The notes beneath the pieces are model-generated. The model saw only the letters and a list, made by a program, of their open reading frames with translations, made no database searches and was not told the DNA's origin. The position numbers were made by a program, and so were the translations under genes. From NCBI GenBank assembly GCA_947629245.1, contig CANRDC010000004.1, positions 25,961 to 89,960 on the forward strand: 64,000 nt of DNA. The letters are read 5' to 3'. Shown in pieces: positions 1-64,000 of the stretch; the first letter of the stretch is position 1; each line of letters begins with the position of its first letter. Source of the stretch: an uncultured Oscillospiraceae bacterium. GTDB taxonomy: Bacteria > Bacillota > Clostridia > Oscillospirales > Oscillospiraceae.

Positions 1-353
1 TTGCCCACGGAGCCGGTCACGCCGACCACCGGGATATCAAACCGGGCCCGATAATACGCCGCCAGAGCCCGCAGAGCGGCCTGGGTATCCGAAACCTGTA
101 TCTGGCAGACGGGCGCGTCCGCGAACCGCTGGCACAGCACGCAGGCCGCGCCCTTTTCCGCCGCCTGAGGGATGAAGTCGTGCCCGTCGACCCTTGCGCC
201 GGGTATGGCCGCGAACAGGCACCCGGGCTCGATGGTCCGGCTGTCCGTGGTGACGGAGGCGAGCTCTCCCGCCGGGACCGGTCCACGGACCGTGCCGCCG
301 GTGACGGACGCGACGACCTCCGGCGTCAAACGCCTCATCGTCCCGCCGTTCAT
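1..353 (-). CDS. murF: UDP-N-acetylmuramoyl-tripeptide--D-Ala-D-Ala ligase MurF, N-terminal part (truncated by window edge)
   Basis: Minus-strand reading MNGGTMRRLTPEVVASVTGG...TTDSRTIEPGCLFAAIPGARVDGHDF...VVGVTGSVGK: Mur ligase N-domain and start of P-loop. Start overlaps ddl stop (ATGA). Confidence 0.85.
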   Translation of the reverse strand, partial: MNGGTMRRLTPEVVASVTGGTVRGPVPAGELASVTTDSRTIEPGCLFAAIPGARVDGHDFIPQAAEKGAACVLCQRFADAPVCQIQVSDTQAALRALAAYYRARFDIPVVGVTGSVG

Positions 354-1378
354 CCCTGATATTTCCTCATGGACGCGTCGATGAGCGCCTGACAAAGGGC
401 CCCGTAGTCCATGCCCATGGCCAGGCCCATCCGGGGTATCAGGCTGGTGGGGGTCATGCCCGGAAGGGTGTTGGCCTCCAGGCAGTAGAACACCCCGTCC
501 GTACCCATGATGAAGTCCACCCGGCCATACGCCTGCAGGCCCAGGGTATCGTAGACCTTCTCCGCCAGCGCCTGGATGGCGGCGGTCTCGTCCGCCGTGA
601 TGGGCGCGGGACAGGGTTCGTCCGTCATGCCAGGCTGGTATTTGTTCTTATAGTCGTAAAATCCGGACTTGGGGATGATCTCCGTCACGGGCATGGCCCG
701 ACCGTCCAGCACGCCCACGGTCAGCTCCCGGCCCGCGATGAACTGCTCGACCAGCACGCTGTCCTCATACCGGAACGCAAGCTCCAGGGCCGCGCCGTAT
801 TCCTCCGGGTCTCGCACGATGGTGGTGCCCACGCTGCTGCCGCCGGAGCAGGGCTTCACCACACAGGGAAGCGTCGGCATGGGCGCCTGCTCCCCTCTGC
901 GGATGGTGACGCTCTCCGCCAACGGCACGCCCGCCGCCCGGAGCAGGGTCTTGGACACGCTCTTGTTCATGGCCAGGGCGCTGCCCAGATAGCCGCTGCC
1001 GGTATAGCGCACGCCGTTGATGTCAAAATACGCCTGGAGCTTGCCGTTTTCGCCCTCCTCGCCGTGCAGGGCCAGGAACACGATGTCCGCCGCCTTGCAT
1101 ATCTCCAGCACATGGGGGCCGATCAGTCCCTGGCCGGGACGCATGGCCCGCACAGCCGCCAGGTCCGGGGCGTCCGCCGCCACGGAAAAGGCGCCGTCGT
1201 TATCCTCGGCGGTGAATACGTCCTCCGCCGAGACGTAATCCTCCGTCCAGCCCAGAAAAAGGTCCAGCAGCGCCGCCCGATGGCCGATCTCCCGCAGCGC
1301 CCTGGCAATGCCCCGGCCGCTGGACAGAGATACGTCCCGTTCGTTCGATAATCCTCCGCAAAGCACCGCGATCTTCAT
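350..1378 (-). CDS. ddl: D-alanine--D-alanine ligase
   Basis: MKIAVLCGGLSNERDVSLSSG..., ATP-grasp motifs (VVKPCSGGSSVGTTIV, GRVDFIMGTDGVFYCLEANTLPGMTPTSLIP). Confidence 0.95.
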   Translation of the reverse strand: MKIAVLCGGLSNERDVSLSSGRGIARALREIGHRAALLDLFLGWTEDYVSAEDVFTAEDNDGAFSVAADAPDLAAVRAMRPGQGLIGPHVLEICKAADIVFLALHGEEGENGKLQAYFDINGVRYTGSGYLGSALAMNKSVSKTLLRAAGVPLAESVTIRRGEQAPMPTLPCVVKPCSGGSSVGTTIVRDPEEYGAALELAFRYEDSVLVEQFIAGRELTVGVLDGRAMPVTEIIPKSGFYDYKNKYQPGMTDEPCPAPITADETAAIQALAEKVYDTLGLQAYGRVDFIMGTDGVFYCLEANTLPGMTPTSLIPRMGLAMGMDYGALCQALIDASMRKYQG

Positions 1379-1522
1379 AACAGAATCCTCCTGAAGCCTA
1401 TGCCGCTTATTCGTTTTATTTTAACATATAAGGGAGATTCGTGCAATTGTATTGTCATATTTTCAAAAATATGTTAAAATAATTTATAGTGCGCACGCCA
1501 GCGCTTAGGAAGGACATACACC

Positions 1523-2479
1523 ATGCCATACATTGTCATCGACCTGGAATGGAACCAGGCCATGAGCGCAAAATCCTCCGTTTTCAACCATCTGCCCATC
1601 CATCTGCGGGGCGAGATCATCCAGATCGGCGCGGTGAAGCTGAACGGCGACTTCACCCCCGGCGAGGAATTCCAGTGCGACGTGAGCCCCGTGTGGTTCC
1701 GGAAGATGCACTACAAGGTCAAAAAGCTCACCGGCTTCGACAACGCCCGCCTGGCCCACGGCGTCCCCTTCCCGGAGGCCATGGAAAAGTTCCTGGCCTG
1801 GTGCGGACCGGACTGCACCTTCATGACCTGGGGCTATGACGACAGCGGCATCATGGAGCAGAACTGCATCATCCACGACCTGGACATCGACTGGATGGGC
1901 CGGTGGGTCAATCTGCAGATCATCTACAATATGCTCACCGAGGACGAGGACCGGAACCAGAAGTCCCTGGAGACCGCCATGGAGCACTTCGGCATCGAGC
2001 AGACCCGCGTGGCCCACGACGCCCTGGGCGACGCTTACAATACCGCCCTCGTCTGCTCCCGGCTGGATCTGGCCCGGGGCCTTGCCAATTATGAGGACCT
2101 GGTCCGCCAGCTGACCAGGCATACCAACGGCGGCGGACAGAACGGACCCGCCCCGCTGGAGCACTCCGTCTCCCCCGCCTACGACAGCCGCGAGGAGCTT
2201 TGGCAGGCCGCGGATCACGCCCGGGCCGTGTGTCCCGTCTGCGGCAAGGCGCTGGAGCGCACCGGCTGGGTCAGTCAGGGCGACCGCCGCTATATGGCCA
2301 TGGCCACCTGCGACGAGCACGGCTCCTACCTCTGCCGCATCCGTCTGCGCCACGGCGAGGACGGCTCCTGGACCGCCAACCGGCTGCTCTATCAGGCGGA
2401 CGAGGACATGGTCAAGAGCTTTCAAGAGCGCCAGTCCCACCCCCGCCGCAGGAGACGGAGCCGGAAAAAGCCCCAATAA
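1523..2479 (+). CDS. DEDD-type 3'-5' exonuclease domain protein
   Basis: MPYIVIDLEWNQA...GEIIQIGAVKL...; VAHDALGDAYNTALV exonuclease III motif. Confidence 0.85.
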   Translation: MPYIVIDLEWNQAMSAKSSVFNHLPIHLRGEIIQIGAVKLNGDFTPGEEFQCDVSPVWFRKMHYKVKKLTGFDNARLAHGVPFPEAMEKFLAWCGPDCTFMTWGYDDSGIMEQNCIIHDLDIDWMGRWVNLQIIYNMLTEDEDRNQKSLETAMEHFGIEQTRVAHDALGDAYNTALVCSRLDLARGLANYEDLVRQLTRHTNGGGQNGPAPLEHSVSPAYDSREELWQAADHARAVCPVCGKALERTGWVSQGDRRYMAMATCDEHGSYLCRIRLRHGEDGSWTANRLLYQADEDMVKSFQERQSHPRRRRRSRKKPQ

Positions 2480-2490
2480 GATATGAAAAC

Positions 2491-2524
2491 GGACCTGGCG
2501 CAGACTGAAGTTTGCGCCAGGTCC
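2491..2524. terminator. Hairpin between convergent genes
   Basis: GGACCTGGCGCA...TGCGCCAGGTCC, 12-bp perfect stem between convergent CDSs. Confidence 0.6.
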
Positions 2525-2536
2525 TTGCTATATGCG

Positions 2537-5500
2537 TTATTTCTTGTATTTCAGGCTGTTGCTTGCGGCGTAGCCGCTGAGGAACGTCTTTTTGTCGTTC
2601 ATCACACACCGGACCGTGAACTGGTATGTCTTACCGCTTTTCAGGTACTTCGCCGCGCGGGTGTAGCTCGTCGCAGTTGTGGTGCCGATCTTCTTCCAGT
2701 CCCCGCCGTTCTCCCGGTAGTACACCGCGTATCGGGGCGAACCCTTCACCGCGTTCCAGGTGACCTTGATGCCGTTGGATGCGGCGCTGATCTTCACCTT
2801 CGGCGCGGACAGGTATTTCAGGCTGTTACTGGCGGCGTAGGAGCTCAGCATAGTCTTTTTGTCGTTCTTCACACACCGGACTGTGAACTGATAGGTCACG
2901 CCGGGTTTCAGGTTCGCCGCTTTGCGGGTGTAGCTGGTGGCGGCGGTGGTGCCGATCTTGTGCCATGCGCCGCCGTTCTCCCGGTAATACACCATGTATC
3001 GGCTCGCGCCCGACACCTTGTTCCACGTCACCTTGATACCGCTGGCAGCGGCGCTGATCTTCACCTTCGGCGCGGACAGGTATTTCAGACTGTTGCTGGC
3101 GGCGTAGGAGCTCAGCATGGTCTTTTTGTCGTTCTTCACGCAGCGGACCGTGAACTGGTACGTAACGCCAGATTTCAGCTTGGACGCGGCGCGGGTATAG
3201 CTTGTCGCGGTGGTGGTGCCGATCCTCTTCCAGCTTCCGCCGTTCTCCCGGTAGTAAACCATGTACCGGCTCGCGCCCGACACCTTGTTCCAGCTCACCT
3301 TGATCCCGCCGTTGGTGGCGGCGGAGATGGTCACTGTGGGCGCGGCGTAGTACGTCACGCTCTTGCCCGTCTTGTCGTAGCTTCCGGCCGTGCCGCTCTT
3401 GTCAAAGGCCTTGACCGTGAAGCTATATTTCGTCCCGCTCTTGGCGCCGGCCCAAGTATAGCTGGTGCCCGTCACGTCCTCGATCTTGGTCCAGCTCGTC
3501 TTGCCGCCGCCCTTATAGTACACCCGGTACTTGGCCACGCCGGAGACTTTGCCCCAGCTGATCTTCACGCCGGAGGCCGTATTGCTCGCGCCGCTCAGCT
3601 TCGGCGCGGGGAGCAAACCAGGCGTCACGTTGATCGCGGCGGAGGCGCTGTAGGAGCCGCCCGCCATGGTGGCTGTGATCGTCGCCCTGCCGGGTTTGAC
3701 AGCCGTTACCACGCCGTTTTTGACCGTGGCGACCGACTTGTCGGAGCTGCTCCAAACCAAGGTGTTGGCAGAGAGCTTCGTCGCATTGTCCATGCCGGGG
3801 TTGCGGAAATAATAGGCGGCTTTCGCTGTTTTGCCTGCGGCGATGGACGTGGAGTCCAGCTTCAGCATGGCGGAATAGGCATAATGCTCCGGGTACCATT
3901 GGGTCCCGGAACCGACGGGCGCCTCGTCGAATTCCTCCGTCGCGATCTGGACATTCGCCGTTACGGTCTTGTCCGCGGGCTTCGCACAGTTGGACGTATC
4001 CGTCCCCATGCCGAAGCACTGGACCCAGTAATAGACGCCGTTGACCACCACGCAGCCGACGCCAACGGTCGTGTAGTCCGCCGTCAGGATATTGGCCCGG
4101 TGTCCCTCGGAATTCATCCAAGACTGCATGGCCGCGCTGGGGGTAGCCTGTCCCGCCGCGATGTTTTCAGCGTACATCAGGCTGTTGAGGGACATACAGG
4201 ACGAGCCGTCCGGACGGGTGTGGGCAAACAGGACCGATATCTCGGCCGCCCGCTGCATGGCCGTCTCCAGAAGAGACTGGTTCATGACCAGCGGGGACAG
4301 GCCCTCCTTCTTTCTCTCCTTGTTCACGATGTCCAGCACTTCATAGGCGCTGGCGTAATTCCGCTTGGCCGATACGGCGATCTGCTCCACCTGGCGCAGA
4401 CCGTTTCCGCCGTAGGGCTTGGTCTGCTCATTTTTGGCCGTGACCTTGGTATTGGGGTCAAACGAGCCGTCGGCCACATAGATGACGGAGGCGGGCAGCG
4501 TGATGGATTCCAGTCTCCAGCAGCCGTAGAAGGACTCTCTGTAAATATGGGTGATGCCCTCGTTCAGACGCACCTCGGTCAGCGAGTAGTCGTTAAAAAA
4601 CGTCTGATACGGGATGCAATCGTTCAGACCCAGGCTTGTGAAGCTCTCCAGGTTGCCGCATTCCCCAAAGCAGCCGTTGCCGATCGACTTGATGTTGGCG
4701 GGCAGCGTCACGGACCTCAGGCTGTCGCAATAGGCAAAGGTCCTGGCGTCAAGCTCCTCCAGCCCGGTCCCGAAATCGATCGTTTCCAGCGAGGAACATT
4801 TTGCAAACATTTCATAGCCTGTACACTTGAGACCCTTTCCAAACTTGACCGACTTCAGAGAGGTGCACCCATAAAAGGCGAAATCATCCACCTTCGTCAC
4901 GCTGTCGGGGATCGTCACCGACGTCAGCGCTGCGCCATCAAACGCGGATTCCCCCAGCTCGGTCACGCTGTTGGGGATCGTGACCTGCGTCAGATAGCGG
5001 TTGGTCAGGAATGCGCAGGCCCCTACTTTGGTAACAGTGGAAGGGATGGTGAAGCTCGCGGCAGTATTCCCGCTGGGATAGGCATAGAGCGTCTTGCCTC
5101 CGTCGGTATAAAGAACGCCATTCTTCGCCGTATAAACACTGTTTCCTGCCTCTACCTCATAAGCGCCGATCGCCGTGTTGAAAAAAGCGTTAGAGGCCAT
5201 CTCTTTCAAGTTTTTGCCCAGTTTGAACGTCCGAAGCTTTGTGTTCTGAAACGCGTAGGTGCCGATGCTCACCGCTCCGGGTACGGATACCGCTGTCAAA
5301 CCGGTACATTCCGCAAGCAGCCCTTCGGGGATCTCCTTCACGCCGGAGGGGATCGAGAGGTTCGTCAGGGAGCTGCATCCATAAAATGCACACTTGCCCA
5401 GAGAGGTAACACTAGACGGCAGGGTAACGCTCTTGATCATACTGCACTCGACGAACGCGTAGTCCCCGATGTGGGTCACGCCATTTTTCACATCGACAGC

Positions 5501-6508
5501 GGTGATCTTCAGACTCATATTGTACCAGGGAGCGCCGTACGCTTCAAAATCCTCCATGGCGCCGCTGCCGGAAATGGTGAGCGTGCCGTTGTCCGCCAGA
5601 GAATAGGTCACGCCATTTCCGCAGCTGCCGGAACGCAGCGCCACGGTCATGACCTCGTCCTCCGGGTCGACGACCTCCGGGTCCTCCGTGGCCTCGGGCT
5701 CCTCGGTGGTCTCGGGTCCTTCCGTGGCCTCCGGGTCCGCCGTGGCCTCGGGCTCCGCCGTGGTTTCGGGCTCCGCCGTGACTTCGGGCTCCGCCGTGGC
5801 TTCGGGCTCCGCCGTGATCTCCGGCTCCGCCGTTTCCTCCGGCACTACGATCACGATGGGTTCCTCCGGCACGTCGGGCTCTTCCGGCACGACGGGCGCC
5901 TCCGGCATGACGGGCGCCTCCGTGACCGTGGGCACTTCCGTCACAACGGGCACTTCCGTCACAACGGGCACTTCCGTCACAACGGGCTCTTCCGTCACAA
6001 CGGGCTCTTCCGTGGCAACGGGCGCTTCCGGCATGACGGGCAGAACTGCCACGCCGTAGAGCGTCATATCCCCCGCGGCATAGATCGGTTCCTGCTCCAG
6101 GTCCCATTCCTGCGTCAGCTCTTCGTCCAGATACCAGGTCAGCGCATAGCCGCTCTCTTCCAGAGCCTGGATCTCCTCCGGCAGTTCAACGAGAGCGCCG
6201 GCGGCAAAGGTCTTTTCGACCGGCTCCCCCTCGGCTGCGTCCACCGTCAGCTGAAATGTGACAGTATACTCCGTCGGTGTGGGTACCTCCGTCACAACGG
6301 GCGCTTCCGTCACCACGGGCTCCTCCGTCACCACGGGCGCTTCCGTTACGACGGGTTCTTCCGGCACAACGGGCTCCTCCGGCACGACGGGCTCTTCCGT
6401 AATGACAGGCTCTTCCGCCGGGGCCGGCTCTTCCTCGGCCAACGCCGGGGCTGCCAGGGAAAAGAGCGTCGCCACTGCCAGAAGCATACATAGACCGCGC
6501 TTCACCAT
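2537..6508 (-). CDS. Secreted multidomain surface protein: TEEPV-repeat linker, BspA-type LRR, CAP/SCP domain, Ig-like (Big2) domain, FN3-like repeats
   Basis: Signal peptide MVKRGLCMLLAVATLFSLAAPALA; LRR motifs (IGDYAFVECSMIKSVTLPSSVTSLGKCAFYGCSSL); CAP (MAQ...AENIAAGQATPSAAMQSWMNSEGHRANIL); Big2 (VWSSSDKSVATVKNGVVTAVKPGRATITAT); FN3-like VKISWGKVSGVAKYRVYYK repeats. Confidence 0.88.
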   Translation of the reverse strand: MVKRGLCMLLAVATLFSLAAPALAEEEPAPAEEPVITEEPVVPEEPVVPEEPVVTEAPVVTEEPVVTEAPVVTEVPTPTEYTVTFQLTVDAAEGEPVEKTFAAGALVELPEEIQALEESGYALTWYLDEELTQEWDLEQEPIYAAGDMTLYGVAVLPVMPEAPVATEEPVVTEEPVVTEVPVVTEVPVVTEVPTVTEAPVMPEAPVVPEEPDVPEEPIVIVVPEETAEPEITAEPEATAEPEVTAEPETTAEPEATADPEATEGPETTEEPEATEDPEVVDPEDEVMTVALRSGSCGNGVTYSLADNGTLTISGSGAMEDFEAYGAPWYNMSLKITAVDVKNGVTHIGDYAFVECSMIKSVTLPSSVTSLGKCAFYGCSSLTNLSIPSGVKEIPEGLLAECTGLTAVSVPGAVSIGTYAFQNTKLRTFKLGKNLKEMASNAFFNTAIGAYEVEAGNSVYTAKNGVLYTDGGKTLYAYPSGNTAASFTIPSTVTKVGACAFLTNRYLTQVTIPNSVTELGESAFDGAALTSVTIPDSVTKVDDFAFYGCTSLKSVKFGKGLKCTGYEMFAKCSSLETIDFGTGLEELDARTFAYCDSLRSVTLPANIKSIGNGCFGECGNLESFTSLGLNDCIPYQTFFNDYSLTEVRLNEGITHIYRESFYGCWRLESITLPASVIYVADGSFDPNTKVTAKNEQTKPYGGNGLRQVEQIAVSAKRNYASAYEVLDIVNKERKKEGLSPLVMNQSLLETAMQRAAEISVLFAHTRPDGSSCMSLNSLMYAENIAAGQATPSAAMQSWMNSEGHRANILTADYTTVGVGCVVVNGVYYWVQCFGMGTDTSNCAKPADKTVTANVQIATEEFDEAPVGSGTQWYPEHYAYSAMLKLDSTSIAAGKTAKAAYYFRNPGMDNATKLSANTLVWSSSDKSVATVKNGVVTAVKPGRATITATMAGGSYSASAAINVTPGLLPAPKLSGASNTASGVKISWGKVSGVAKYRVYYKGGGKTSWTKIEDVTGTSYTWAGAKSGTKYSFTVKAFDKSGTAGSYDKTGKSVTYYAAPTVTISAATNGGIKVSWNKVSGASRYMVYYRENGGSWKRIGTTTATSYTRAASKLKSGVTYQFTVRCVKNDKKTMLSSYAASNSLKYLSAPKVKISAAASGIKVTWNKVSGASRYMVYYRENGGAWHKIGTTAATSYTRKAANLKPGVTYQFTVRCVKNDKKTMLSSYAASNSLKYLSAPKVKISAASNGIKVTWNAVKGSPRYAVYYRENGGDWKKIGTTTATSYTRAAKYLKSGKTYQFTVRCVMNDKKTFLSGYAASNSLKYKK
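2560..3340 (-). repeat. Near-identical FN3-like coding repeats (unit about 267 bp)
   Basis: LSAPKVKISAA.SGIKVTWNKVSGASRYMVYYRENGG.W.KIGTT.ATSYTR.A..LK.G.TYQFTVRCVKNDKKTMLSSYAASNSLKY recurs three times. Confidence 0.8.
5690..6420 (-). repeat. Low-complexity coding repeat: T/P-E-E-P-V-V and T-A-E-P-E units
   Basis: DNA units such as 'acttccgtcacaacgggc' repeat in tandem around 5937-6003 and 6285-6410. Confidence 0.8.
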
Positions 6509-6598
6509 GGTTGTTCCTCCTTCTTATGCTTGGATCATCTAACATGATTTTCCACGGGTATAATACCCCCCCCGCCTTTCCTTGTCAAGGACAAAAGA

Positions 6599-6624
6599 CC
6601 CCGCCGCGATGTTCGCGGCGGGGC
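6599..6624. terminator. GC-rich hairpin downstream of xerD-like gene
   Basis: CCCCGCCGCGatgttCGCGGCGGGG. Confidence 0.6.
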
Positions 6625-6641
6625 CTGTAAGTCGATCTGAT

Positions 6642-7541
6642 TTACGCTCTGGGATGGGCCTTGGTGTACACATCCTTGAGCTGCTTTTTCACGAGCTGGG
6701 AGTAGATCTGGGTGGAGCTGATGTCCGCGTGGCCCAGCATCTCCTGGATGGAGTGCAGGTCCGCGCCGTTTTCCAGAAGATGGGTGGCAAAGCTATGGCG
6801 CAGCGTGTGGGGCGTGATATCCTTCTCGATGCCCGCCTTCTGCTGATAGCTCTTGACGATCTTCCAAAAGCCCTGGCGGCTCATGCGCTCGCCGCTGACA
6901 TTCACGAACAGCGCCCGCTCGCTGGGCGAGGCCAGCATCTCCGGCCGGATGAAATCCACATAGTCCTTCAGCGCCTTGATGGCCTTGGGATACAGGGGGA
7001 TGGCCCGGACCTTGTTCCGGCCACGGCAGTTGATGATACCGGCGGACAGGTTCAGGTCCGACACGTCCAGGCCGATCAGCTCGCTGACCCGGATGCCCGT
7101 GGCGTATAAAAGCTCCAGCATGGCCCGGTCCCGATAGCCCTTCCGGTCGGTGCACTCCGGCTGGGCCAGCAGCAGATCCACCTCCTGGGCCGTCAGGATC
7201 TCCGGCAGCTTGTGGGTGGCCTTATCCGGCACCAGCTTGCCGGTGGGGTTGACTTCCACATAGCCCTGCAGCTTCATCCATATGTAAAAGTTCTTCAGCG
7301 ACGCGATATTACGGGAAACCGTGGCCACCGACTTGCCCGCCTCCCGCAGATGGTCGATGTAACCGCTCACCTGCTCCTCGTCCGCAGTGACATAATCGCC
7401 GCCGTACTCCGCCTCCAGATGCTCCCCGAACTGGCGGATATCCCGCAGATAAGAACTGAGCGTATTCTTCGAGGCCTTCTTCTCGTCCGCCAAATACCGC
7501 TCGTACTTCGTCAGGCATTCTGAATTCGTCACGCTGGTCAC
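6642..7541 (-). CDS. xerD: Tyrosine recombinase XerC/XerD family
   Basis: Core-binding N-domain; catalytic R (YATGIRVSELIGL), HTLRHSFATHLLENGADLHSIQEMLGHADISSTQIY. Confidence 0.85.
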   Translation of the reverse strand: MTSVTNSECLTKYERYLADEKKASKNTLSSYLRDIRQFGEHLEAEYGGDYVTADEEQVSGYIDHLREAGKSVATVSRNIASLKNFYIWMKLQGYVEVNPTGKLVPDKATHKLPEILTAQEVDLLLAQPECTDRKGYRDRAMLELLYATGIRVSELIGLDVSDLNLSAGIINCRGRNKVRAIPLYPKAIKALKDYVDFIRPEMLASPSERALFVNVSGERMSRQGFWKIVKSYQQKAGIEKDITPHTLRHSFATHLLENGADLHSIQEMLGHADISSTQIYSQLVKKQLKDVYTKAHPRA

Positions 7542-7823
7542 GCTCCTTAAGTGTGCTTGACATAATCTAAGTGACCATAATATAGTACAAATTCAGGATG
7601 TAATCAAGTGTTTTTCGCAAAAAATGTCATTTTTGTTACTTTTAACGGACGTTATGTTAATTGAATTTTTAAGATAGTTACGTTTTGTAATTTATTCCCC
7701 GGCCATTTTACCGGGTTTTTTCTACCTCTGGTGTCATTAGTTACAAGTTATGACGATATTTAGTGTTTTTGTAACCGCTTATGTACACCCCGGCGCAAGA
7801 TAACGTATAGTTATTAATTTTGC

Positions 7824-8225
7824 CTAACGCCTCCGTTTCTTATGGGTATTTTGACGAATGGAGACCATCGCGCCGACCAGTCCGCCCAGCAAAACGGCGG
7901 CGGCCAGGACAACGAGCCACGTTCCAAAGGCGCTTTTGCTCCCGGCGAGGGCGCACAGCAGCGCCGCCAGCACCACATAGGCCCCGCCGATGGCGCCGCC
8001 GGTGGCCAGAGCCTCCCGGCCCCGGCTCTTGACGATCACCGCCGTGGGGACCAGCACCGACAGTCCCGCAGCCGCGGCGGCCGCCGCGCCTCCGGCGGTC
8101 TCCGGCAGCACTTCCTTTGCCTGCGCCCAGGCGATGGGCAGACACAGCAGCGCCGTCAGGACCAGCGCGCAGCCCAACCCGATCGCCACACAGACGATGA
8201 ACGACCGTTTCTTCAAAAATGTCAT
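7824..8225 (-). CDS. TIGR04086 family membrane protein
   Basis: Four hydrophobic segments; position directly downstream of yajC. Confidence 0.65.
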   Translation of the reverse strand: MTFLKKRSFIVCVAIGLGCALVLTALLCLPIAWAQAKEVLPETAGGAAAAAAAGLSVLVPTAVIVKSRGREALATGGAIGGAYVVLAALLCALAGSKSAFGTWLVVLAAAVLLGGLVGAMVSIRQNTHKKRRR

Positions 8226-8302
8226 AATGATATCCCCCCAGGAATCAGGCTGTTAAAGCCTATTCCCGAGGGGATGGAATGATTCTTATAAGTTTTGCGC
8301 CG

Positions 8303-8713
8303 TCAGTTCTGGGGCTCCTCGGTCTGCTTGCCCACGCTGGAGATGGCCCACTTCATCAGCTGGACCCGGACCCGGTCGTCGCTGGTCTCGATGACGATGG
8401 CGTTCTCGCGCACGTTGACCACCTTGCCCATGATGCCGCCGATGGTGGTGATGGTATCGCCCACGGCGATATTGTCACGCATCTGCTGGGCCTGCTTTTT
8501 CCGCTTGTTCTCCGGGCGGATCATGAAGAAATAGAACACGGCGATCATGACCACCAGCATGATGATCATGCTCATGCCGCTGCCAGCGGCAGAGGTAGCC
8601 GCGGCGGCGTCGCCGGAAGTAGTCGCGGCGGGCGCGCAGCCGCTCACCATGAGCGCGCCCAGCGCGGTCATCATCAAAAGGGCCAGGACCCTGGAAAAAC
8701 GGGAAAGTTTCAT
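8303..8713 (-). CDS. yajC: Preprotein translocase subunit YajC
   Basis: MSMIIMLVVMIAVFYFFMIRPENKRKKQAQQMRDNIAVGDTITTIGGIMGKV; start at MKLSRFSR preferred; adjacent to tgt. Confidence 0.92.
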   Translation of the reverse strand: MKLSRFSRVLALLMMTALGALMVSGCAPAATTSGDAAAATSAAGSGMSMIIMLVVMIAVFYFFMIRPENKRKKQAQQMRDNIAVGDTITTIGGIMGKVVNVRENAIVIETSDDRVRVQLMKWAISSVGKQTEEPQN

Positions 8714-8753
8714 CTGTATACCTCCAAAAAAGTTACTTCTATTATAAATGCCT

Positions 8754-9887
8754 TTATATCCTCGTGTCAAGAAGTTTGGCATATTTTGCCCGGTATGCCC
8801 CGAAAGTCCCGGCCTCCAGGGCGGCGCGGATCTCCGCGAGCAGGTTGTTGTAAAACCACAGGTTGTGCATCACGGCCAGCCGCAGACCCAGCGTCTCCTG
8901 GGCCTTGAACAGGTGCCGGATATAGCCCCGGCTGTAGCGCTTGCAGACCGGACAGCCGCACGCGGGGTCGATAGGGCTGTCGTCCATGGCGTACTTCTCG
9001 TTTTTCAGGTTGATGATCCCCTGCTTTGTGAACAGGTGGGCGTGGCGGCCGTTCCGGGCGGGCATGACGCAGTCGAACAGGTCCACCCCCCGCCAGACGC
9101 CCTCGATGATATTGCCCGGCGTGCCCACGCCCATGAGATACCGGGGCCGATCGGCGGGCATGTATTCCTGCACCAGCTCGATGGTGTCGTACATCTGCTG
9201 GTGGGTCTCCCCCACCGCCAGGCCCCCGATGGCGTAGCCCGGCAGGTCCAGCTCGGCGATGGCCTTCATGTGCTCCACCCGCAGGTCCGGATAGATGCCG
9301 CCCTGGTTGATGCCGAAGAGCATCTGGCCGGGGTTCACCGCGTCCGGCTCGGCGTTATACTCGGCCAGGGCCTTTTTGCACCGGACCAGCCACCGGGTCG
9401 TCCGGGCGCAGGACTGCTCGAAATATTCCCTGGGCGAGGGGATCTTCACGCACTCGTCGAAGGCCATGGCGATATCGCTGCCCAGATTCGCCTGGATGCG
9501 CATGCTCTGCTCCGGGCCGATGAACAGCCGCCGCCCGTCCACATGGCTCTGGAAGGACACGCCCTCCTCCGTGATCTTCCGCAGCCCCGCCAGGGAGAAG
9601 ATCTGAAAGCCGCCGCTGTCGGTGAGGATCGGGCCCCGCCAGGTCATGAATCGATGCAGGCCCCCCATGGCCTTGACCAGCTCGTCGCCGGGCCGGACGT
9701 GCAGGTGGTAGGTGTTGGAAAGCTCCACCTGACAGCCGATATCCTCCAGGTCTTTGGCGGACAGTCCGCCCTTGATGGCGGCCACGGTCCCCACGTTCAT
9801 AAAGGCAGGGGTCTGCACCGTGCCGTGGGGGGTCGTGAACTCCCCGCGCCGGGCATGGCCCTCTTCCTGCTTCAGCAGCTTATACAT
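8754..9887 (-). CDS. tgt: Queuine tRNA-ribosyltransferase
   Basis: LTDSGGFQIFSLA, MAFDECVKIPSPR, GYAIGGLAVGE, zinc-site CGCPVCKRYSRGYIRHLF. Confidence 0.97.
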   Translation of the reverse strand: MYKLLKQEEGHARRGEFTTPHGTVQTPAFMNVGTVAAIKGGLSAKDLEDIGCQVELSNTYHLHVRPGDELVKAMGGLHRFMTWRGPILTDSGGFQIFSLAGLRKITEEGVSFQSHVDGRRLFIGPEQSMRIQANLGSDIAMAFDECVKIPSPREYFEQSCARTTRWLVRCKKALAEYNAEPDAVNPGQMLFGINQGGIYPDLRVEHMKAIAELDLPGYAIGGLAVGETHQQMYDTIELVQEYMPADRPRYLMGVGTPGNIIEGVWRGVDLFDCVMPARNGRHAHLFTKQGIINLKNEKYAMDDSPIDPACGCPVCKRYSRGYIRHLFKAQETLGLRLAVMHNLWFYNNLLAEIRAALEAGTFGAYRAKYAKLLDTRI

Positions 9888-9974
9888 GGCTCCCTCTTTC
9901 CCTCAATCGTCGTACTCTCGATCGTCGCAAAGGGTATTGTAACAGATATCGCGGATATGTCAATCGCATAAACA

Positions 9975-9994
9975 GACCGGGGCATGCCCCGGTC
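9975..9994. terminator. Perfect GC-rich palindrome downstream of queA
   Basis: GACCGGGGCATGCCCCGGTC followed on + strand by AAATTTTTTTG. Confidence 0.6.
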
Positions 9995-10035
9995 AAATTT
10001 TTTTGTAACGAACCGGACCGAACGCCGTCTAACTG

Positions 10036-11058
10036 TCAGTGGATGAACATGGCGTCCCCGAAGGAGAAAAACCGGTATTCCTGCCGGACGGCCTCGGCGT
10101 AGGCGTTCAGGATATTCTCCCGCCCCGCCAGCGCGGACACCAGCATCACCAGCGTGGAGCCCGGCAGATGGAAGTTGGTCACCAGCGCGTCGATACATTT
10201 AAATTTGTAGCCCGGATAGATGAAGATATCCGTCCAGCCGCTCTCCGCCCGGAGGATGCCGTCCTCCCCCGTGAAGCTCTCCAGGGTCCGGCAGGAGGTG
10301 GTGCCCACCGCCACGATCCGGCCTCCCGCGGCCTTCGTCCGCTCCACGGCCTCCGCCGTCTCCAGCGGCACGGTGCAGAACTCGCTGTGCATATCGTGGT
10401 CCTCCACGTTCTCCGCCTTCACGGGCCGGAAGGTGCCCAGGCCCACATGGAGCGTCACGAACCGCACGTCCACGCCCATGGCACGGATGCTGTCCAGCAG
10501 TTCGTTGGTGAAGTGCAGGCCCGCCGTGGGGGCCGCGGCGCTGCCGGGATGGGCGGAATAGACGGTCTGATACCGCTCCGGGTCGTCCAGCCGCTCCTTG
10601 ATATAGGGCGGCAGGGGCATGCGGCCCAGACGCTCCAGCACCTCCAGAAAGATGCCCTGGAACGTGAACCGAATGACCCGGCCGCCGTCGGGCAGCACGT
10701 CCTCTACTTCCCCGGTCAGCTCCCCGTCCCCAAAGCAGACCTTCGCGCCAACGCGCATCTTCCTGCCGGGCCGGGTCAGGCACTCCCAGCGCCCGTCTCC
10801 CAGCTCCCGCAGCAGCACCACCTCCGCCGCGCCGCCGGTGTCGCGGACGCCGATGAGCCGGGCCGGGATCACACGGGAGTCGTTCAGCACCATGCAGTCG
10901 CCGGGCCGCAGGTAGGACGGCAGGTCGTAAAAATGGCGGTGCTCCATCTCGCCGGTGAGCTTGTCCAGCACCAGCAGCCGGGACCCGTCCCGCCGCTGGA
11001 GCGGCGTCTGGGCGATCAGCCGCTCCGGCAGATCGTACATAAAATCGGATGTTTTCAA
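10036..11058 (-). CDS. queA: S-adenosylmethionine:tRNA ribosyltransferase-isomerase
   Basis: (L/M)[32 protein letters not shown]...; TTG start at 11058 inferred from family N-terminus. Confidence 0.95.
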
Positions 11059-11063
11059 CTCTT

Positions 11064-12818
11064 CTACGCTCCGTATTGCAGATCGGCTCCCGTATAGTAG
11101 AAGCCCAGGATGGCCTCGCAGCTCTTGTTGTAATACTTGGCCATGGCATAGCAACCCCAGGCGCTCATGCCGACCTTGTGGCTGGCGTCGACGATGCTCT
11201 CATAGCTCCCGGCGGCGGAACCGGCGATGTCGCCCACGGCGGCCTGCTCATAGGGATCGGCCTTGCCGGTCAGATAGGGGTAGCTGGTGCCGAACACTGC
11301 GGCCGAATCCAGCGTATGGCCTCCGTCACAGGAGGAAAAGCAGGCCACGCAGATGCTGCCGTTATAGGTCAGGTACTGGCCGCCGGTGGCGTCCACCGCC
11401 GCGTCGGAGGCGGCAAAATAGCTCTCGTCATAGCTGATCCCCCGCCCCCGATAGAGCTGGGTGCCGGACCCGGTCACGATGTCCATGCCGTACTGGGAAT
11501 AGATGCTCCCGTCATAGCTCATGGCATAGCTGCGGCACGCGATGGCCGCCGCCTTCAGCGCTTCGGCAGGCCAGCCGCTGGAAAACTCGTAGGGCACCAC
11601 GCCTTTTACATAGTCCTCGACGCCCACATAGTTCACGACCGTTATGTACCCTGGCTTCCCGGACGCCTGGGACAGCTCGAAGTCCCCGAAATATTTATAT
11701 TCCCCGTTCACCCGCGTGACGGTCTTGCTGTCCCCGACCGGATGGACTGCCAGGGCGGACGTGGTCGTGTACACCACGTTCCCCACCGAATCGGAAAGCG
11801 TGAACGCGGCGCCGTCGGTGGTGACGCTGACGGTCGTATCCTGGATGGAATCCACGGAGACAAACTGGCGGCCGGACATGGAGCCGTACTCAAAGCCCGT
11901 CCCGTTCGTGTTCTGCAGCGTCACGGAAGGGACGCTGGTGTCGATGCTCTGCGTTTTGACCAGCACGCCCACCCGGATCACGCCGGCCTTGACGCCGACC
12001 GTCCCGCCGACGAGGGATACGGGCGTATCCGGCATGGCGTTCGGGTCCGACGGCTGCTCCGTCGGCGGCGCGGGCTCCTCAGTCGGGGCCGGTGCGGGCT
12101 CCTCGGTCGCCGCCGGTACTTCGGTCCCGGTCGGCGCGGGTTCCTCGGTCGGAGGCGTCTGGACGGAGCCGCCGCAGACGCTGTCAAAGCGCATGAGCAT
12201 GGTGGCCGCCTCCGCCCTGGTCGCGGAGCCCAGCGGGTTGAGAAGGCCGTTGGCGTTGCCCTTGAGCACGCCGCAAAGCTGCATGGCGTCCACGTCGCTC
12301 TTCGCCCAGGAGCTTATCCGGTCGCTGTCGGGAAAGGAGGCCACGCTCCCCGTCTGGCTCAGGTTCAGTCCCATGGCGGCGGCGAACCGGTTCAGCATGG
12401 CGCACATCTGCTCCCGGGTGATGGACGCGTTCGGGCTGAACTGATCCTGGCCCGTGCCGGTCACGATCCCACTGGCCTTGGCCCAGGCGGCATAGCCCGC
12501 GTAATAGCTGTCGGCGGCCACGTCGCTGAAGCTGGCGCCGCCCGTCCATGCGGACGGGTCCACGTTGGCGAACCGGCCCAGGACCGTGACGAACATGGCG
12601 CGGGACATGCTGACATTGGGCGAGAACACGGTGTCGCTGGTGCCCTTGAAAAGGCCCTTCTCCACCACATAGTTCACCGGATCGTAGTACCAATCCGAGC
12701 CCGACACGTCGGTAAAGCCTCCGGCGGCCCGCGCCGGAGCAAGCGGCAGATACACCGCCGCCATGAGCGTGAGCAGCAGCGCCGCCCCGAAACGGCGCGC
12801 CCGCCCTGTGACTTTCAT
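11064..12818 (-). CDS. SLH-domain protein with SpoIID/LytB domain
   Basis: Signal peptide, three SLH-like repeats ([48 protein letters not shown]), T/P/E linker, SpoIID region ([35 protein letters not shown]). Confidence 0.88.
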
Positions 12819-12982
12819 CACGATCCCTCCCCGCCGCAGCCGCGGCTTTCGGTTGACGAAAAGGTCCACACATGCTATAATCTACGCGCCACATTATAAA
12901 CAAAAAATTACAAAAAGTCAATGATTATGTAACCTTCACACACTTTTCACGGTTGCATACACTGTTACAGGAGGTCATCAAT

Positions 12983-14068
12983 ATGGAAAAGCTGAAAGTT
13001 GGCGTCATCGGCGGCACCGGCATGGTGGGCCAGCGCTTTGTCTCCCTGCTGGCGGAGCATCCCTGGTTCGAGCTGACGGTCATCGCGGCCAGCAGCCGCA
13101 GCGCCGGAAAAACATACGAGCAGGCCGCCGGTGGACGCTGGGCGCTGGAGGCGCCCATGCCGGAGAAGGCCAAGGGCATCGTGGTGAAGAGCGCCGTGGA
13201 CGACATGGCCGCCATCGCGGCGGAGGTGGACCTGGTGTTCTCCGCCGTGGATATGAAGACCGATGAGATCCGCGCGCTGGAAGAGGCGTACGCCAAACTG
13301 GAATGCCCGGTAGTCTCCAACAACAGCGCCCACCGCTGGACGGCCGACGTGCCCATGGTGGTGCCGGAGATCAACCCGGAGCATCTGGACGTGATCCCCG
13401 CCCAGCGCAAGCGTCTGGGCACCAAGCGCGGCTTCATCGCCGTGAAGAGCAACTGCTCCCTGCAGAGCTATGTGCCCGCGCTGCATCCGCTGAAGGACGA
13501 GTTCGGGCTGGAGAAGGTGCTGGTGTGCACCTACCAGGCCATTTCCGGCGCTGGCAAGACCTTTGAGACCTGGCCGGAGATGGTGGATAACGTCATCCCC
13601 TACATCGGCGGCGAGGAGGAAAAGAGCGAGCAGGAGCCCATGAAGCTTTGGGGCCGTGTGGAGAATGGACAGATCGTCAACGCAGTCGCCCCGTCCATCA
13701 CCGCCCAGTGCCTGCGGGTCCCCGCCAGCAACGGCCACATGGCCGCCGTATTCGCCAGCTTTGCGAAAAAGCCCTCCAAAGAGGAGATCCTGGCCCGGTG
13801 GGCCGCCTTCTCCGGCAAACCCCAGCAGCTTGCGCTCCCCTCCGCTCCCAAACAGTTCCTCCACTACTTTGAGGAGGACAACCGGCCCCAGACGAAGCTG
13901 GACCGGAACCTGGAGGGCGGCATGGCCGTGAGCATAGGCCGTCTGCGGCCCGACACCCAGTACGATTACAAGTTCGTTTGCCTGAGCCACAACACCCTGC
14001 GGGGCGCCGCCGGCGGCGGCGTCCTCCTGGCGGAGCTGCTCTGTGCGGAGGGCTGGCTGGACCGCTGA
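12983..14068 (+). CDS. asd: Aspartate-semialdehyde dehydrogenase
   Basis: MEKLKVGVIGGTGMVGQRFVSLL; NCSLQSYVPAL active-site Cys; ggagg RBS at about 12970. Confidence 0.95.
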   Translation: MEKLKVGVIGGTGMVGQRFVSLLAEHPWFELTVIAASSRSAGKTYEQAAGGRWALEAPMPEKAKGIVVKSAVDDMAAIAAEVDLVFSAVDMKTDEIRALEEAYAKLECPVVSNNSAHRWTADVPMVVPEINPEHLDVIPAQRKRLGTKRGFIAVKSNCSLQSYVPALHPLKDEFGLEKVLVCTYQAISGAGKTFETWPEMVDNVIPYIGGEEEKSEQEPMKLWGRVENGQIVNAVAPSITAQCLRVPASNGHMAAVFASFAKKPSKEEILARWAAFSGKPQQLALPSAPKQFLHYFEEDNRPQTKLDRNLEGGMAVSIGRLRPDTQYDYKFVCLSHNTLRGAAGGGVLLAELLCAEGWLDR

Positions 14069-14091
14069 CCTCCTGAGAAACGATGCAAAAG

Positions 14092-14124
14092 ATGCCGTGG
14101 GCCGATCGCCCGCGGCATCTTCTA
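14092..14124 (+). terminator. Intercistronic hairpin between asd and dapA
   Basis: AAGATGCCGTGGGCcgatcGCCCGCGGCATCTT. Confidence 0.4.
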
Positions 14125-14139
14125 TTAGGAGGAATTCTC

Positions 14140-15039
14140 TTGAAAACGCCGATATTCACCGGCTCCGGCACCGCCATCGTGACGCCGCTGTCGGCAGGCA
14201 CCATAGATTTTGACGCCTTTGCCCGCCTCATCGAGGACCAGGCCGCCGGAGGCACCGCCGCGCTGATCGTCTGCGGCACCACCGGCGAGGGCGCCACCCT
14301 CACCCCGGAGGAGCACGAGGCTCTGTTCCGCTTCGCCGCGGAAAAGAGCGCCGGTCGGATGAAGATCGTGGCCGGTATCGGCTCCAACGACACCGCCGCC
14401 GCCCTGGATATGGCCAGACGGGCCGAACAGACCGGCGCGGACGGACTTTTGATGGTCACGCCTTACTATAACAAGACCACCCAGGCGGGCCTTATCAAAC
14501 ACTTTACCTATGTGGCGGACCGGACGGCTCTGCCTATCATCGTCTACAACGTCCCCAGCCGGACCGGCGTGGGCGTGGCGCCGGAAACATACGCCAAGCT
14601 CGCCGAACACCCCAATATCAACGCCGTCAAGGAGGCCTCCGGGAACATCGGCCAGTTTGCCAGGACCGTAGCGCTTTGCGGCGACGGGCTGAACTTCTAC
14701 AGCGGCAACGACAGCGATACCGTGGCCATGATGGCGCTGGGCGCAAAGGGCGTCGTCTCCGTGGCGTCCAACATCGTTCCGGAGGCGGTGAGCAGGCTCT
14801 GCGCGCTGTGCCTGGCCGGGGATTATCCCGCCGCCGCCGCTCTCAACCGGGAATACATGGACCTGTTTACCGCCCTGTTCTGGGAGGTGAACCCCATCCC
14901 GGTCAAGACCGCCATGGCCATGACGGGCCTTTGCTCCGGCGAGATGCGCCTGCCGCTGGTCCCCATGGGCGAGGCGCATAAAGCCGCCATGGCGGAGGTC
15001 CTTGCCAAGCACGGCCTTCTCGCGAAGGAAAATATGTAA
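14140..15039 (+). CDS. dapA: 4-hydroxy-tetrahydrodipicolinate synthase
   Basis: TTG start after AGGAGG; KTPIFTGSGTAIVTPL, CGTTGEGATLTPEEH, YNVPSRTGV, VKEASGNI. Confidence 0.95.
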   Translation: MKTPIFTGSGTAIVTPLSAGTIDFDAFARLIEDQAAGGTAALIVCGTTGEGATLTPEEHEALFRFAAEKSAGRMKIVAGIGSNDTAAALDMARRAEQTGADGLLMVTPYYNKTTQAGLIKHFTYVADRTALPIIVYNVPSRTGVGVAPETYAKLAEHPNINAVKEASGNIGQFARTVALCGDGLNFYSGNDSDTVAMMALGAKGVVSVASNIVPEAVSRLCALCLAGDYPAAAALNREYMDLFTALFWEVNPIPVKTAMAMTGLCSGEMRLPLVPMGEAHKAAMAEVLAKHGLLAKENM

Positions 15040-15043
15040 CGTC

Positions 15044-15072
15044 AAAGCGGTCCGGAAGCTCCGGACCGCTTT
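15044..15072. terminator. Hairpin between dapA and convergent lipoprotein gene
   Basis: AAAGCGGTCCGGaagctCCGGACCGCTTT. Confidence 0.65.
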
Positions 15073-15085
15073 CCGCCTGCTCGGT

Positions 15086-15478
15086 TCAGTCGCTGCCGGT
15101 GGATCTTGGCGTAGCCGCGGGCCTGCTGCCGCCGTCGCCGTTATTGGTGCCGTTGCCGCTGGTATTGGTCTGATTGCGGCCGGTCACATCGTCAAGCATA
15201 TCCTCTCCGGCGTCCATGATATCGTCCACAGCGTCCTCACCGGCGCCGACGACGCCGTCCACGGCGTCTCTGCCCTCGTCGATGATACCGTCAGCGGAGC
15301 TGTCGGTGGACGCGGGCGTGGCCTTGGCCGTCGGGGTGGGCTTACCGGTCGCGGTGGGCCGGGTCGTCGCGGCAGCTGTGGGCGAGGGCCTTGTCTCGCC
15401 GCTCATGTCCTTGGCGCAGCCGCCCAGCATGGACAGCAGCATGATGGCCGCAAGTATGATCGTCAAGATGCTTTTCAT
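15086..15478 (-). CDS. Small putative lipoprotein with Pro/Thr-Ala-rich region
   Basis: MKSILTIILAAIMLLSMLGGCAKD: signal peptide and lipobox LGGC. Confidence 0.65.
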   Translation of the reverse strand: MKSILTIILAAIMLLSMLGGCAKDMSGETRPSPTAAATTRPTATGKPTPTAKATPASTDSSADGIIDEGRDAVDGVVGAGEDAVDDIMDAGEDMLDDVTGRNQTNTSGNGTNNGDGGSRPAATPRSTGSD

Positions 15479-15567
15479 CTTCTTGCCTCCGTCGTGATAG
15501 TATTGTAACAGCTCTATTATGCCTATATTTCCGCAGATTTTTCATGGGCGCAAAAATTTTTTCTATA

Positions 15568-15840
15568 GCTGACGGGAGACGAACACACGTCGCTCCACAG
15601 GGGCTCTTTTCGGTGCTTTTCGTCTCGTCGTCGTCGGCTTGCGCCAGCAAGCCTTCCTCCTTCTCAGCGAAAATCCCTCGAAAACTGCTCCCTGTGGAGT
15701 GCAAAGCAGTTTCTGGCAAGCGGGTCTGCGTTCGTGCAAGAAAAAGCCCGCAGGGAATACTTTCGTATTGCCAAGGGATTTGACGCCGCACGGGCGCGGA
15801 CCCGCCGCCAGAAACCGACGTGGGTTCGTCTCCCGTCAGC
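15568..15840. repeat. Nested inverted-repeat element, MITE-like or structured ncRNA-like
   Basis: Outer arms GCTGACGGGAGACGAACACACGTCG (15568-15592) and CGACGTGGGTTCGTCTCCCGTCAGC (15816-15840), one mismatch; inner arms CTCCACAGGG/CCCTGTGGAG and GTTTCTGGCAAGCGGGTCTGCG/CGCGGACCCGCCGCCAGAAAC. Confidence 0.75.
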
Positions 15841-15891
15841 TTTGCGCATGTTTTTGTTGCACCGGGGACCGTATTATGCCATAATAGGCGT

Positions 15892-16410
15892 ATGGAACGA
15901 GAGATCACCTGCTGTTTTACCGGCCATCGGGCCGAAAAGCTCCCCTGGCGGGACAATGACCGCGCTCCGGGCTGCGTGCGGCTGAAAGCCGCCCTGGCGG
16001 ACGTGCTGGCCAGCTTATACGCCGGGGGCTTTCGCCATTTCATCTGCGGCATGGCCACGGGCGCGGACATCTACTTCGGCGAGGCGGTGTGCGCCCTGCG
16101 GGAGGAGCGTCCGGACGTGACGCTGGAGGCCGCCGTCCCCTTCCAGGGCCAGGAAAAGCGCTGGAGCGCCTACTGGCAGGCGCGGTATTTTCGCTTGGCC
16201 GAGTCCTGCGACAAGCTCACGGTCCTGCACAGTGCGTATACGCCCACCTGCATGATGGACCGCAACCGCTATATGGTGGACGCGTCCCGCGTGCTGGTGG
16301 CCGTGTACAGCGGCGAGCCCGGCGGCACCCGGAGCACCATGCTCTACGCCATGCGCCAGGGTCTGGAGATCGTGGAGCTGTCCGTGGAGGGCAAGCGGCA
16401 GACGTACTGA
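15892..16410 (+). CDS. SLOG/DUF1273-like (YpsA-like) protein
   Basis: MEREITCCFTGHRAEKLPW...GFRHFICGMATGADIYFGEAVCALREERPDVTLEAAVPFQGQ. Confidence 0.8.
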   Translation: MEREITCCFTGHRAEKLPWRDNDRAPGCVRLKAALADVLASLYAGGFRHFICGMATGADIYFGEAVCALREERPDVTLEAAVPFQGQEKRWSAYWQARYFRLAESCDKLTVLHSAYTPTCMMDRNRYMVDASRVLVAVYSGEPGGTRSTMLYAMRQGLEIVELSVEGKRQTY

Positions 16411-16440
16411 GCCGTCCGGCACATTTTGCGAATAAAGCTC

Positions 16441-16469
16441 TTGACATATCCAAACTTTTACGGTAGAAT
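16441..16469 (+). promoter_or_regulatory. Sigma70-type promoter for tRNA-Val
   Basis: TTGACA - 17 nt - TAGAAT immediately upstream of tRNA. Confidence 0.75.
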
Positions 16470-16483
16470 ATCCCACGCTGAAC

Positions 16484-16559
16484 GGACGATTGGCGCAGCT
16501 GGTAGCGCATCCGCTTGACGTGCGGGAGGTCACAAGTTCGAGTCTTGTATCGTCCACCA
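16484..16559 (+). tRNA. tRNA-Val (anticodon GAC), CCA encoded
   Basis: GGACGATTGGCGCAGCTGGTAGCGCATCCGCTTGACGTGCGGGAGGTCACAAGTTCGAGTCTTGTATCGTCCACCA; cloverleaf pairs GGACGAT/ATCGTCC. Confidence 0.95.
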
Positions 16560-16564
16560 AACTT

Positions 16565-16612
16565 GAGAAATCCGAACCTGATTCCAATCGGAAACGGGTT
16601 CGGGTTTCTTGT
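16565..16612 (+). terminator. Terminator-like hairpin after tRNA-Val
   Basis: AGAAAtCCGAACC...GGTTCGGgTTTCTTGTT. Confidence 0.55.
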
Positions 16613-16679
16613 TGCTATTGAGGACATAGGCATATATAGTCTGTGCGTAAAATTTTCCAAGAAAACTTGGCAAAAGCTA

Positions 16680-16708
16680 TTGACAAGAAAACTTGGCAGT
16701 CTTATAAT
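16680..16708 (+). promoter_or_regulatory. Perfect-consensus promoter with operator-like repeat in its spacer
   Basis: TTGACA - 17 nt (AGAAAACTTGGCAGTCT) - TATAAT; flanked by CCAAGAAAACTTGG (16657-16670) and ACAACAAAACTTGG (16713-16726). Confidence 0.8.
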
Positions 16709-16749
16709 AAGGACAACAAAACTTGGCAAAGGCCAAAAGGAGGTTCGTT

Positions 16750-17076
16750 ATGAACAAGGAAGAAATCTTGGCAAAGAGCAGGAAGGAAAACGAGGGCAAA
16801 GTTGATGAGCGTGAAATACAGATACTTGCTAATGCTTCAAAAGTTGGAATGGCTGTTGGCGGCATTTTATCTGTGATCATCGTTCTATTTTCACGAATCA
16901 TTGATGTGCCCCTGCTTGGACTTTCAGCGTGGACAGTGTATTTTTCTATGTTTGGAAGCAGACGGCTTTACCAGTTCATTATGAACAGAGAAAAAGGTAG
17001 ATTAGCACAAGCAATGATTGGTATTACATTCGGCCTTGCTTGCTTTGCTGGAATGATCGTTATAGGGTTACAGTAA
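16750..17076 (+). CDS. Small membrane protein, DUF6442-like
   Basis: MNKEEILAKSRKENEGKVDEREIQILANASKVGMAVGGILSVIIVLF...; two to three TM segments, followed by XRE gene. Confidence 0.65.
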   Translation: MNKEEILAKSRKENEGKVDEREIQILANASKVGMAVGGILSVIIVLFSRIIDVPLLGLSAWTVYFSMFGSRRLYQFIMNREKGRLAQAMIGITFGLACFAGMIVIGLQ

Positions 17077-17285
17077 TGAAAGAAGGCGCATTAGTATTAA
17101 AAAACAGGTTGAAGGAATACCGAGCAGAGACAGGACTATCACAAGCACAGCTTGCTGAAATGGTAGGGGTGTCAAGAAATACCATCAGTTCTATCGAAAC
17201 AGGGCAGTTTAACCCTACAGCGAAATTAGCGTTGATTTTATGTATTGCCTTGGATAAGAAGTTTGAAGAACTATTTTATTTTTAG
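17076..17285 (+). CDS. XRE-family helix-turn-helix regulator
   Basis: LKNRLKEYRAETGLSQAQLAEMVGVSRNTISSIETGQFNPTAKLALILCIALDKKFEELFYF. Confidence 0.9.
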   Translation: MKEGALVLKNRLKEYRAETGLSQAQLAEMVGVSRNTISSIETGQFNPTAKLALILCIALDKKFEELFYF

Positions 17286-17386
17286 GGAAAAGATAGTTTC
17301 GTTTTGTCGGGGAGATACTTACAACTTCAAAGATGGTACGGAGCCGATTACTCCCAGTAAAATAGTAATATAAGCATAACAAAAAC

Positions 17387-17412
17387 GGGGACCGTCAAGG
17401 CTGACGGTCCCC
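17387..17412 (+). terminator. Intrinsic terminator
   Basis: GGGGACCGTCaaggctGACGGTCCCCtgctcatttttt. Confidence 0.8.
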
Positions 17413-17484
17413 TGCTCATTTTTTCATGAAAAATTGACCAGAACGCGCTTTCGGACGTGTATATGGTGAAAGGAGGACATTGGT

Positions 17485-17973
17485 ATGGAAGGATCACCCA
17501 CGCGGCTGACCGACGACGCGGAGACGGTCGTGCGCACCTACGGCGACACGCTGTTCAGGCTGTGTCTTGTCATGCTGGGCAGCGACGCGGACGCGGAGGA
17601 CGCGGTGCAGGAGACCATCATGAAGTATCTGCAGAAAGCGCCCTGTTTTGAAGAGCCCTCGCACCAGAAGGCATGGCTCATCACCGTCGCGAAAAACGAA
17701 TGCCGCGATATGCTCCGGGCAAGACGACGGCATCCGCAGCTCAGCCTGACGTGTTTGGAGGACGTTTCCTTCGACGCGGCGGACAGCGGGATACTGGACG
17801 CGCTCATGTCGCTGCCGGAAAAATACCGCCTTGTGCTGGTGCTCTACTATGTCGAAGAGTACCACATAGAGGACATCGCGCGTATCATCGACCGGTCGCC
17901 CTCGGCGGTGAAGATGCGGCTGCAAAAGGGCAGAAAACTGCTGGACGAAAAATACAGAAAGGAGTATCTGTGA
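17485..17973 (+). CDS. ECF-type RNA polymerase sigma factor
   Basis: DAEDAVQETIMKYLQ (sigma2), LPEKYRLVLVLYYVEEYHIEDIARIIDRSPSAVKMRLQKGRKLL (sigma4). Confidence 0.88.
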   Translation: MEGSPTRLTDDAETVVRTYGDTLFRLCLVMLGSDADAEDAVQETIMKYLQKAPCFEEPSHQKAWLITVAKNECRDMLRARRRHPQLSLTCLEDVSFDAADSGILDALMSLPEKYRLVLVLYYVEEYHIEDIARIIDRSPSAVKMRLQKGRKLLDEKYRKEYL

Positions 17974-17974
17974 T

Positions 17975-18589
17975 ATGGACATCGAAAGATTCAAGGAAAC
18001 GCTTGAAAAGCTGGAAATGCCACAGCCAGTGAGAGAGCGGATCGTCGCCAACTGTATCGCCGGAAAACGTTTTGACAAGGAGGACTCAACCGTGAACACG
18101 TCCAAAAGAACGACCGTCAGAAGGTCCGCGCTGATCGCGGCGGCCCTGTCCGTTCTCCTCTGCCTTTCCGCCATCGGCGCGGCGGCCGTGGCGGCTGGAT
18201 ATTTCAAAGACGTGACCCGCGCGGACGGCGCCGTGGTGGGGACGGCGTATGAACAGGCCACGGAAGAGCTGGCGCTGAGCGTGGCCGTCAACGAAAATCA
18301 ACTGCGGGTCACGGTGACGATGCTCTTTCCCGACAAGCCCCCCTACAGCGAGTGCGAGCAGCTCAGCATCGGCGACTGTCAGATCGCGGACATGTCCGGC
18401 AGCGTGATCCTCCAGGACGCCAGCACGGAACCCTCGCCGGTCCGCGACGGAAAGGCGGAGGTGACGCTCCCCCTGGACGGCCTCGGCAGCGGGTGTTATC
18501 AATTGACCGTCAGTCGGTTGATCGGCGGCAAAAAGGCGGATCAGCCCCTTCCGATCAGCGGCACGTGGCAGTGCGAATTTGAGATATAG
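17975..18589 (+). CDS. Putative anti-sigma/transmembrane protein, DUF4179-like
   Basis: Cytoplasmic N-terminus, one TM segment (SALIAAALSVLLCLSAIGAAAVAAGYF), extracytoplasmic C-domain; 1 bp after the sigma gene. Confidence 0.6.
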   Translation: MDIERFKETLEKLEMPQPVRERIVANCIAGKRFDKEDSTVNTSKRTTVRRSALIAAALSVLLCLSAIGAAAVAAGYFKDVTRADGAVVGTAYEQATEELALSVAVNENQLRVTVTMLFPDKPPYSECEQLSIGDCQIADMSGSVILQDASTEPSPVRDGKAEVTLPLDGLGSGCYQLTVSRLIGGKKADQPLPISGTWQCEFEI

Positions 18590-18601
18590 GTCCTCCACAA
18601 G

Positions 18602-18637
18602 CAAAAAAAAGACCCGCGGCGCGGGTCTTTTTTTTTT
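18602..18637. terminator. Bidirectional terminator
   Basis: AAAAAAAAGACCCGCggcGCGGGTCTTTTTTTTT. Confidence 0.8.
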
Positions 18638-18660
18638 GCGCCGATGGAAGCCGCCGCGCT

Positions 18661-20130
18661 TCACAGGGTCATTTCCATCTCGATGAACTCGTCGTATACC
18701 TCTTTGTCCGTAAAGCCCACGCTGCGGTAAAGCCGCTGGGCCGGGATGTTGAAGCGGTTCACGCCGATCTCCAGGCGGGTCGCTCCCTTCTCCTTCAAGA
18801 CCTCGATGGCGCGGGTCAGAAGGATGCGGCCATAACCACGGCCCTGATACCGATGGTCCACCAGGAGGAAGGAGACGTCGTATTCCTTCTTCTTCGGCTC
18901 GATGTTCAGCGCCGCGATGCCGATGGGAAGGTCGTGGTCCATCAGCACATACACCGGCTGCTTTCGCGCCAGCGTGGCGGCAACGCACCGGCTGCACTCA
19001 GGCACAAAGGCCCGCTGCTCCGGCAGCAGTTCGATGTCCAGCACGTCCCAGACATTCTTGCCGTTCACCCGCTTCAGCTCCGGCTTTTGGGGATACACGC
19101 GGGTATTCAGCCAAGCCGCGCGCAGATCCCGGTAAAAGGAGCACCAATGGCCGTTTTCGTCCCGCTTGGACCTCATCTCCTCGCTGTTCAGCAGCAGGAC
19201 GCTGAGGCCCTCGTCAAAGTTCAGCCAGAGCTGACAGGTATCCCGCAGCTTCATGGGGTAGAACTCGGCGCAGTACAGTTCGCCGTGCTTATAAAACCCA
19301 AAGGCATCCATGTACCAGGTGCATTTTTGCATGAGGGCCCAGGTCTTCTCAGAGAAAAACCGCTTTTCCGCCAGGGCCCCGGCAAAAAGCTCCATATCCC
19401 CCGCCGTGGTGGTGAACGCCCCGGCATTGGACAGCTTCGGCAGCGGGACTAGTTCGGTACCCTGCATGACGCCGTACAATGCCGTGGTGGCGTCGTTGCC
19501 GGGCCGGGTGTCCGCCATACCCAGAGGCTGGAAAAACCGCTCGAATACGTATTCCCGCGCTGTCATGCCGGACACGCGCCGGATGATCTCTCCCAAGAAC
19601 ACAGCGCCCGTCACGCTTCCGTCGTCCTCTTTTCCCGGCTCATGGGTCAGCTCCCGCTGGCCGATATCCCCCAGCACCTCCTGAAAGGACACATCCTGGG
19701 CGCACAGCTCGACTTCCCGGCGAAACCGCTCCTGGTCGCTCAATGCGGCATGGTCTGGGTCTTTTTGCAGCGCGGGCATGCGCACGGCGCCCCAGTAGTC
19801 CGGCAAACCGGAATCCCAGCGCAAGAGGTTCCGCACTGTGATACGCCCCCCGTGCTTATACTCCGGCAAAAACCGGCTGACAGGGTCGCTGAGCCGCAGC
19901 TTCTTTTGCTCCATCAGGTCCATGACGCACAGCGTCAGGAAAAAGCCGTTCTCCGTGTCCAGACAGAACCGGTCCTCCGGCGTCATGGGTCGGTCTTGCG
20001 CCCGGTCGGCGTAGCCGAACGCCTTTTGATACTGGAACCCGTCCCGGTCCCGAATGGACAGCACCGCCGAGATATCCCATTCCTGGGCCTTCTTTTCGAT
20101 CTGCTCGATAAATTTTTCAGGGTCTTTCAT
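18661..20130 (-). CDS. Beta-lactamase/serine hydrolase-fold domain fused to C-terminal GNAT acetyltransferase domain
   Basis: N-part aligns to serine hydrolases (LMEQKKLRLSDPVSRFLPEYKHGGRITVRNLLRWDSGLPDYW); C-part GNAT (VSFLLVDHRYQGRGYGRILLTRAIEVLKEKGATRLEIGVNRFNIPAQRLYRSVGF). Confidence 0.8.
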   Translation of the reverse strand: MKDPEKFIEQIEKKAQEWDISAVLSIRDRDGFQYQKAFGYADRAQDRPMTPEDRFCLDTENGFFLTLCVMDLMEQKKLRLSDPVSRFLPEYKHGGRITVRNLLRWDSGLPDYWGAVRMPALQKDPDHAALSDQERFRREVELCAQDVSFQEVLGDIGQRELTHEPGKEDDGSVTGAVFLGEIIRRVSGMTAREYVFERFFQPLGMADTRPGNDATTALYGVMQGTELVPLPKLSNAGAFTTTAGDMELFAGALAEKRFFSEKTWALMQKCTWYMDAFGFYKHGELYCAEFYPMKLRDTCQLWLNFDEGLSVLLLNSEEMRSKRDENGHWCSFYRDLRAAWLNTRVYPQKPELKRVNGKNVWDVLDIELLPEQRAFVPECSRCVAATLARKQPVYVLMDHDLPIGIAALNIEPKKKEYDVSFLLVDHRYQGRGYGRILLTRAIEVLKEKGATRLEIGVNRFNIPAQRLYRSVGFTDKEVYDEFIEMEMTL

Positions 20131-20169
20131 TTTTCCTCATTCCCCTGTCCAGTGGCATTTCGTTCAAGC

Positions 20170-20835
20170 TCAAAACTCCAGCCGGTCCAGCACCTCGGCA
20201 TGGATATCCTCTACCGTGCGCATAGCGCCGTCACGGGTACAGTGTACCGTGGTCCAGCCCAGCGTCCGGGCGCAGTACTCCGCCGCCTGGCGGGACCGGG
20301 CCATATAGGCCCGGTCCGCCTCGTGGATATCCTCCCGGCCCTCGTCGCCGTGGTAGCGCTTTAAGAGCAGCTTTTCCGTCACAGCGGCCTCCGTCTGCAG
20401 GAAGATCACCCGGTCCGGCGCGGGGATGCCCAGAAGATCATACTCAAAATGGAACAACCAGTCCAGAAAGCCCGGCCACTCCCCTTCCGGCAGCTTAGAG
20501 CACTGGTGCACGGCGTTGGAGGTGGTATACCGGTCCGCCACCACCACGCCGCCGGACCGGTAAAACGCCTCCCAGTCCCTTTTGAAGCTGGCGTAGCGGT
20601 CCACGGCGTAAAAGCTGGACGCGGCGTAGGCGTTCACGTCCCCCGGCTCATGACCAAAGTCGCCCCGCAGATACATCTTCACCAAAGCCGAGGAATCGCT
20701 CCCATAGTCCGGAAAGGACACCCGCCGGACGGATATCCCCCTGCTCTTGAGCGCCTCGTACAGCAGCTTTGTCTGGGTGGCCTTGCCGCTGCCGTCCACG
20801 CCCTCGAGCACGATCAGCTTTCCTTTTTCTTCCAT
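20170..20835 (-). CDS. Thymidylate kinase-like P-loop kinase
   Basis: GKLIVLEGVDGSGKATQTKLLYEALKSRG; VVVADRYTTSNAVHQ. Confidence 0.85.
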   Translation of the reverse strand: MEEKGKLIVLEGVDGSGKATQTKLLYEALKSRGISVRRVSFPDYGSDSSALVKMYLRGDFGHEPGDVNAYAASSFYAVDRYASFKRDWEAFYRSGGVVVADRYTTSNAVHQCSKLPEGEWPGFLDWLFHFEYDLLGIPAPDRVIFLQTEAAVTEKLLLKRYHGDEGREDIHEADRAYMARSRQAAEYCARTLGWTTVHCTRDGAMRTVEDIHAEVLDRLEF

Positions 20836-20839
20836 TTCC

Positions 20840-22507
20840 TCAGAACAGCCCGGAGATGACGCCCCTGTCGTCCACGTCGATCTTCTCCGCGGCGGGGACT
20901 CTGGGCAGACCGGGCATGGTCATGATGTCGCCGGTGAGCACCACCACGAAGCCCGCTCCGGCGGAGACCTTGACCTCCTTCACCGTGACGGTGAAGCCCT
21001 CCGGCGCGCCCAGCTTGGCCGGGTCGTCGGAAAAGCTGTACTGGGTCTTGGCGATGCACACGGGCAGACCCCCGAAGCCCAGCTCCGTCAGCCGGGCGAT
21101 CTGCTTTTGGGCCGCGGGCAGGATGGACACGCCCTCGCCGCCGTAGACCTTTCGCACCACCGCCTCGATCTTCTTGTCCAGTGTTGCGTCCAGCTCATAG
21201 CTGAAGCGGAAATCGGGCTTTTCCTCCGCGCACAGGCGCACTACCTCCTGGGCCAGATCCGTGGCGCCCGCGCCGCCCTTGGCCCAGAAGTCGCCCAGCA
21301 CGGCCTTGACGCCCAGCCTGCCGCAGTTGGCGATGACCTGCTCCACCTCCGCGTCCGTGTCCGTGGGGAAGCGATTCACCGCCACCACACAGGGCAGACC
21401 GTAGACGTTTTTGATATTCGATACGTGCCGCAAAAGGTTCGGCATGCCCTTTTCCAGGGCCGCCAGGTCCTCGTGGCCCAGTTCGGTCTTGGCCAGCCCC
21501 CCGTGCATCTTGAGGGCACGGATGGTGGCGACCACCACCACCGCCGAAGGCGTGAGCCCCGCGCAGCGGCACTTGATATCCAGGAATTTCTCCGCGCCCA
21601 GGTCCGCGCCGAAGCCCGCCTCCGTGACGGTATAGTCCGCCAGGCGCATGGCCATGCGGGTGGCCAGCACGCTGTTGCAGCCGTGGGCGATGTTGGCGAA
21701 GGGCCCGCCGTGGACGAAGGCCGGGGTCCCCTCCAGGGTCTGGACCAGATTGGGCTTCAGGGCGTCCTTCAAAAGGGCCGCCATGGCGCCCACCGCCTTC
21801 AGGTCCTTGGCGGTCACGGGCGCGCCGTCGTAGGTATAGGCCACCACGATGCGGCCCAGGCGCTCTTTGAGGTCGCGGATGGAACTGGCCAGGCAGAACA
21901 CCGCCATGATCTCCGTGGCCACGGTGATGTCGTAGCCGTCCTCACGGGGCACGCCGTTGACCTTGCCGCCGATGCCGTCGATCACGTGGCGCAGCTGCCG
22001 GTCGTTCATGTCAACGCAGCGCTTCCAGGTGACGGTCTTGGGGTCGATGCCGAGGGCGTTGCCCTGGTAGATGTGGTTGTCCAGCATGGCGGCCAGGAGG
22101 TTGTTGGCCGCGCCGATGGCGTGAAAGTCGCCGGTAAAATGCAGGTTGATGTCCTCCATGGGCACCACCTGGGCGTAGCCGCCGCCTGCCGCGCCTCCCT
22201 TGACGCCGAACACGGGGCCCAGCGAGGGCTCCCGCAGGGCCAGCATCACGCTTTTGCCGATGCGGCGCATACCGTCCGCCAGACCGATGCTGGTGGTGGT
22301 CTTCCCCTCGCCCGCGGGGGTGGGGGTGATGGCCGTGACCAGGATCAGCTTCCCGTCGGGCCGGGGGCTCTCGTCCAGCAGCGCGTAATCCACCTTGGCT
22401 TTATATTTCCCGTAGGGCTCCAGATACTTCTCATCCACGCCCGCACGCTCCGCGATGCGGCCGATGGGCTCCATTTTGCACGCCTGGGCGATCTCGATAT
22501 CGGTCAT
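20840..22507 (-). CDS. fhs: Formate--tetrahydrofolate ligase
   Basis: [23 protein letters not shown]...; [49 protein letters not shown]. Confidence 0.97.
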
Positions 22508-22543
22508 AGCAGTTTTCCTCCTTTGTGTTGGCTGTCGGTCGTC

Positions 22544-24046
22544 TTATTGGATGGCGCTGGTGGTGCGCAGCGTCACGTCGTGATAGCCGCCCTCCACGAT
22601 GCTGGTTTCGCTCACCAGGGTGAGCCGGGCGTCCCGCTGCAGGCCGGGGATGTCGGTGACGCCGCAGTTGCACATGGTGGACTTGACCTTATAAAGGGTC
22701 TTTTGCACGTTTTCATGCAGGCCGCCCGCGTAGGTGACGTAGCTGTCCACGCCCTCCTCGAAGCTGAGGCCCTCGCTGCCGCCCAGATCGTAGCGCTGCC
22801 AGTTCCGGGCCCGGTTGGAGCCCTCGCCCCAGTACTCCTTCACATAGGTGCCGTTGATGTTCAGCTTGGGGGTGGGGCTCTCGTCGAAGCGGGCGAAGTA
22901 CCGGCCCAGCATCACAAAGTCCGCGCCCATGGCCAGCGCCAGGGTGATGTGGTGGTCGTGGACGATGCCGCCGTCGGAACAGATGGGCACGTACACGCCG
23001 GTCTCTTTAAAGTACTCGTCACGGGCCGCCGCCACCTCGATGACCGCCGTGGCCTGGCCCCGGCCGATGCCCTTGGTCTCCCGGGTGATGCAGATGGAGC
23101 CGCCGCCGATGCCGACCTTCACAAAGTCCGCCCCGGCCTCCGCCAGGAACCGGAAGCCCTCGGCGTCCACCACGTTGCCCGCGCCCACCTTCACGCTGTC
23201 GCCGTAGCGCTGGCGGATCCACTCGATGGTCTTTTTCTGCCAAACGGAATGGCCCTCGGAGGAGTCGATGCACAGCACGTCCGCCCCCGCCTCGACCAGA
23301 GCCGGGACCCGCTGGGCGTAGTCACGGGAGTTGATGCCAGCGCCCACCAGAAGGCGCTTTTTGGCGTCCAGCAGCTCGTCCGGGTTCTCCTTGTGGCTGT
23401 CATAGTCCTTGCGGAACACGAAATATTCCAGCCGCCCGTCGGCGGACACGATGGGCAGAGAGTTGAGCTTATGGTCCCAGATGATGTCGTTGGCCTCCTT
23501 GAGGCTGGTGCCCTCGGGGGCGGTGACCAGCTTTTCCAGCGGGGTCATGAAGTCCCCGACCCGCGCGTCCGCGGACATGCGGCTGACGCGGTAGTCCCGG
23601 CTGGTGACGATGCCCAAAAGCCTTCCGCCCGCGGAGCCGTCCTCTGTCACCGCCACGGTGGAGAAGCCGTTTTTCGCCTTCAGGGCCAGGATGTCCCCCA
23701 GCGTGGCGTCGGGCGTCACGTTGGAGGCGCTGACCACGAAGCCGGACTTGTAGTTCTTCACACGGGCCACCATGGCGGCCTCGTCCTGCACGGACTGGGA
23801 GCCGTAGATGAACGAAAGTCCCCCCTCCCTCGCCAGGGCGATGGCAAGGGTGTCGTTGGATACGGACTGCATGATGGCCGAGACCATGGGGATGCTCAGG
23901 GTGATGGCCGGAGCCTCCCCCTTTTTGTACTTCACCAGGGGCGTTTTCAGGCAAATGTTGTCCGGCACGCACCGCTCCGAGGTGTATCCGGGGATGAGCA
24001 GATACTCGCTGAACGTGTGGGACGGTTCGCTGTAAAAATAGGCCAT
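22544..24046 (-). CDS. guaB: IMP dehydrogenase
   Basis: [22 protein letters not shown]...; CBS domains; [53 protein letters not shown]. Confidence 0.93.
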
Positions 24047-24295
24047 GGGAGTCCTCCTTGCAGGAAGCGGTACGGCCCCGACGGGGCCCCCGCGGATTTT
24101 TTTGTCATTGTAGCATGAAGGAAAATCCAAAGTCAACGGCACCGCCGCATTTTCGACAAATGCGTTACTAAATGACATCTAATTTTAACTTGTATGGGGA
24201 AAATCCATAGTGTAGTATATAATTAAGGGAAAAGGCGCGATTTTGTTATTTGTACGACCATCACGATTTGAGTTCTTACTACCGGAGAGATAACT

Positions 24296-26134
24296 ATGGA
24301 TCTATTCTATAAGATCATCGCCCTGCTGGGCGGTCTGGCCATGTTCCTGTACGGCATGCGGGTCATGGGCGACGGACTGAAGAGCTGTTCCGGCAGCGCA
24401 ATGAAGGCGGCTCTCGCCAAGGTCACCAGCAAGCCCGCTCTGGGCTTTCTGCTGGGCACGCTGGTCACCTGCATGATCCAGAGCTCCACCGCCACCATCG
24501 TGCTGACCGTGGGTCTGGTGGGCGCGGGCTTTCTCACCTTCCGCCAGTCCATCGGCATCGTCCTGGGCGCCAACGTGGGCACCGCCATCACCGCCCAGAT
24601 CATCCGCCTCATGGACCTGCAGGCCGGGTCCACCAGCCTCCTGTACCTCTTTAACGCGGAGAATCTGGCCCCCATCGCCCTGGTCATCGGCATCGTGCTG
24701 CTCATGTTCGTCCACGGCAACTCCGCCCAGAACGTGGGGACCATCGCCATGGGCTTCGGCGTGCTGTTCATGGGACTGATCTTCATGAGCGACGCGGTGA
24801 GCAGCTTCGGCAGCTCCCTGAGCGGCCTTTTGACCGCCTTCGAGGGCAACTACTTCCTGGGCTTCCTGGCGGGCACCGCCGTCACCGGCGTCATCCAGAG
24901 CTCCTCCGCCGTCATCGGCATCCTGCAGACCTTCGCAAGCTCCGTGGGCGTTCATTTCTGCGGCGTGCTGGGCGTCATCATCGGCGTCAACATCGGCGAC
25001 TGCCTCACCACCTTCCTGGTCTGCCGCATCGGCGCAAAGCCCGAGCAGATCCGCACGGTCACGGTCCATGTGATCTATAACATCTGCGCGGCCGTGCTGA
25101 TCTCCGCCGTGTTGACCATCTGCCGCGGCACGGGTCTGATCGGCGACGGGCTGTGGTACGCCAGCCTGGACTCCGGCGGCGTGGCCAACGTCCACGGCCT
25201 TTTCCGGCTGGTACCGGCGGTATTGTTCCTGCCTCTGTCCGGGACGTTCGCCAAGCTGGCCGAAAAGCTCGTGCCGGACAAGCCCGCCCCGGCGGAATAT
25301 CAGGACATCGTGGAGAATCTCCGGGAGCTGGACAGCCACCTGGTCACCAACCCCCGCATCGCCCTGGACCAGTCCGCACACCTGATCAGCCATATGGCCG
25401 ACGTGGCGCTGGACAATTTCCTGATCGCCACGCGGCAGCTTTTCGACTATGACCCCAAGCAGGACGAGCGCATCTCCCGACGGGAGGCTCTGCTGGACCG
25501 GATGGCGGACGCCACAAACCAGTATGTGGTGGATCTTTCCTCCCACATCACCCTCTCCTCCGACAACAGGACCCAGAACTTCCAGATCAAGGCCCTCACC
25601 TGCTTTGAGCGCATCGGCGACCTGGCCGTCAGCATCGAGCACGACTGCCAGCGGCTGCGGGAGGGCGGCAAGCCCATCTCAGAGCAGGCCAGGACCGATC
25701 TGCAGGCCGCCATCCACGCCGTGACCGATATCCTGAAGCTCTCCGTCCGGACCTACAAGGAGAACAATATCCGCAGCGCCAGGGCCGTGGAGCCCCTGGA
25801 GGAGGTCATCGACGACCTGATCGAGGCCATGAAGGCCCGGCATGTGGACCGGATGACGAAGGGCGTCTGCGACGTATACACCGGCATCCAGTACCAGAAC
25901 ATCCTCCAGAGCCTGGAGCGGGTGTCCGACCAGTGCTCCGACCTGGGCGTGTACATCCTCAGCCGGGACGACAGCGCCATCACCGGCCAGGAGCACCAGT
26001 ACCTGCACGACCTGCACCACTCCGACAACGAGTCCTACCGCAAGATGTTCCGGGAGAACTATCAGAAGTATTTCCAGGACGTGGGCCAGACGCCAAAAAC
26101 GGACGGCCAGACGCCCGAGACAAAAACATCTTGA
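24296..26134 (+). CDS. Na/Pi cotransporter family protein with C-terminal PhoU-like region
   Basis: LLGGLAMFLYGMRVMGDGLK; duplicated Q-S-S-T/S motifs (CMIQSSTATI, VIQSSSAVIG). Confidence 0.92.
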   Translation: MDLFYKIIALLGGLAMFLYGMRVMGDGLKSCSGSAMKAALAKVTSKPALGFLLGTLVTCMIQSSTATIVLTVGLVGAGFLTFRQSIGIVLGANVGTAITAQIIRLMDLQAGSTSLLYLFNAENLAPIALVIGIVLLMFVHGNSAQNVGTIAMGFGVLFMGLIFMSDAVSSFGSSLSGLLTAFEGNYFLGFLAGTAVTGVIQSSSAVIGILQTFASSVGVHFCGVLGVIIGVNIGDCLTTFLVCRIGAKPEQIRTVTVHVIYNICAAVLISAVLTICRGTGLIGDGLWYASLDSGGVANVHGLFRLVPAVLFLPLSGTFAKLAEKLVPDKPAPAEYQDIVENLRELDSHLVTNPRIALDQSAHLISHMADVALDNFLIATRQLFDYDPKQDERISRREALLDRMADATNQYVVDLSSHITLSSDNRTQNFQIKALTCFERIGDLAVSIEHDCQRLREGGKPISEQARTDLQAAIHAVTDILKLSVRTYKENNIRSARAVEPLEEVIDDLIEAMKARHVDRMTKGVCDVYTGIQYQNILQSLERVSDQCSDLGVYILSRDDSAITGQEHQYLHDLHHSDNESYRKMFRENYQKYFQDVGQTPKTDGQTPETKTS

Positions 26135-26159
26135 CAAATCCGGCCCGCGAGCCTATAAT
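26131..26159 (+). promoter_or_regulatory. Perfect-consensus promoter upstream of asnB
   Basis: TTGACA - 17 nt - TATAAT; the TGA of the upstream stop lies inside the -35 element. Confidence 0.8.
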
Positions 26160-26166
26160 GCCCAAT

Positions 26167-26208
26167 AAGAGCAACGGCGTTCTGAGAAACGGCGCTGCTC
26201 TTTTTTTG
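26167..26208 (+). terminator. Terminator/attenuator-like hairpin in asnB leader
   Basis: AAGAGCAacggcgttctgagaaacggcgcTGCTCTTTTTTTG. Confidence 0.6.
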
Positions 26209-26227
26209 CGTCAAGGAGTGAAAGAAT

Positions 26228-27808
26228 ATGTGCGGTATCATGGGATTTACGAAAAGGACGCTGACCCGCGACGAGCTGCGGCCCTATTTTGACAGGACCT
26301 GCTTCCGGGGTCCGGATATGACCCGCGTGGAGGAGGCCGGAGGCGGCTGGCTGTGCTTCCACCGGCTGGCCATCATGGGCCTGCACCCGGACGGGATGCA
26401 GCCGTTCCATCTGGACGGGGACATGGCGGTGTGCAACGGGGAGCTCTATCTGTTCCGGCCGCTGAAAGCGGAGCTGGCAAAGGAATATACCTTCCAAAGC
26501 CAGTCCGACTGCGAGATCATCCTGCCCCTGTACCGCAAATACGGCCTGGATATGTTCGCCATGCTGGACGCGGAATTCGCCATGATCATCTATGACAGCC
26601 GAAAGGACGAATTCATCGCCGCCCGGGACCCCATCGGCATCCGGCCGCTGTTTTACGGGTATCTGGACGACGGAAGCATGGTCTTTGCCAGCGAGGCGAA
26701 AAACCTGGTGGGACTTTGCAAAGAGATCGTCCCCTTCCCGCCCGGCCACTACTACGCCGGGGGAAAATTCGTCCGCTACGCCGACGTGACGGCGGTGGAC
26801 CGCTACATAGACGACGACCTGGAGACCGTGTGCGGTCACATCCGGGAAAAGCTCATCCTGGGCGTGGATAAGCGCCTGGACGCGGACGCGCCATTGGGCT
26901 TTCTCCTGTCCGGCGGCCTGGACTCCAGCCTGGTGTGCGCCATCTCCGCCCGCATCCTGGGCAAGCATATCCGCACCTTCGCCATCGGCATGGATTCCGA
27001 CGCCATCGACCTGAAATACGCCCGCCAGGTGGCGGACTACATCGGCGCGGACCACATGGAGGTGTACATGACCCGCCGACAGGTGCTGGACACCCTGGAG
27101 GAGGTAGTGGCTATGCTGGGCACCTGGGACATCACCACCATCCGGGCCAGCATGGGCATGTATCTGTGCTGCAAGGCCATCCACGACACCTCCGACGTGC
27201 GGGTGCTGCTCACGGGGGAGATATCCGACGAGCTGTTCGGCTACAAGTACACCGACTTCGCCCCCTCCCCGGAGGCATTCCAGCGGGAGGCCAAAAAGCG
27301 GGTAGACGAGCTTTACATGTACGACGTGCTCCGGGCCGACCGGTGCATCTCCGCCAACTCCCTGGAGGCACGGGTGCCCTTCGGGGACCTGGAATTCGTC
27401 AAATACGTCATGAGCGTGGACCCGAAGCTGAAGGTGAACCGGTACAACATGGGCAAATACCTGCTGCGCCACGCCTTTGAGAAGGACCATATCCTCCCCG
27501 ACTCCATCCTCTGGCGGCAGAAGGCGGCCTTCTCCGACGCGGTGGGCCACTCCATGGTGGACGACCTGAAGGAATACGCCGAGAGCCGATACACCGACGA
27601 GGAATTTGAGAAAAAGCGCATGGCCTACGACTTCGCCCGGCCCTTCACCAAGGAGAGTCTGCTCTACCGGGAGCTCTTCGAGCGGTATTACCCCGGTCAG
27701 GCCCCCATGGTCAAGGACTTCTGGATGCCCAACCGGGAATGGGCGGGCTGCGACGTGAACGACCCCAGCGCCCGTGTCCTGGCCAACTACGGCGCCAGCG
27801 GCGAGTAA
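26228..27808 (+). CDS. asnB: Asparagine synthase (glutamine-hydrolysing) B
   Basis: MCGIMGFTKRTLTRDELRPYFDRTCFRGPDM (Cys2 nucleophile); GFLLSGGLDSSLVCAI PP-loop. Confidence 0.96.
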   Translation: MCGIMGFTKRTLTRDELRPYFDRTCFRGPDMTRVEEAGGGWLCFHRLAIMGLHPDGMQPFHLDGDMAVCNGELYLFRPLKAELAKEYTFQSQSDCEIILPLYRKYGLDMFAMLDAEFAMIIYDSRKDEFIAARDPIGIRPLFYGYLDDGSMVFASEAKNLVGLCKEIVPFPPGHYYAGGKFVRYADVTAVDRYIDDDLETVCGHIREKLILGVDKRLDADAPLGFLLSGGLDSSLVCAISARILGKHIRTFAIGMDSDAIDLKYARQVADYIGADHMEVYMTRRQVLDTLEEVVAMLGTWDITTIRASMGMYLCCKAIHDTSDVRVLLTGEISDELFGYKYTDFAPSPEAFQREAKKRVDELYMYDVLRADRCISANSLEARVPFGDLEFVKYVMSVDPKLKVNRYNMGKYLLRHAFEKDHILPDSILWRQKAAFSDAVGHSMVDDLKEYAESRYTDEEFEKKRMAYDFARPFTKESLLYRELFERYYPGQAPMVKDFWMPNREWAGCDVNDPSARVLANYGASGE

Positions 27809-27863
27809 CTCATCCCGCAATAGGAAAACCGGGGCGGCGCATGCCGTCCCGGTCCTCTTCTTT

Positions 27864-28358
27864 TTATCCATCCAGCCCGTACAGGCGCTTGAAAAGGGCC
27901 TCCATCTCCTTCTCCGGCAGGTCCAGGGGCCTCTCATCGTAATAGGGCTCGCCGTTTTTCACGCCCATCCGCACCCGGCTGGGGCCATCCAGGTAATAGC
28001 CCTCATAGTCGTAGTCCGCCGGGGACGCGGCCTGGATATAGGCCGCCAGCGCGTCGGCCGCCTTTTGGCTCGCCTCCCCATAGCCGCCGCCGATGGCGGG
28101 ACCGGAGCTGCCGCGGTACACCTCCAGATATACCGTGCCGCCGTCCGACCCCTCGACCCGGACGCAGTAGCTGTACTGTTCCTCCAGGTTCTCCGTCACA
28201 TACAGCGGTTCGCCAAACAGCGCCCGCAGCCGCCCCAGTACCAGAGCGGTCTGCCGGCCGTAGTCGGGCGAAAATCCCTCCAGGATGTTCCGGATACGGG
28301 AGCTGAGCATCGGCATCGGGTCCCGGCTCGCCTCCGCGGTGAATCGATACTGATCCAT
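27864..28358 (-). CDS. Hypothetical protein
   Basis: MDQYRFTAEASRDPMPMLSSRIRNILEGFSPDYG..., 164 aa; no family recognised. Confidence 0.6.
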   Translation of the reverse strand: MDQYRFTAEASRDPMPMLSSRIRNILEGFSPDYGRQTALVLGRLRALFGEPLYVTENLEEQYSYCVRVEGSDGGTVYLEVYRGSSGPAIGGGYGEASQKAADALAAYIQAASPADYDYEGYYLDGPSRVRMGVKNGEPYYDERPLDLPEKEMEALFKRLYGLDG

Positions 28359-28365
28359 GTCCCCG

Positions 28366-29115
28366 TCACTCCTTTCCCCCGCGCGGCCGCAGCGCCATCT
28401 GCACGGCGGCGGTCCCGTCGGGCTTTTGCACCAGGAAGTGCCAGCCCTCTCCGTCCCGCCGACGGTAGACGCAGAGCGTCTCCCCCTCCCGGCAGGCCAC
28501 GGAATAGGACACCTCCGCCTCGGCGACGTCCATGGCCTCCAGCTCCGCCACGGTAAAGGTCCCCAGGAGCATGCGGACGTAGGCCACATTGTTCATGTGC
28601 CGTCCCATGTCGATGTCACGGGAGCCCACCGTGTAGGTCAGGCACAGGTTTGCCGGGTCCGGCTGCTCCCGGAACCGGGTGAAGGGCGCTTCACACACCC
28701 GCTCGGGCCGGTGCTCCATGGCCAGCGGGTAGCCGAAATCCCCCACCTTCATCACCCGGCCCGTGTCGATGTTCTGGCCCACCCATTCGGTGCGGCCCTC
28801 CACAAGGACCGTCCCGTTTCGGGCAATGGTATAAAACCGGTCGCACTTCACCGCCCCCGGCTTTCCCGGCCAGGTCCGGGCCGTGACGCTCTCCGCCAGC
28901 CGGGGCCTGTCCCGGACGATGCGCAGCCGCGTCCGCACCGCCACCCAGTAGGCCCGGCGCCCGTGCATGCCGTCAAAGCCCACGCCCAGCTTTTCCGCGT
29001 GGGACGAGGCCATGTCCATGAACAGGTCGAACATCCCGGCTATGGACATGCGCCCCTGGGCGTCCACCTGGCTGGACTGGACGGCGAACGCCGTCTCAAA
29101 TACGTTTTCTTCCAT
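28366..29115 (-). CDS. Acyl-ACP thioesterase family protein
   Basis: Double hot-dog pattern: FDLFMDMASSHAEKLGVG, YWVAVRTRLRI, DIDMGRHMNNVAYVRMLL. Confidence 0.85.
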   Translation of the reverse strand: MEENVFETAFAVQSSQVDAQGRMSIAGMFDLFMDMASSHAEKLGVGFDGMHGRRAYWVAVRTRLRIVRDRPRLAESVTARTWPGKPGAVKCDRFYTIARNGTVLVEGRTEWVGQNIDTGRVMKVGDFGYPLAMEHRPERVCEAPFTRFREQPDPANLCLTYTVGSRDIDMGRHMNNVAYVRMLLGTFTVAELEAMDVAEAEVSYSVACREGETLCVYRRRDGEGWHFLVQKPDGTAAVQMALRPRGGKE

Positions 29116-29166
29116 ATGCCGCTCCCCTGTAAAAATCGGCCCTTCTCTCCGGAAGGGCCGGTCAGT

Positions 29167-29700
29167 TCATTTTGCCATCCCATCGTCCCACAGGACGATC
29201 CTGCCCGCCTCGCGGGTCTTATTCATGTCGATGAGCCGCTGGTTGGACGAGCCGCGAAACCGCAGGCTGATGTCCTTCAACCGCTCCATGAAGGGACCGT
29301 CCACCAGCACGTCGATCATGCCCAGCATCTCGTCCGTCACCTCGCAGCGGGGATGCTTGCCGATACGGTGCAGATCCTCGTAGACATACCCGGTGAAGGC
29401 CCATATGGTCTTGTTCGGATACAGCGCCCGCACCCGCCGCAGAAACGGCGTCAGTGCCCGCTGGTTTTCCGGCTCGAAGGGGTCGCCCCCCAAGAGCGTC
29501 AGGCCGTTGATATAGTCCGGGGCCAGCAGACCCAATATCCGCCCCTCCGTTTTCAGCGTGAAGGGCTCGCCGTATTCAAAGTCCCATGTCTCCGGCTGAA
29601 AGCAGCCGGGACACCGGTTGGTGCAGCCCGACACGAACAGCGTCACCCGCACGCCGACGCCGTTGGCGATATCACAGTTTTTGATCTGTCCGTAATACAT
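29167..29700 (-). CDS. nrdG: Anaerobic ribonucleotide reductase activating protein
   Basis: Radical-SAM FVSGCTNRCPGCFQPETWDF; adjacent to nrdD. Confidence 0.95.
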   Translation of the reverse strand: MYYGQIKNCDIANGVGVRVTLFVSGCTNRCPGCFQPETWDFEYGEPFTLKTEGRILGLLAPDYINGLTLLGGDPFEPENQRALTPFLRRVRALYPNKTIWAFTGYVYEDLHRIGKHPRCEVTDEMLGMIDVLVDGPFMERLKDISLRFRGSSNQRLIDMNKTREAGRIVLWDDGMAK

Positions 29701-29703
29701 GCC

Positions 29704-31902
29704 TTACAGGTGCAGGACCCGGTCCTTGATCTCCTGGGTACGGCCCTGGTTCCAGAACTGGGTGCCGATGTAGCCGCAGGTCCGCCGGGCCACGTTCATC
29801 TTGTCCTGGTCGGTGTTGCCGCAGCGCGGGCAGCGCCAGATAAGCTTGCCGTCGTCCTCCACGATCTCGATCTCGCCGTCCCAGCCGCAGACCTGGCAAT
29901 AGTCGCTCTTGGTGTTCAGCTCGGCGTAGATGATGTTGTCGTAGATGAACCGCATCACCTGCAGCACCGCCTCCAGGTTGTTCTGCATGTCCGGCACCTC
30001 CACATAGCTGATGGCGCCGCCGGGCGACAGATGCTGGAACTGGGCCTCGAACTTGAGCTTGGTGAACGCGTCGATCTCCTCCGTCACGTGCACGTGATAG
30101 GAGTTGGTGATGTACCCCTTGTCGGTGATGCCCTCGATGACGCCGAAGCGCTTTTGCAGGCACTTGGCGAACTTGTAGGTGGTGCTCTCCAGCGGCGTGC
30201 CGTACAGGGAGAAGTCGATGTTGTGCTGCTCCTTCCACCGCTTGCAGGCGGCGTTCATGTACTGCATGATCTCCAGAGCGAAGGGCGTGGCGGAGGGGTC
30301 CGTGTGGCTCTTGCCGGTCATGTACTTGACGCACTCATACAGCCCCGCGTAGCCCAGGGAGATGGTAGAGTAGCCGTTGTACAGCAGCTTGTCGATGGGC
30401 TCGCCCTTCTGCAGACGGGCCAGGGCGCCGTACTGCCACAGGATGGGCGCGGCGTCGGAGAGAGTGCCCTTCAGCCGCTCGTGGCGGCACATCAGCGCCC
30501 GGTGGCACAGCTCCAGCCGTTCGTCGAATATCTTCCAGAACTTCTCAAGATTGCCGCCGGAGGAAAGAGCCACGTCCGGCAGGTTGATGGTGACCACGCC
30601 CTGGTTGAAGCGGCCATAGTACTTGTGCTTGCCCGGCTCGTAGTTGCCCGCGTTGGCGATGTTGCCCAGCCCTGCGTCGGTAAAGCGGTCCGGCGTCAGG
30701 AAGGAGCGGCAGCCCATGCAGGTGTACACGTCGCCCTTCAGCTCCAGCATCTTCTTCTCGGAGATGTAGTCGGGCACCATCCGCTTGGCGGTGCACTTGG
30801 CCGCCAGCTTGGTCAGGTACCAGTAGGGCGTGCCCTCCTCCACGTTGTCCTCCTCCAGCACGTAGATGAGCTTGGGGAAGGCGGGAGTGACCCAGATGCC
30901 CTTCTCGTTCTTCACGCCCTCGTACCGCTGGAGCAGGGTCTCCTCGATGATGATGGCCAGGTCCTTCTTCTCCTGCTCGCTCTTGGCCTCGTTCAGGTAC
31001 ATGAACACGGTGACGAAGGGGGCCTGTCCGTTGGTGGTCAGCAGCGTCACCACCTGATACTGGATGGTCTGCACGCCCCGGCGGATCTCCTCCCGCAGGC
31101 GCTTTTCCACGATCTCGTCCACCTGCTCCTTGGTGGGGACGATGCCCAGCGTGCTGATCTCGTCCCGGACGATGGCGCGGATCTTCTCCCGGCTGACCTG
31201 GACGAAGGGCGCCAGATGGGCCAGAGAGATGCTCTGGCCGCCGTACTGGTTGGAGGCCACCTGAGCCACGATCTGCGTGGCGATGTTGCAGGCGGTGGCA
31301 AAGCTGTGGGGCCGCTCGATGAGGGTGTCGGTGATGACGGTGCCGTTCTGGAGCATGTCCTCCAGATTCACCAGGTCGCAGTTGTGCATGTGCTGGGCGT
31401 AGTAGTCCGTGTCATGGAAGTGGATGATGCCCTCCTCGTGGGCCTCCACGATGTCCCGGGGCAGCAGCAGACGGTTGGTGATGTCCCGGCTCACCTCGCC
31501 GGCCATATAGTCCCGCTGGGTGGAGTTGACCACGGGATTCTTGTTGGAGTTCTCCTGCTTGGCCTCCTCGTTGTTGCACTCGATGAGGGCCAGGATACGG
31601 TCGTCGGTGGTGTTGGCCTGGCGGACCAGGCTGCGGGTGTAGCGGTAGGTGATGTACCGCTTGGCCACCTCATAGGCCCCGTGGGCCATGATCTGCTCCT
31701 CCACCATGTCCTGGATCTCCTCCACCGAGGGAGACCGCCCCAGTTCCATACAGGCCTTCTCCACCGAATCCGCGATGCGGTGGATCTGGGTGTTGGTCAT
31801 GCGCACATCCTCATCCACTACGTCGTTCGCCTTGCTGATGGCCGCGATGATCTTCGTGATGTCAAACGTGACCTCGGAGCCGTTTCTCTTGATGATCTTC
31901 AT
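29704..31902 (-). CDS. nrdD: Anaerobic ribonucleoside-triphosphate reductase
   Basis: N-terminal ATP-cone (MKIIKRNGSEVTFDITKI), C-terminal Cys cluster CQVCGWDGEIEIVEDDGKLIWRCPRCG and glycyl-radical RRTCGYIGTQFWNQGR. Confidence 0.97.
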   Translation of the reverse strand: MKIIKRNGSEVTFDITKIIAAISKANDVVDEDVRMTNTQIHRIADSVEKACMELGRSPSVEEIQDMVEEQIMAHGAYEVAKRYITYRYTRSLVRQANTTDDRILALIECNNEEAKQENSNKNPVVNSTQRDYMAGEVSRDITNRLLLPRDIVEAHEEGIIHFHDTDYYAQHMHNCDLVNLEDMLQNGTVITDTLIERPHSFATACNIATQIVAQVASNQYGGQSISLAHLAPFVQVSREKIRAIVRDEISTLGIVPTKEQVDEIVEKRLREEIRRGVQTIQYQVVTLLTTNGQAPFVTVFMYLNEAKSEQEKKDLAIIIEETLLQRYEGVKNEKGIWVTPAFPKLIYVLEEDNVEEGTPYWYLTKLAAKCTAKRMVPDYISEKKMLELKGDVYTCMGCRSFLTPDRFTDAGLGNIANAGNYEPGKHKYYGRFNQGVVTINLPDVALSSGGNLEKFWKIFDERLELCHRALMCRHERLKGTLSDAAPILWQYGALARLQKGEPIDKLLYNGYSTISLGYAGLYECVKYMTGKSHTDPSATPFALEIMQYMNAACKRWKEQHNIDFSLYGTPLESTTYKFAKCLQKRFGVIEGITDKGYITNSYHVHVTEEIDAFTKLKFEAQFQHLSPGGAISYVEVPDMQNNLEAVLQVMRFIYDNIIYAELNTKSDYCQVCGWDGEIEIVEDDGKLIWRCPRCGNTDQDKMNVARRTCGYIGTQFWNQGRTQEIKDRVLHL

Positions 31903-31980
31903 TGGTGCTACCCCTTCTCTCTGCTCTGTCTCCCCAGGTTCTTCCGCCTTGGTTACATAATGCCAGTGCTCGTAATCTTA

Positions 31981-32027
31981 GCACAATATCTTGTGTCTGT
32001 CAACTGTTTTTACGCCAATATTTTGTA
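31981..32027 (-). promoter_or_regulatory. Tandem NrdR-box-like sites upstream of nrdD
   Basis: GCACAATATCTTGTGT (31981-31996) and ACGCCAATATTTTGTA (32012-32027), starts 31 bp apart; minus-strand promoter TTGACA-17-TAAGAT with site 1 in the spacer. Confidence 0.75.
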
Positions 32028-32163
32028 ACTCGCAAAAAGTCCGCAAAGCCTTGGAAATACCGGGTTTTCGTAACTTTTTGTAATTTTCTATATGTATGGG
32101 CGGCCCCGGATATCCTGAGATTTTTTCAAAAAATTTTTCTTTCGGCCCCCAAAATATGGCCAG

Positions 32164-32190
32164 CCGCCGCCCCGAAAAACGGGACGGCGG
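32164..32190 (-). terminator. Hairpin downstream of symporter gene
   Basis: CCGCCGCCCCGaaaaaCGGGACGGCGG. Confidence 0.5.
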
Positions 32191-32232
32191 CCTCCGCCGG
32201 ACACTGTATATCGACCTTTTGCGCTTCTCCTC

Positions 32233-33489
32233 TTACCGCGCAAGTTTTTTCTGGAGCCAATCCTTCCCGTCCACGAAGCGGGACACGATATAGCTGACCA
32301 CATAGTCGCCGGCGGCGTTGATCATGGTGGCGGGCGGGTCGACCAGGTTGCCGATGGCCACCAGGATGGGGAACGCCATGGTCATCTGTTCCGGGAAGAA
32401 GATGGAGCAGATGATATACTCGCCGATGTAGCCGCCGCCGGGCACGCCGCTCATGCCCACGGAGGACAGCACGGCCACCAGCACCACGGGGATCAGCATC
32501 TTAAAGCCCAGATCCTGCCCGAACACCCCCAGCACGAAGGCGATCTTCAGCACGCAGGAGAAGCAGGAGCCGTCCATATGCATGGTGGCGCCCAGGGGCA
32601 GCACCATGTCGGACACGTCCTTGGAGATACCGGTGTCCTCCGCCTCCTCCATGTTGGTGGGGATGGTGGCCACGGAGGAGCAGGTGCCCAGAGACACCAC
32701 CGCGGGCTTGGTGATATGGCGGAACATGGTCTTCACCGCGCCCTTGCCGCCGCCGAACCAGGCAAACAGGGGCCAGGCCGTGAATATGTAGATGAAGCAG
32801 AGCGGATAGTACAGCACCAGGGCCCTGCCATAGCTGGCGGTGATCTGGGGGCCGTAGGAGGCCACCAGGTCCGCGAAGATGGCGAAGAAAGCGATGGGCG
32901 CGTAGTAGGTGATGATCTTGACGAACTTGAGCATCACGCGGGTCAGGTCCTCCAGGAACTTGCCCACGACGCTGTCCTGGCCGCCGTTCAGATTCACCGC
33001 GAAGCCAAAGAGGATGGAGAACACGATCAGCGGCAGCATGGCCTTGCGGCTCAAAAGCCCCACGAAGTCCTCCGCCGTGAAGAAGTTCACAAGCATGGTG
33101 GAGAAGCTGGCGTACTCCCCCATCTCCTCCTCGGGGATCTCCGCCCAGGGCTCCAGCACCGGCGGGAACACCTTCACCAGCAGGAACATGATCACCGCCG
33201 CGATGGCGCCGGTCACCACGAACACGCCCACGGTGACGCCCATGATCTTGCCCGCGCGCTTACGGCTGCGCATGTTGGCCACCGCCCCGGCGATGGACGC
33301 GAACACCAGCGGCACCACGATGCAGAACATTATGTTGATGAACACGGTGCCAAGGGGCTTGAGCACCGTAGCGCCGCCGGAGGCGTCCGTCACGGGCCAG
33401 ATCCAGCCCACGATGGCGCCCGCGATCATGGCGAGAAGCATCAGGGCCATAAAACGATAATTCTTCACAACTGCTTTTCGATCCATCAT
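32233..33489 (-). CDS. Dicarboxylate/amino acid:cation (Na+/H+) symporter, DAACS family
   Basis: FINIMFCIVVPLVFASIAGAVANM, GTCSSVATIPTNMEEAEDTGIS, LPLGATMHMDGS, GVPGGGYIGEYI. Confidence 0.93.
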   Translation of the reverse strand: MMDRKAVVKNYRFMALMLLAMIAGAIVGWIWPVTDASGGATVLKPLGTVFINIMFCIVVPLVFASIAGAVANMRSRKRAGKIMGVTVGVFVVTGAIAAVIMFLLVKVFPPVLEPWAEIPEEEMGEYASFSTMLVNFFTAEDFVGLLSRKAMLPLIVFSILFGFAVNLNGGQDSVVGKFLEDLTRVMLKFVKIITYYAPIAFFAIFADLVASYGPQITASYGRALVLYYPLCFIYIFTAWPLFAWFGGGKGAVKTMFRHITKPAVVSLGTCSSVATIPTNMEEAEDTGISKDVSDMVLPLGATMHMDGSCFSCVLKIAFVLGVFGQDLGFKMLIPVVLVAVLSSVGMSGVPGGGYIGEYIICSIFFPEQMTMAFPILVAIGNLVDPPATMINAAGDYVVSYIVSRFVDGKDWLQKKLAR

Positions 33490-33664
33490 AATCCTCCCAA
33501 CGCTTTTCACGTTCATTCCGGCGGCGCATCCGCCGTCAAGCCGACCGCTCACGCAGTTCGCCTCATTATACCCACCGTGAATCGCAAATAACATTGCGAT
33601 ACGTGCTTGAAACCATGCAAAAAATGCTGTATTATACCGGCAGACAGGTAACGAGGTGTATCTC

Positions 33665-34501
33665 ATGAACAACAGCTTCAGCCGGGAGGGCTATCTGAAG
33701 GAGAACTATCACCTGTTCCATCTGCGGGATACCGCCGGTCAGGAACGGGATTTCCATTTCCACGAGTTCGACAAGATCGTCATCCTCCTGTCCGGGAACG
33801 TGGATTATCTGGTGGAGAGCATGACCTATTCCCTGCGGCCCTGGGACATCCTGCTCATCCAGCACCATGTCATCCACAAGGCCCTGATCGACCAGTCCCA
33901 GCCCTATGAGCGGGTGATACTGTATCTGGACCGGAAATACGTGGAGCGCACCATGCCGGAGGCGGGACTGATGGGATGCTTTGAGCGGGCCGACGCGCAG
34001 GAGCGCTATCTGCTCACGCCCGGTCAGGAGGAGCTGGAGCCGCTGTCCGGGCTGATCGCCTCCCTGGACCGGACCGCCGACGACAGTCAGTTCGGCGCCC
34101 AGGCCCTGCGGGACACGCTGGTCATGCAGCTTCTCATCCTCGTCAACCGGGTCTCGCTCCACGGGGGCGTCGTCCAGCAGCCGCCCTCTGCCCAATACGA
34201 CCCAAAGATCGCCCAGACCCTCTCCTACATCCATGAAAACCTCAGTCGGCCCCTGACGGTGGAGGCGCTCGCGGAGCGGGTATATCTCAGCAAATATCAC
34301 TTCATGCGGCTTTTCAAGGCCCAGACCGGCTCCACGGTCCACGCCTATGTGCGCCAGCGGCGGCTCCTGTACGCCGCCCAGCTCATCCGAACCGGCGTGA
34401 GCGTGAACAAAGCCGCTGCGGACAGCGGCTTTGAGGAATACTCCACCTTCTTCCGGGCCTTCCGGGAATGCTTTGGGATCAGTCCGGGACAGTTGAAGTG
34501 A
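33665..34501 (+). CDS. AraC-family transcriptional regulator
   Basis: Cupin-like N-domain; C-terminal double HTH LTVEALAERVYLSKYHFMRLFKAQTGSTVHAYVRQRRLLYAAQLI...GFEEYSTFFRAFRECFGISPGQ. Confidence 0.92.
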   Translation: MNNSFSREGYLKENYHLFHLRDTAGQERDFHFHEFDKIVILLSGNVDYLVESMTYSLRPWDILLIQHHVIHKALIDQSQPYERVILYLDRKYVERTMPEAGLMGCFERADAQERYLLTPGQEELEPLSGLIASLDRTADDSQFGAQALRDTLVMQLLILVNRVSLHGGVVQQPPSAQYDPKIAQTLSYIHENLSRPLTVEALAERVYLSKYHFMRLFKAQTGSTVHAYVRQRRLLYAAQLIRTGVSVNKAAADSGFEEYSTFFRAFRECFGISPGQLK

Positions 34502-34553
34502 TATTTGTGTATATATTCCAAAATCAAAATGGATGGTCGAATAAAATATCCGC

Positions 34554-35198
34554 CTAATATTCGCCTGAAAACATATTAAATGGATATATATCCGGCTTAT
34601 TTTGAATAAACTCCATTTTCTCGCCGGACTCTGGATGAATAAACCGGATCTTATGCGACCACAGAGCCACGCCGCACGGCTGCGACCGCGCGCCGTATTT
34701 CCGGTCCCCAACCAGCGGCAGGCCCCGGCTGGCGAACTGGCAGCGGATCTGATGGGTCCGTCCGGTGAGCAGCCGGACGCGGACAAGGCTCAGTCCATCC
34801 CGGCTTTCCAACGTCTCGTATTCCAGCGCGGCCGGGCGCACGTCTTTTCCGGGTGTATCCGTCACGTAGGTCTTGTGCTCTCTGCTGTCCCGCCGCAGAA
34901 GGTCCTCCATCCTGCCCCGCGACCGCGTCGGGGCGCCGTGGACGACCGCCAGGTATTCCTTCTCAAACTGCCCCTCCCGTATCTGACGGCTCAGCTCAGC
35001 GGCGGCATAGGCGGAGCGGGCAAATACCATCAGCCCCCCTACCGCCCGGTCCAGCCGGTGGACGGTCCGCACACAGGCGTGCTCGTCTCCCAGCGCCTGC
35101 CGCACCAGCGACGGCATGCCTCCCGGCTCGTCGGTGGAGAGAACGCCCACGGGCTTGACGCATACCGCGACCCGCTTGTCCAGATAGACGAATTCCAT
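34554..35198 (-). CDS. RluA-family pseudouridine synthase
   Basis: VHRLDRAVGGLMVFARSAYAAAELS; LLTGRTHQIRCQFASRGLPLVGDRKYG. Confidence 0.92.
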   Translation of the reverse strand: MEFVYLDKRVAVCVKPVGVLSTDEPGGMPSLVRQALGDEHACVRTVHRLDRAVGGLMVFARSAYAAAELSRQIREGQFEKEYLAVVHGAPTRSRGRMEDLLRRDSREHKTYVTDTPGKDVRPAALEYETLESRDGLSLVRVRLLTGRTHQIRCQFASRGLPLVGDRKYGARSQPCGVALWSHKIRFIHPESGEKMEFIQNKPDIYPFNMFSGEY

Positions 35199-35350
35199 GC
35201 CGCACCTCCTATACATTTAATATTATAGGCCGCCGCCGCGTTTTCCGCAACCGTCCGGCGGAAAATGGAAAAAAGGTGAAAAAAGTCTTGATTTTATGGG
35301 ACAGGTATGTTATAGTTATCTAGCTAATTTTGAAAAAGGGTGAAACTGCT

Positions 35351-35578
35351 ATGACGATTGCCATCTCTATATTGCATCTTCTTGCCTGCATCTTCCTGAC
35401 TGTGGTCATCCTGTTCCAGAGCGGCAAGCGCTCCGGTCTGTCCGGCGCCATTGCCGGTGGCGCGGACACCTTTATGACCAAGGCCAAGGCCAAGACCTGG
35501 GACGCAAAGCTGGCCAAGATGACCAAGTGGGTCGCGCTGGTGTTCGTCCTGCTGACCCTGGTGCTGAACTTCCTGTGA
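35351..35578 (+). CDS. secG: Preprotein translocase subunit SecG
   Basis: MTIAISILHLLACIFLTVVILFQSGKRSGLSGAIAGGADTFM. Confidence 0.9.
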   Translation: MTIAISILHLLACIFLTVVILFQSGKRSGLSGAIAGGADTFMTKAKAKTWDAKLAKMTKWVALVFVLLTLVLNFL

Positions 35579-35591
35579 TCTTGTTCTGACG

Positions 35592-35625
35592 AAACGCCGC
35601 CTCCCCTGCCGGGGAGGCGGCGTTT
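35592..35625 (+). terminator. Intrinsic terminator after secG
   Basis: AAACGCCGCCTCCCCtgccGGGGAGGCGGCGTTT. Confidence 0.75.
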
Positions 35626-35661
35626 GATTTGCAAAGCTCCGTCGTTTTGTCCGGTCCCTCG

Positions 35662-36879
35662 TCAGGCCCGCTGCCTCCGGGACCACTTCATAATGGCGAA
35701 GGGGATGCATACGAGACCGATCAGGACCGGGACGATGATGAGCAGATACGGGGACCAAATGTACTTCCCAAAGATATGGAAGGTATTCGTGCGGAATATG
35801 TCCGCGCTGCTGCCCACCAAGGGGAGGAGATCCAGGGCCTTCTGTAAGCCGTAGGGAAGATACTGGGCGATCATCATGGGTCCATATGCCACCGCGAGGC
35901 TCAGAAGCAGCGCCAGCACGTTGCTCTTTACCTGCGCCGACAGGAGCAGCACCACCCCGGCAAAGCCGATAACACCAAGCAGCGTGAAGGCGTACTCGTA
36001 GATCTCCGCTTGCAGCATATTCATGGGCGCGACGGCAAGGAGCTTTATGGTCTGGATGGGCATATCCCACCCGTCCGTGCCCAGGTAGACAAGCTGCGCC
36101 GCGACGCCTCCCACGGCCAACAGTCCAAACAGCTCCGCCGCGAAGGCCAGTCCGCTGAGGACTTTTGCCAGCGCTAAATGCCGCCAGCCCCGGTCCATGG
36201 TCAGCAGCAGCGGCGCGGTATTGCTGTGCCACTCTCCCGAGAAGGTGGGCGAGAGGACGATGGCCAGAAAAAGCGCCATGATCATGCCCATATCCGGCAG
36301 CGCGCCGCCCAGAAGGTTCTGCCAGCCCCCTGTCCAGCCCATGGGAAAGGGCTCCTCCACCTTTTCGTTCATGGCCAGGAGCATGGCCCCCTCTTCACCG
36401 GCTCCCTGGCCCTGGAGGTGCAGAAATTCCTCCACCGCCGCCTGCCGCCGGGCGTAGAGGCCGGTGAGGCCGCCGCTGTCCACATAGTACTCCATCAGGA
36501 TGGGGTAGGCGCTGTCCGGGTCCTCCAGCTCCGGGTACAGCTGAGAAAGACAGCTGTTGACCAGGGAGCGGCAGCTCTTGTTCTCCCAATAGACTCCCCG
36601 GGCGTTGTCCGCCTGGATATCCCGCACCATCTGCTGCAACACCTCGTCCGTCAGGTATTCCCCGTAGCTCGCCGCCTGGGCTTGGTAGGAGCGGATCATA
36701 GCGGGGCCGTCGAAGTTGTTGCCGAAAGCGCTGGTGACGTCATTGGTGCTGCCAAACTCGAACCACTGGTAGGAGAGAACGCCTCCGAAGATGACCACAT
36801 AGGCGAAGCAGAGCAGCACGCAGACCCGCACGCTGGCCTTGCGCCACAATTTTTTATGTTCCAATCGAAAGAGCTCCAT
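35662..36879 (-). CDS. ABC-2 type transporter permease
   Basis: MELFRLEHKKLWRKASVRV...; multiple TM segments; directly follows an ABC ATPase gene. Confidence 0.78.
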   Translation of the reverse strand: MELFRLEHKKLWRKASVRVCVLLCFAYVVIFGGVLSYQWFEFGSTNDVTSAFGNNFDGPAMIRSYQAQAASYGEYLTDEVLQQMVRDIQADNARGVYWENKSCRSLVNSCLSQLYPELEDPDSAYPILMEYYVDSGGLTGLYARRQAAVEEFLHLQGQGAGEEGAMLLAMNEKVEEPFPMGWTGGWQNLLGGALPDMGMIMALFLAIVLSPTFSGEWHSNTAPLLLTMDRGWRHLALAKVLSGLAFAAELFGLLAVGGVAAQLVYLGTDGWDMPIQTIKLLAVAPMNMLQAEIYEYAFTLLGVIGFAGVVLLLSAQVKSNVLALLLSLAVAYGPMMIAQYLPYGLQKALDLLPLVGSSADIFRTNTFHIFGKYIWSPYLLIIVPVLIGLVCIPFAIMKWSRRQRA

Positions 36880-36880
36880 C

Positions 36881-37753
36881 TCACGCCTCCTCACCAAAAT
36901 GATAAAGATACAGATCTTCCATAGTCGCCCGGCAAGGAACGGCCTGCTCTGCGGGCCGCTCGTCGGAAACGATGCGCAGCACGACATAGTCCCCCTCCCC
37001 CTCGTGGCGGAAATTCGCCACCGTAAACCGACTCTCCCACGCTCTCGCCTGAGCCGCCGGGACGGTCAGCTCCCAGACCTTTCCGTTTGCCTGCCGGACG
37101 AGCTCCGGGACGGTGCCCCGCAGAAGAAAGCGGCCGTTCTTCATCACAAGCACCTGATCCGCGATGGCCTCTACGTCGGACACGATATGGGTAGAGAGTA
37201 TCACGATACGCTCCCCGGCATAGTCCGCCAGAAGATTCCGCAGATGTACCCGCTCTTTTGGGTCAAGTCCCGCCGTGGGCTCGTCCAGGATCAGCACCTG
37301 CGGATCGTTCAAAAGCGCCTGGGCGATGCCCACCCGCTGCTTCATGCCGCCGGAAAAAGTACGCAGCTTTTTCTTGGCAGCGCCCAGAAGTCCCACAGTG
37401 CCCAGAAGCTCCCGGATACGCCTTTGGGCCATGTCGCGGGGGAGCCCTTTCAGCGTGGCGATGTAGGAGAGAAATTCGGCGGCGGTGTAGGTGGGATAGA
37501 ATCCGAAGTCCTGAGGCAGATAGCCCAGCACGTCTCGGTAATTCTCTCCCATGGCGGCGATCTCTTTTCCGTCCAGACGCACCTCCCCAGATGTGGGTTC
37601 CAAAATGGCACACAGCATCCGCATGAGGGTGGTCTTACCCGCGCCGTTGGCCCCTAGCAAACCATACACGCCGGGCGTCAGCGTGGCGCTGACGCAATCT
37701 ACGGCGATCTTTTTGCCGTAGTGCTTTGTCAGGCGGTCAATCGACAATTCCAT
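36881..37753 (-). CDS. ABC transporter ATP-binding protein
   Basis: Walker A GLLGANGAGKTTLMR, signature TFSGGMKQRVGIAQALL, Walker B VLILDEPTAGLDP. Confidence 0.97.
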   Translation of the reverse strand: MELSIDRLTKHYGKKIAVDCVSATLTPGVYGLLGANGAGKTTLMRMLCAILEPTSGEVRLDGKEIAAMGENYRDVLGYLPQDFGFYPTYTAAEFLSYIATLKGLPRDMAQRRIRELLGTVGLLGAAKKKLRTFSGGMKQRVGIAQALLNDPQVLILDEPTAGLDPKERVHLRNLLADYAGERIVILSTHIVSDVEAIADQVLVMKNGRFLLRGTVPELVRQANGKVWELTVPAAQARAWESRFTVANFRHEGEGDYVVLRIVSDERPAEQAVPCRATMEDLYLYHFGEEA

Positions 37754-38453
37754 ACATGTTTACCTCCTTGTTTGCGTGGATGATATAGGTTATCTCTTTT
37801 GCCAAAAGCCAGGAATAGAACAGCACCGCCGCGATCCATATCCCCAGGGCGGACGCCTCATACAGCCAGGGAAACAGGCGCGCAGACCACCGCCAGAAGA
37901 AGATGGAGCAAAGGGCGGTGGTCATACACAGGGGCGCACCGTCTCTTCTCCTTCTGCGTATCAGGGCCAGCATGGCGGTCATGCAGGTCAGATAGGGCAC
38001 CAGACAGTAGAGGATCACCCGGCCCAGATTTTCAAAGGACCTTTGCAGCCAGACCTCCAGCGCCAGCAAAAAAGTCAGGCACAACAGCGCACCGCCGCCC
38101 GCCAGGATCAGCCGGGCCAGTGCAAGCTGCGCCCCGGAGGTGTGGGTGGCCGCCTCCACCTCGCTGACATGGCAATACTGCCCCCGGAAAAAGGTCGGCA
38201 TGACGACCAGAATGAACAGCGGCATATAGGAGGGCAGCGCATAAGCGCTCATGGAGTACGTACATGCCACGTGGCAGGTCACAAGCAATACGGCCAGCTG
38301 CGGCAGCAGAAGGGATATCCCCTCGAAGTGGAACACATCGGCCAAAAAGCCCCAGAAACTCTGCCGGGGCTGGGGGACGCTGGCGTCCAGGATGGCCTGG
38401 ATGCTGCGCTCCCGGGCCTCTTTGTCAGGATAGGGAATGTTATCACGCATCAT
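37737..38453 (-). CDS. Membrane protein of the sigma/ABC operon (possible anti-sigma factor)
   Basis: Soluble N-terminus then about six hydrophobic segments; start overlaps sigma factor stop. Confidence 0.6.
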   Translation of the reverse strand: MMRDNIPYPDKEARERSIQAILDASVPQPRQSFWGFLADVFHFEGISLLLPQLAVLLVTCHVACTYSMSAYALPSYMPLFILVVMPTFFRGQYCHVSEVEAATHTSGAQLALARLILAGGGALLCLTFLLALEVWLQRSFENLGRVILYCLVPYLTCMTAMLALIRRRRRDGAPLCMTTALCSIFFWRWSARLFPWLYEASALGIWIAAVLFYSWLLAKEITYIIHANKEVNMYGIVD

Positions 38454-38991
38454 CGGTCAACTCCTTTCTCAAGCACTCCAAAAGGCGATAATACCTGCTT
38501 TTGACCTTGGCCTCCGCCTGGCCGGTAACGACCGCGATCTGAGGAAAACTGCATTGACCATAGACACGCAGACGGAATATCTCCTGTTCCAAGGCGTCCT
38601 CCCGGCCGACAAGTTCCTCCGCCTGTTCCAACAATGCCTGATCGTGGACCATGGCGGTGAAGTCCTCCGGATAGGAGACGTCCTCCGTCAATGGCACGGT
38701 CACCGTTCGAAATTTTCGCCTGTGGTCCGCGATCTTGTGGGCGGCGATTCGGTACAGCCATGTGCGAAAGGCGCTCTTCCGGCGGTCATAGGACCCCAGG
38801 CTCCGAAGCGCCCCGATGAAGCATTCCTGCGTCAAGTCCAGCGCGTCCTCGCTCTGGCCCACCTGCCGCCAGATATAGGCGTAGACGTCGTCGTAATACG
38901 CCCGCACGAGCGCGTCCGCCGCCGCCCGGTCCCCACGGCGTAAAACGGCCCGTATCCACTTTTGCTCCTGAGCGTGCGCCAGCGCGTCCAC
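38443..38991 (-). CDS. ECF-type RNA polymerase sigma factor
   Basis: ALVRAYYDDVYAYIWRQVGQSEDALDLTQECFIGALRSL; FPQIAVVTGQAEAKVKSRYYRLLECLRKEL. Confidence 0.88.
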   Translation of the reverse strand: MDALAHAQEQKWIRAVLRRGDRAAADALVRAYYDDVYAYIWRQVGQSEDALDLTQECFIGALRSLGSYDRRKSAFRTWLYRIAAHKIADHRRKFRTVTVPLTEDVSYPEDFTAMVHDQALLEQAEELVGREDALEQEIFRLRVYGQCSFPQIAVVTGQAEAKVKSRYYRLLECLRKELTDDA

Positions 38992-39108
38992 ATCCCTTCC
39001 GTCTATATATTCGCAGAGTAAGGCCGAATCGTTTCAAAAAATTCTGAAATATGCCGTCAAAATTATAAGCGGTACGCCGTCCGGCGTACCGCTCTGTCCG
39101 ATATGAAA

Positions 39109-40116
39109 CTATACCTTATCCCAATTATAATCAAATTCGCTCCGCCGGTCCCGCTTCATCAGGCGGTGGAGCATATCCTCCGGGTCCTGATCCTCATAGA
39201 GGACCCCGTACACGCTCTGGCAGATGGGCAGCTCCACCCCCAGCTTTTTGCCCAGCTCCGACACGCTGGCGGCGGCGTAATACCCCTCCACCACGGCGCC
39301 CACCTCCCGCAGGGCCAGCGCCACCGGCGCGCCCCGGCCGATGAGCAGTCCCGCCTGCCGGTTCCGGGAGTGGGGAGACAGGCATGTGACGATCAGGTCC
39401 CCCATGCCCGCCAGCCCCGAGCAGGTGCTCCGCTGGCCTCCGGCCCTCTGGCACAGCTTCGCGATCTCCGCCATGGCACGGGTCATGAACAGCGCCTTGG
39501 CGTTGTCCCCCAGGCTCAGCCCGTCGATGACGCCGCAGCCCAGGGCGATGACGTTCTTCACCGCGCCGCACAGCTCCACGCCCACCACGTCCTGATTCAC
39601 GTAGACCCGGAACATGTCGTTCATGAACGTCCGCTGCACCAGCTCTGCCACGGTCCTGTCTCCGCAGGCGGCCACGCAGCCCGTGGCCATCCGGCGGGAT
39701 ACCTCCTCCGCGTGGGAGGGTCCGGACAGCACCGCCACCGGGCAGTCCTTCCCCACCTCGTCCTGGATGATCTGGCTCATGCGCAGATCCGTCCCCGGCT
39801 CGATGCCTTTTGCGGCCGACACCAGCACCGTGCCCGGCCGGATATGGGCCGCCGCGGTCCGGGCCGTCCGCCGCAGGATGTTGGAGGGCGAGGCGAACAG
39901 CACCAGCTCCGCCTCTCCAGCGCCCGCCGGGTCGGATGTGACGTTCAGCTCTGGTGGCAGCACCGCCCCGGCCAGCGCCGGGTTTTTCCGGCTCTTGACC
40001 ATGGCCGCCGCCTTCTCCGGATCGTGGGTCCAGAGCGTGACATCGTGTCCGTTGCCGCACAGCAGCATGGCCAGTGCCGTGCCCCATGCGCCGCTGCCGT
40101 ATACAAAGATCTTCAT
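39109..40116 (-). CDS. gpsA: Glycerol-3-phosphate dehydrogenase [NAD(P)+]
   Basis: MKIFVYGSGAWGTALAMLLCGNGHDVTLW; AKGIEPGTDLRMS; CGAVKNVIALGCGV; GMGDLIVTCLSPHSRN. Confidence 0.96.
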   Translation of the reverse strand: MKIFVYGSGAWGTALAMLLCGNGHDVTLWTHDPEKAAAMVKSRKNPALAGAVLPPELNVTSDPAGAGEAELVLFASPSNILRRTARTAAAHIRPGTVLVSAAKGIEPGTDLRMSQIIQDEVGKDCPVAVLSGPSHAEEVSRRMATGCVAACGDRTVAELVQRTFMNDMFRVYVNQDVVGVELCGAVKNVIALGCGVIDGLSLGDNAKALFMTRAMAEIAKLCQRAGGQRSTCSGLAGMGDLIVTCLSPHSRNRQAGLLIGRGAPVALALREVGAVVEGYYAAASVSELGKKLGVELPICQSVYGVLYEDQDPEDMLHRLMKRDRRSEFDYNWDKV

Positions 40117-40160
40117 GATATGTACCTCTTTAAAACGGCGGACGCTCGTCCGCCGCTTTT

Positions 40161-40478
40161 TCACTCCCAGGTTTTCCACACGTCCGGGCAGTAGCCCACG
40201 GTGGCCTGTCTGCCGTTTCGCACGATGGGCGTTTTCAGCAGCTCCGGATGCTCCAGCAGCTTTTCCAGCTTGTCCTCGTCGTAGGCCAGATACCCGATCT
40301 CCGGCGCGTCGCTCAGGGCCTCCAGACCCACCGCGTTTTTCACGCTGGTCAGCTCCCCCCGGCTCATGCCGTAGCGCAGAATGTCCACGAACTGGAACCT
40401 GACCCGCCGCTCTTTGAAGTACCGCTGGGCCTTTTTCGTGTCAAAGCACTTGTTCTTGCCGAATATCTGGATATTCAC
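40161..40478 (-). CDS. ArsC/Spx-family thioredoxin-fold protein
   Basis: GTG start; (M)NIQIFGKNKCFDTKKAQRYFKERRVRFQFVDI...PIVRNGRQATVGYCPDVWKTWE. Confidence 0.82.
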   Translation of the reverse strand: MNIQIFGKNKCFDTKKAQRYFKERRVRFQFVDILRYGMSRGELTSVKNAVGLEALSDAPEIGYLAYDEDKLEKLLEHPELLKTPIVRNGRQATVGYCPDVWKTWE

Positions 40479-40617
40479 CTGGCATACCTCCGCAAAAGCC
40501 CTCTTACGCCAAGACGGCAAAAGAGAGCTTGACGTGCATCAGTATAGCCAATCAAGCCCTCAATGTCAAGCAGACCGCTGTTTGCGGAGGATCTGAAAAA
40601 CCCAGAATTGCGCGTTC

Positions 40618-41640
40618 CTATCTCCGCACCCGGCCGGAACCGTCGCCACTGGCAAGGGTCTCCACCTCGGACACGGTGCACAGGTTGAAGTCATGCTCGA
40701 TGCTGTGCTTCAGGCAGGACGCCGCGGCGGCAAAATCGACCGCCCTCTGCCGGTCATAGCCGGACAGCAGCGCATAGATGAGCCCGCCGCCGAAGCTGTC
40801 TCCCCCACCGACCCGGTCAACGATATGGACACGGTAATTCGGTGAAAAAGCTGCCTGGCCGCCGCTGTACAGCAGCGCGCCCCAATCGTTGTCAGAAGCG
40901 GAAATGCTTCCGCGCAGCGTTATGGCCGTCTGGTCCAGGCCAAACCGGTCGCTGAGCTGTCGGGCAACGCTGATATAGCCCTCCCGGTCCAATTTGCCGG
41001 CTGTCAGGTCGGTCCCGCGCGCCTCTATGCCAAAGACGTCCTTCGCGTCCTCCTCATTGGCGATGCAGACATCCACATAGGGCATGAGCGCTGCCATCAC
41101 GCGGCCTGCTTCCTCCCTGCTCCACAGCTTTTTTCGATAGTTCAGATCACAGCTCACAGTCACTCCCAGCCGTTTGGCCGTCCGGCACGCCTCCAGGCAT
41201 ATCTCCGGCAGTTCGCCGCCCAGCGCCGGGGTGATGCCCGTCCAGTGGAACCAATCGGCGCCGGAAAGGATGCGCTCCCAGTCAAAATCTGAGGCGGTGG
41301 CTTTGGCAATGGCGGAGCCCGCACGGTCATAGATGACTTTGGAGGCCCTCTGCGAAGCGCCCTTCTCACAGTAGTATACGCCCAGGCGCTCGCCGCCCCG
41401 AACAACGCCGCTCACATCGACGCCGTACCTGCGCAGCGCATTGACGGCAGCCTGGCCGATCTCATGGGTGGGTACCTTGCTTATAAAAGCGGCGCTCATG
41501 CCGTAATTGGCAAGGGACACCGCCACATTGGCCTCGCCCCCCGCATAGCTTGCGTCAAAGCGATCCGCCTGCACAAAGCGGAGGTATCCCTCCGGGTCCA
41601 GCCGCAGCATGATCTCCCCAAATGTAACGATCCTCTTCAT
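40618..41640 (-). CDS. PfkB-family sugar kinase, 2-keto-3-deoxygluconate kinase-like
   Basis: MKRIVTFGEIMLRLDPEGYLRFVQADRFDASYAGGEANVAVSLANYG; DRVGGGDSFGGGLIYALLSG. Confidence 0.88.
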   Translation of the reverse strand: MKRIVTFGEIMLRLDPEGYLRFVQADRFDASYAGGEANVAVSLANYGMSAAFISKVPTHEIGQAAVNALRRYGVDVSGVVRGGERLGVYYCEKGASQRASKVIYDRAGSAIAKATASDFDWERILSGADWFHWTGITPALGGELPEICLEACRTAKRLGVTVSCDLNYRKKLWSREEAGRVMAALMPYVDVCIANEEDAKDVFGIEARGTDLTAGKLDREGYISVARQLSDRFGLDQTAITLRGSISASDNDWGALLYSGGQAAFSPNYRVHIVDRVGGGDSFGGGLIYALLSGYDRQRAVDFAAAASCLKHSIEHDFNLCTVSEVETLASGDGSGRVRR

Positions 41641-42317
41641 GTCGTTTCCTCCTTACCGCCCGCAGCGCCAGTCTTTGCGGCGCGGCACATAAGCTTCGCG
41701 CATCGGGTGAGCCTGTCGAGATCACCGGCCTCGATCCATTGCCGGTTCGCCAGATTTCCGCCCACGCCAAAGCCGCTGACGCCCGCGCGCAGAAACTCCC
41801 CCATGTTATTTTCATTCACGCCGCCCACAGCGAGCAGCCGGATATGTCCAAGCGGGCCCCGCACGGCCTTGACATAGTCCGCCCCCAGCCGCGCCGCGGG
41901 AAACAGCTTCACAAAGTCCGCTCCGGCCCGATGGGCAGTCACGATCTCCGTCGGCGTCATGGCGCCCGGTATGGATACCAAACCCAGACTGACCGTCCTG
42001 CGAATGACGCTGATATCCACATCCGGCGAGATCACAAAATCTCCGCCCGCCGCCGCTGTCAGCTCCACCTGTTCCTCTGTGAGCACCGTGCCCGCGCCGA
42101 CGGACATGCGCTCCCCCATCTTCTCCCTGATAAGCGCTATCCCATCCGCCGTGGAACGGAAGGATTCCGGCGCACGCTGATCGAAGGTGATCTCCATCAG
42201 CCGGACCCCGCCCGCATACAGCGCCTCCGCCACTTTCAGATACTGCGAGGGACTTACGCCTCGCACGATCGCGATGAGCTTTTCCTGCCCGATACGGGCA
42301 ATGACCTCTTCTCTCAT
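41637..42317 (-). CDS. KDPG/KHG-type aldolase (Eda family)
   Basis: KLIAIVRGVSPSQYLKVAEALYAGGVRLMEITF; VGAGTVLTEEQVELTAAAGGDFVISPD; IPGAMTPTEIVTAHRAGADFVKLFPA. Confidence 0.9.
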   Translation of the reverse strand: MREEVIARIGQEKLIAIVRGVSPSQYLKVAEALYAGGVRLMEITFDQRAPESFRSTADGIALIREKMGERMSVGAGTVLTEEQVELTAAAGGDFVISPDVDISVIRRTVSLGLVSIPGAMTPTEIVTAHRAGADFVKLFPAARLGADYVKAVRGPLGHIRLLAVGGVNENNMGEFLRAGVSGFGVGGNLANRQWIEAGDLDRLTRCAKLMCRAAKTGAAGGKEETT

Positions 42318-42336
42318 AACTTCTTCCTCCCCGTCC

Positions 42337-43158
42337 CTATAAATTCCGCTCCGCCGCACTCACCATCCCGGTGAGGATATCGGCGCCGGAGCTGCCCCCT
42401 ACGGATAAAAGCCCGCCGGTCTCCGCCTCAAAGTTCCCGGCAAGAGCCCGGTCCAGTATCTCGAAGGCCTGTCCTGCCGCCACCGAAGTCAGAAAGGCCG
42501 CGCTCACCTCCGTTGTCCGACCGGGCGCCAGAGCGCATATCCCCTCCCGGAGCAGCGGCAGCCCCGGAGCCTGAGCGTCTTTTCCTTTTCTCAGCCAATA
42601 ATAGAGCAGCCCTACCAGCCAGTCATCCATAGCGGGCGTAAGGCCCGGACCAAGACCGATGAGTTGTTCCAGACAACAGCGGATGCCAGCGCCGTCCGCA
42701 TTTCGTACCACCGACAGCAGCGCGTCGGCATGGTCTCTGGCCATGCGTGACCAGATACCGTCGCTCTCGGCAAGGACAAGGCCCTTTATGGCGCCTCTGC
42801 CGCTTTTCCGCAGTGCCTTTCGGGCCCTCTCTTCCCACCCGGAAGGCGCCTCCGTACCGGGGGGCGGCTCCCGCTCCTTCAGGATGAGAACGGGTCCTCC
42901 GTCGGACAATCGCAGTTGTTTTCCGTCATACCGGACCGGCGCGCCGCACCGGATCCCAGCCCCGCCGAGAGCGGCCCCGTACCGTTCCACGCCGACGCCA
43001 AAGGGGATGCTGCCAAAGCGGCTGTCGCAGACCAGCACCAGCTCGGAAAACCGCAGATAAAGTCCCTCGCGGCCTACAAAGCAAACGCTCCCCCCGCCAT
43101 CGCTGACGCGGCGCTTGACATCGACGCCGCACCAGGCGCTGATCGTACCGCGGTTCAT
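42337..43158 (-). CDS. DUF2877 family protein (YlbF/AllH-like)
   Basis: LIGLGPGLTPAMDDWLVGLLYYW motif; co-occurs with FdrA and DUF1116. Confidence 0.85.
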   Translation of the reverse strand: MNRGTISAWCGVDVKRRVSDGGGSVCFVGREGLYLRFSELVLVCDSRFGSIPFGVGVERYGAALGGAGIRCGAPVRYDGKQLRLSDGGPVLILKEREPPPGTEAPSGWEERARKALRKSGRGAIKGLVLAESDGIWSRMARDHADALLSVVRNADGAGIRCCLEQLIGLGPGLTPAMDDWLVGLLYYWLRKGKDAQAPGLPLLREGICALAPGRTTEVSAAFLTSVAAGQAFEILDRALAGNFEAETGGLLSVGGSSGADILTGMVSAAERNL

Positions 43159-44360
43159 GTGCCCTCACCCATCTCAGCGCCGGTCATGCAGCGGTATGTC
43201 TGCCTGGCCACGCCCAATTCCTCGTTGGCAGGAATGACCGACACCAGCACCGGTGAGTCGGGCGCGCTGATGATACCGCCCCGACTGGCGGCATTCTTCC
43301 CCGGGTCCAGCATGACTCCCATATGGCGCACCGCCTGACACACCTGCGCTCTCACCGACGAAGCGTGTTCACCGATACCGCCGGTGAACACAAGCTGATC
43401 CAATCCCCCAAGCTCCGCGTAAAACATGCCGATATAGCGCACGATCCAGCATACGAAGACCTGAATGGCCAGCGCCGCTCTGGCATTACCGGCATCCGCC
43501 GCCTGTTGGATATCCCGCAGGTCGCCGCTGACGCCGGACAGGCCCAGCAGCCCGCCGCGCTTTCCCATGCCGTCCAGGATCTCCTCCATGGGCAGCCCCT
43601 CATGGAGCAGGAACGGGATCAGATAGGCGTCCGCGTCGCCTGTTCTGTTGGCATGCGGAAGGCCGGTCTGGAGAGAAAAACCAAAGCTGGTGTCCACACT
43701 TCGCCCCGCCTCTATGGCGCAGACCGAGCTGCTGCCGCCAAGGTGGCAGCAGATCACCCTCTCGGCTCTTCCAAGTCTCGCCGCCTCCTCCGCCACATAG
43801 CTGTGGGAGGCGCCGTGGTAGCCGAGCTTGCTTATCCCGTACCTCTCGTACCACTCATAAGGGACGGCATAGAGCCGCCGGAACAGCGGGATACCGGCAT
43901 GAAAGGCAGTCTCAAACACCCCCACCAGAGGCACGCCCGGCAGCTGTTTGGAAAACCGCTCGATGGCCTCCAGATACGGCGCGTTATGGGCCGGAGCCAG
44001 AAACAGACTGTCCCGCATACCCTGGATGACGTCATCCGTCAAGCGCTGGACGCCATAATGCCCCTTGGACAGCACGGTCTTAAAACCGACGCCGCCAATG
44101 TCTTCCGCGTCGGCGACGAGGCCGAGGGTCCTGTCGGTCATAGCCTCCATGAGCATGTCGATGGCACGGGCGTGGTCCGGGATGCAAAGTCCCTCTCGCC
44201 GAAGCTCCTTCCCGCTGAGGATATTCCGATAGAAGAACTTCGCCCCATCCGCACTGCCGACGCGCTCCGCCGCCGCGGCACAGAGAAGCGTCTCCTCCGG
44301 CATGGCAAACAGCTTGGCCTTCAGCGACGTGCTGCCAACATTTATGACCAGCAGCTTCAT
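43155..44360 (-). CDS. Acetate/propionate kinase-family protein (divergent)
   Basis: MKLLVINVGSTSLKAKLF; GYHGASHSYVAEEA; FTGGIGEHASSVRAQV. Confidence 0.88.
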   Translation of the reverse strand: MKLLVINVGSTSLKAKLFAMPEETLLCAAAAERVGSADGAKFFYRNILSGKELRREGLCIPDHARAIDMLMEAMTDRTLGLVADAEDIGGVGFKTVLSKGHYGVQRLTDDVIQGMRDSLFLAPAHNAPYLEAIERFSKQLPGVPLVGVFETAFHAGIPLFRRLYAVPYEWYERYGISKLGYHGASHSYVAEEAARLGRAERVICCHLGGSSSVCAIEAGRSVDTSFGFSLQTGLPHANRTGDADAYLIPFLLHEGLPMEEILDGMGKRGGLLGLSGVSGDLRDIQQAADAGNARAALAIQVFVCWIVRYIGMFYAELGGLDQLVFTGGIGEHASSVRAQVCQAVRHMGVMLDPGKNAASRGGIISAPDSPVLVSVIPANEELGVARQTYRCMTGAEMGEGT

Positions 44361-44364
44361 CGCG

Positions 44365-45996
44365 TCAAACCTCTTCACCGCCAGCCGGTCCATAGCCCGC
44401 GGCGATCTCCCCGCCATGATAGGTCACCCGGATATTGATAGCACAGCCCGCGTCCGTCTGTGGAAGATCCTCCCGGTAGAATACGCCCCGGCTCTCCCGG
44501 CGCACCTCGGAGGCCGCCGCCATCATGCCCAGCGTCAGCGCCATGCTGCGCAGAGCGTTTTTGCGGCGGAGCTCCTCCGCGCCGCGGCATCTCAATCCTC
44601 CGCTCAGCGCCAGAGCCCGGACGGAAACGCTTTTTGCCCTGCCGATCCCCGCCGCGCTGCGCACCAGGGACATATCCTCGCCCGCACACCGCCGCAATTC
44701 TAAAAGCGCGCTCTCCGCCTCCGCCCATGGGGAGCCGCTCCCTGCGGAAAGCCTGTCCAGAAGTTCCCCGGCCAGGGAAGCGGCCGTCTGTATCCGCCGT
44801 TCATCCAAAGAGGAAAACCGCGCCGCGCTCTCGCCCGCCACCGCGCCGAAAACGAAGGTCTCCGCCCCCGCGCAGCCGCCCAGTCGGTCGGCTCCGTGAA
44901 GGCCGCCCATCGCCTCGCCCGCGGCAAAAAGGCCCTCGACGCTCGTCCGACAGGCGCTGTCGGTCCGGACGCCGCCCAGGAAGGTGTGGGCCGCGGGCGC
45001 GATCGGGAGCAGTCGCTGCAGCGGGTCCCAGCCATAACTGCGCAGCCGCTCCGTCCACAGGCAATGCCGCTCCAACTCCTCTGCGGAAAGCCCGGTCAGG
45101 TCGTACAGCACATCTCTGCCGCCGCATCTCCTCTTCTCGGCATAGATGGCCCGGGCCAGCTCGCCTTTTTTCACGCCGTTCAGATCCTGGAAATAGTCCG
45201 ACAAAAACTCTTTTCCATCCCCGTTCAGGAGCCTGCCCCCGGCATTCATCATCGTGGTGCTGATCCCCTTGCCGCGCAAAGGTCCCGGCTCGGTAAGACA
45301 GCACGGCTCAAACTGTATGAATTCCATATCCGTGAGGACGGCGCCCGCCCGGGCCGCCATGGCATATGAATCACCCCGGATGGCCGCGGGATAAGTGGTC
45401 ACCGGATAGAGCGCGCCGCAGCCTCCGGCCGCCAGCACGACCGCCCCCGCCGGATAACAGCACAGCGTTCCGTCCCCTTCGACGCCGACCGCGCCATAGA
45501 CCCGTCCGCCGTCGGACAACAGGTCCAATACATCCACGTCAAACCGGACGGGCACATGCGCCTGCCGCAGCGCCTCCAGGAACAGCCGCTCCGCCTCCGC
45601 GCCTGTCACGATGCCCTTGTGAATGAGGCACGGCACGCTGCAGCCCAGCGGCTTGAGCAGATCGTATCCGCCGCTCTCATCACGGGAAAACTCCATGCCC
45701 ATGCTCTCCAAAAACGCCGCCTCACCGGCGGCGCGCCGGGCCAGAGTCCGCGCCAGCGACGGGCGGCTCAACCCCTGGCCGGAGGCCTGAAGGTCCGCAA
45801 AATAGCGGTCGGGACTGTCCCGCGGTCCTACCGGAGCGTTAAAACCGATCACGCCGGTCGAACAGCGGGGGCCTTTGGACAGCACCGCCGTCCGCTTCCC
45901 CAGGCCGCTGGCAGCCACCGCTGCCCGCAGCCCGGTCAGACCCGCGCCGATCACCAGCACATCCACCGGCTCTCTGATCGACACGTCCATTCTCAT
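44365..45996 (-). CDS. FAD-dependent oxidoreductase, SdhA/FrdA/NadB-type flavoprotein
   Basis: VDVLVIGAGLTGLRAAVAASGLGKRTAVLSKG; VVLAAGGCGALYPVTTYPAAIRGDSYAMAARAGAVLTDMEFIQFEP; GLFAAGEAMGGLHGADRLGGCAGAETFVFGAVAG. Confidence 0.9.
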   Translation of the reverse strand: MRMDVSIREPVDVLVIGAGLTGLRAAVAASGLGKRTAVLSKGPRCSTGVIGFNAPVGPRDSPDRYFADLQASGQGLSRPSLARTLARRAAGEAAFLESMGMEFSRDESGGYDLLKPLGCSVPCLIHKGIVTGAEAERLFLEALRQAHVPVRFDVDVLDLLSDGGRVYGAVGVEGDGTLCCYPAGAVVLAAGGCGALYPVTTYPAAIRGDSYAMAARAGAVLTDMEFIQFEPCCLTEPGPLRGKGISTTMMNAGGRLLNGDGKEFLSDYFQDLNGVKKGELARAIYAEKRRCGGRDVLYDLTGLSAEELERHCLWTERLRSYGWDPLQRLLPIAPAAHTFLGGVRTDSACRTSVEGLFAAGEAMGGLHGADRLGGCAGAETFVFGAVAGESAARFSSLDERRIQTAASLAGELLDRLSAGSGSPWAEAESALLELRRCAGEDMSLVRSAAGIGRAKSVSVRALALSGGLRCRGAEELRRKNALRSMALTLGMMAAASEVRRESRGVFYREDLPQTDAGCAINIRVTYHGGEIAAGYGPAGGEEV

Positions 45997-47261
45997 CCTC
46001 CCACCGGATATTCCGCGGCAAAAGCCTTCATCGCCTTCTGGAAGCACTCCATGGGCACGCGGGCCGTCCCGGCCCCGATAAGACCGCCGTCCTTGTGGAA
46101 ATTCCCGCCGTGTACGATGGGGCAGATCCCCGTCTTCAGCACCAGCCGGATGTCGATGCCCACAGGCAGGAAATCGAAATCCAGATTGGGAATGGAGAAG
46201 TTATGGTTCTTACCGATGCAGATCTTCTCCATTTCCCTGGTCTGCGCGATGGAGTCCCGGAGCTTCTGTCCGCGGAGCAGGCTCACGATGGGGCTCGCAG
46301 CCGCCGCCATACCGCCCATGCCCGCGCACTCCACGACGCAGCTGTCTCCGATCCAGGGCAGCGCGTCCGCTTTCGTATACTTGCTGGAAGTATAGCGCCC
46401 CTCCAGATAGGGAGACGGCGCGGTGAACCACCGCTCGCCCAGTCCGGCGACCTTAATGCCGAATTCCACGCCGTTGCCGCACACCGCCGTGACCATGGTG
46501 GAATAGGGCATGCCCACATTGCTGAGCATGGCGCTGCGGGCCGCGCCCTGGCCGAGGCAGTGAAACATGCGCGGCGTGCGGGAAAAATAGCGCATGACGG
46601 CCTTCAGCACCTGGGGCGGATAATCCATGTCAATAAAGTCCATGACGCACTGCTTCAGGATGATCATATCCGCCGCAGTCTGGCGTGTGTGGTTCTCGTC
46701 GCCCATCTGAAAGCTCTCCGACAAAATGGGCTTGAGCGCCACGCCGCCCCGCCTGCGGAGCATGTCCGCCATGGGCGGAAACAGCTCCTGACGCATATGG
46801 CGCAGGTTCTCCGCGATCTCCGGCGAATACCGGCCCCATCCGTTGAAGCCGCCCTCGAAATCTCCTTCGGCGGGAAAGGTGGCAGCAACGCGGCCGCTGG
46901 CCCGGTCCTCCACCACCATCATGGCAATGGATCTCGTGATGATGCCCGTGCCCGCGCCGACGGTGTTGTGGTCCAGGGCGCTTGACAGCGCGATCTCGCC
47001 GCCGCGCAAAAGCCGGTCGGCCTGCTCCTCCGTTTTTGCCCAGCCCTCCAGCAGGCAGGCATTTCTCATCCCGCGCTGGTGAAGGGCGACCATGTCCTCA
47101 TAGGCGATCGGAGGACCGGAGTGGATGATCATACGGTCCGTGAGCCCCTCCACGACCTCCCCTGCCGGACGGATATCGATCCAACAGGGGTCTGAGTTGA
47201 TGATATTGTCGATCGCCCTCTGGTTCGCGTTGGCGATCTTTTCCTTTATATCCATGAGCAT
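45993..47261 (-). CDS. DUF1116 family protein (YlbE/AllG-like)
   Basis: ANQRAIDNIINSDPCWIDIRPAGEVVEGL; AVCGNGVEFGIKVAG; GSCVVECAGMGGMAAAASPIV. Confidence 0.9.
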   Translation of the reverse strand: MLMDIKEKIANANQRAIDNIINSDPCWIDIRPAGEVVEGLTDRMIIHSGPPIAYEDMVALHQRGMRNACLLEGWAKTEEQADRLLRGGEIALSSALDHNTVGAGTGIITRSIAMMVVEDRASGRVAATFPAEGDFEGGFNGWGRYSPEIAENLRHMRQELFPPMADMLRRRGGVALKPILSESFQMGDENHTRQTAADMIILKQCVMDFIDMDYPPQVLKAVMRYFSRTPRMFHCLGQGAARSAMLSNVGMPYSTMVTAVCGNGVEFGIKVAGLGERWFTAPSPYLEGRYTSSKYTKADALPWIGDSCVVECAGMGGMAAAASPIVSLLRGQKLRDSIAQTREMEKICIGKNHNFSIPNLDFDFLPVGIDIRLVLKTGICPIVHGGNFHKDGGLIGAGTARVPMECFQKAMKAFAAEYPVGG

Positions 47262-47269
47262 TTCCGTCC

Positions 47270-47446
47270 TTATATAAACATGTCCAGAAGGTCCTGTATC
47301 TCCTGGGGCTGCCTCGCGGGAGGGCGCCAGTCCAACTGGAGGACAGGCACATTCTGGGAGGCAATGGCCTCATAAAAGCCGGGCAGACCAATGTTGACGA
47401 TCCTCAGCGTTCTCTTCTCTCCGGCATCGCCGGTCTTTTCGCACAT
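47270..47446 (-). CDS. 58-aa ORF resembling the detached C-terminal segment of FdrA-type proteins
   Basis: MCEKTGDAGEKRTLRIVNIGLPGFYEAIASQNVPVLQLDWRPPARQPQEIQDLLDMFI; absent from supplied ORF track (below 60 aa); 3 bp after fdrA stop and 8 bp before DUF1116 start. Confidence 0.72.
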   Translation of the reverse strand: MCEKTGDAGEKRTLRIVNIGLPGFYEAIASQNVPVLQLDWRPPARQPQEIQDLLDMFI

Positions 47447-47449
47447 GGT

Positions 47450-48994
47450 TCATCCCCTCCTTTCAAGCGCGGACATCATGCGGCTGGCGAGCTTGGCGCT
47501 CTGGTAGTTGCTCCCCGTGACGATGACGCCGCTGTCCCTGAGAAGGCGCGCCATCTCCCGGACATTCTGCGGGTCTGCCTCGGAGCCGCAGATGGAGGCG
47601 ATCACGCTCACATGTCTCCCCCCTGCCCGGCTCTCCCGTACGAGCGCCGCCACCGGGGCAAAGGGGTCCCCATCGACCCCTGGACCGGTAATAAAATCCA
47701 TCATGACGACCGCCACCTGCGGATCCGCCATCTCCTTTTTCAGCCGATCCATCCGGATCCGCGAGTCAAACACCGGGTGCGGGAACCGCGCGGTAAAGTT
47801 CTCCGCGCCCAGATCCAGGATCGTGTTTCCAACGCTTACCTCCGGATCGTCCAGGCGCGCCGCGTACCGGTTTTCCAAATTGCTGCGCAGTCCCGCTCCG
47901 GCATTGTGACGGCTGAAGTAAACCAGGCTCTCCTCCGCGAATGTGCCGCCGCAGAACAGGCCCCGAAAGTATCTCTGCTCCGGCGCCAGCATGGCCAGCT
48001 CTTTCCCGGCAATGACATCCAGCTCACCGTCGTCGCAGCCCCACGACGGACGGGCGCCGCACAGGGCCTCCACCGCCGCCAGCGCCGCCGTCTCCAGCGC
48101 CTCCGCGCCGATGACACGGTGGCCCTTGAACAGTTCTTCCCCGCCGCCGATAAACACGGCGACCACCGGTTTCTCTATTTGGTCGGCACGGCGGAGCACC
48201 TTTTCCATCACGTCGGCGTCCGCCAGCTTGGAGACCAGAACGATCACCTTCGTATTCGGGTCTCCGGCCAGCCGCTCCATGCCGTCCAGCATGGCTATGC
48301 CCCCGATCTGCGGGAAGAGGTCGCGCCCGCCGGTGCCAATAATAGCCGAGACACCGCAGCCGCAGCGCTCGATCAGGCAGGCGACCTCCTGCGCGCCGCT
48401 GCCGGACGCGCCCACAATGCCGATCTCTCCCCGCCGGACGATACTGCCCGCCGCCAGCGCCACGCCGTCGATCAGGCCCACACCGCAGTCGGGTCCCATG
48501 ACCAGAAGGCCCCTTTCATGCCCCTCCCGCTTGAGCGCCAGCTCCTCCTCCAGCGAGACGCCGTCGCTGAAGATGAATACGTCCAGGCCTTTTTCCAGCG
48601 CCTTTTTCGCCTCGGCATAGACATATTCCCCCGGCAGAGATATCTGGACCAAATCGTAGGGCGTCTGGGTCAGGTCTATCTCATCCAAGTCGGAGAAACG
48701 CTCTGCGTCCGGTTCCGTTTTCCGTTCAAGCAGATCGTCTATGTAGCCCATAGCCGCGTCTGCCGCGGCGTCGTTTTCCGCGTCGATGCCGCAAACCAGA
48801 TCGTTGCAGCCCACGTCCTCGTCCACGACGAATCCCATCTCCCGCATCAGCCGCAGATTGGCCGGCGTGCCCATCTGGACCTCGGCCAGCCTGACCCCCG
48901 GGCAGCCCATGGCCTTATCGCGTACATCCATCAGCGTCACCGAGTCCACATACCGGTTGCGCTGTATCGTTACTCTCTTCTTCAAAACAAGCAA
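47450..48994 (-). CDS. fdrA: FdrA family protein (acyl-CoA synthetase/carbamoyltransferase-like)
   Basis: NRYVDSVTLMDVRDKAMGCPGV; QISLPGEYVYAEAKKALEKGLDVFIFSDGVSLEEELALK; VMGPDCGVGLIDGVALA; GIVGASGSGAQEVACLIERCG. Confidence 0.92.
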   Translation of the reverse strand: MLVLKKRVTIQRNRYVDSVTLMDVRDKAMGCPGVRLAEVQMGTPANLRLMREMGFVVDEDVGCNDLVCGIDAENDAAADAAMGYIDDLLERKTEPDAERFSDLDEIDLTQTPYDLVQISLPGEYVYAEAKKALEKGLDVFIFSDGVSLEEELALKREGHERGLLVMGPDCGVGLIDGVALAAGSIVRRGEIGIVGASGSGAQEVACLIERCGCGVSAIIGTGGRDLFPQIGGIAMLDGMERLAGDPNTKVIVLVSKLADADVMEKVLRRADQIEKPVVAVFIGGGEELFKGHRVIGAEALETAALAAVEALCGARPSWGCDDGELDVIAGKELAMLAPEQRYFRGLFCGGTFAEESLVYFSRHNAGAGLRSNLENRYAARLDDPEVSVGNTILDLGAENFTARFPHPVFDSRIRMDRLKKEMADPQVAVVMMDFITGPGVDGDPFAPVAALVRESRAGGRHVSVIASICGSEADPQNVREMARLLRDSGVIVTGSNYQSAKLASRMMSALERRG

Positions 48995-49054
48995 TTCTCT
49001 CCCCGTTCAAAATAAGTTCCGCCGCGCCGGGCGGCAACGCCTCCGGCGGAGCGC

Positions 49055-51040
49055 TCAAGAGGGCTCCGCCGCCCGCGGCGTCTTCCTCCGCCCCCACTTT
49101 TGCAGTACGAGGAGCATACAGAAGATCAGCACGCCTATCAGATCCGTTATCTTTTCCGGATAGATCAGCAGAAGGGCCGTGACGCCGCTGATCGCCCTCT
49201 GCCATACCGGCATGGGACGCAGCAGATACCCCTCCACACATGCCGCCAGAAGTACGATCCCCAGCAAAGTCACCGCAAAGACATACAGCGACTGGGCCGC
49301 CGTTCCGGAAGAAAACAGCATCTCCGGCGCAAACACAAAAACATACGGGATCAGGAATCCGGCCAGAGCCAGCTTCAGACCTTGCAGGGCTGTCCTCGTC
49401 GGATTCGCCTCCGCCAGGCCCGCCGCCGCATAGGCGGTGATGGCCACAGGCGGCGTTAGCCCGGCCATAAGGCCAAAGTAGAACACAAAGAAATGCGCGG
49501 GCATCTTCTCGATCCCCACCGCGATCAGGATGGGAACGGTCACCGTCGTCATCAGCAGATATACCGCCACGGTGGGGAGCCCCATACCCAGCACAATGGC
49601 CAGGATCATCACAAAAAACAGCGTCAGATATACGTTACCGGCCGCCACCTTCAGGATGAAGTTGCTGAACACGGCGCTGAGACCCGTCAGCGTGAACACG
49701 CCCACGATGAGCCCGACGACTGCGCAGGATATACTGACCGACAGGGAATTCTTCGCGCCCTTTTCCAGCGCCCATAGGATATCGCGCAGGCTCATGCGCG
49801 TGCTTTTCCGCAGCGCCGCCGCCAGGATGACCAGCAAAATGCCGATAGCGCCCACATACAGCGGCGTATACCCCGCCGTCAGCAGCACGATGACCGCCAG
49901 GAACGGGATCATCAGATGGCCGCGCTCCTTGAGGATCGGTACCAGCTTGGGCAGATTTTCCTTGCTGATGCCGTTAAGGCCCAGCTTCTTGGCGTGGAAA
50001 TGGATGCAGATGAACAGATTTAAATAGTACAGCAGCACCGGCAACAGCGCCGCAAGGCAGACCTTGGAATACGACAGGCCCATCATGTCCGCCATGATAA
50101 ACGCCGCCGCACCCATGACCGGTGGCATGAGCTGCCCCCCGGTGGAGGACACGGCCTCCACGCCACCGGCAAATTCGCGCTCAAACCCGGTCTTCTTCAT
50201 CAGCGGGATGGTGAAAGCGCCGGTGGTGACCACGTTGGCCACCGCGCTGCCGCTGATGGTGCCGAAGGCCGCGCTGGTGATGACCGATATCTTTCCCGGT
50301 CCACCGGCCGTCCATCCGGCAAGCGCGAAGGCGATATCGTTGATCACCTCGCCCAGCCCGCTCCTCTCCAGAAACGCCGAGAAGATGACGAACACGATGA
50401 TGTAAGTAGCGCATGTCCCCAATGAGACGCCGAAAATGCCCTCTGTGCCAAGATACATGTGCGAGGTCATCCGGGTCATGGTGATCCCCTTGTGCATCAG
50501 AATGCCGGGCATATGTCGGCCAAAGAAGGCGTAGATGACAAACACCGTCGGGATGATCACCAGGGCCCAGCCAACAGAACGCCGGGTGACCATAAACAGC
50601 AGCAGCGTCATCACGCAGAACATGACGATATCCAGCGTCGTGGGCATACTGGCCCGGAAAATGATGCTGTGATACTCCGCCGCTACATATCCCGCCGTCA
50701 CGGCTCCGACGGCGGCCAACACCCAATCCAGAGGCGTGATCCGCCCCTTATTTTTCTTCAAGCCCGGATAGCACAGGAAACCAAGGGCGATGACAAACGC
50801 CAGGTGGATCGACCGGTATTGGAGCGTTGGCAGCCGCCCGCTGAGCGCCGCGGCAATGTGGAACACCGACATCGCCACCGCGATCCATTTTACGATCGTC
50901 TGCGCCGGACCCGCACCGTCGGAACCGACGCTCTCCGTATCATACTTGCTTATCAGCTTCTGCCGTTCTTCTAACGAGATCTCTTCGGCTCCCATGGCCT
51001 TCGGATCCTCGTGCGCTTGCGCGGATTGTTCGTATTCCAT
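49055..51040 (-). CDS. TRAP transporter permease, fused large and small subunits (TAXI type)
   Basis: About 660 aa polytopic protein; GTISGSAVANVVTTGAFTIPLMKKTGFEREFAGGVEAVSSTGGQLMPPVMGAAAFIMA; GLMAGLTPPVAITAYAAAGLAEANPTRTA. Confidence 0.93.
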   Translation of the reverse strand: MEYEQSAQAHEDPKAMGAEEISLEERQKLISKYDTESVGSDGAGPAQTIVKWIAVAMSVFHIAAALSGRLPTLQYRSIHLAFVIALGFLCYPGLKKNKGRITPLDWVLAAVGAVTAGYVAAEYHSIIFRASMPTTLDIVMFCVMTLLLFMVTRRSVGWALVIIPTVFVIYAFFGRHMPGILMHKGITMTRMTSHMYLGTEGIFGVSLGTCATYIIVFVIFSAFLERSGLGEVINDIAFALAGWTAGGPGKISVITSAAFGTISGSAVANVVTTGAFTIPLMKKTGFEREFAGGVEAVSSTGGQLMPPVMGAAAFIMADMMGLSYSKVCLAALLPVLLYYLNLFICIHFHAKKLGLNGISKENLPKLVPILKERGHLMIPFLAVIVLLTAGYTPLYVGAIGILLVILAAALRKSTRMSLRDILWALEKGAKNSLSVSISCAVVGLIVGVFTLTGLSAVFSNFILKVAAGNVYLTLFFVMILAIVLGMGLPTVAVYLLMTTVTVPILIAVGIEKMPAHFFVFYFGLMAGLTPPVAITAYAAAGLAEANPTRTALQGLKLALAGFLIPYVFVFAPEMLFSSGTAAQSLYVFAVTLLGIVLLAACVEGYLLRPMPVWQRAISGVTALLLIYPEKITDLIGVLIFCMLLVLQKWGRRKTPRAAEPS

Positions 51041-51130
51041 GCAGACCTCCTCGGTTTGTGTTGTGGAAAGCAGGAGATGCGAAAGCATTTTTCGCCTGCC
51101 CGCATCCCCCGCTTACGACCATGCGCAGGA

Positions 51131-52210
51131 TCATTCGGCCAGGATGCCTACCTCCGTATAGTAGCGCAGCGCGCCGTCGTGGATAGGAATGGAGATATCC
51201 GCCGCGATGTTTTCTGCGGTGATCTTGCCGAAGACAGCGTTGCTGTTCTCCAGCGTGTCAAGGTTTTCGTAGAGCATCTTGGTCACCTCGTAGACCACAT
51301 CCTCGTCCATATCCGCCGTGGTCCACAGGATCATGGGGGCGTAGACCGTGTTGATGTCCTCCGTCTGCCCGTCGTAGGTGTCGGCCGGGATCACGATGGA
51401 CGCCAGCGGGCTCCCCTCAACGGTAAGCGCCGCGATGCCCTCGTCGCTGAGGCTCACCAGGTGGGTGTCCGCCGTCAGCATGATCTCCGTCTGGGAGGAG
51501 TCGGGTATGGGGGCAAAGAAGGTCATGGCGTCCGCCTGGCCGTTGCGGAGCAGATCGGCGCCGGAGTCGGCGCCCATGTATTCCGCCTTGATGTCGCCGC
51601 CGTTGACATAGTCCAGGCCCAGAGCGGAGAACACCTCGCGGGTGACCGTCTCCGTGCCGCTGTTGGACATGCCGACGCACACCGTCTTGCCGACCAGATC
51701 GTCGCAGGTCTCAATGCCGGAACCCGGCGTGGCCTGAATGGCGAAAACACCCTTGTAGATGACCGCTACGGCCCGCAGATCATCGACCGGAGCGCCTTCA
51801 AAATCGTTAAGGCCGTTGTAGGCCATGTTGGCCGTGAACTGGTCGGCCATGCCGAACTCGATCTCACCGGTCTGCAGCATCTGCATGTTGCTCGTGCCGC
51901 CGTTGGTGGCCTGGCCGGTGGCAACACAGTCCGTGTTGTCGGAGATCAGCTGGGCCACGGCGGTAGCCACGGCATAGAACGTGGCGGAGGAACCGCCGCC
52001 GCCGATGGTGATGAATTCGGGCCAGTTGATCTGCCCGGCATCCGCGCCGGCGGCGTCGTCAGTCTCCTCGGACGGCGCGTCCGTGGCTTCCGCCGCAGGT
52101 TCCGCCGTGGGCGCCGCCGTGGGCGTGGCCTCCGCGGTCTTGCCGCCGCCGCAGGCTGCAAGCCCAAGGATCATGCACAGAGCCAAAAACATTGTCAGGA
52201 TCTTCTTCAT
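51131..52210 (-). CDS. TAXI-family TRAP transporter solute-binding lipoprotein
   Basis: Lipobox GLAACGGG; ITIGGGGSSATFYAVATAVAQLI; SALGLDYVNGGDIKAEYMGADSGADLLRNGQADAMTF. Confidence 0.92.
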   Translation of the reverse strand: MKKILTMFLALCMILGLAACGGGKTAEATPTAAPTAEPAAEATDAPSEETDDAAGADAGQINWPEFITIGGGGSSATFYAVATAVAQLISDNTDCVATGQATNGGTSNMQMLQTGEIEFGMADQFTANMAYNGLNDFEGAPVDDLRAVAVIYKGVFAIQATPGSGIETCDDLVGKTVCVGMSNSGTETVTREVFSALGLDYVNGGDIKAEYMGADSGADLLRNGQADAMTFFAPIPDSSQTEIMLTADTHLVSLSDEGIAALTVEGSPLASIVIPADTYDGQTEDINTVYAPMILWTTADMDEDVVYEVTKMLYENLDTLENSNAVFGKITAENIAADISIPIHDGALRYYTEVGILAE

Positions 52211-52495
52211 GATTCATTCTCCTTTTGTATTGTTCATATATTTTGCTTCTCAAGGAACAAAAACCAAACAAAGCCCGCCGACCGCCTCCTGAAGCGCGTC
52301 CATGAGGCACAGCGCCGGTCATATTTGGAATTTACCTTCAGAATGCCGCGTCATAAAACAGCCTCCCCTTCACACCTCCTCTCCGCAAAGTCACAGCGGC
52401 TTTCTCCTGAAGGCACCGCGCTCTCCCTTCCGGTATTTTTGCCAGACCACCTCGCTCTTAGAATTCGTATTTACAAACTTGATTTTTATATTGGA

Positions 52496-52524
52496 ATTCT
52501 AGCACAGGATCTGAGTTTAGTCAA
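52496..52524 (-). promoter_or_regulatory. Near-consensus promoter for the TRAP-fdrA operon
   Basis: Minus strand TTGACT - 17 nt (AAACTCAGATCCTGTGC) - TAGAAT. Confidence 0.7.
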
Positions 52525-52766
52525 CGAAAATAATTTGTATTTCCGAATTTCTGCAAGTTGCTGTGAAATCGGCGGCAGATTTGTGCATTTAGTCAACAGC
52601 CAAAATCGCGCCAAAAATGACCACCGACGGCAGATTTTGCGCCGATCATGCCCTTTTTACGCCCTTTTTGCCGGATATCTCTCTCTCTTCGTCTCGCGGC
52701 GCGCCTGAAAAACACTGTTTTGTTCGTATTTCTGAAAGGATTTTTTCCAGCGCACAAGAAAAATTG

Positions 52767-52795
52767 TTGCAAAAAAGGCAAGATAATTATATAAT
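52767..52795 (+). promoter_or_regulatory. Near-consensus promoter for iclR-type gene
   Basis: TTGCAA - 17 nt - TATAAT. Confidence 0.65.
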
Positions 52796-52879
52796 AATCA
52801 AATCACCTGCCGGATAGTTTACTGAATCCAAAAAATTCGTATATCCGAACAATCAGAGGCTCGATCGGGGGAGTGTATT

Positions 52880-53650
52880 ATGCCAAATTCTGTCGACAAT
52901 CAGCCGCATCGCAGCACGGAACGCGTTCTCTCGATTTTTGAGTATCTCACGGAGACCGAGAATGTCGGCAAGACACTGACGGATATCTCGATCCAGATGA
53001 ACGCGCCGAAAAGCAGCCTTTTGCCCATGCTGCGCACGCTGGTCTCCCGCGGCTACCTGCACTATAACCCGCTGACGCACCAGTACTTCCTCGGGTACAA
53101 GCTCTACGAGGTCGGCACGAAATATGTGAGTGAGAACAATCTCAACGACGCTATATATCAGGTGATGATGGAGCTCGCCACGGCGAACAATGTCACGGTC
53201 CAATTCGGTGAACTGGTCGCGGGCGACGTTTTGTTTTTGCAGAAGGTGGATCTGTTTGAGAAGCTGCGGCTTTACAGAGCGGTCGGCCGCCGGACCCCCG
53301 CCTACGCGAACGCTCTCGGCAAGGTCCTTTTGTCCGACAAGGGACCTGCCGAGGTGAAAAAGCTCTATCCCGACGGGCTCGTGCCCATCACACCCAAGAC
53401 CGTGACGGACCTGGACGTTCTGAACGAACAGCTTGCGGAGGTGCGCCAGCTGGGATTTGCCCGCAGCAACGAGGAGGCGACCCAGTATGTGAGTTCCATT
53501 GCCGTGCCAGTGCTGAAATCCGGTCGGATCGCCTATGGGCTGGAGGCAAGCATGTCGATCTTCGAGTATTCGGAGGAGAAGGAACGCCAACTGCTCTTCT
53601 CCATGTACGACGCAAAGGGACGCATCGAAAACTTCCTGAAAAATCAGTAG
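52880..53650 (+). CDS. IclR-family transcriptional regulator
   Basis: STERVLSIFEYLTETENVGKTLTDISIQMNAPKSSLLPMLRTLVSRGYL; C-terminal GRRTPAYANALGKVLLS effector domain. Confidence 0.93.
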   Translation: MPNSVDNQPHRSTERVLSIFEYLTETENVGKTLTDISIQMNAPKSSLLPMLRTLVSRGYLHYNPLTHQYFLGYKLYEVGTKYVSENNLNDAIYQVMMELATANNVTVQFGELVAGDVLFLQKVDLFEKLRLYRAVGRRTPAYANALGKVLLSDKGPAEVKKLYPDGLVPITPKTVTDLDVLNEQLAEVRQLGFARSNEEATQYVSSIAVPVLKSGRIAYGLEASMSIFEYSEEKERQLLFSMYDAKGRIENFLKNQ

Positions 53651-53683
53651 GCCGGGACCGATCCGGCGGACAATAGACAAGAA

Positions 53684-53709
53684 CCCCCTGATGTTTTTAC
53701 ATCAGGGGG
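53684..53709. terminator. Hairpin between convergent iclR and rnj
   Basis: CCCCCTGATGTttttACATCAGGGGG. Confidence 0.6.
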
Positions 53710-53785
53710 CAAATCGTATATATCGTCGCTGCGTTATGAACAGCCGGTCGTGTTTGTTCGACCGCGGAGAGCCGCGTGCCTACGC

Positions 53786-55447
53786 TCACACCTCCATGAT
53801 GACGGGCAGGATCATGGGGCTGCGGCGGGTCACTTTATATAAATACCCGCTCAGATTGGTCTTGACCCGGCCCTTGATGTCCGCCCAGTCGGTGATGCGG
53901 GCCCGCTCGCAGGACTCGATGGACTCATACACCACCCGGCGCATCTCCTCCATGAGCTGGGCGTTGTCCTTCACATAGACGAAGCCCCGGGTGATGATCT
54001 CCGGCTCGGAGATCATGGTCCCGTCCTGGCTGGACATGGTCATGACCACCACCAGCATGCCGTCCTGGGCCAGATGCTGCCGGTCCCGGAGGACGATGTT
54101 CTCCACGCCCTCCTCCGTGGTGCCGTCCACCAGCACCCGGCCGGAGGGGACCGTGCCGTTTTTGGCGATGCGCTTGGGCGTCAGCTCCACCACCTCGCCC
54201 ACGCTGGCGATGACGATGTTGGCCGGGTCCATGCCCATCTCCTTGGCCAGCGACCCGTGGCGGCAGAGCATCCGGTGCTCCCCGTGGACGGGGATAAAAA
54301 ACTTCGGCTTCGTCAGGGCCAGCATGGTCTTTTGCTCCTGCTGGCAGGCGTGGCCGGACACATGGATGTCGATGCTCCGGTCATAGATGACCTCCGCGCC
54401 CTTCCAGAACAGCTCGTCGATGACCTTCGTCACGGTCCGCTCGTTGCCGGGGATGGCGGAGGCGGAGATGATGACCCGGTCTCCCGCGCCGATGTGCACC
54501 TGCCGGTGCTCGGCAAAGGCCATCCGGTACAGGGCCGACATGCTCTCCCCCTGGCTGCCGGTGGTGATGACGACCACCCGCTCCGGAGGCAGAGAGCTTA
54601 TCTTGTTCATGTCCACCAGCACGCCCTTGGGGACGGTCAAATAGCCCTCCTCCATGGCCAGCTTCAGCACGTTTTCCATGCTCCGGCCCGTGACGCCCAC
54701 CTTGCGGTCATAGCGCTGGGCACAGTTGATGATCTGCTGGATGCGGTGGACGTTGGAGGCGAAGGTGGTGACGATAATGCGCTTGTCGCAGCCCCGGAAC
54801 AGCCGCTCCATGCTCTCCCCCACGTGGCGCTCGGACTCGGAATAGCCGGGCCGTTCCACGTTGGTAGAGTCGCTCAAAAGGGCCAGCACGCCCTCCTTGC
54901 CCAGCTCCGCGAAGCGGTGGAAGTCGAACACGCCGCCCTCGATGGGGGTCAGGTCGATCTTGAAGTCGCCGGTGTGGATCACCGTTCCGATGGGCGTTTT
55001 CACCGCCACGGCCACGCTGTCCGCGATGGAGTGGTTCACATGGATGAGCTCGCACTCGAAATTGGTCCCCACCTTGAACCGGTCCCCGGCGGACTTGGTG
55101 ACGAGCTCGACGCTGTTCGCCAGGCCGTGCTCCTCCAGCTTCAGCCGGACCAGCCCCGCCGTCAGGCGGGTGGCGTACACCGGGCAGCTCAGGCGGCTCA
55201 TCACATAGGGCATGGCCCCGATGTGGTCCTCGTGGCCGTGGGTGAGCACGATGCCCCGGACCCGCTGTTTGTTCTGGACCAGGTAGGTGATGTCCGGGAT
55301 GACCACGTCGATGCCGTACATGTCCTCGTCGGGAAAGCCCATGCCGCAGTCGATCACCAGGATGTCCCTGCCGTACTCGTAAACGTAAAGGTTCTTGCCG
55401 ATCTCGTCCAGACCGCCAAGCGCCATGATCTTCAGTTTTTGTGCCAT
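53786..55447 (-). CDS. rnj: Ribonuclease J
   Basis: Metallo-beta-lactamase LTHGHEDHIGAMPYV; LLSDSTNVERPGYSESERHVG; IPVHGEHRMLCRHGSLA. Confidence 0.95.
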   Translation of the reverse strand: MAQKLKIMALGGLDEIGKNLYVYEYGRDILVIDCGMGFPDEDMYGIDVVIPDITYLVQNKQRVRGIVLTHGHEDHIGAMPYVMSRLSCPVYATRLTAGLVRLKLEEHGLANSVELVTKSAGDRFKVGTNFECELIHVNHSIADSVAVAVKTPIGTVIHTGDFKIDLTPIEGGVFDFHRFAELGKEGVLALLSDSTNVERPGYSESERHVGESMERLFRGCDKRIIVTTFASNVHRIQQIINCAQRYDRKVGVTGRSMENVLKLAMEEGYLTVPKGVLVDMNKISSLPPERVVVITTGSQGESMSALYRMAFAEHRQVHIGAGDRVIISASAIPGNERTVTKVIDELFWKGAEVIYDRSIDIHVSGHACQQEQKTMLALTKPKFFIPVHGEHRMLCRHGSLAKEMGMDPANIVIASVGEVVELTPKRIAKNGTVPSGRVLVDGTTEEGVENIVLRDRQHLAQDGMLVVVMTMSSQDGTMISEPEIITRGFVYVKDNAQLMEEMRRVVYESIESCERARITDWADIKGRVKTNLSGYLYKVTRRSPMILPVIMEV

Positions 55448-55556
55448 GAAACGAAAATACTCCTTGTTTTATGTATCACGATATCGGACAGCGTACATCC
55501 TGTCCGTAGAGATCATACCCTTATCGCGGGAAAATATTCCCTCGAAAACGCCCTGT

Positions 55557-56156
55557 TCACATATCCCGGCGGCCTTCCAGGGCCCGGACCAGGGTGGCGT
55601 CGTCGGTAAATTCCAGATTGGAGCCCACGGGGATGCCGTAGGCCAGGCGGGTCACCCGCACCTCGAAGGGCTTCAAAAGACGGGCGATGTACATGGCCGT
55701 GGCGTCGCCCTCGGTGTCCGGGTTGGTGGCCATGATGACCTCCTTCACGCCCCCGTCCGCCACGCGCTTGACAAGCTCCGACACGCGGATATCGTCCGGA
55801 CCCACATGGCTCATGGGGGACAGCACCCCGTGCAGGACGTGGTACACCCCGTTATACTCCCGGCTGCGCTCCAGGCTGGCCACGTCCCGGGCCTCCGCCA
55901 CCACGCAGATCACGGACCTGTCCCGCCTCTCGTCGGCGCAGACGGAGCAGAGCTCCCCGTCCGTCAGATTCTGGCATACAGGGCAGGTATGTACGCTCCG
56001 GCGGGCCCGGAGGATGGTCTCGGCGAACGCCTCCGCCTCCCCTTCCGGCAGGCTCAGCACATAAAACGCCAGCCGCTGGGCGCTCTTGCGCCCAATGCCG
56101 GGCAGCGAGGCGAAGCGGTCGATCAGTTCCTCAAAGGATACGGGAAAAAAGGGCAT
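55557..56156 (-). CDS. recR: Recombination protein RecR
   Basis: LPGIGRKSAQRLAFYVL; CPVCQNLTDGELCSVC zinc finger; Toprim VVAEARDVASLERSREYNGVYHVLHGVLSPM. Confidence 0.96.
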   Translation of the reverse strand: MPFFPVSFEELIDRFASLPGIGRKSAQRLAFYVLSLPEGEAEAFAETILRARRSVHTCPVCQNLTDGELCSVCADERRDRSVICVVAEARDVASLERSREYNGVYHVLHGVLSPMSHVGPDDIRVSELVKRVADGGVKEVIMATNPDTEGDATAMYIARLLKPFEVRVTRLAYGIPVGSNLEFTDDATLVRALEGRRDM

Positions 56157-56162
56157 GGTCTT

Positions 56163-56825
56163 CTACTCTCCGCGCAAAGTCTTGATGATCCCGGCATAGT
56201 CCTCGTGGCCGAACACGGCGGAGCCCGCCACCAGCACGTTGGCTCCGGCCCGAATGGCCACAGGAGCGGTGTCCGGCTTGACGCCGCCGTCCACCTCGAT
56301 GTCGCAGTCTGGGTTCACCTCATCCAGCCGGGCGCGGATGGCGGCGATCTTCGGCATCTGGTCGAACATGAACGGCTGGGCCCCAAACCCCGGCTCCACC
56401 GTCATCACCAGCACCATGTCCAGTTCCTCCAGCCAGGGCTCCAGCGCCTCGGCGGGGGTGGCCGGTTTGATGGACAGGCCGGTCCTCACGCCCATGCGCC
56501 GGGCCGCCGCCAGCGCCTCGGCGATGCGCTCCGGCGTGTCCGACTCCAGATGGAGCGTGATGTGGCTGGCGCCGGCTTTACAGAACGCCTCCACAAAGTG
56601 TCCCGGCTGCACGATCATCAGATGCACATCCAGAAACGCCTCGGGAAACGCCCGCCGGATGCTCTCCACGATGGGAACGCCAAAGGAGATGTTGGGCACG
56701 AACTGCCCGTCCATCACGTCCACATGGATATAGTCCGCGCCAGCGTCCAGGACCGCCTTGATCTGCTCGTCCAGCCGTGTGAAATCTGCCGCCAGGATGG
56801 AAGGTGCGATTTTGATGTTTGTCAT
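56163..56825 (-). CDS. rpe: Ribulose-phosphate 3-epimerase
   Basis: KIAPSILAADFTRLDEQIKAVLDAGADYIHVDVMDGQFVPNISFG; VEPGFGAQPFM; EVDGGVKPDTAP. Confidence 0.96.
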   Translation of the reverse strand: MTNIKIAPSILAADFTRLDEQIKAVLDAGADYIHVDVMDGQFVPNISFGVPIVESIRRAFPEAFLDVHLMIVQPGHFVEAFCKAGASHITLHLESDTPERIAEALAAARRMGVRTGLSIKPATPAEALEPWLEELDMVLVMTVEPGFGAQPFMFDQMPKIAAIRARLDEVNPDCDIEVDGGVKPDTAPVAIRAGANVLVAGSAVFGHEDYAGIIKTLRGE

Positions 56826-57051
56826 GCGCTTCCCCCGCTGCATAATATGTCTCAGCCGCGCCGCGCGCGACCAGGCTTTTATATAGGGGATGGACCGGCC
56901 TGTCTGTCCGGTCTGTCCCCACCGTTTGATCCGGAAATGATCTCCATTCTGCATTAGTATACCACACATGACGCAAAACAAGCAAGTGGCCCTTGACGTT
57001 GTTGGCGGTTTAGACTAAAATAACAGTATCATTTTCAGGAGGGCTTGTCTT

Positions 57052-57735
57052 ATGCGCCAAGTCAAGCGCCGGTCCGCGGCGCCGGTCTATATCGCCGCCG
57101 CCGTTTTCGCGCTGTACGCGCTGGCGCTGCCGCTGTATAAGCTATGGCACTTTCTCGTGGCCGCGCTGGTGACGGCGTCGGCCTGGCTGCTGGCGGACAG
57201 GCTCATTAAGCCCGTGGTGGAGACCGTTCCGGAACCGGAGCCGGAGCCCGTATCCTACGGCGCGGACGCGGACGCCGTCCTGGCGGAGGCCAAAAAGGCC
57301 CGGACGGAGATGGAAAAGCTGGCGGCCTCCATCCCGGACGCGGAGGTCAAAGCCAAGATCGCCGAGTTGGCCGCTCTCAGCGACCGTATCGCCCAGGACG
57401 CCGTGCAGGACGCCTCCGACATCCCCCAGATCAAGAAGTTTCAGAGCTACTTCCTCCCTTCCACCATCGGGCTGCTCAACGCCTACGATCGGATGAGCGC
57501 CCAGGGCGTGCGTGGAGAGAACTCTGACCGGGCCAGGGCCAGCATCGCCCAGATGCTGGACACGGAGATCCAGGCATTCCAAAAGCAGCTGGACGCGCTG
57601 TATAAAAACGACGCGCTGGACCTGGACGCCGACATCCAGGTGATGCAGCGGCTGCTGTCCCGTGAGGGTCTGGCCGGAGAGGACGGGCTGCGGGAGCTTC
57701 TGCGCAAAACGTCCGGCGAAGGCGACGGCAAGTGA
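57052..57735 (+). CDS. XpaC-like (5-bromo-4-chloroindolyl phosphate hydrolysis family) protein
   Basis: N-terminal TM segments; IPQIKKFQSYFLPSTIGLLNAYDRM; precedes telA. Confidence 0.75.
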   Translation: MRQVKRRSAAPVYIAAAVFALYALALPLYKLWHFLVAALVTASAWLLADRLIKPVVETVPEPEPEPVSYGADADAVLAEAKKARTEMEKLAASIPDAEVKAKIAELAALSDRIAQDAVQDASDIPQIKKFQSYFLPSTIGLLNAYDRMSAQGVRGENSDRARASIAQMLDTEIQAFQKQLDALYKNDALDLDADIQVMQRLLSREGLAGEDGLRELLRKTSGEGDGK

Positions 57736-57772
57736 ACACACATTTTTAGATAAACGGAAAGGAACTACTACC

Positions 57773-59002
57773 ATGGCCGACGAGAAAAAGTATGAGATCA
57801 ACCTGACGCTGGACCCCGCGCCCGCGGAGCAGGAAGTCCCCGCGGCCCCCGGCGCGCCCGCCGCGGCAGCCGCCGCCCAGGCCGCCGCCGTGCCCACCCT
57901 GACGCTGGGCAGCGAGCCCGCCGCCCAGGGGGAGGCTCCCGCCCAGGAGGAAGTCCCGGCGGAGAAGCTGGACATCGACAGCCTGGCCCCCGCCGAGCAG
58001 GCAGCTGTCCGGGAATTCGCCAAGAAGATCGACGTGACCGACTCCGCCCAGGTGCTGGTCTATGGCTCCGCCGCCCAGAAGAACATCGCGGAGTTCTCCA
58101 CCCAGGCCCTGGAAAAGGTCCGCACCAAGGATCTGGGCGAGGCCGGCGATATGCTCACCGACCTGGTAGCCCAGCTCAACGGCCTGGCCGTCACCGAGGA
58201 ACAGCCCAAGGGCCTGAAGGGCCTGTTCAAAAAGGCCACCCGCAGCATCACCGACCTGAAGGCCAAGTACGACAAGGCCGAGGTCAACGTGGACAAGATC
58301 TCCTCCGCCCTGGACCAGCACTGGATCACCCTCAACAAGGACATCGTGACGATGGACAATATGTATGAGATGAACCAGGCGTATTTCAAGGAACTGACCA
58401 TGTATATCATCGCCGGGAAGCTGCGGCTGGAGGAGCTGCGGGCCACGGAGCTGCCCGCCCTGCTGAAAAAGGCCGAGGGATCCGGCGCGCCCGAGGACGC
58501 CCAGGCCGCCAACGATTACGCCGCCCTGCTGGGCCGGTTCGAGAAGAAGATCCACGACCTGGAGCTGACGAGGATGATCTCCATCCAGATGGGCCCCCAG
58601 ATCCGGCTCATCCAGAACAACGACGCGCTCATGGCGGAGAAGATCCAGACCGCCATCGTCAACACCATCCCCCTGTGGAAGAGCCAGATGGTGCTGGCCA
58701 TGAGCATGTACCACTCCCAGCAGGCCATGGAGGCGTCCCACGGCGTCAGCGAGGTGACGAACGAATTGCTCAAGAAAAACGCCGCCGCCCTGCACACCGG
58801 CTCCGTGGGCGTGGCCCAGGAATCCGAGCGGGGCATCGTGGACCTGGAGACCCTCCAGCAGACCAATCAGGAGCTCATCAACACCCTGGAGGACGTGCGC
58901 AAGATCCAGGACGACGGCCGCGCCCGCCGGGCCCAGGCCGAGGTGGAGCTGGGCCGCATCGAGGGCCAGCTGAAGCAGAAACTCTTAGAGATGAAGGGAT
59001 AA
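57773..59002 (+). CDS. Toxic anion resistance protein TelA family
   Basis: SLAPAEQAAVREFAKKIDVTDSAQVLVYGSAAQKNIAEFSTQALEKVRTKDLGEAGDMLTDLVAQLNG. Confidence 0.93.
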   Translation: MADEKKYEINLTLDPAPAEQEVPAAPGAPAAAAAAQAAAVPTLTLGSEPAAQGEAPAQEEVPAEKLDIDSLAPAEQAAVREFAKKIDVTDSAQVLVYGSAAQKNIAEFSTQALEKVRTKDLGEAGDMLTDLVAQLNGLAVTEEQPKGLKGLFKKATRSITDLKAKYDKAEVNVDKISSALDQHWITLNKDIVTMDNMYEMNQAYFKELTMYIIAGKLRLEELRATELPALLKKAEGSGAPEDAQAANDYAALLGRFEKKIHDLELTRMISIQMGPQIRLIQNNDALMAEKIQTAIVNTIPLWKSQMVLAMSMYHSQQAMEASHGVSEVTNELLKKNAAALHTGSVGVAQESERGIVDLETLQQTNQELINTLEDVRKIQDDGRARRAQAEVELGRIEGQLKQKLLEMKG

Positions 59003-59005
59003 TAG

Positions 59006-59155
59006 TCGCTGAAATGCACGCATTTCAGCGAGAAGGCTGCGGTCTGCTGCAGCGCACTCGCTACGCTCGCACGTTTGCAGACCGATAAGGATTTTTTCCG
59101 AGGCGCATGTCCTCGGAAAAAATGATCCAACTTTATTTGCGCCTCCGGGCGCAAA
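59006..59155. repeat. Cluster of four consecutive hairpins between telA and lemA-like gene
   Basis: TCGCTGAAATGCacGCATTTCAGCGA; GGTCTGC...GCAGACC; TTTTTTCCGAGG...CCTCGGAAAAAA; TTTGCGCCtccgGGCGCAAA. Confidence 0.7.
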
Positions 59156-59172
59156 CTCTGCGAGGCTTTTCT

Positions 59173-59742
59173 ATGGGGTTCTTGAAAAAGAGATCGACCG
59201 CAATTGGTATATTTGTCGTCGTGGTGGTGCTGTTCACGCTGCTGGGCAGCCATCTGAGCCTTGGCCGGGCATGCCGAAAGGCGGAGGACGCCTTCTTCGA
59301 CAAGTCCCTGCTCCAGGCCGAGGGCTACTACACCTGCCCTGGGGAGCAGCTGGGCTACTGCGTCAACGACGCCAACCGGCTCCTGTCCGTCATCGGCTCG
59401 GACGGCGAGTGGGCGGAGACCTACGAGGCGCTCCGCGCCGCCCGGCGAGAGCTGGCCGACGCGCTGGACACACGGGACATCCCCGCCATCGGCAAAGCCA
59501 ACCAGAAGCTGGCGGAGGCCGTGCGGGAGGTGGAGACCATGGTCCGGGACGGCGCGGCGCTGCCGGATAGCTACGACGACTACGCGTCCATCGTCTCCGA
59601 GTTCAACAGCGCTCAGGCCCTTTTGGACAACAGCGCCTACTCGGACCATATCCTGGCCTTCCGGGAGGACGTCCTGGGCGCTTTTCCCGCCAACATTCTC
59701 CGGCGTCTCACCTTTGTGAAGGCCCCGGAGACCTTTCCATGA
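59173..59742 (+). CDS. LemA-like membrane protein
   Basis: Single N-terminal TM, then helical domain ending FREDVLGAFPANILRRLTFVKAPETF, resembling LemA C-termini; followed by TPM-domain gene. Confidence 0.6.
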   Translation: MGFLKKRSTAIGIFVVVVVLFTLLGSHLSLGRACRKAEDAFFDKSLLQAEGYYTCPGEQLGYCVNDANRLLSVIGSDGEWAETYEALRAARRELADALDTRDIPAIGKANQKLAEAVREVETMVRDGAALPDSYDDYASIVSEFNSAQALLDNSAYSDHILAFREDVLGAFPANILRRLTFVKAPETFP

Positions 59743-59751
59743 GGTGATCGC

Positions 59752-60747
59752 ATGAAAGCGTTGAAATGCATGATCTGCGCGCTGCTGGCCCTGTGCCTGC
59801 TGAGCGTTCCGGCCTTTGCCAGTCTGCCGGAGCCGGGCGTGGGCGCCGAGTATTACGTGCAGGACGAGGCGAACGTACTCAGTTCGGAGACGGAGGATCA
59901 GATCGTTGCTTATAACATCGACCTGGAAACAGCCTGCGACGGGGCCCAGCTGGTGGTCGTGACGGTGAACTACCTGGACGAGGACTCCGACGTGGCCGCC
60001 ACCCGGCTCATGAACGACCGGGGCGTGGGCAGCGCCGACCAGTCCAACGGCATGCTCCTGCTGCTGGTGGCCAGGGAGGCCAGAGGCTGGCTGGCCGTAG
60101 GCAGCGGACTGGACGACGAATTCACGGACGACGTAGCCGGGGAGTATCTGGAACAGTATTTCTGGGACGATGTGGATGCGGGCGACTTTGACGGGGCCGT
60201 GCAGACCCTGACGAAGGAGCTGTACGACTGGTATATGGACTATTACGATGTGCTGGGCAGTTCGTCCGGCCAGAGCGGCGCGCAGTACGGCGACGTCTAT
60301 TACGCGCAGCCCGCTCAGTCCAGTCGATCCAGCGCTGGCAGCTTTGCCAGCGTGCTGTTTTTGATCATCTTCGTGGTCCTCTTTCTTTGGATCGTCAGCG
60401 CGGCCAGCCGGTTTGGCCGGATGCGTCGCTGGGGCTATACCGGCGGGTTCTTCCCCATCTTCTGGTTCGGCGGCAGCCGCCGCTATCGGGACTGGTACCG
60501 TCGGCAGCCGCCCCCTCCCCCCGGCGGCTTTGGCCGGAGCCCCGGTCCGGGTCCCCGTCCGTCCATGAACAACTCCTTCACCCGCTCCGTCAGGCCCCGT
60601 GGCGGCGGCTTCGGCGGCGTCAGCCGCGGCGGAGGCGCGGGACGTTCCAGCGGCTTCCGCAGCGGCGGAGGTTTTCGCGGCGGCGGAGGCTTCCACGGCG
60701 GCGGCTTCGGCGGCCACAGCGGAGGCGGCGGCGCCGGACGCCGGTGA
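59752..60747 (+). CDS. TPM-domain protein with Gly-rich C-terminus
   Basis: YVQDEANVLSSETEDQIVAYNIDLETACDGAQLVVVTVNYLD...; C-terminal RGGGGFHGGGFGGHSGGGGAGRR. Confidence 0.88.
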   Translation: MKALKCMICALLALCLLSVPAFASLPEPGVGAEYYVQDEANVLSSETEDQIVAYNIDLETACDGAQLVVVTVNYLDEDSDVAATRLMNDRGVGSADQSNGMLLLLVAREARGWLAVGSGLDDEFTDDVAGEYLEQYFWDDVDAGDFDGAVQTLTKELYDWYMDYYDVLGSSSGQSGAQYGDVYYAQPAQSSRSSAGSFASVLFLIIFVVLFLWIVSAASRFGRMRRWGYTGGFFPIFWFGGSRRYRDWYRRQPPPPPGGFGRSPGPGPRPSMNNSFTRSVRPRGGGFGGVSRGGGAGRSSGFRSGGGFRGGGGFHGGGFGGHSGGGGAGRR

Positions 60748-60759
60748 ACCGCATGAAAA

Positions 60760-60800
60760 AAACACACACGGACAGTGCGCCGCACTGTCCGTGTGTGTTT
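60760..60800. terminator. Long hairpin between convergent TPM and DnaJ-like genes
   Basis: AAACACACACGGACAGTGCgccGCACTGTCCGTGTGTGTTT. Confidence 0.65.
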
Positions 60801-60816
60801 ATCCGCCCGTGTGTGT

Positions 60817-61281
60817 TTATCCGCCGGGAAATACCTGATAATAGCCGTAATACCCGCCCGGACCGCCTCCATAGCCGGGGTTGAAGTAGTATCCGCCGCC
60901 GAAGCCGCCGAACAGCAGGCTCAAGATCAGCCGGATCACAAAGATCATCACCAGCACGGCGATGATCATCCCCATGGGACTGCGCCGGGGCCGGTAGGCG
61001 TAATAGGAGTTCCGCTCGGAGGCAAAGGGGTCGAAGGGCCCCCCATAGGCCCGTCCATAGCCCTGCCCCCGCCCGAGGTCCGACCGGTCCCAGGCGGCGC
61101 CGCGCTGGCGCATGGCCTTGATGTCGTCATAGGCCCGGTTGATCTGGCCCATCCGCTCCGCCGCCCCGGCGTCGCCCGGATTCAGGTCCGGGTGATACCG
61201 CTTCGCCAGGCGCTTATAGGCCCTGGCGATCTCCTCATCGGTCGCGTCAAGCGCCACGCCCAGCACGTCGTAGGGATTCAT
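60817..61281 (-). CDS. J-domain (DnaJ-like) membrane protein
   Basis: MNPYDVLGVALDATDEEIARAYKRLAKRYHPDLNPGDAGAAERMGQINRAYDDI (HPD motif) plus TM segment. Confidence 0.9.
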   Translation of the reverse strand: MNPYDVLGVALDATDEEIARAYKRLAKRYHPDLNPGDAGAAERMGQINRAYDDIKAMRQRGAAWDRSDLGRGQGYGRAYGGPFDPFASERNSYYAYRPRRSPMGMIIAVLVMIFVIRLILSLLFGGFGGGYYFNPGYGGGPGGYYGYYQVFPGG

Positions 61282-61694
61282 GACTTGCGCTCAAAGCGGT
61301 TCCCGCACTTCCGGCAGGTCAGCAGCAGCTTTCCCTTTCCCCTGGGCACCCGCAGCAGCGCGTGACAGGACGGGCAACGGAAGAATTTATATTCCTTCCG
61401 CTGCTGCCACCGGTCCTTCAGTGAGCGGAACCATCGAAGCACCGCCTGCTGTTTTTCATAATATTTCGCGTTCTCCCTCTGGCGCTTATACAGGTCCCGG
61501 GACAGGACCCGCCAGATGCAGTAGATCAGCGCGGCCCAGCTGCCCAGCTGGAACACCACCGCCAAAAACGGCGCCCGGTAAAACACCCGCGCCAAGATCA
61601 GCAGCACCATCGCCGCCACCAGCAGGAACATACTGAAGGCGTCGTATCCGTTGCGCCCGGCCATGAACCGCGCGATCCTGTCTCTGAATCTCAT
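61278..61694 (-). CDS. Membrane protein with C-terminal zinc ribbon
   Basis: Two TM segments; FRCPSCHALLRVPRGKGKLLLTCRKCGNRFERKS. Confidence 0.75.
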   Translation of the reverse strand: MRFRDRIARFMAGRNGYDAFSMFLLVAAMVLLILARVFYRAPFLAVVFQLGSWAALIYCIWRVLSRDLYKRQRENAKYYEKQQAVLRWFRSLKDRWQQRKEYKFFRCPSCHALLRVPRGKGKLLLTCRKCGNRFERKS

Positions 61695-61952
61695 AAAATC
61701 ACCCGAATGATTTCTTTTTTTATAAGAATACCCCAACGGACCGGCTTTGTGTTGAACAATTTGTGAATATTGCGCCCAAACGCCAGGTTTTTCCAGCCGT
61801 CGACGGCGCGGTTACCATAATATATACTTGCCGTAATTTTTTACCTGCCCATCCCGGCAAATTCCGGAAATGTGTAAACAATTTGTAATTGAATTGACGG
61901 TACTTCTGTTTTAATATAACTGTATGTCCGTATGACCACGGAAGGAGAAGTC

Positions 61953-63809
61953 ATGAGGAAAGCGGAGAAGCTGCTGTCCATACTTGTCGCGATGGCCATG
62001 TGTCTGACCGTGAGCGCTTACGCGGGCGCCGATGCGTCTGTCCCCGGCGGGGGCGGACGGGCGGCGCTGTCCCGCCATGCCCCGGCGGCCGAGCCCACCG
62101 GCGCGCCTCTCCCCGACCCGGAACCGCCTGAGGACGGCGCGGCCCCGGAGGCTGACACTTGCGAAGCGCTCGCCGTTTCCGGCGGGGAAAACGCCACGCT
62201 TCAGGACCAGGACCTCACCGTCCTTGGCGGCGATCCTCTGGCGGACGGCGGCGAGGGCTATGTGAATACGCCGGACGTCTCCTCCATGACCGCGCCTCCC
62301 TGGCCCCTTGGTATCAACGGCGGCGCTCGGGCCATCGTGCTTTCCGGCGAGGCGCCCGCCCTCTCCCTGGTGCGGACCGGCGTCACCGCCGCGGGCTGGG
62401 GCGCGCTCTCTGCCGACGGGTGCTCCGACGCCTCCGTGACGGCTGTGGACGCCGATCTGCGCATCCTCAGCGCCGCGGGCGGCGGCATGGGCTCCGGTTG
62501 GAAGGTACTGGGCTATGACGGGGACGATTACGGCTCCGGCTACGGCGCGTATCTGTCCAGCGGCGCTTCGGCGTATTTTTACGGCTCCACCGTCTCCGGC
62601 GCCACGTATGGCGCCGTGCTGGACGGCGCGGACCAGGTCTGGTTCGGCTCCTCCGACGGCACCGTTCTGCTCTATGACGGCGCGGCTTTGGCCGGTTCTG
62701 TCCGGGGCAGGAGCCGCACCTCCGTCATCGACAGCGTTTTCGGCATGATGATGTGCGCCGACGCGGCCGACGTGACCGTGGAAGACGGCACGGCCATCCG
62801 GGCGGCGGAGGCCGTCGTGCTCTATAAGGACGGCAGCGGCGCTTTCACCTTCCATAACGCCCGCCTCTCCTCGGACAGCGGCGTGCTCTTCCAGATGATG
62901 GACAGCGACGACGATGACCGCATCGGCCTGCTCACCGATATATACGCCTTCAGCCCCGTCTATGACGAGGCCAACGTGGGCGGCGGTCCCGGCTTCCCCA
63001 CCGTGGAGCGGGATATCGTCGAGGCCGTCGACGCCAAGCTTGACGACGGCGGCGACGCTCTGCCTCCCGCGGCGGAGGCGCAGCACGTCGAGCTCACCTA
63101 TACCAACGGCCTGTACAGCGGAAACATCTATAACGGCACCGGTTATTACGGCCAGCCGGGCGACAGCCTGGCCGTCACGGTGGGCCGGGGCGCCGTGCTG
63201 GACGGGGACGTCTCGCTGACCTCCTGCGTCAAGGCCATCCCCTACAGCCGGGAGGCCGTGAAGGCGCTGAAGGACCTGGACGGCGTAAAGTACTGCTTTG
63301 TCAACGATATCGGCGCCCCCTGCGGGGAGGATCAGGCCGCCTATATCCAGTTTCTGCGCTATACCATCGACCAGTACTACCTGCAGGGCCATGTGGAGGA
63401 TCTGCCCTATTACAACGGTTCGGCGGCCATCGACGTGACCGTGGCGCAGGACGGAGCCTGGGCGGTGCGCAGCGCGTCCATCGTCACGAGCCTCACGGTG
63501 GAGGACGGCGGCCTGGTCTACGGCCAGGTGCGGGACAACGCCGACGGCTCCATCACTCTTCTCCCCGCCGACCAGCCTCTGGAGCCCGGCGTGTATACCT
63601 CCGACGCGGCCGCCTTCGCCCCCGCGGAGAGCGACAACGGGACGGACGCCGGGGAAGCGCTGGCGGAGGCCCCTCCCCGCCAGGCCGTCATCACCGTCGG
63701 CGGGCAGGAGTACGCGCTGGACGTCTATGAGCGCGACGGCGCGGCGTATGTGCGGCTGACAGACCTGATCGCGCTGTTTTTCGGCGGCCTGCAGCCGCCC
63801 GGCATATAA
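61953..63809 (+). CDS. Secreted protein, probable beta-solenoid/adhesin-like, with short CuAO-N-like C-terminal segment
   Basis: Signal peptide MRKAEKLLSILVAMAMCLTVSAYAGA; repetitive short beta-type segments (SDASVTAVDADLRILSAAGG, ADVTVEDGTAIRAAEAVVLYKDGSGAFTFHNARLSSDSGVLF); C-terminal ITVGGQEYALDVYERDGAAYVRLTDLIALF. Confidence 0.65.
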   Translation: MRKAEKLLSILVAMAMCLTVSAYAGADASVPGGGGRAALSRHAPAAEPTGAPLPDPEPPEDGAAPEADTCEALAVSGGENATLQDQDLTVLGGDPLADGGEGYVNTPDVSSMTAPPWPLGINGGARAIVLSGEAPALSLVRTGVTAAGWGALSADGCSDASVTAVDADLRILSAAGGGMGSGWKVLGYDGDDYGSGYGAYLSSGASAYFYGSTVSGATYGAVLDGADQVWFGSSDGTVLLYDGAALAGSVRGRSRTSVIDSVFGMMMCADAADVTVEDGTAIRAAEAVVLYKDGSGAFTFHNARLSSDSGVLFQMMDSDDDDRIGLLTDIYAFSPVYDEANVGGGPGFPTVERDIVEAVDAKLDDGGDALPPAAEAQHVELTYTNGLYSGNIYNGTGYYGQPGDSLAVTVGRGAVLDGDVSLTSCVKAIPYSREAVKALKDLDGVKYCFVNDIGAPCGEDQAAYIQFLRYTIDQYYLQGHVEDLPYYNGSAAIDVTVAQDGAWAVRSASIVTSLTVEDGGLVYGQVRDNADGSITLLPADQPLEPGVYTSDAAAFAPAESDNGTDAGEALAEAPPRQAVITVGGQEYALDVYERDGAAYVRLTDLIALFFGGLQPPGI

Positions 63810-63887
63810 GCGTCGCTCTGGAAATGACTGAAGCTCCGGAGCCGGACGGAATTTTCGGGAAAACTCTTTTTTAGGCGGTGGAAACCC

Positions 63888-63916
63888 TTGACAAGTCGTC
63901 CGGAATCTTGTATAAT
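63888..63916 (+). promoter_or_regulatory. Perfect-consensus promoter for tRNA-Met
   Basis: TTGACA - 17 nt - TATAAT, 14 bp before the tRNA. Confidence 0.8.
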
Positions 63917-63930
63917 CCCTAATGCTGTTT

Positions 63931-64000
63931 GGCGGCGTAGCTCAGTTGGCTAGAGCATGCGGTTCATACCCGCAGTGTCACCGGTTCGAATCCAGTCGCC
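63931..64000 (+). tRNA. tRNA-Met (anticodon CAT), 3' end cut by window edge
   Basis: GGCGGCGTAGCTCAGTTGGCTAGAGCATGCGGTTCATACCCGCAGTGTCACCGGTTCGAATCCAGTCGCC; only part of the 3' acceptor strand is inside the window. Confidence 0.9.

Follow-up and report, generated by a model that had tools for sequence, protein, structure and literature searches.

What is the 273-bp palindromic insert that separates a lipoprotein gene from a SLOG gene in the genome of an uncultured Oscillospiraceae bacterium? The insert lies in the 64,000-nucleotide stretch that we analysed (hereafter the window; positions 25,961 to 89,960 of contig CANRDC010000004.1), between the lipoprotein ORF (15086-15478, minus strand) and the SLOG gene (ATG near 15893). 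The original prediction had placed it there and had described nested inverted repeats folding as a three-way junction, free of any convincing ORF, as a candidate MITE or a structured RNA. We found that the 26-nt terminal arms are complementary at 25 of 26 positions (96%) with a spacing of 223 nt, against a best inverted 26-mer repeat of 18/26 in 100 dinucleotide shuffles of the region. Hairpin B is closed by arms at 15593-15613 and 15679-15699, with an inner GGCTTGCgccaGCAAGCC at 15636-15653, and hairpin C by arms at 15709-15730 and 15795-15815, with an inner AATACtttcGTATT, both at the positions predicted. The three-way junction is the minimum free energy fold for RNA and DNA alike, reaching -170.9 kcal/mol as RNA (z -12.3, with -107.7 and sd 5.1 in dinucleotide shuffles) and -104.1 as DNA (z -12.5, dinucleotide shuffles). 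Location, arms and fold thus agree with the prediction, whose 273 bp run from one terminal inverted repeat (TIR) to the other and exclude the flanking TA (Table 1). A coding reading of the element found no support: as anticipated, the ORF listing holds short overlapping frames only, and conservation is structural.

Table 1. Features of the element, in window coordinates
Feature	Position	Strand	Basis
Whole element, MITE-like, TIR to TIR, 273 bp	15568..15840	.	Inverted repeat; copies in own genome and relatives; empty sites in congeners
Left terminal inverted repeat AGCTGACGGGAGACGAACACACGTCG	15567..15592	+	Inverted-repeat search
Right terminal inverted repeat CGACGTGGGTTCGTCTCCCGTCAGCT, with tRNA T-arm-like GGGTTCG.CTCCC	15816..15841	+	Inverted-repeat search, sequence
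TA at left end, candidate target duplication	15566..15567	.	Sequence; 23 copies compared
Hairpin B, diverged second core module, sense on minus strand	15593..15699	-	Fold; R1 match 15595-15689, 25.9 bits
Hairpin C, core module, sense on plus strand	15709..15815	+	R1 match 15708-15823, 111 bits
Best-conserved segment of the core, GCAGGGAATACTTTCGTATTGCCAAGG; apical hairpin, GCA/AA internal loop	15750..15776	+	Alignment of copies

A strong fold, covariation (see below) and a location between genes, directly upstream of the promoter-like TTGC...CATAAT that is conserved ahead of the SLOG start, could all point to a small RNA gene of the host, or to a non-mobile cis-regulatory element of the SLOG or lipoprotein gene. 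However, in about 20 congeners both genes are present with contiguous flanks and the insert is absent, which contradicts this reading; other copies, moreover, lie near unrelated genes. We consider a host gene or regulatory element highly improbable. The element inserted recently at this site in this lineage and, since it entered upstream of the promoter-like sequence, disruption is not expected there.

The element is a repeat, bounded by terminal inverted repeats of about 26 bp, and related elements lie at further sites and in bacteria of other families. The window genome (G000) carries three copies: that of the window, a 91% identical one on C137, and one on C48 without hairpin B. Five congeneric species (G007, G014, G018, G032 and G033) have copies at 90-96% identity, up to four per genome, and more distant ones occur in families f7 (G042 and G085 at 73-78%, G130 at 69-73%) and f23 (G301 at 73-78%). 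The copies adjoin unrelated genes in varied surroundings, and several have lost hairpin B (L003, L023, L050). Within the genus, a covariance model of the core (R1, see below) has matches in 32 of 35 genomes, with 1-12 copies in each; across the phylum, it has matches in only 5 of 250 genomes, of which three belong to other classes. Patchy presence of this kind is typical for mobile elements. Viral contigs yielded no match to the Firmicutes and gammaproteobacterial core patterns, a phage search with the L300 core likewise none, and the plasmid collection held no relative of the gammaproteobacterial element. In 119 copies with crude gene models, orientation was not biased with respect to the adjoining genes, which lends no support to a role for a flanking transcript.

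Most copies read TA-GCTGACG...CGTCAGC-TA (23 compared); the window copy has TA at its left end but TT at the right, where most others have TA. A G014 copy splits a gene that is intact at this place in G030 and G033 and that looks like a serine recombinase when its flanking frames are read. This is the sole intragenic site with an empty counterpart, relative to which it has one extra T, and a clean TA duplication could not be demonstrated there. TA targeting by the family is likely, and the TA duplication at its ends is a candidate only. Multiple copies in the same genome and in relatives, empty sites and TA at most ends support the predicted MITE: the element is short and non-coding, with terminal inverted repeats, dispersed copies and empty sites.

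Several reduced or decorated forms were also seen. Solo palindromes of about 31 bp, TAGCTGACG(N)13CGTCAGCTA, occur at L051:5131-5154, L052:3899-3922, L053:4628-4651, L054:490-513 and 4327-4350, and L055:4927-4950; they comprise one whole arm and the outer end of the other, joined at a GACG microhomology, and resemble hairpin-deletion footprints, with the flank of L053 and L055 common to two species. L034 (G006:C48) is a 63-bp version that retains the arms and only about 10 bp of hairpin C. Core-like hairpins with no obvious terminal repeats (L019, L026, L029, L268; tandem once, in L026) sit between a phosphatase-like gene and the small-ORF leader of a downstream gene, a position conserved in several species, and are possibly old or domesticated copies. 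The right terminal repeat, at 15816-15841 in the window and at the right ends of L046, L108, L172, L189, L227 and L259, resembles the T-arm of a tRNA followed by the 3' strand of the acceptor, GGGTTCGANTCCC...CCTTA, with TTCGA constant and the outer bases variable.

What mobilises the element? No autonomous partner was found, PF13358 being absent from G000 (87% complete) and from the Oscillospiraceae carriers tested. Two candidates were discarded: arm-only matches in the genus proved to be the remnants of about 31 bp, and in the longer copies with an interrupted core (L091, L097, L117 and others, 260-321 bp) the insert is a small nested repeat and no transposase. A small repeat, GGGGTCCCCGGCGGGCAAAGCCCG...GAGGAGGAGC, is inserted at one constant point of the core, after GGCTGACGC, in L068, L080, L091, L097, L117, L166, L194 and L208. 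Terminal repeats in common with an autonomous IS630 were not found in the Oscillospiraceae carriers and were found, in part, only for the gammaproteobacterial relative: that bacterium carries nine IS630 copies, and the outer TAGTGTCGTGTC of some is identical to that of its MITE (12 outer bases). Mobilisation in trans would fall to a TA-targeting transposase of the IS630/Tc1-mariner type, which may be missing from the incomplete G000 or may have been lost.

What maintains the interior? A core pattern derived from partial matches, GGGAATACTn(2-4)GTATTnnCAAGG, was scanned against GTDB species genomes and returned at least 119 stretches, nearly all in Oscillospiraceae MAGs of rabbit gut and rumen; three of the matches listed come from gammaproteobacterial MAGs, and a Ureibacillus match (L202) looks like chance. 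Twenty-four diverse copies were aligned with MAFFT, with no fitting to structure (alignment A1), and gave a consensus of 34 pairs, 24 of them with compensatory change. The covariance model R1 was built from A1 and, with one gammaproteobacterial sequence among its members, is not a pure Firmicutes model; on the whole window, its only match was hairpin C (111 bits). The check for covariation that the prediction called for was then possible on 91 distinct R1 matches, in an alignment fitted to structure: 33 of the 34 pairs show two-sided changes (0 of 500 shuffles), and 92.8% of cells are paired versus 63.9 in shuffles, no shuffle or slide coming close. With the orientation of the core set by a sequence motif, G-U exceeds A-C by 203:44 in this set and by 58:14 in A1, which indicates that one strand is the folded one. 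The internal-loop bases GAG/CC, CAAGG, GCA/AA and ACG are as conserved as the stems, across families and phyla. A search of the element against Rfam (E <= 5) came back empty, as did that of related cores.

These data bear on whether the interior has any function at all. In a plain palindromic MITE, stems could be kept paired by template switching or by gene conversion from arm to arm; MITEs of one family are commonly highly paired, and template switching is reported to be able to generate compensatory changes in hairpins (PMC8794818). However, template switching restores Watson-Crick pairs and gives no reason for G-U to outnumber A-C about 4:1, nor does a functionless interior agree with loops as conserved as stems. 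We regard it as quite unlikely. Covariation and the strand-specific G-U excess support the "structured" part of the prediction: the interior is under structural constraint on one strand.

Hairpin B was below detection in the window-wide search; on the element alone, R1 matched it on the minus strand (15595-15689, 25.9 bits). Similar second cores on the opposite strand occur in L172 (30 bits) and, in another class of the phylum, in L254/L259 (39-40 bits). The gammaproteobacterial elements, about 20 per genome, combine an IS630-like terminal repeat with a sense core of 75-87 bits and an antisense core of 51-61 bits. The most fitting reading of the window element is thus a pair of inverted modules of a single structured core, B being a diverged copy of C. 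Exactly one sense core is then presented whichever strand is read, and the orientation of insertion would not matter.

Is the core confined to the family of the window? G187, from another genus of the family, has 28 occurrences of the core pattern within an element whose ends, ATACTAATATC...GATATTAGTAT, are unrelated, and G000 itself carries a second frame type, on C66, so that one genome holds two kinds of terminal repeat. Single-module frames such as that of G187 would lack the orientation independence proposed above. The core is a structured motif that extends beyond the family of the window, to elements of Firmicutes and Proteobacteria whose ends are unrelated. In the literature searched, whose coverage excludes most subscription journals, a core common to several MITE families finds no mention.

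The best-known element of comparable design is the Correia repeat (CREE, NEMIS) of Neisseria, a MITE with TA ends for which RNase III processing has been reported (PMC10969869, PMC2649163). Like the window element, it has TA-flanked terminal inverted repeats enclosing a structured hairpin. A Correia sequence used as query matched at 99% in N. gonorrhoeae and at 85%, over its inner half only, in Cupriavidus metallidurans CH34; R1 on these two stretches gave 18.1 and 21.4 bits, the best match of each stretch. Two 2.17-Mb N. gonorrhoeae records labelled as plasmids in PLSDB (NZ_CP119140.1, NZ_CP119142.1) look like whole chromosomes. In IMG/VR, the Correia-core pattern picked out 10 contigs, in which R1 matched six places at 30-36 bits (E 1.7e-7 to 6e-6), including one that the pattern had not selected; controls in the same contigs reached about 11 bits (antisense) and 19 bits (best unrelated palindrome), and the ERIC element, another TA-flanked palindrome, 10.7 bits. 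This test is not fully independent because R1 contains one gammaproteobacterial sequence. The Correia inner hairpin thus matches R1 on the sense strand at 18-36 bits and keeps the order CAAGG / CCGCAG-hairpin-CAAGG / ACGCYG, whereas its apical stem reads CAGTAC..GTAC.. where the window core has GGAATAC..GTATT.CC. Correia-type cores also occur in frames other than that of Neisseria (L298, L300, L307). We conclude that the Correia inner hairpin is shared with the window core, by descent or by common constraint. The window element is not itself a Correia repeat: the Neisseria terminal repeat TATAGTGGATTAAC.. is absent and its ends are TAGCTGACGGGAG..; in addition, Correia repeats have one core rather than two, measure 107-155 bp and inhabit another phylum.

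Other known systems share single aspects of this design. IS630-type MITEs such as RUP of Streptococcus pneumoniae (PMC2229807), likened here by description, are also short and non-autonomous, target TA and fold as hairpins. BOX elements of S. pneumoniae (PMC3049150), likened by organisation, are modular and can lose modules, as do the B-less copies, although the modules here are inverted copies of one core.

How would the core act? We infer a function for it, and think it probable that the element is a non-autonomous MITE mobilised in trans, composed of two inverted modules of a constrained core that acts as a folded single strand. That strand would most likely be RNA, produced by read-through from neighbouring genes; a host factor for double-stranded RNA might bind or cleave it, in analogy to the reported action of RNase III on Correia transcripts (PMC10969869, PMC2649163). 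Against RNA, a G-T wobble would equally favour one strand of single-stranded DNA. The fold could matter as a DNA hairpin, recognised by a recombinase or transposase during replication or transfer. The attC sites of integrons are the obvious parallel, being strand-specific hairpins with conserved unpaired bases and variable stems; the comparison is an analogy only, as the window element has terminal inverted repeats and no integron integrase context. Several features would suit such a hairpin: (i) the excess of G-U (G-T) on one strand, together with conserved unpaired bases; (ii) the lack of orientation bias relative to host transcription; (iii) the occurrence of one core in frames with unrelated ends; and (iv) the short arm-only remnants in several genomes, as expected from hairpin deletion. 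Yet cut-and-paste elements with TA targets act on double-stranded ends, the cores of the intact elements examined always lie inside terminal repeats, and no associated recombinase was seen. Recognition as single-stranded DNA seems unlikely to us, and folded RNA is the form that we favour for the core.

Bacterial MITEs are usually described genus by genus, and their interiors are regarded as filler. A core that keeps compensatory change, strand preference and conserved loops across different ends offers a testable claim on why interiors persist, and R1 detects such elements where sequence search fails. Tentatively, and at a little under even chances, the core may be an old functional single-strand module carried by unrelated miniature transposons across Firmicutes and Proteobacteria, the Correia interior included, with a role in RNA processing, insulation or recognition of single-stranded DNA. 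The shared core also links the long-studied Correia repeats to elements of gut bacteria.
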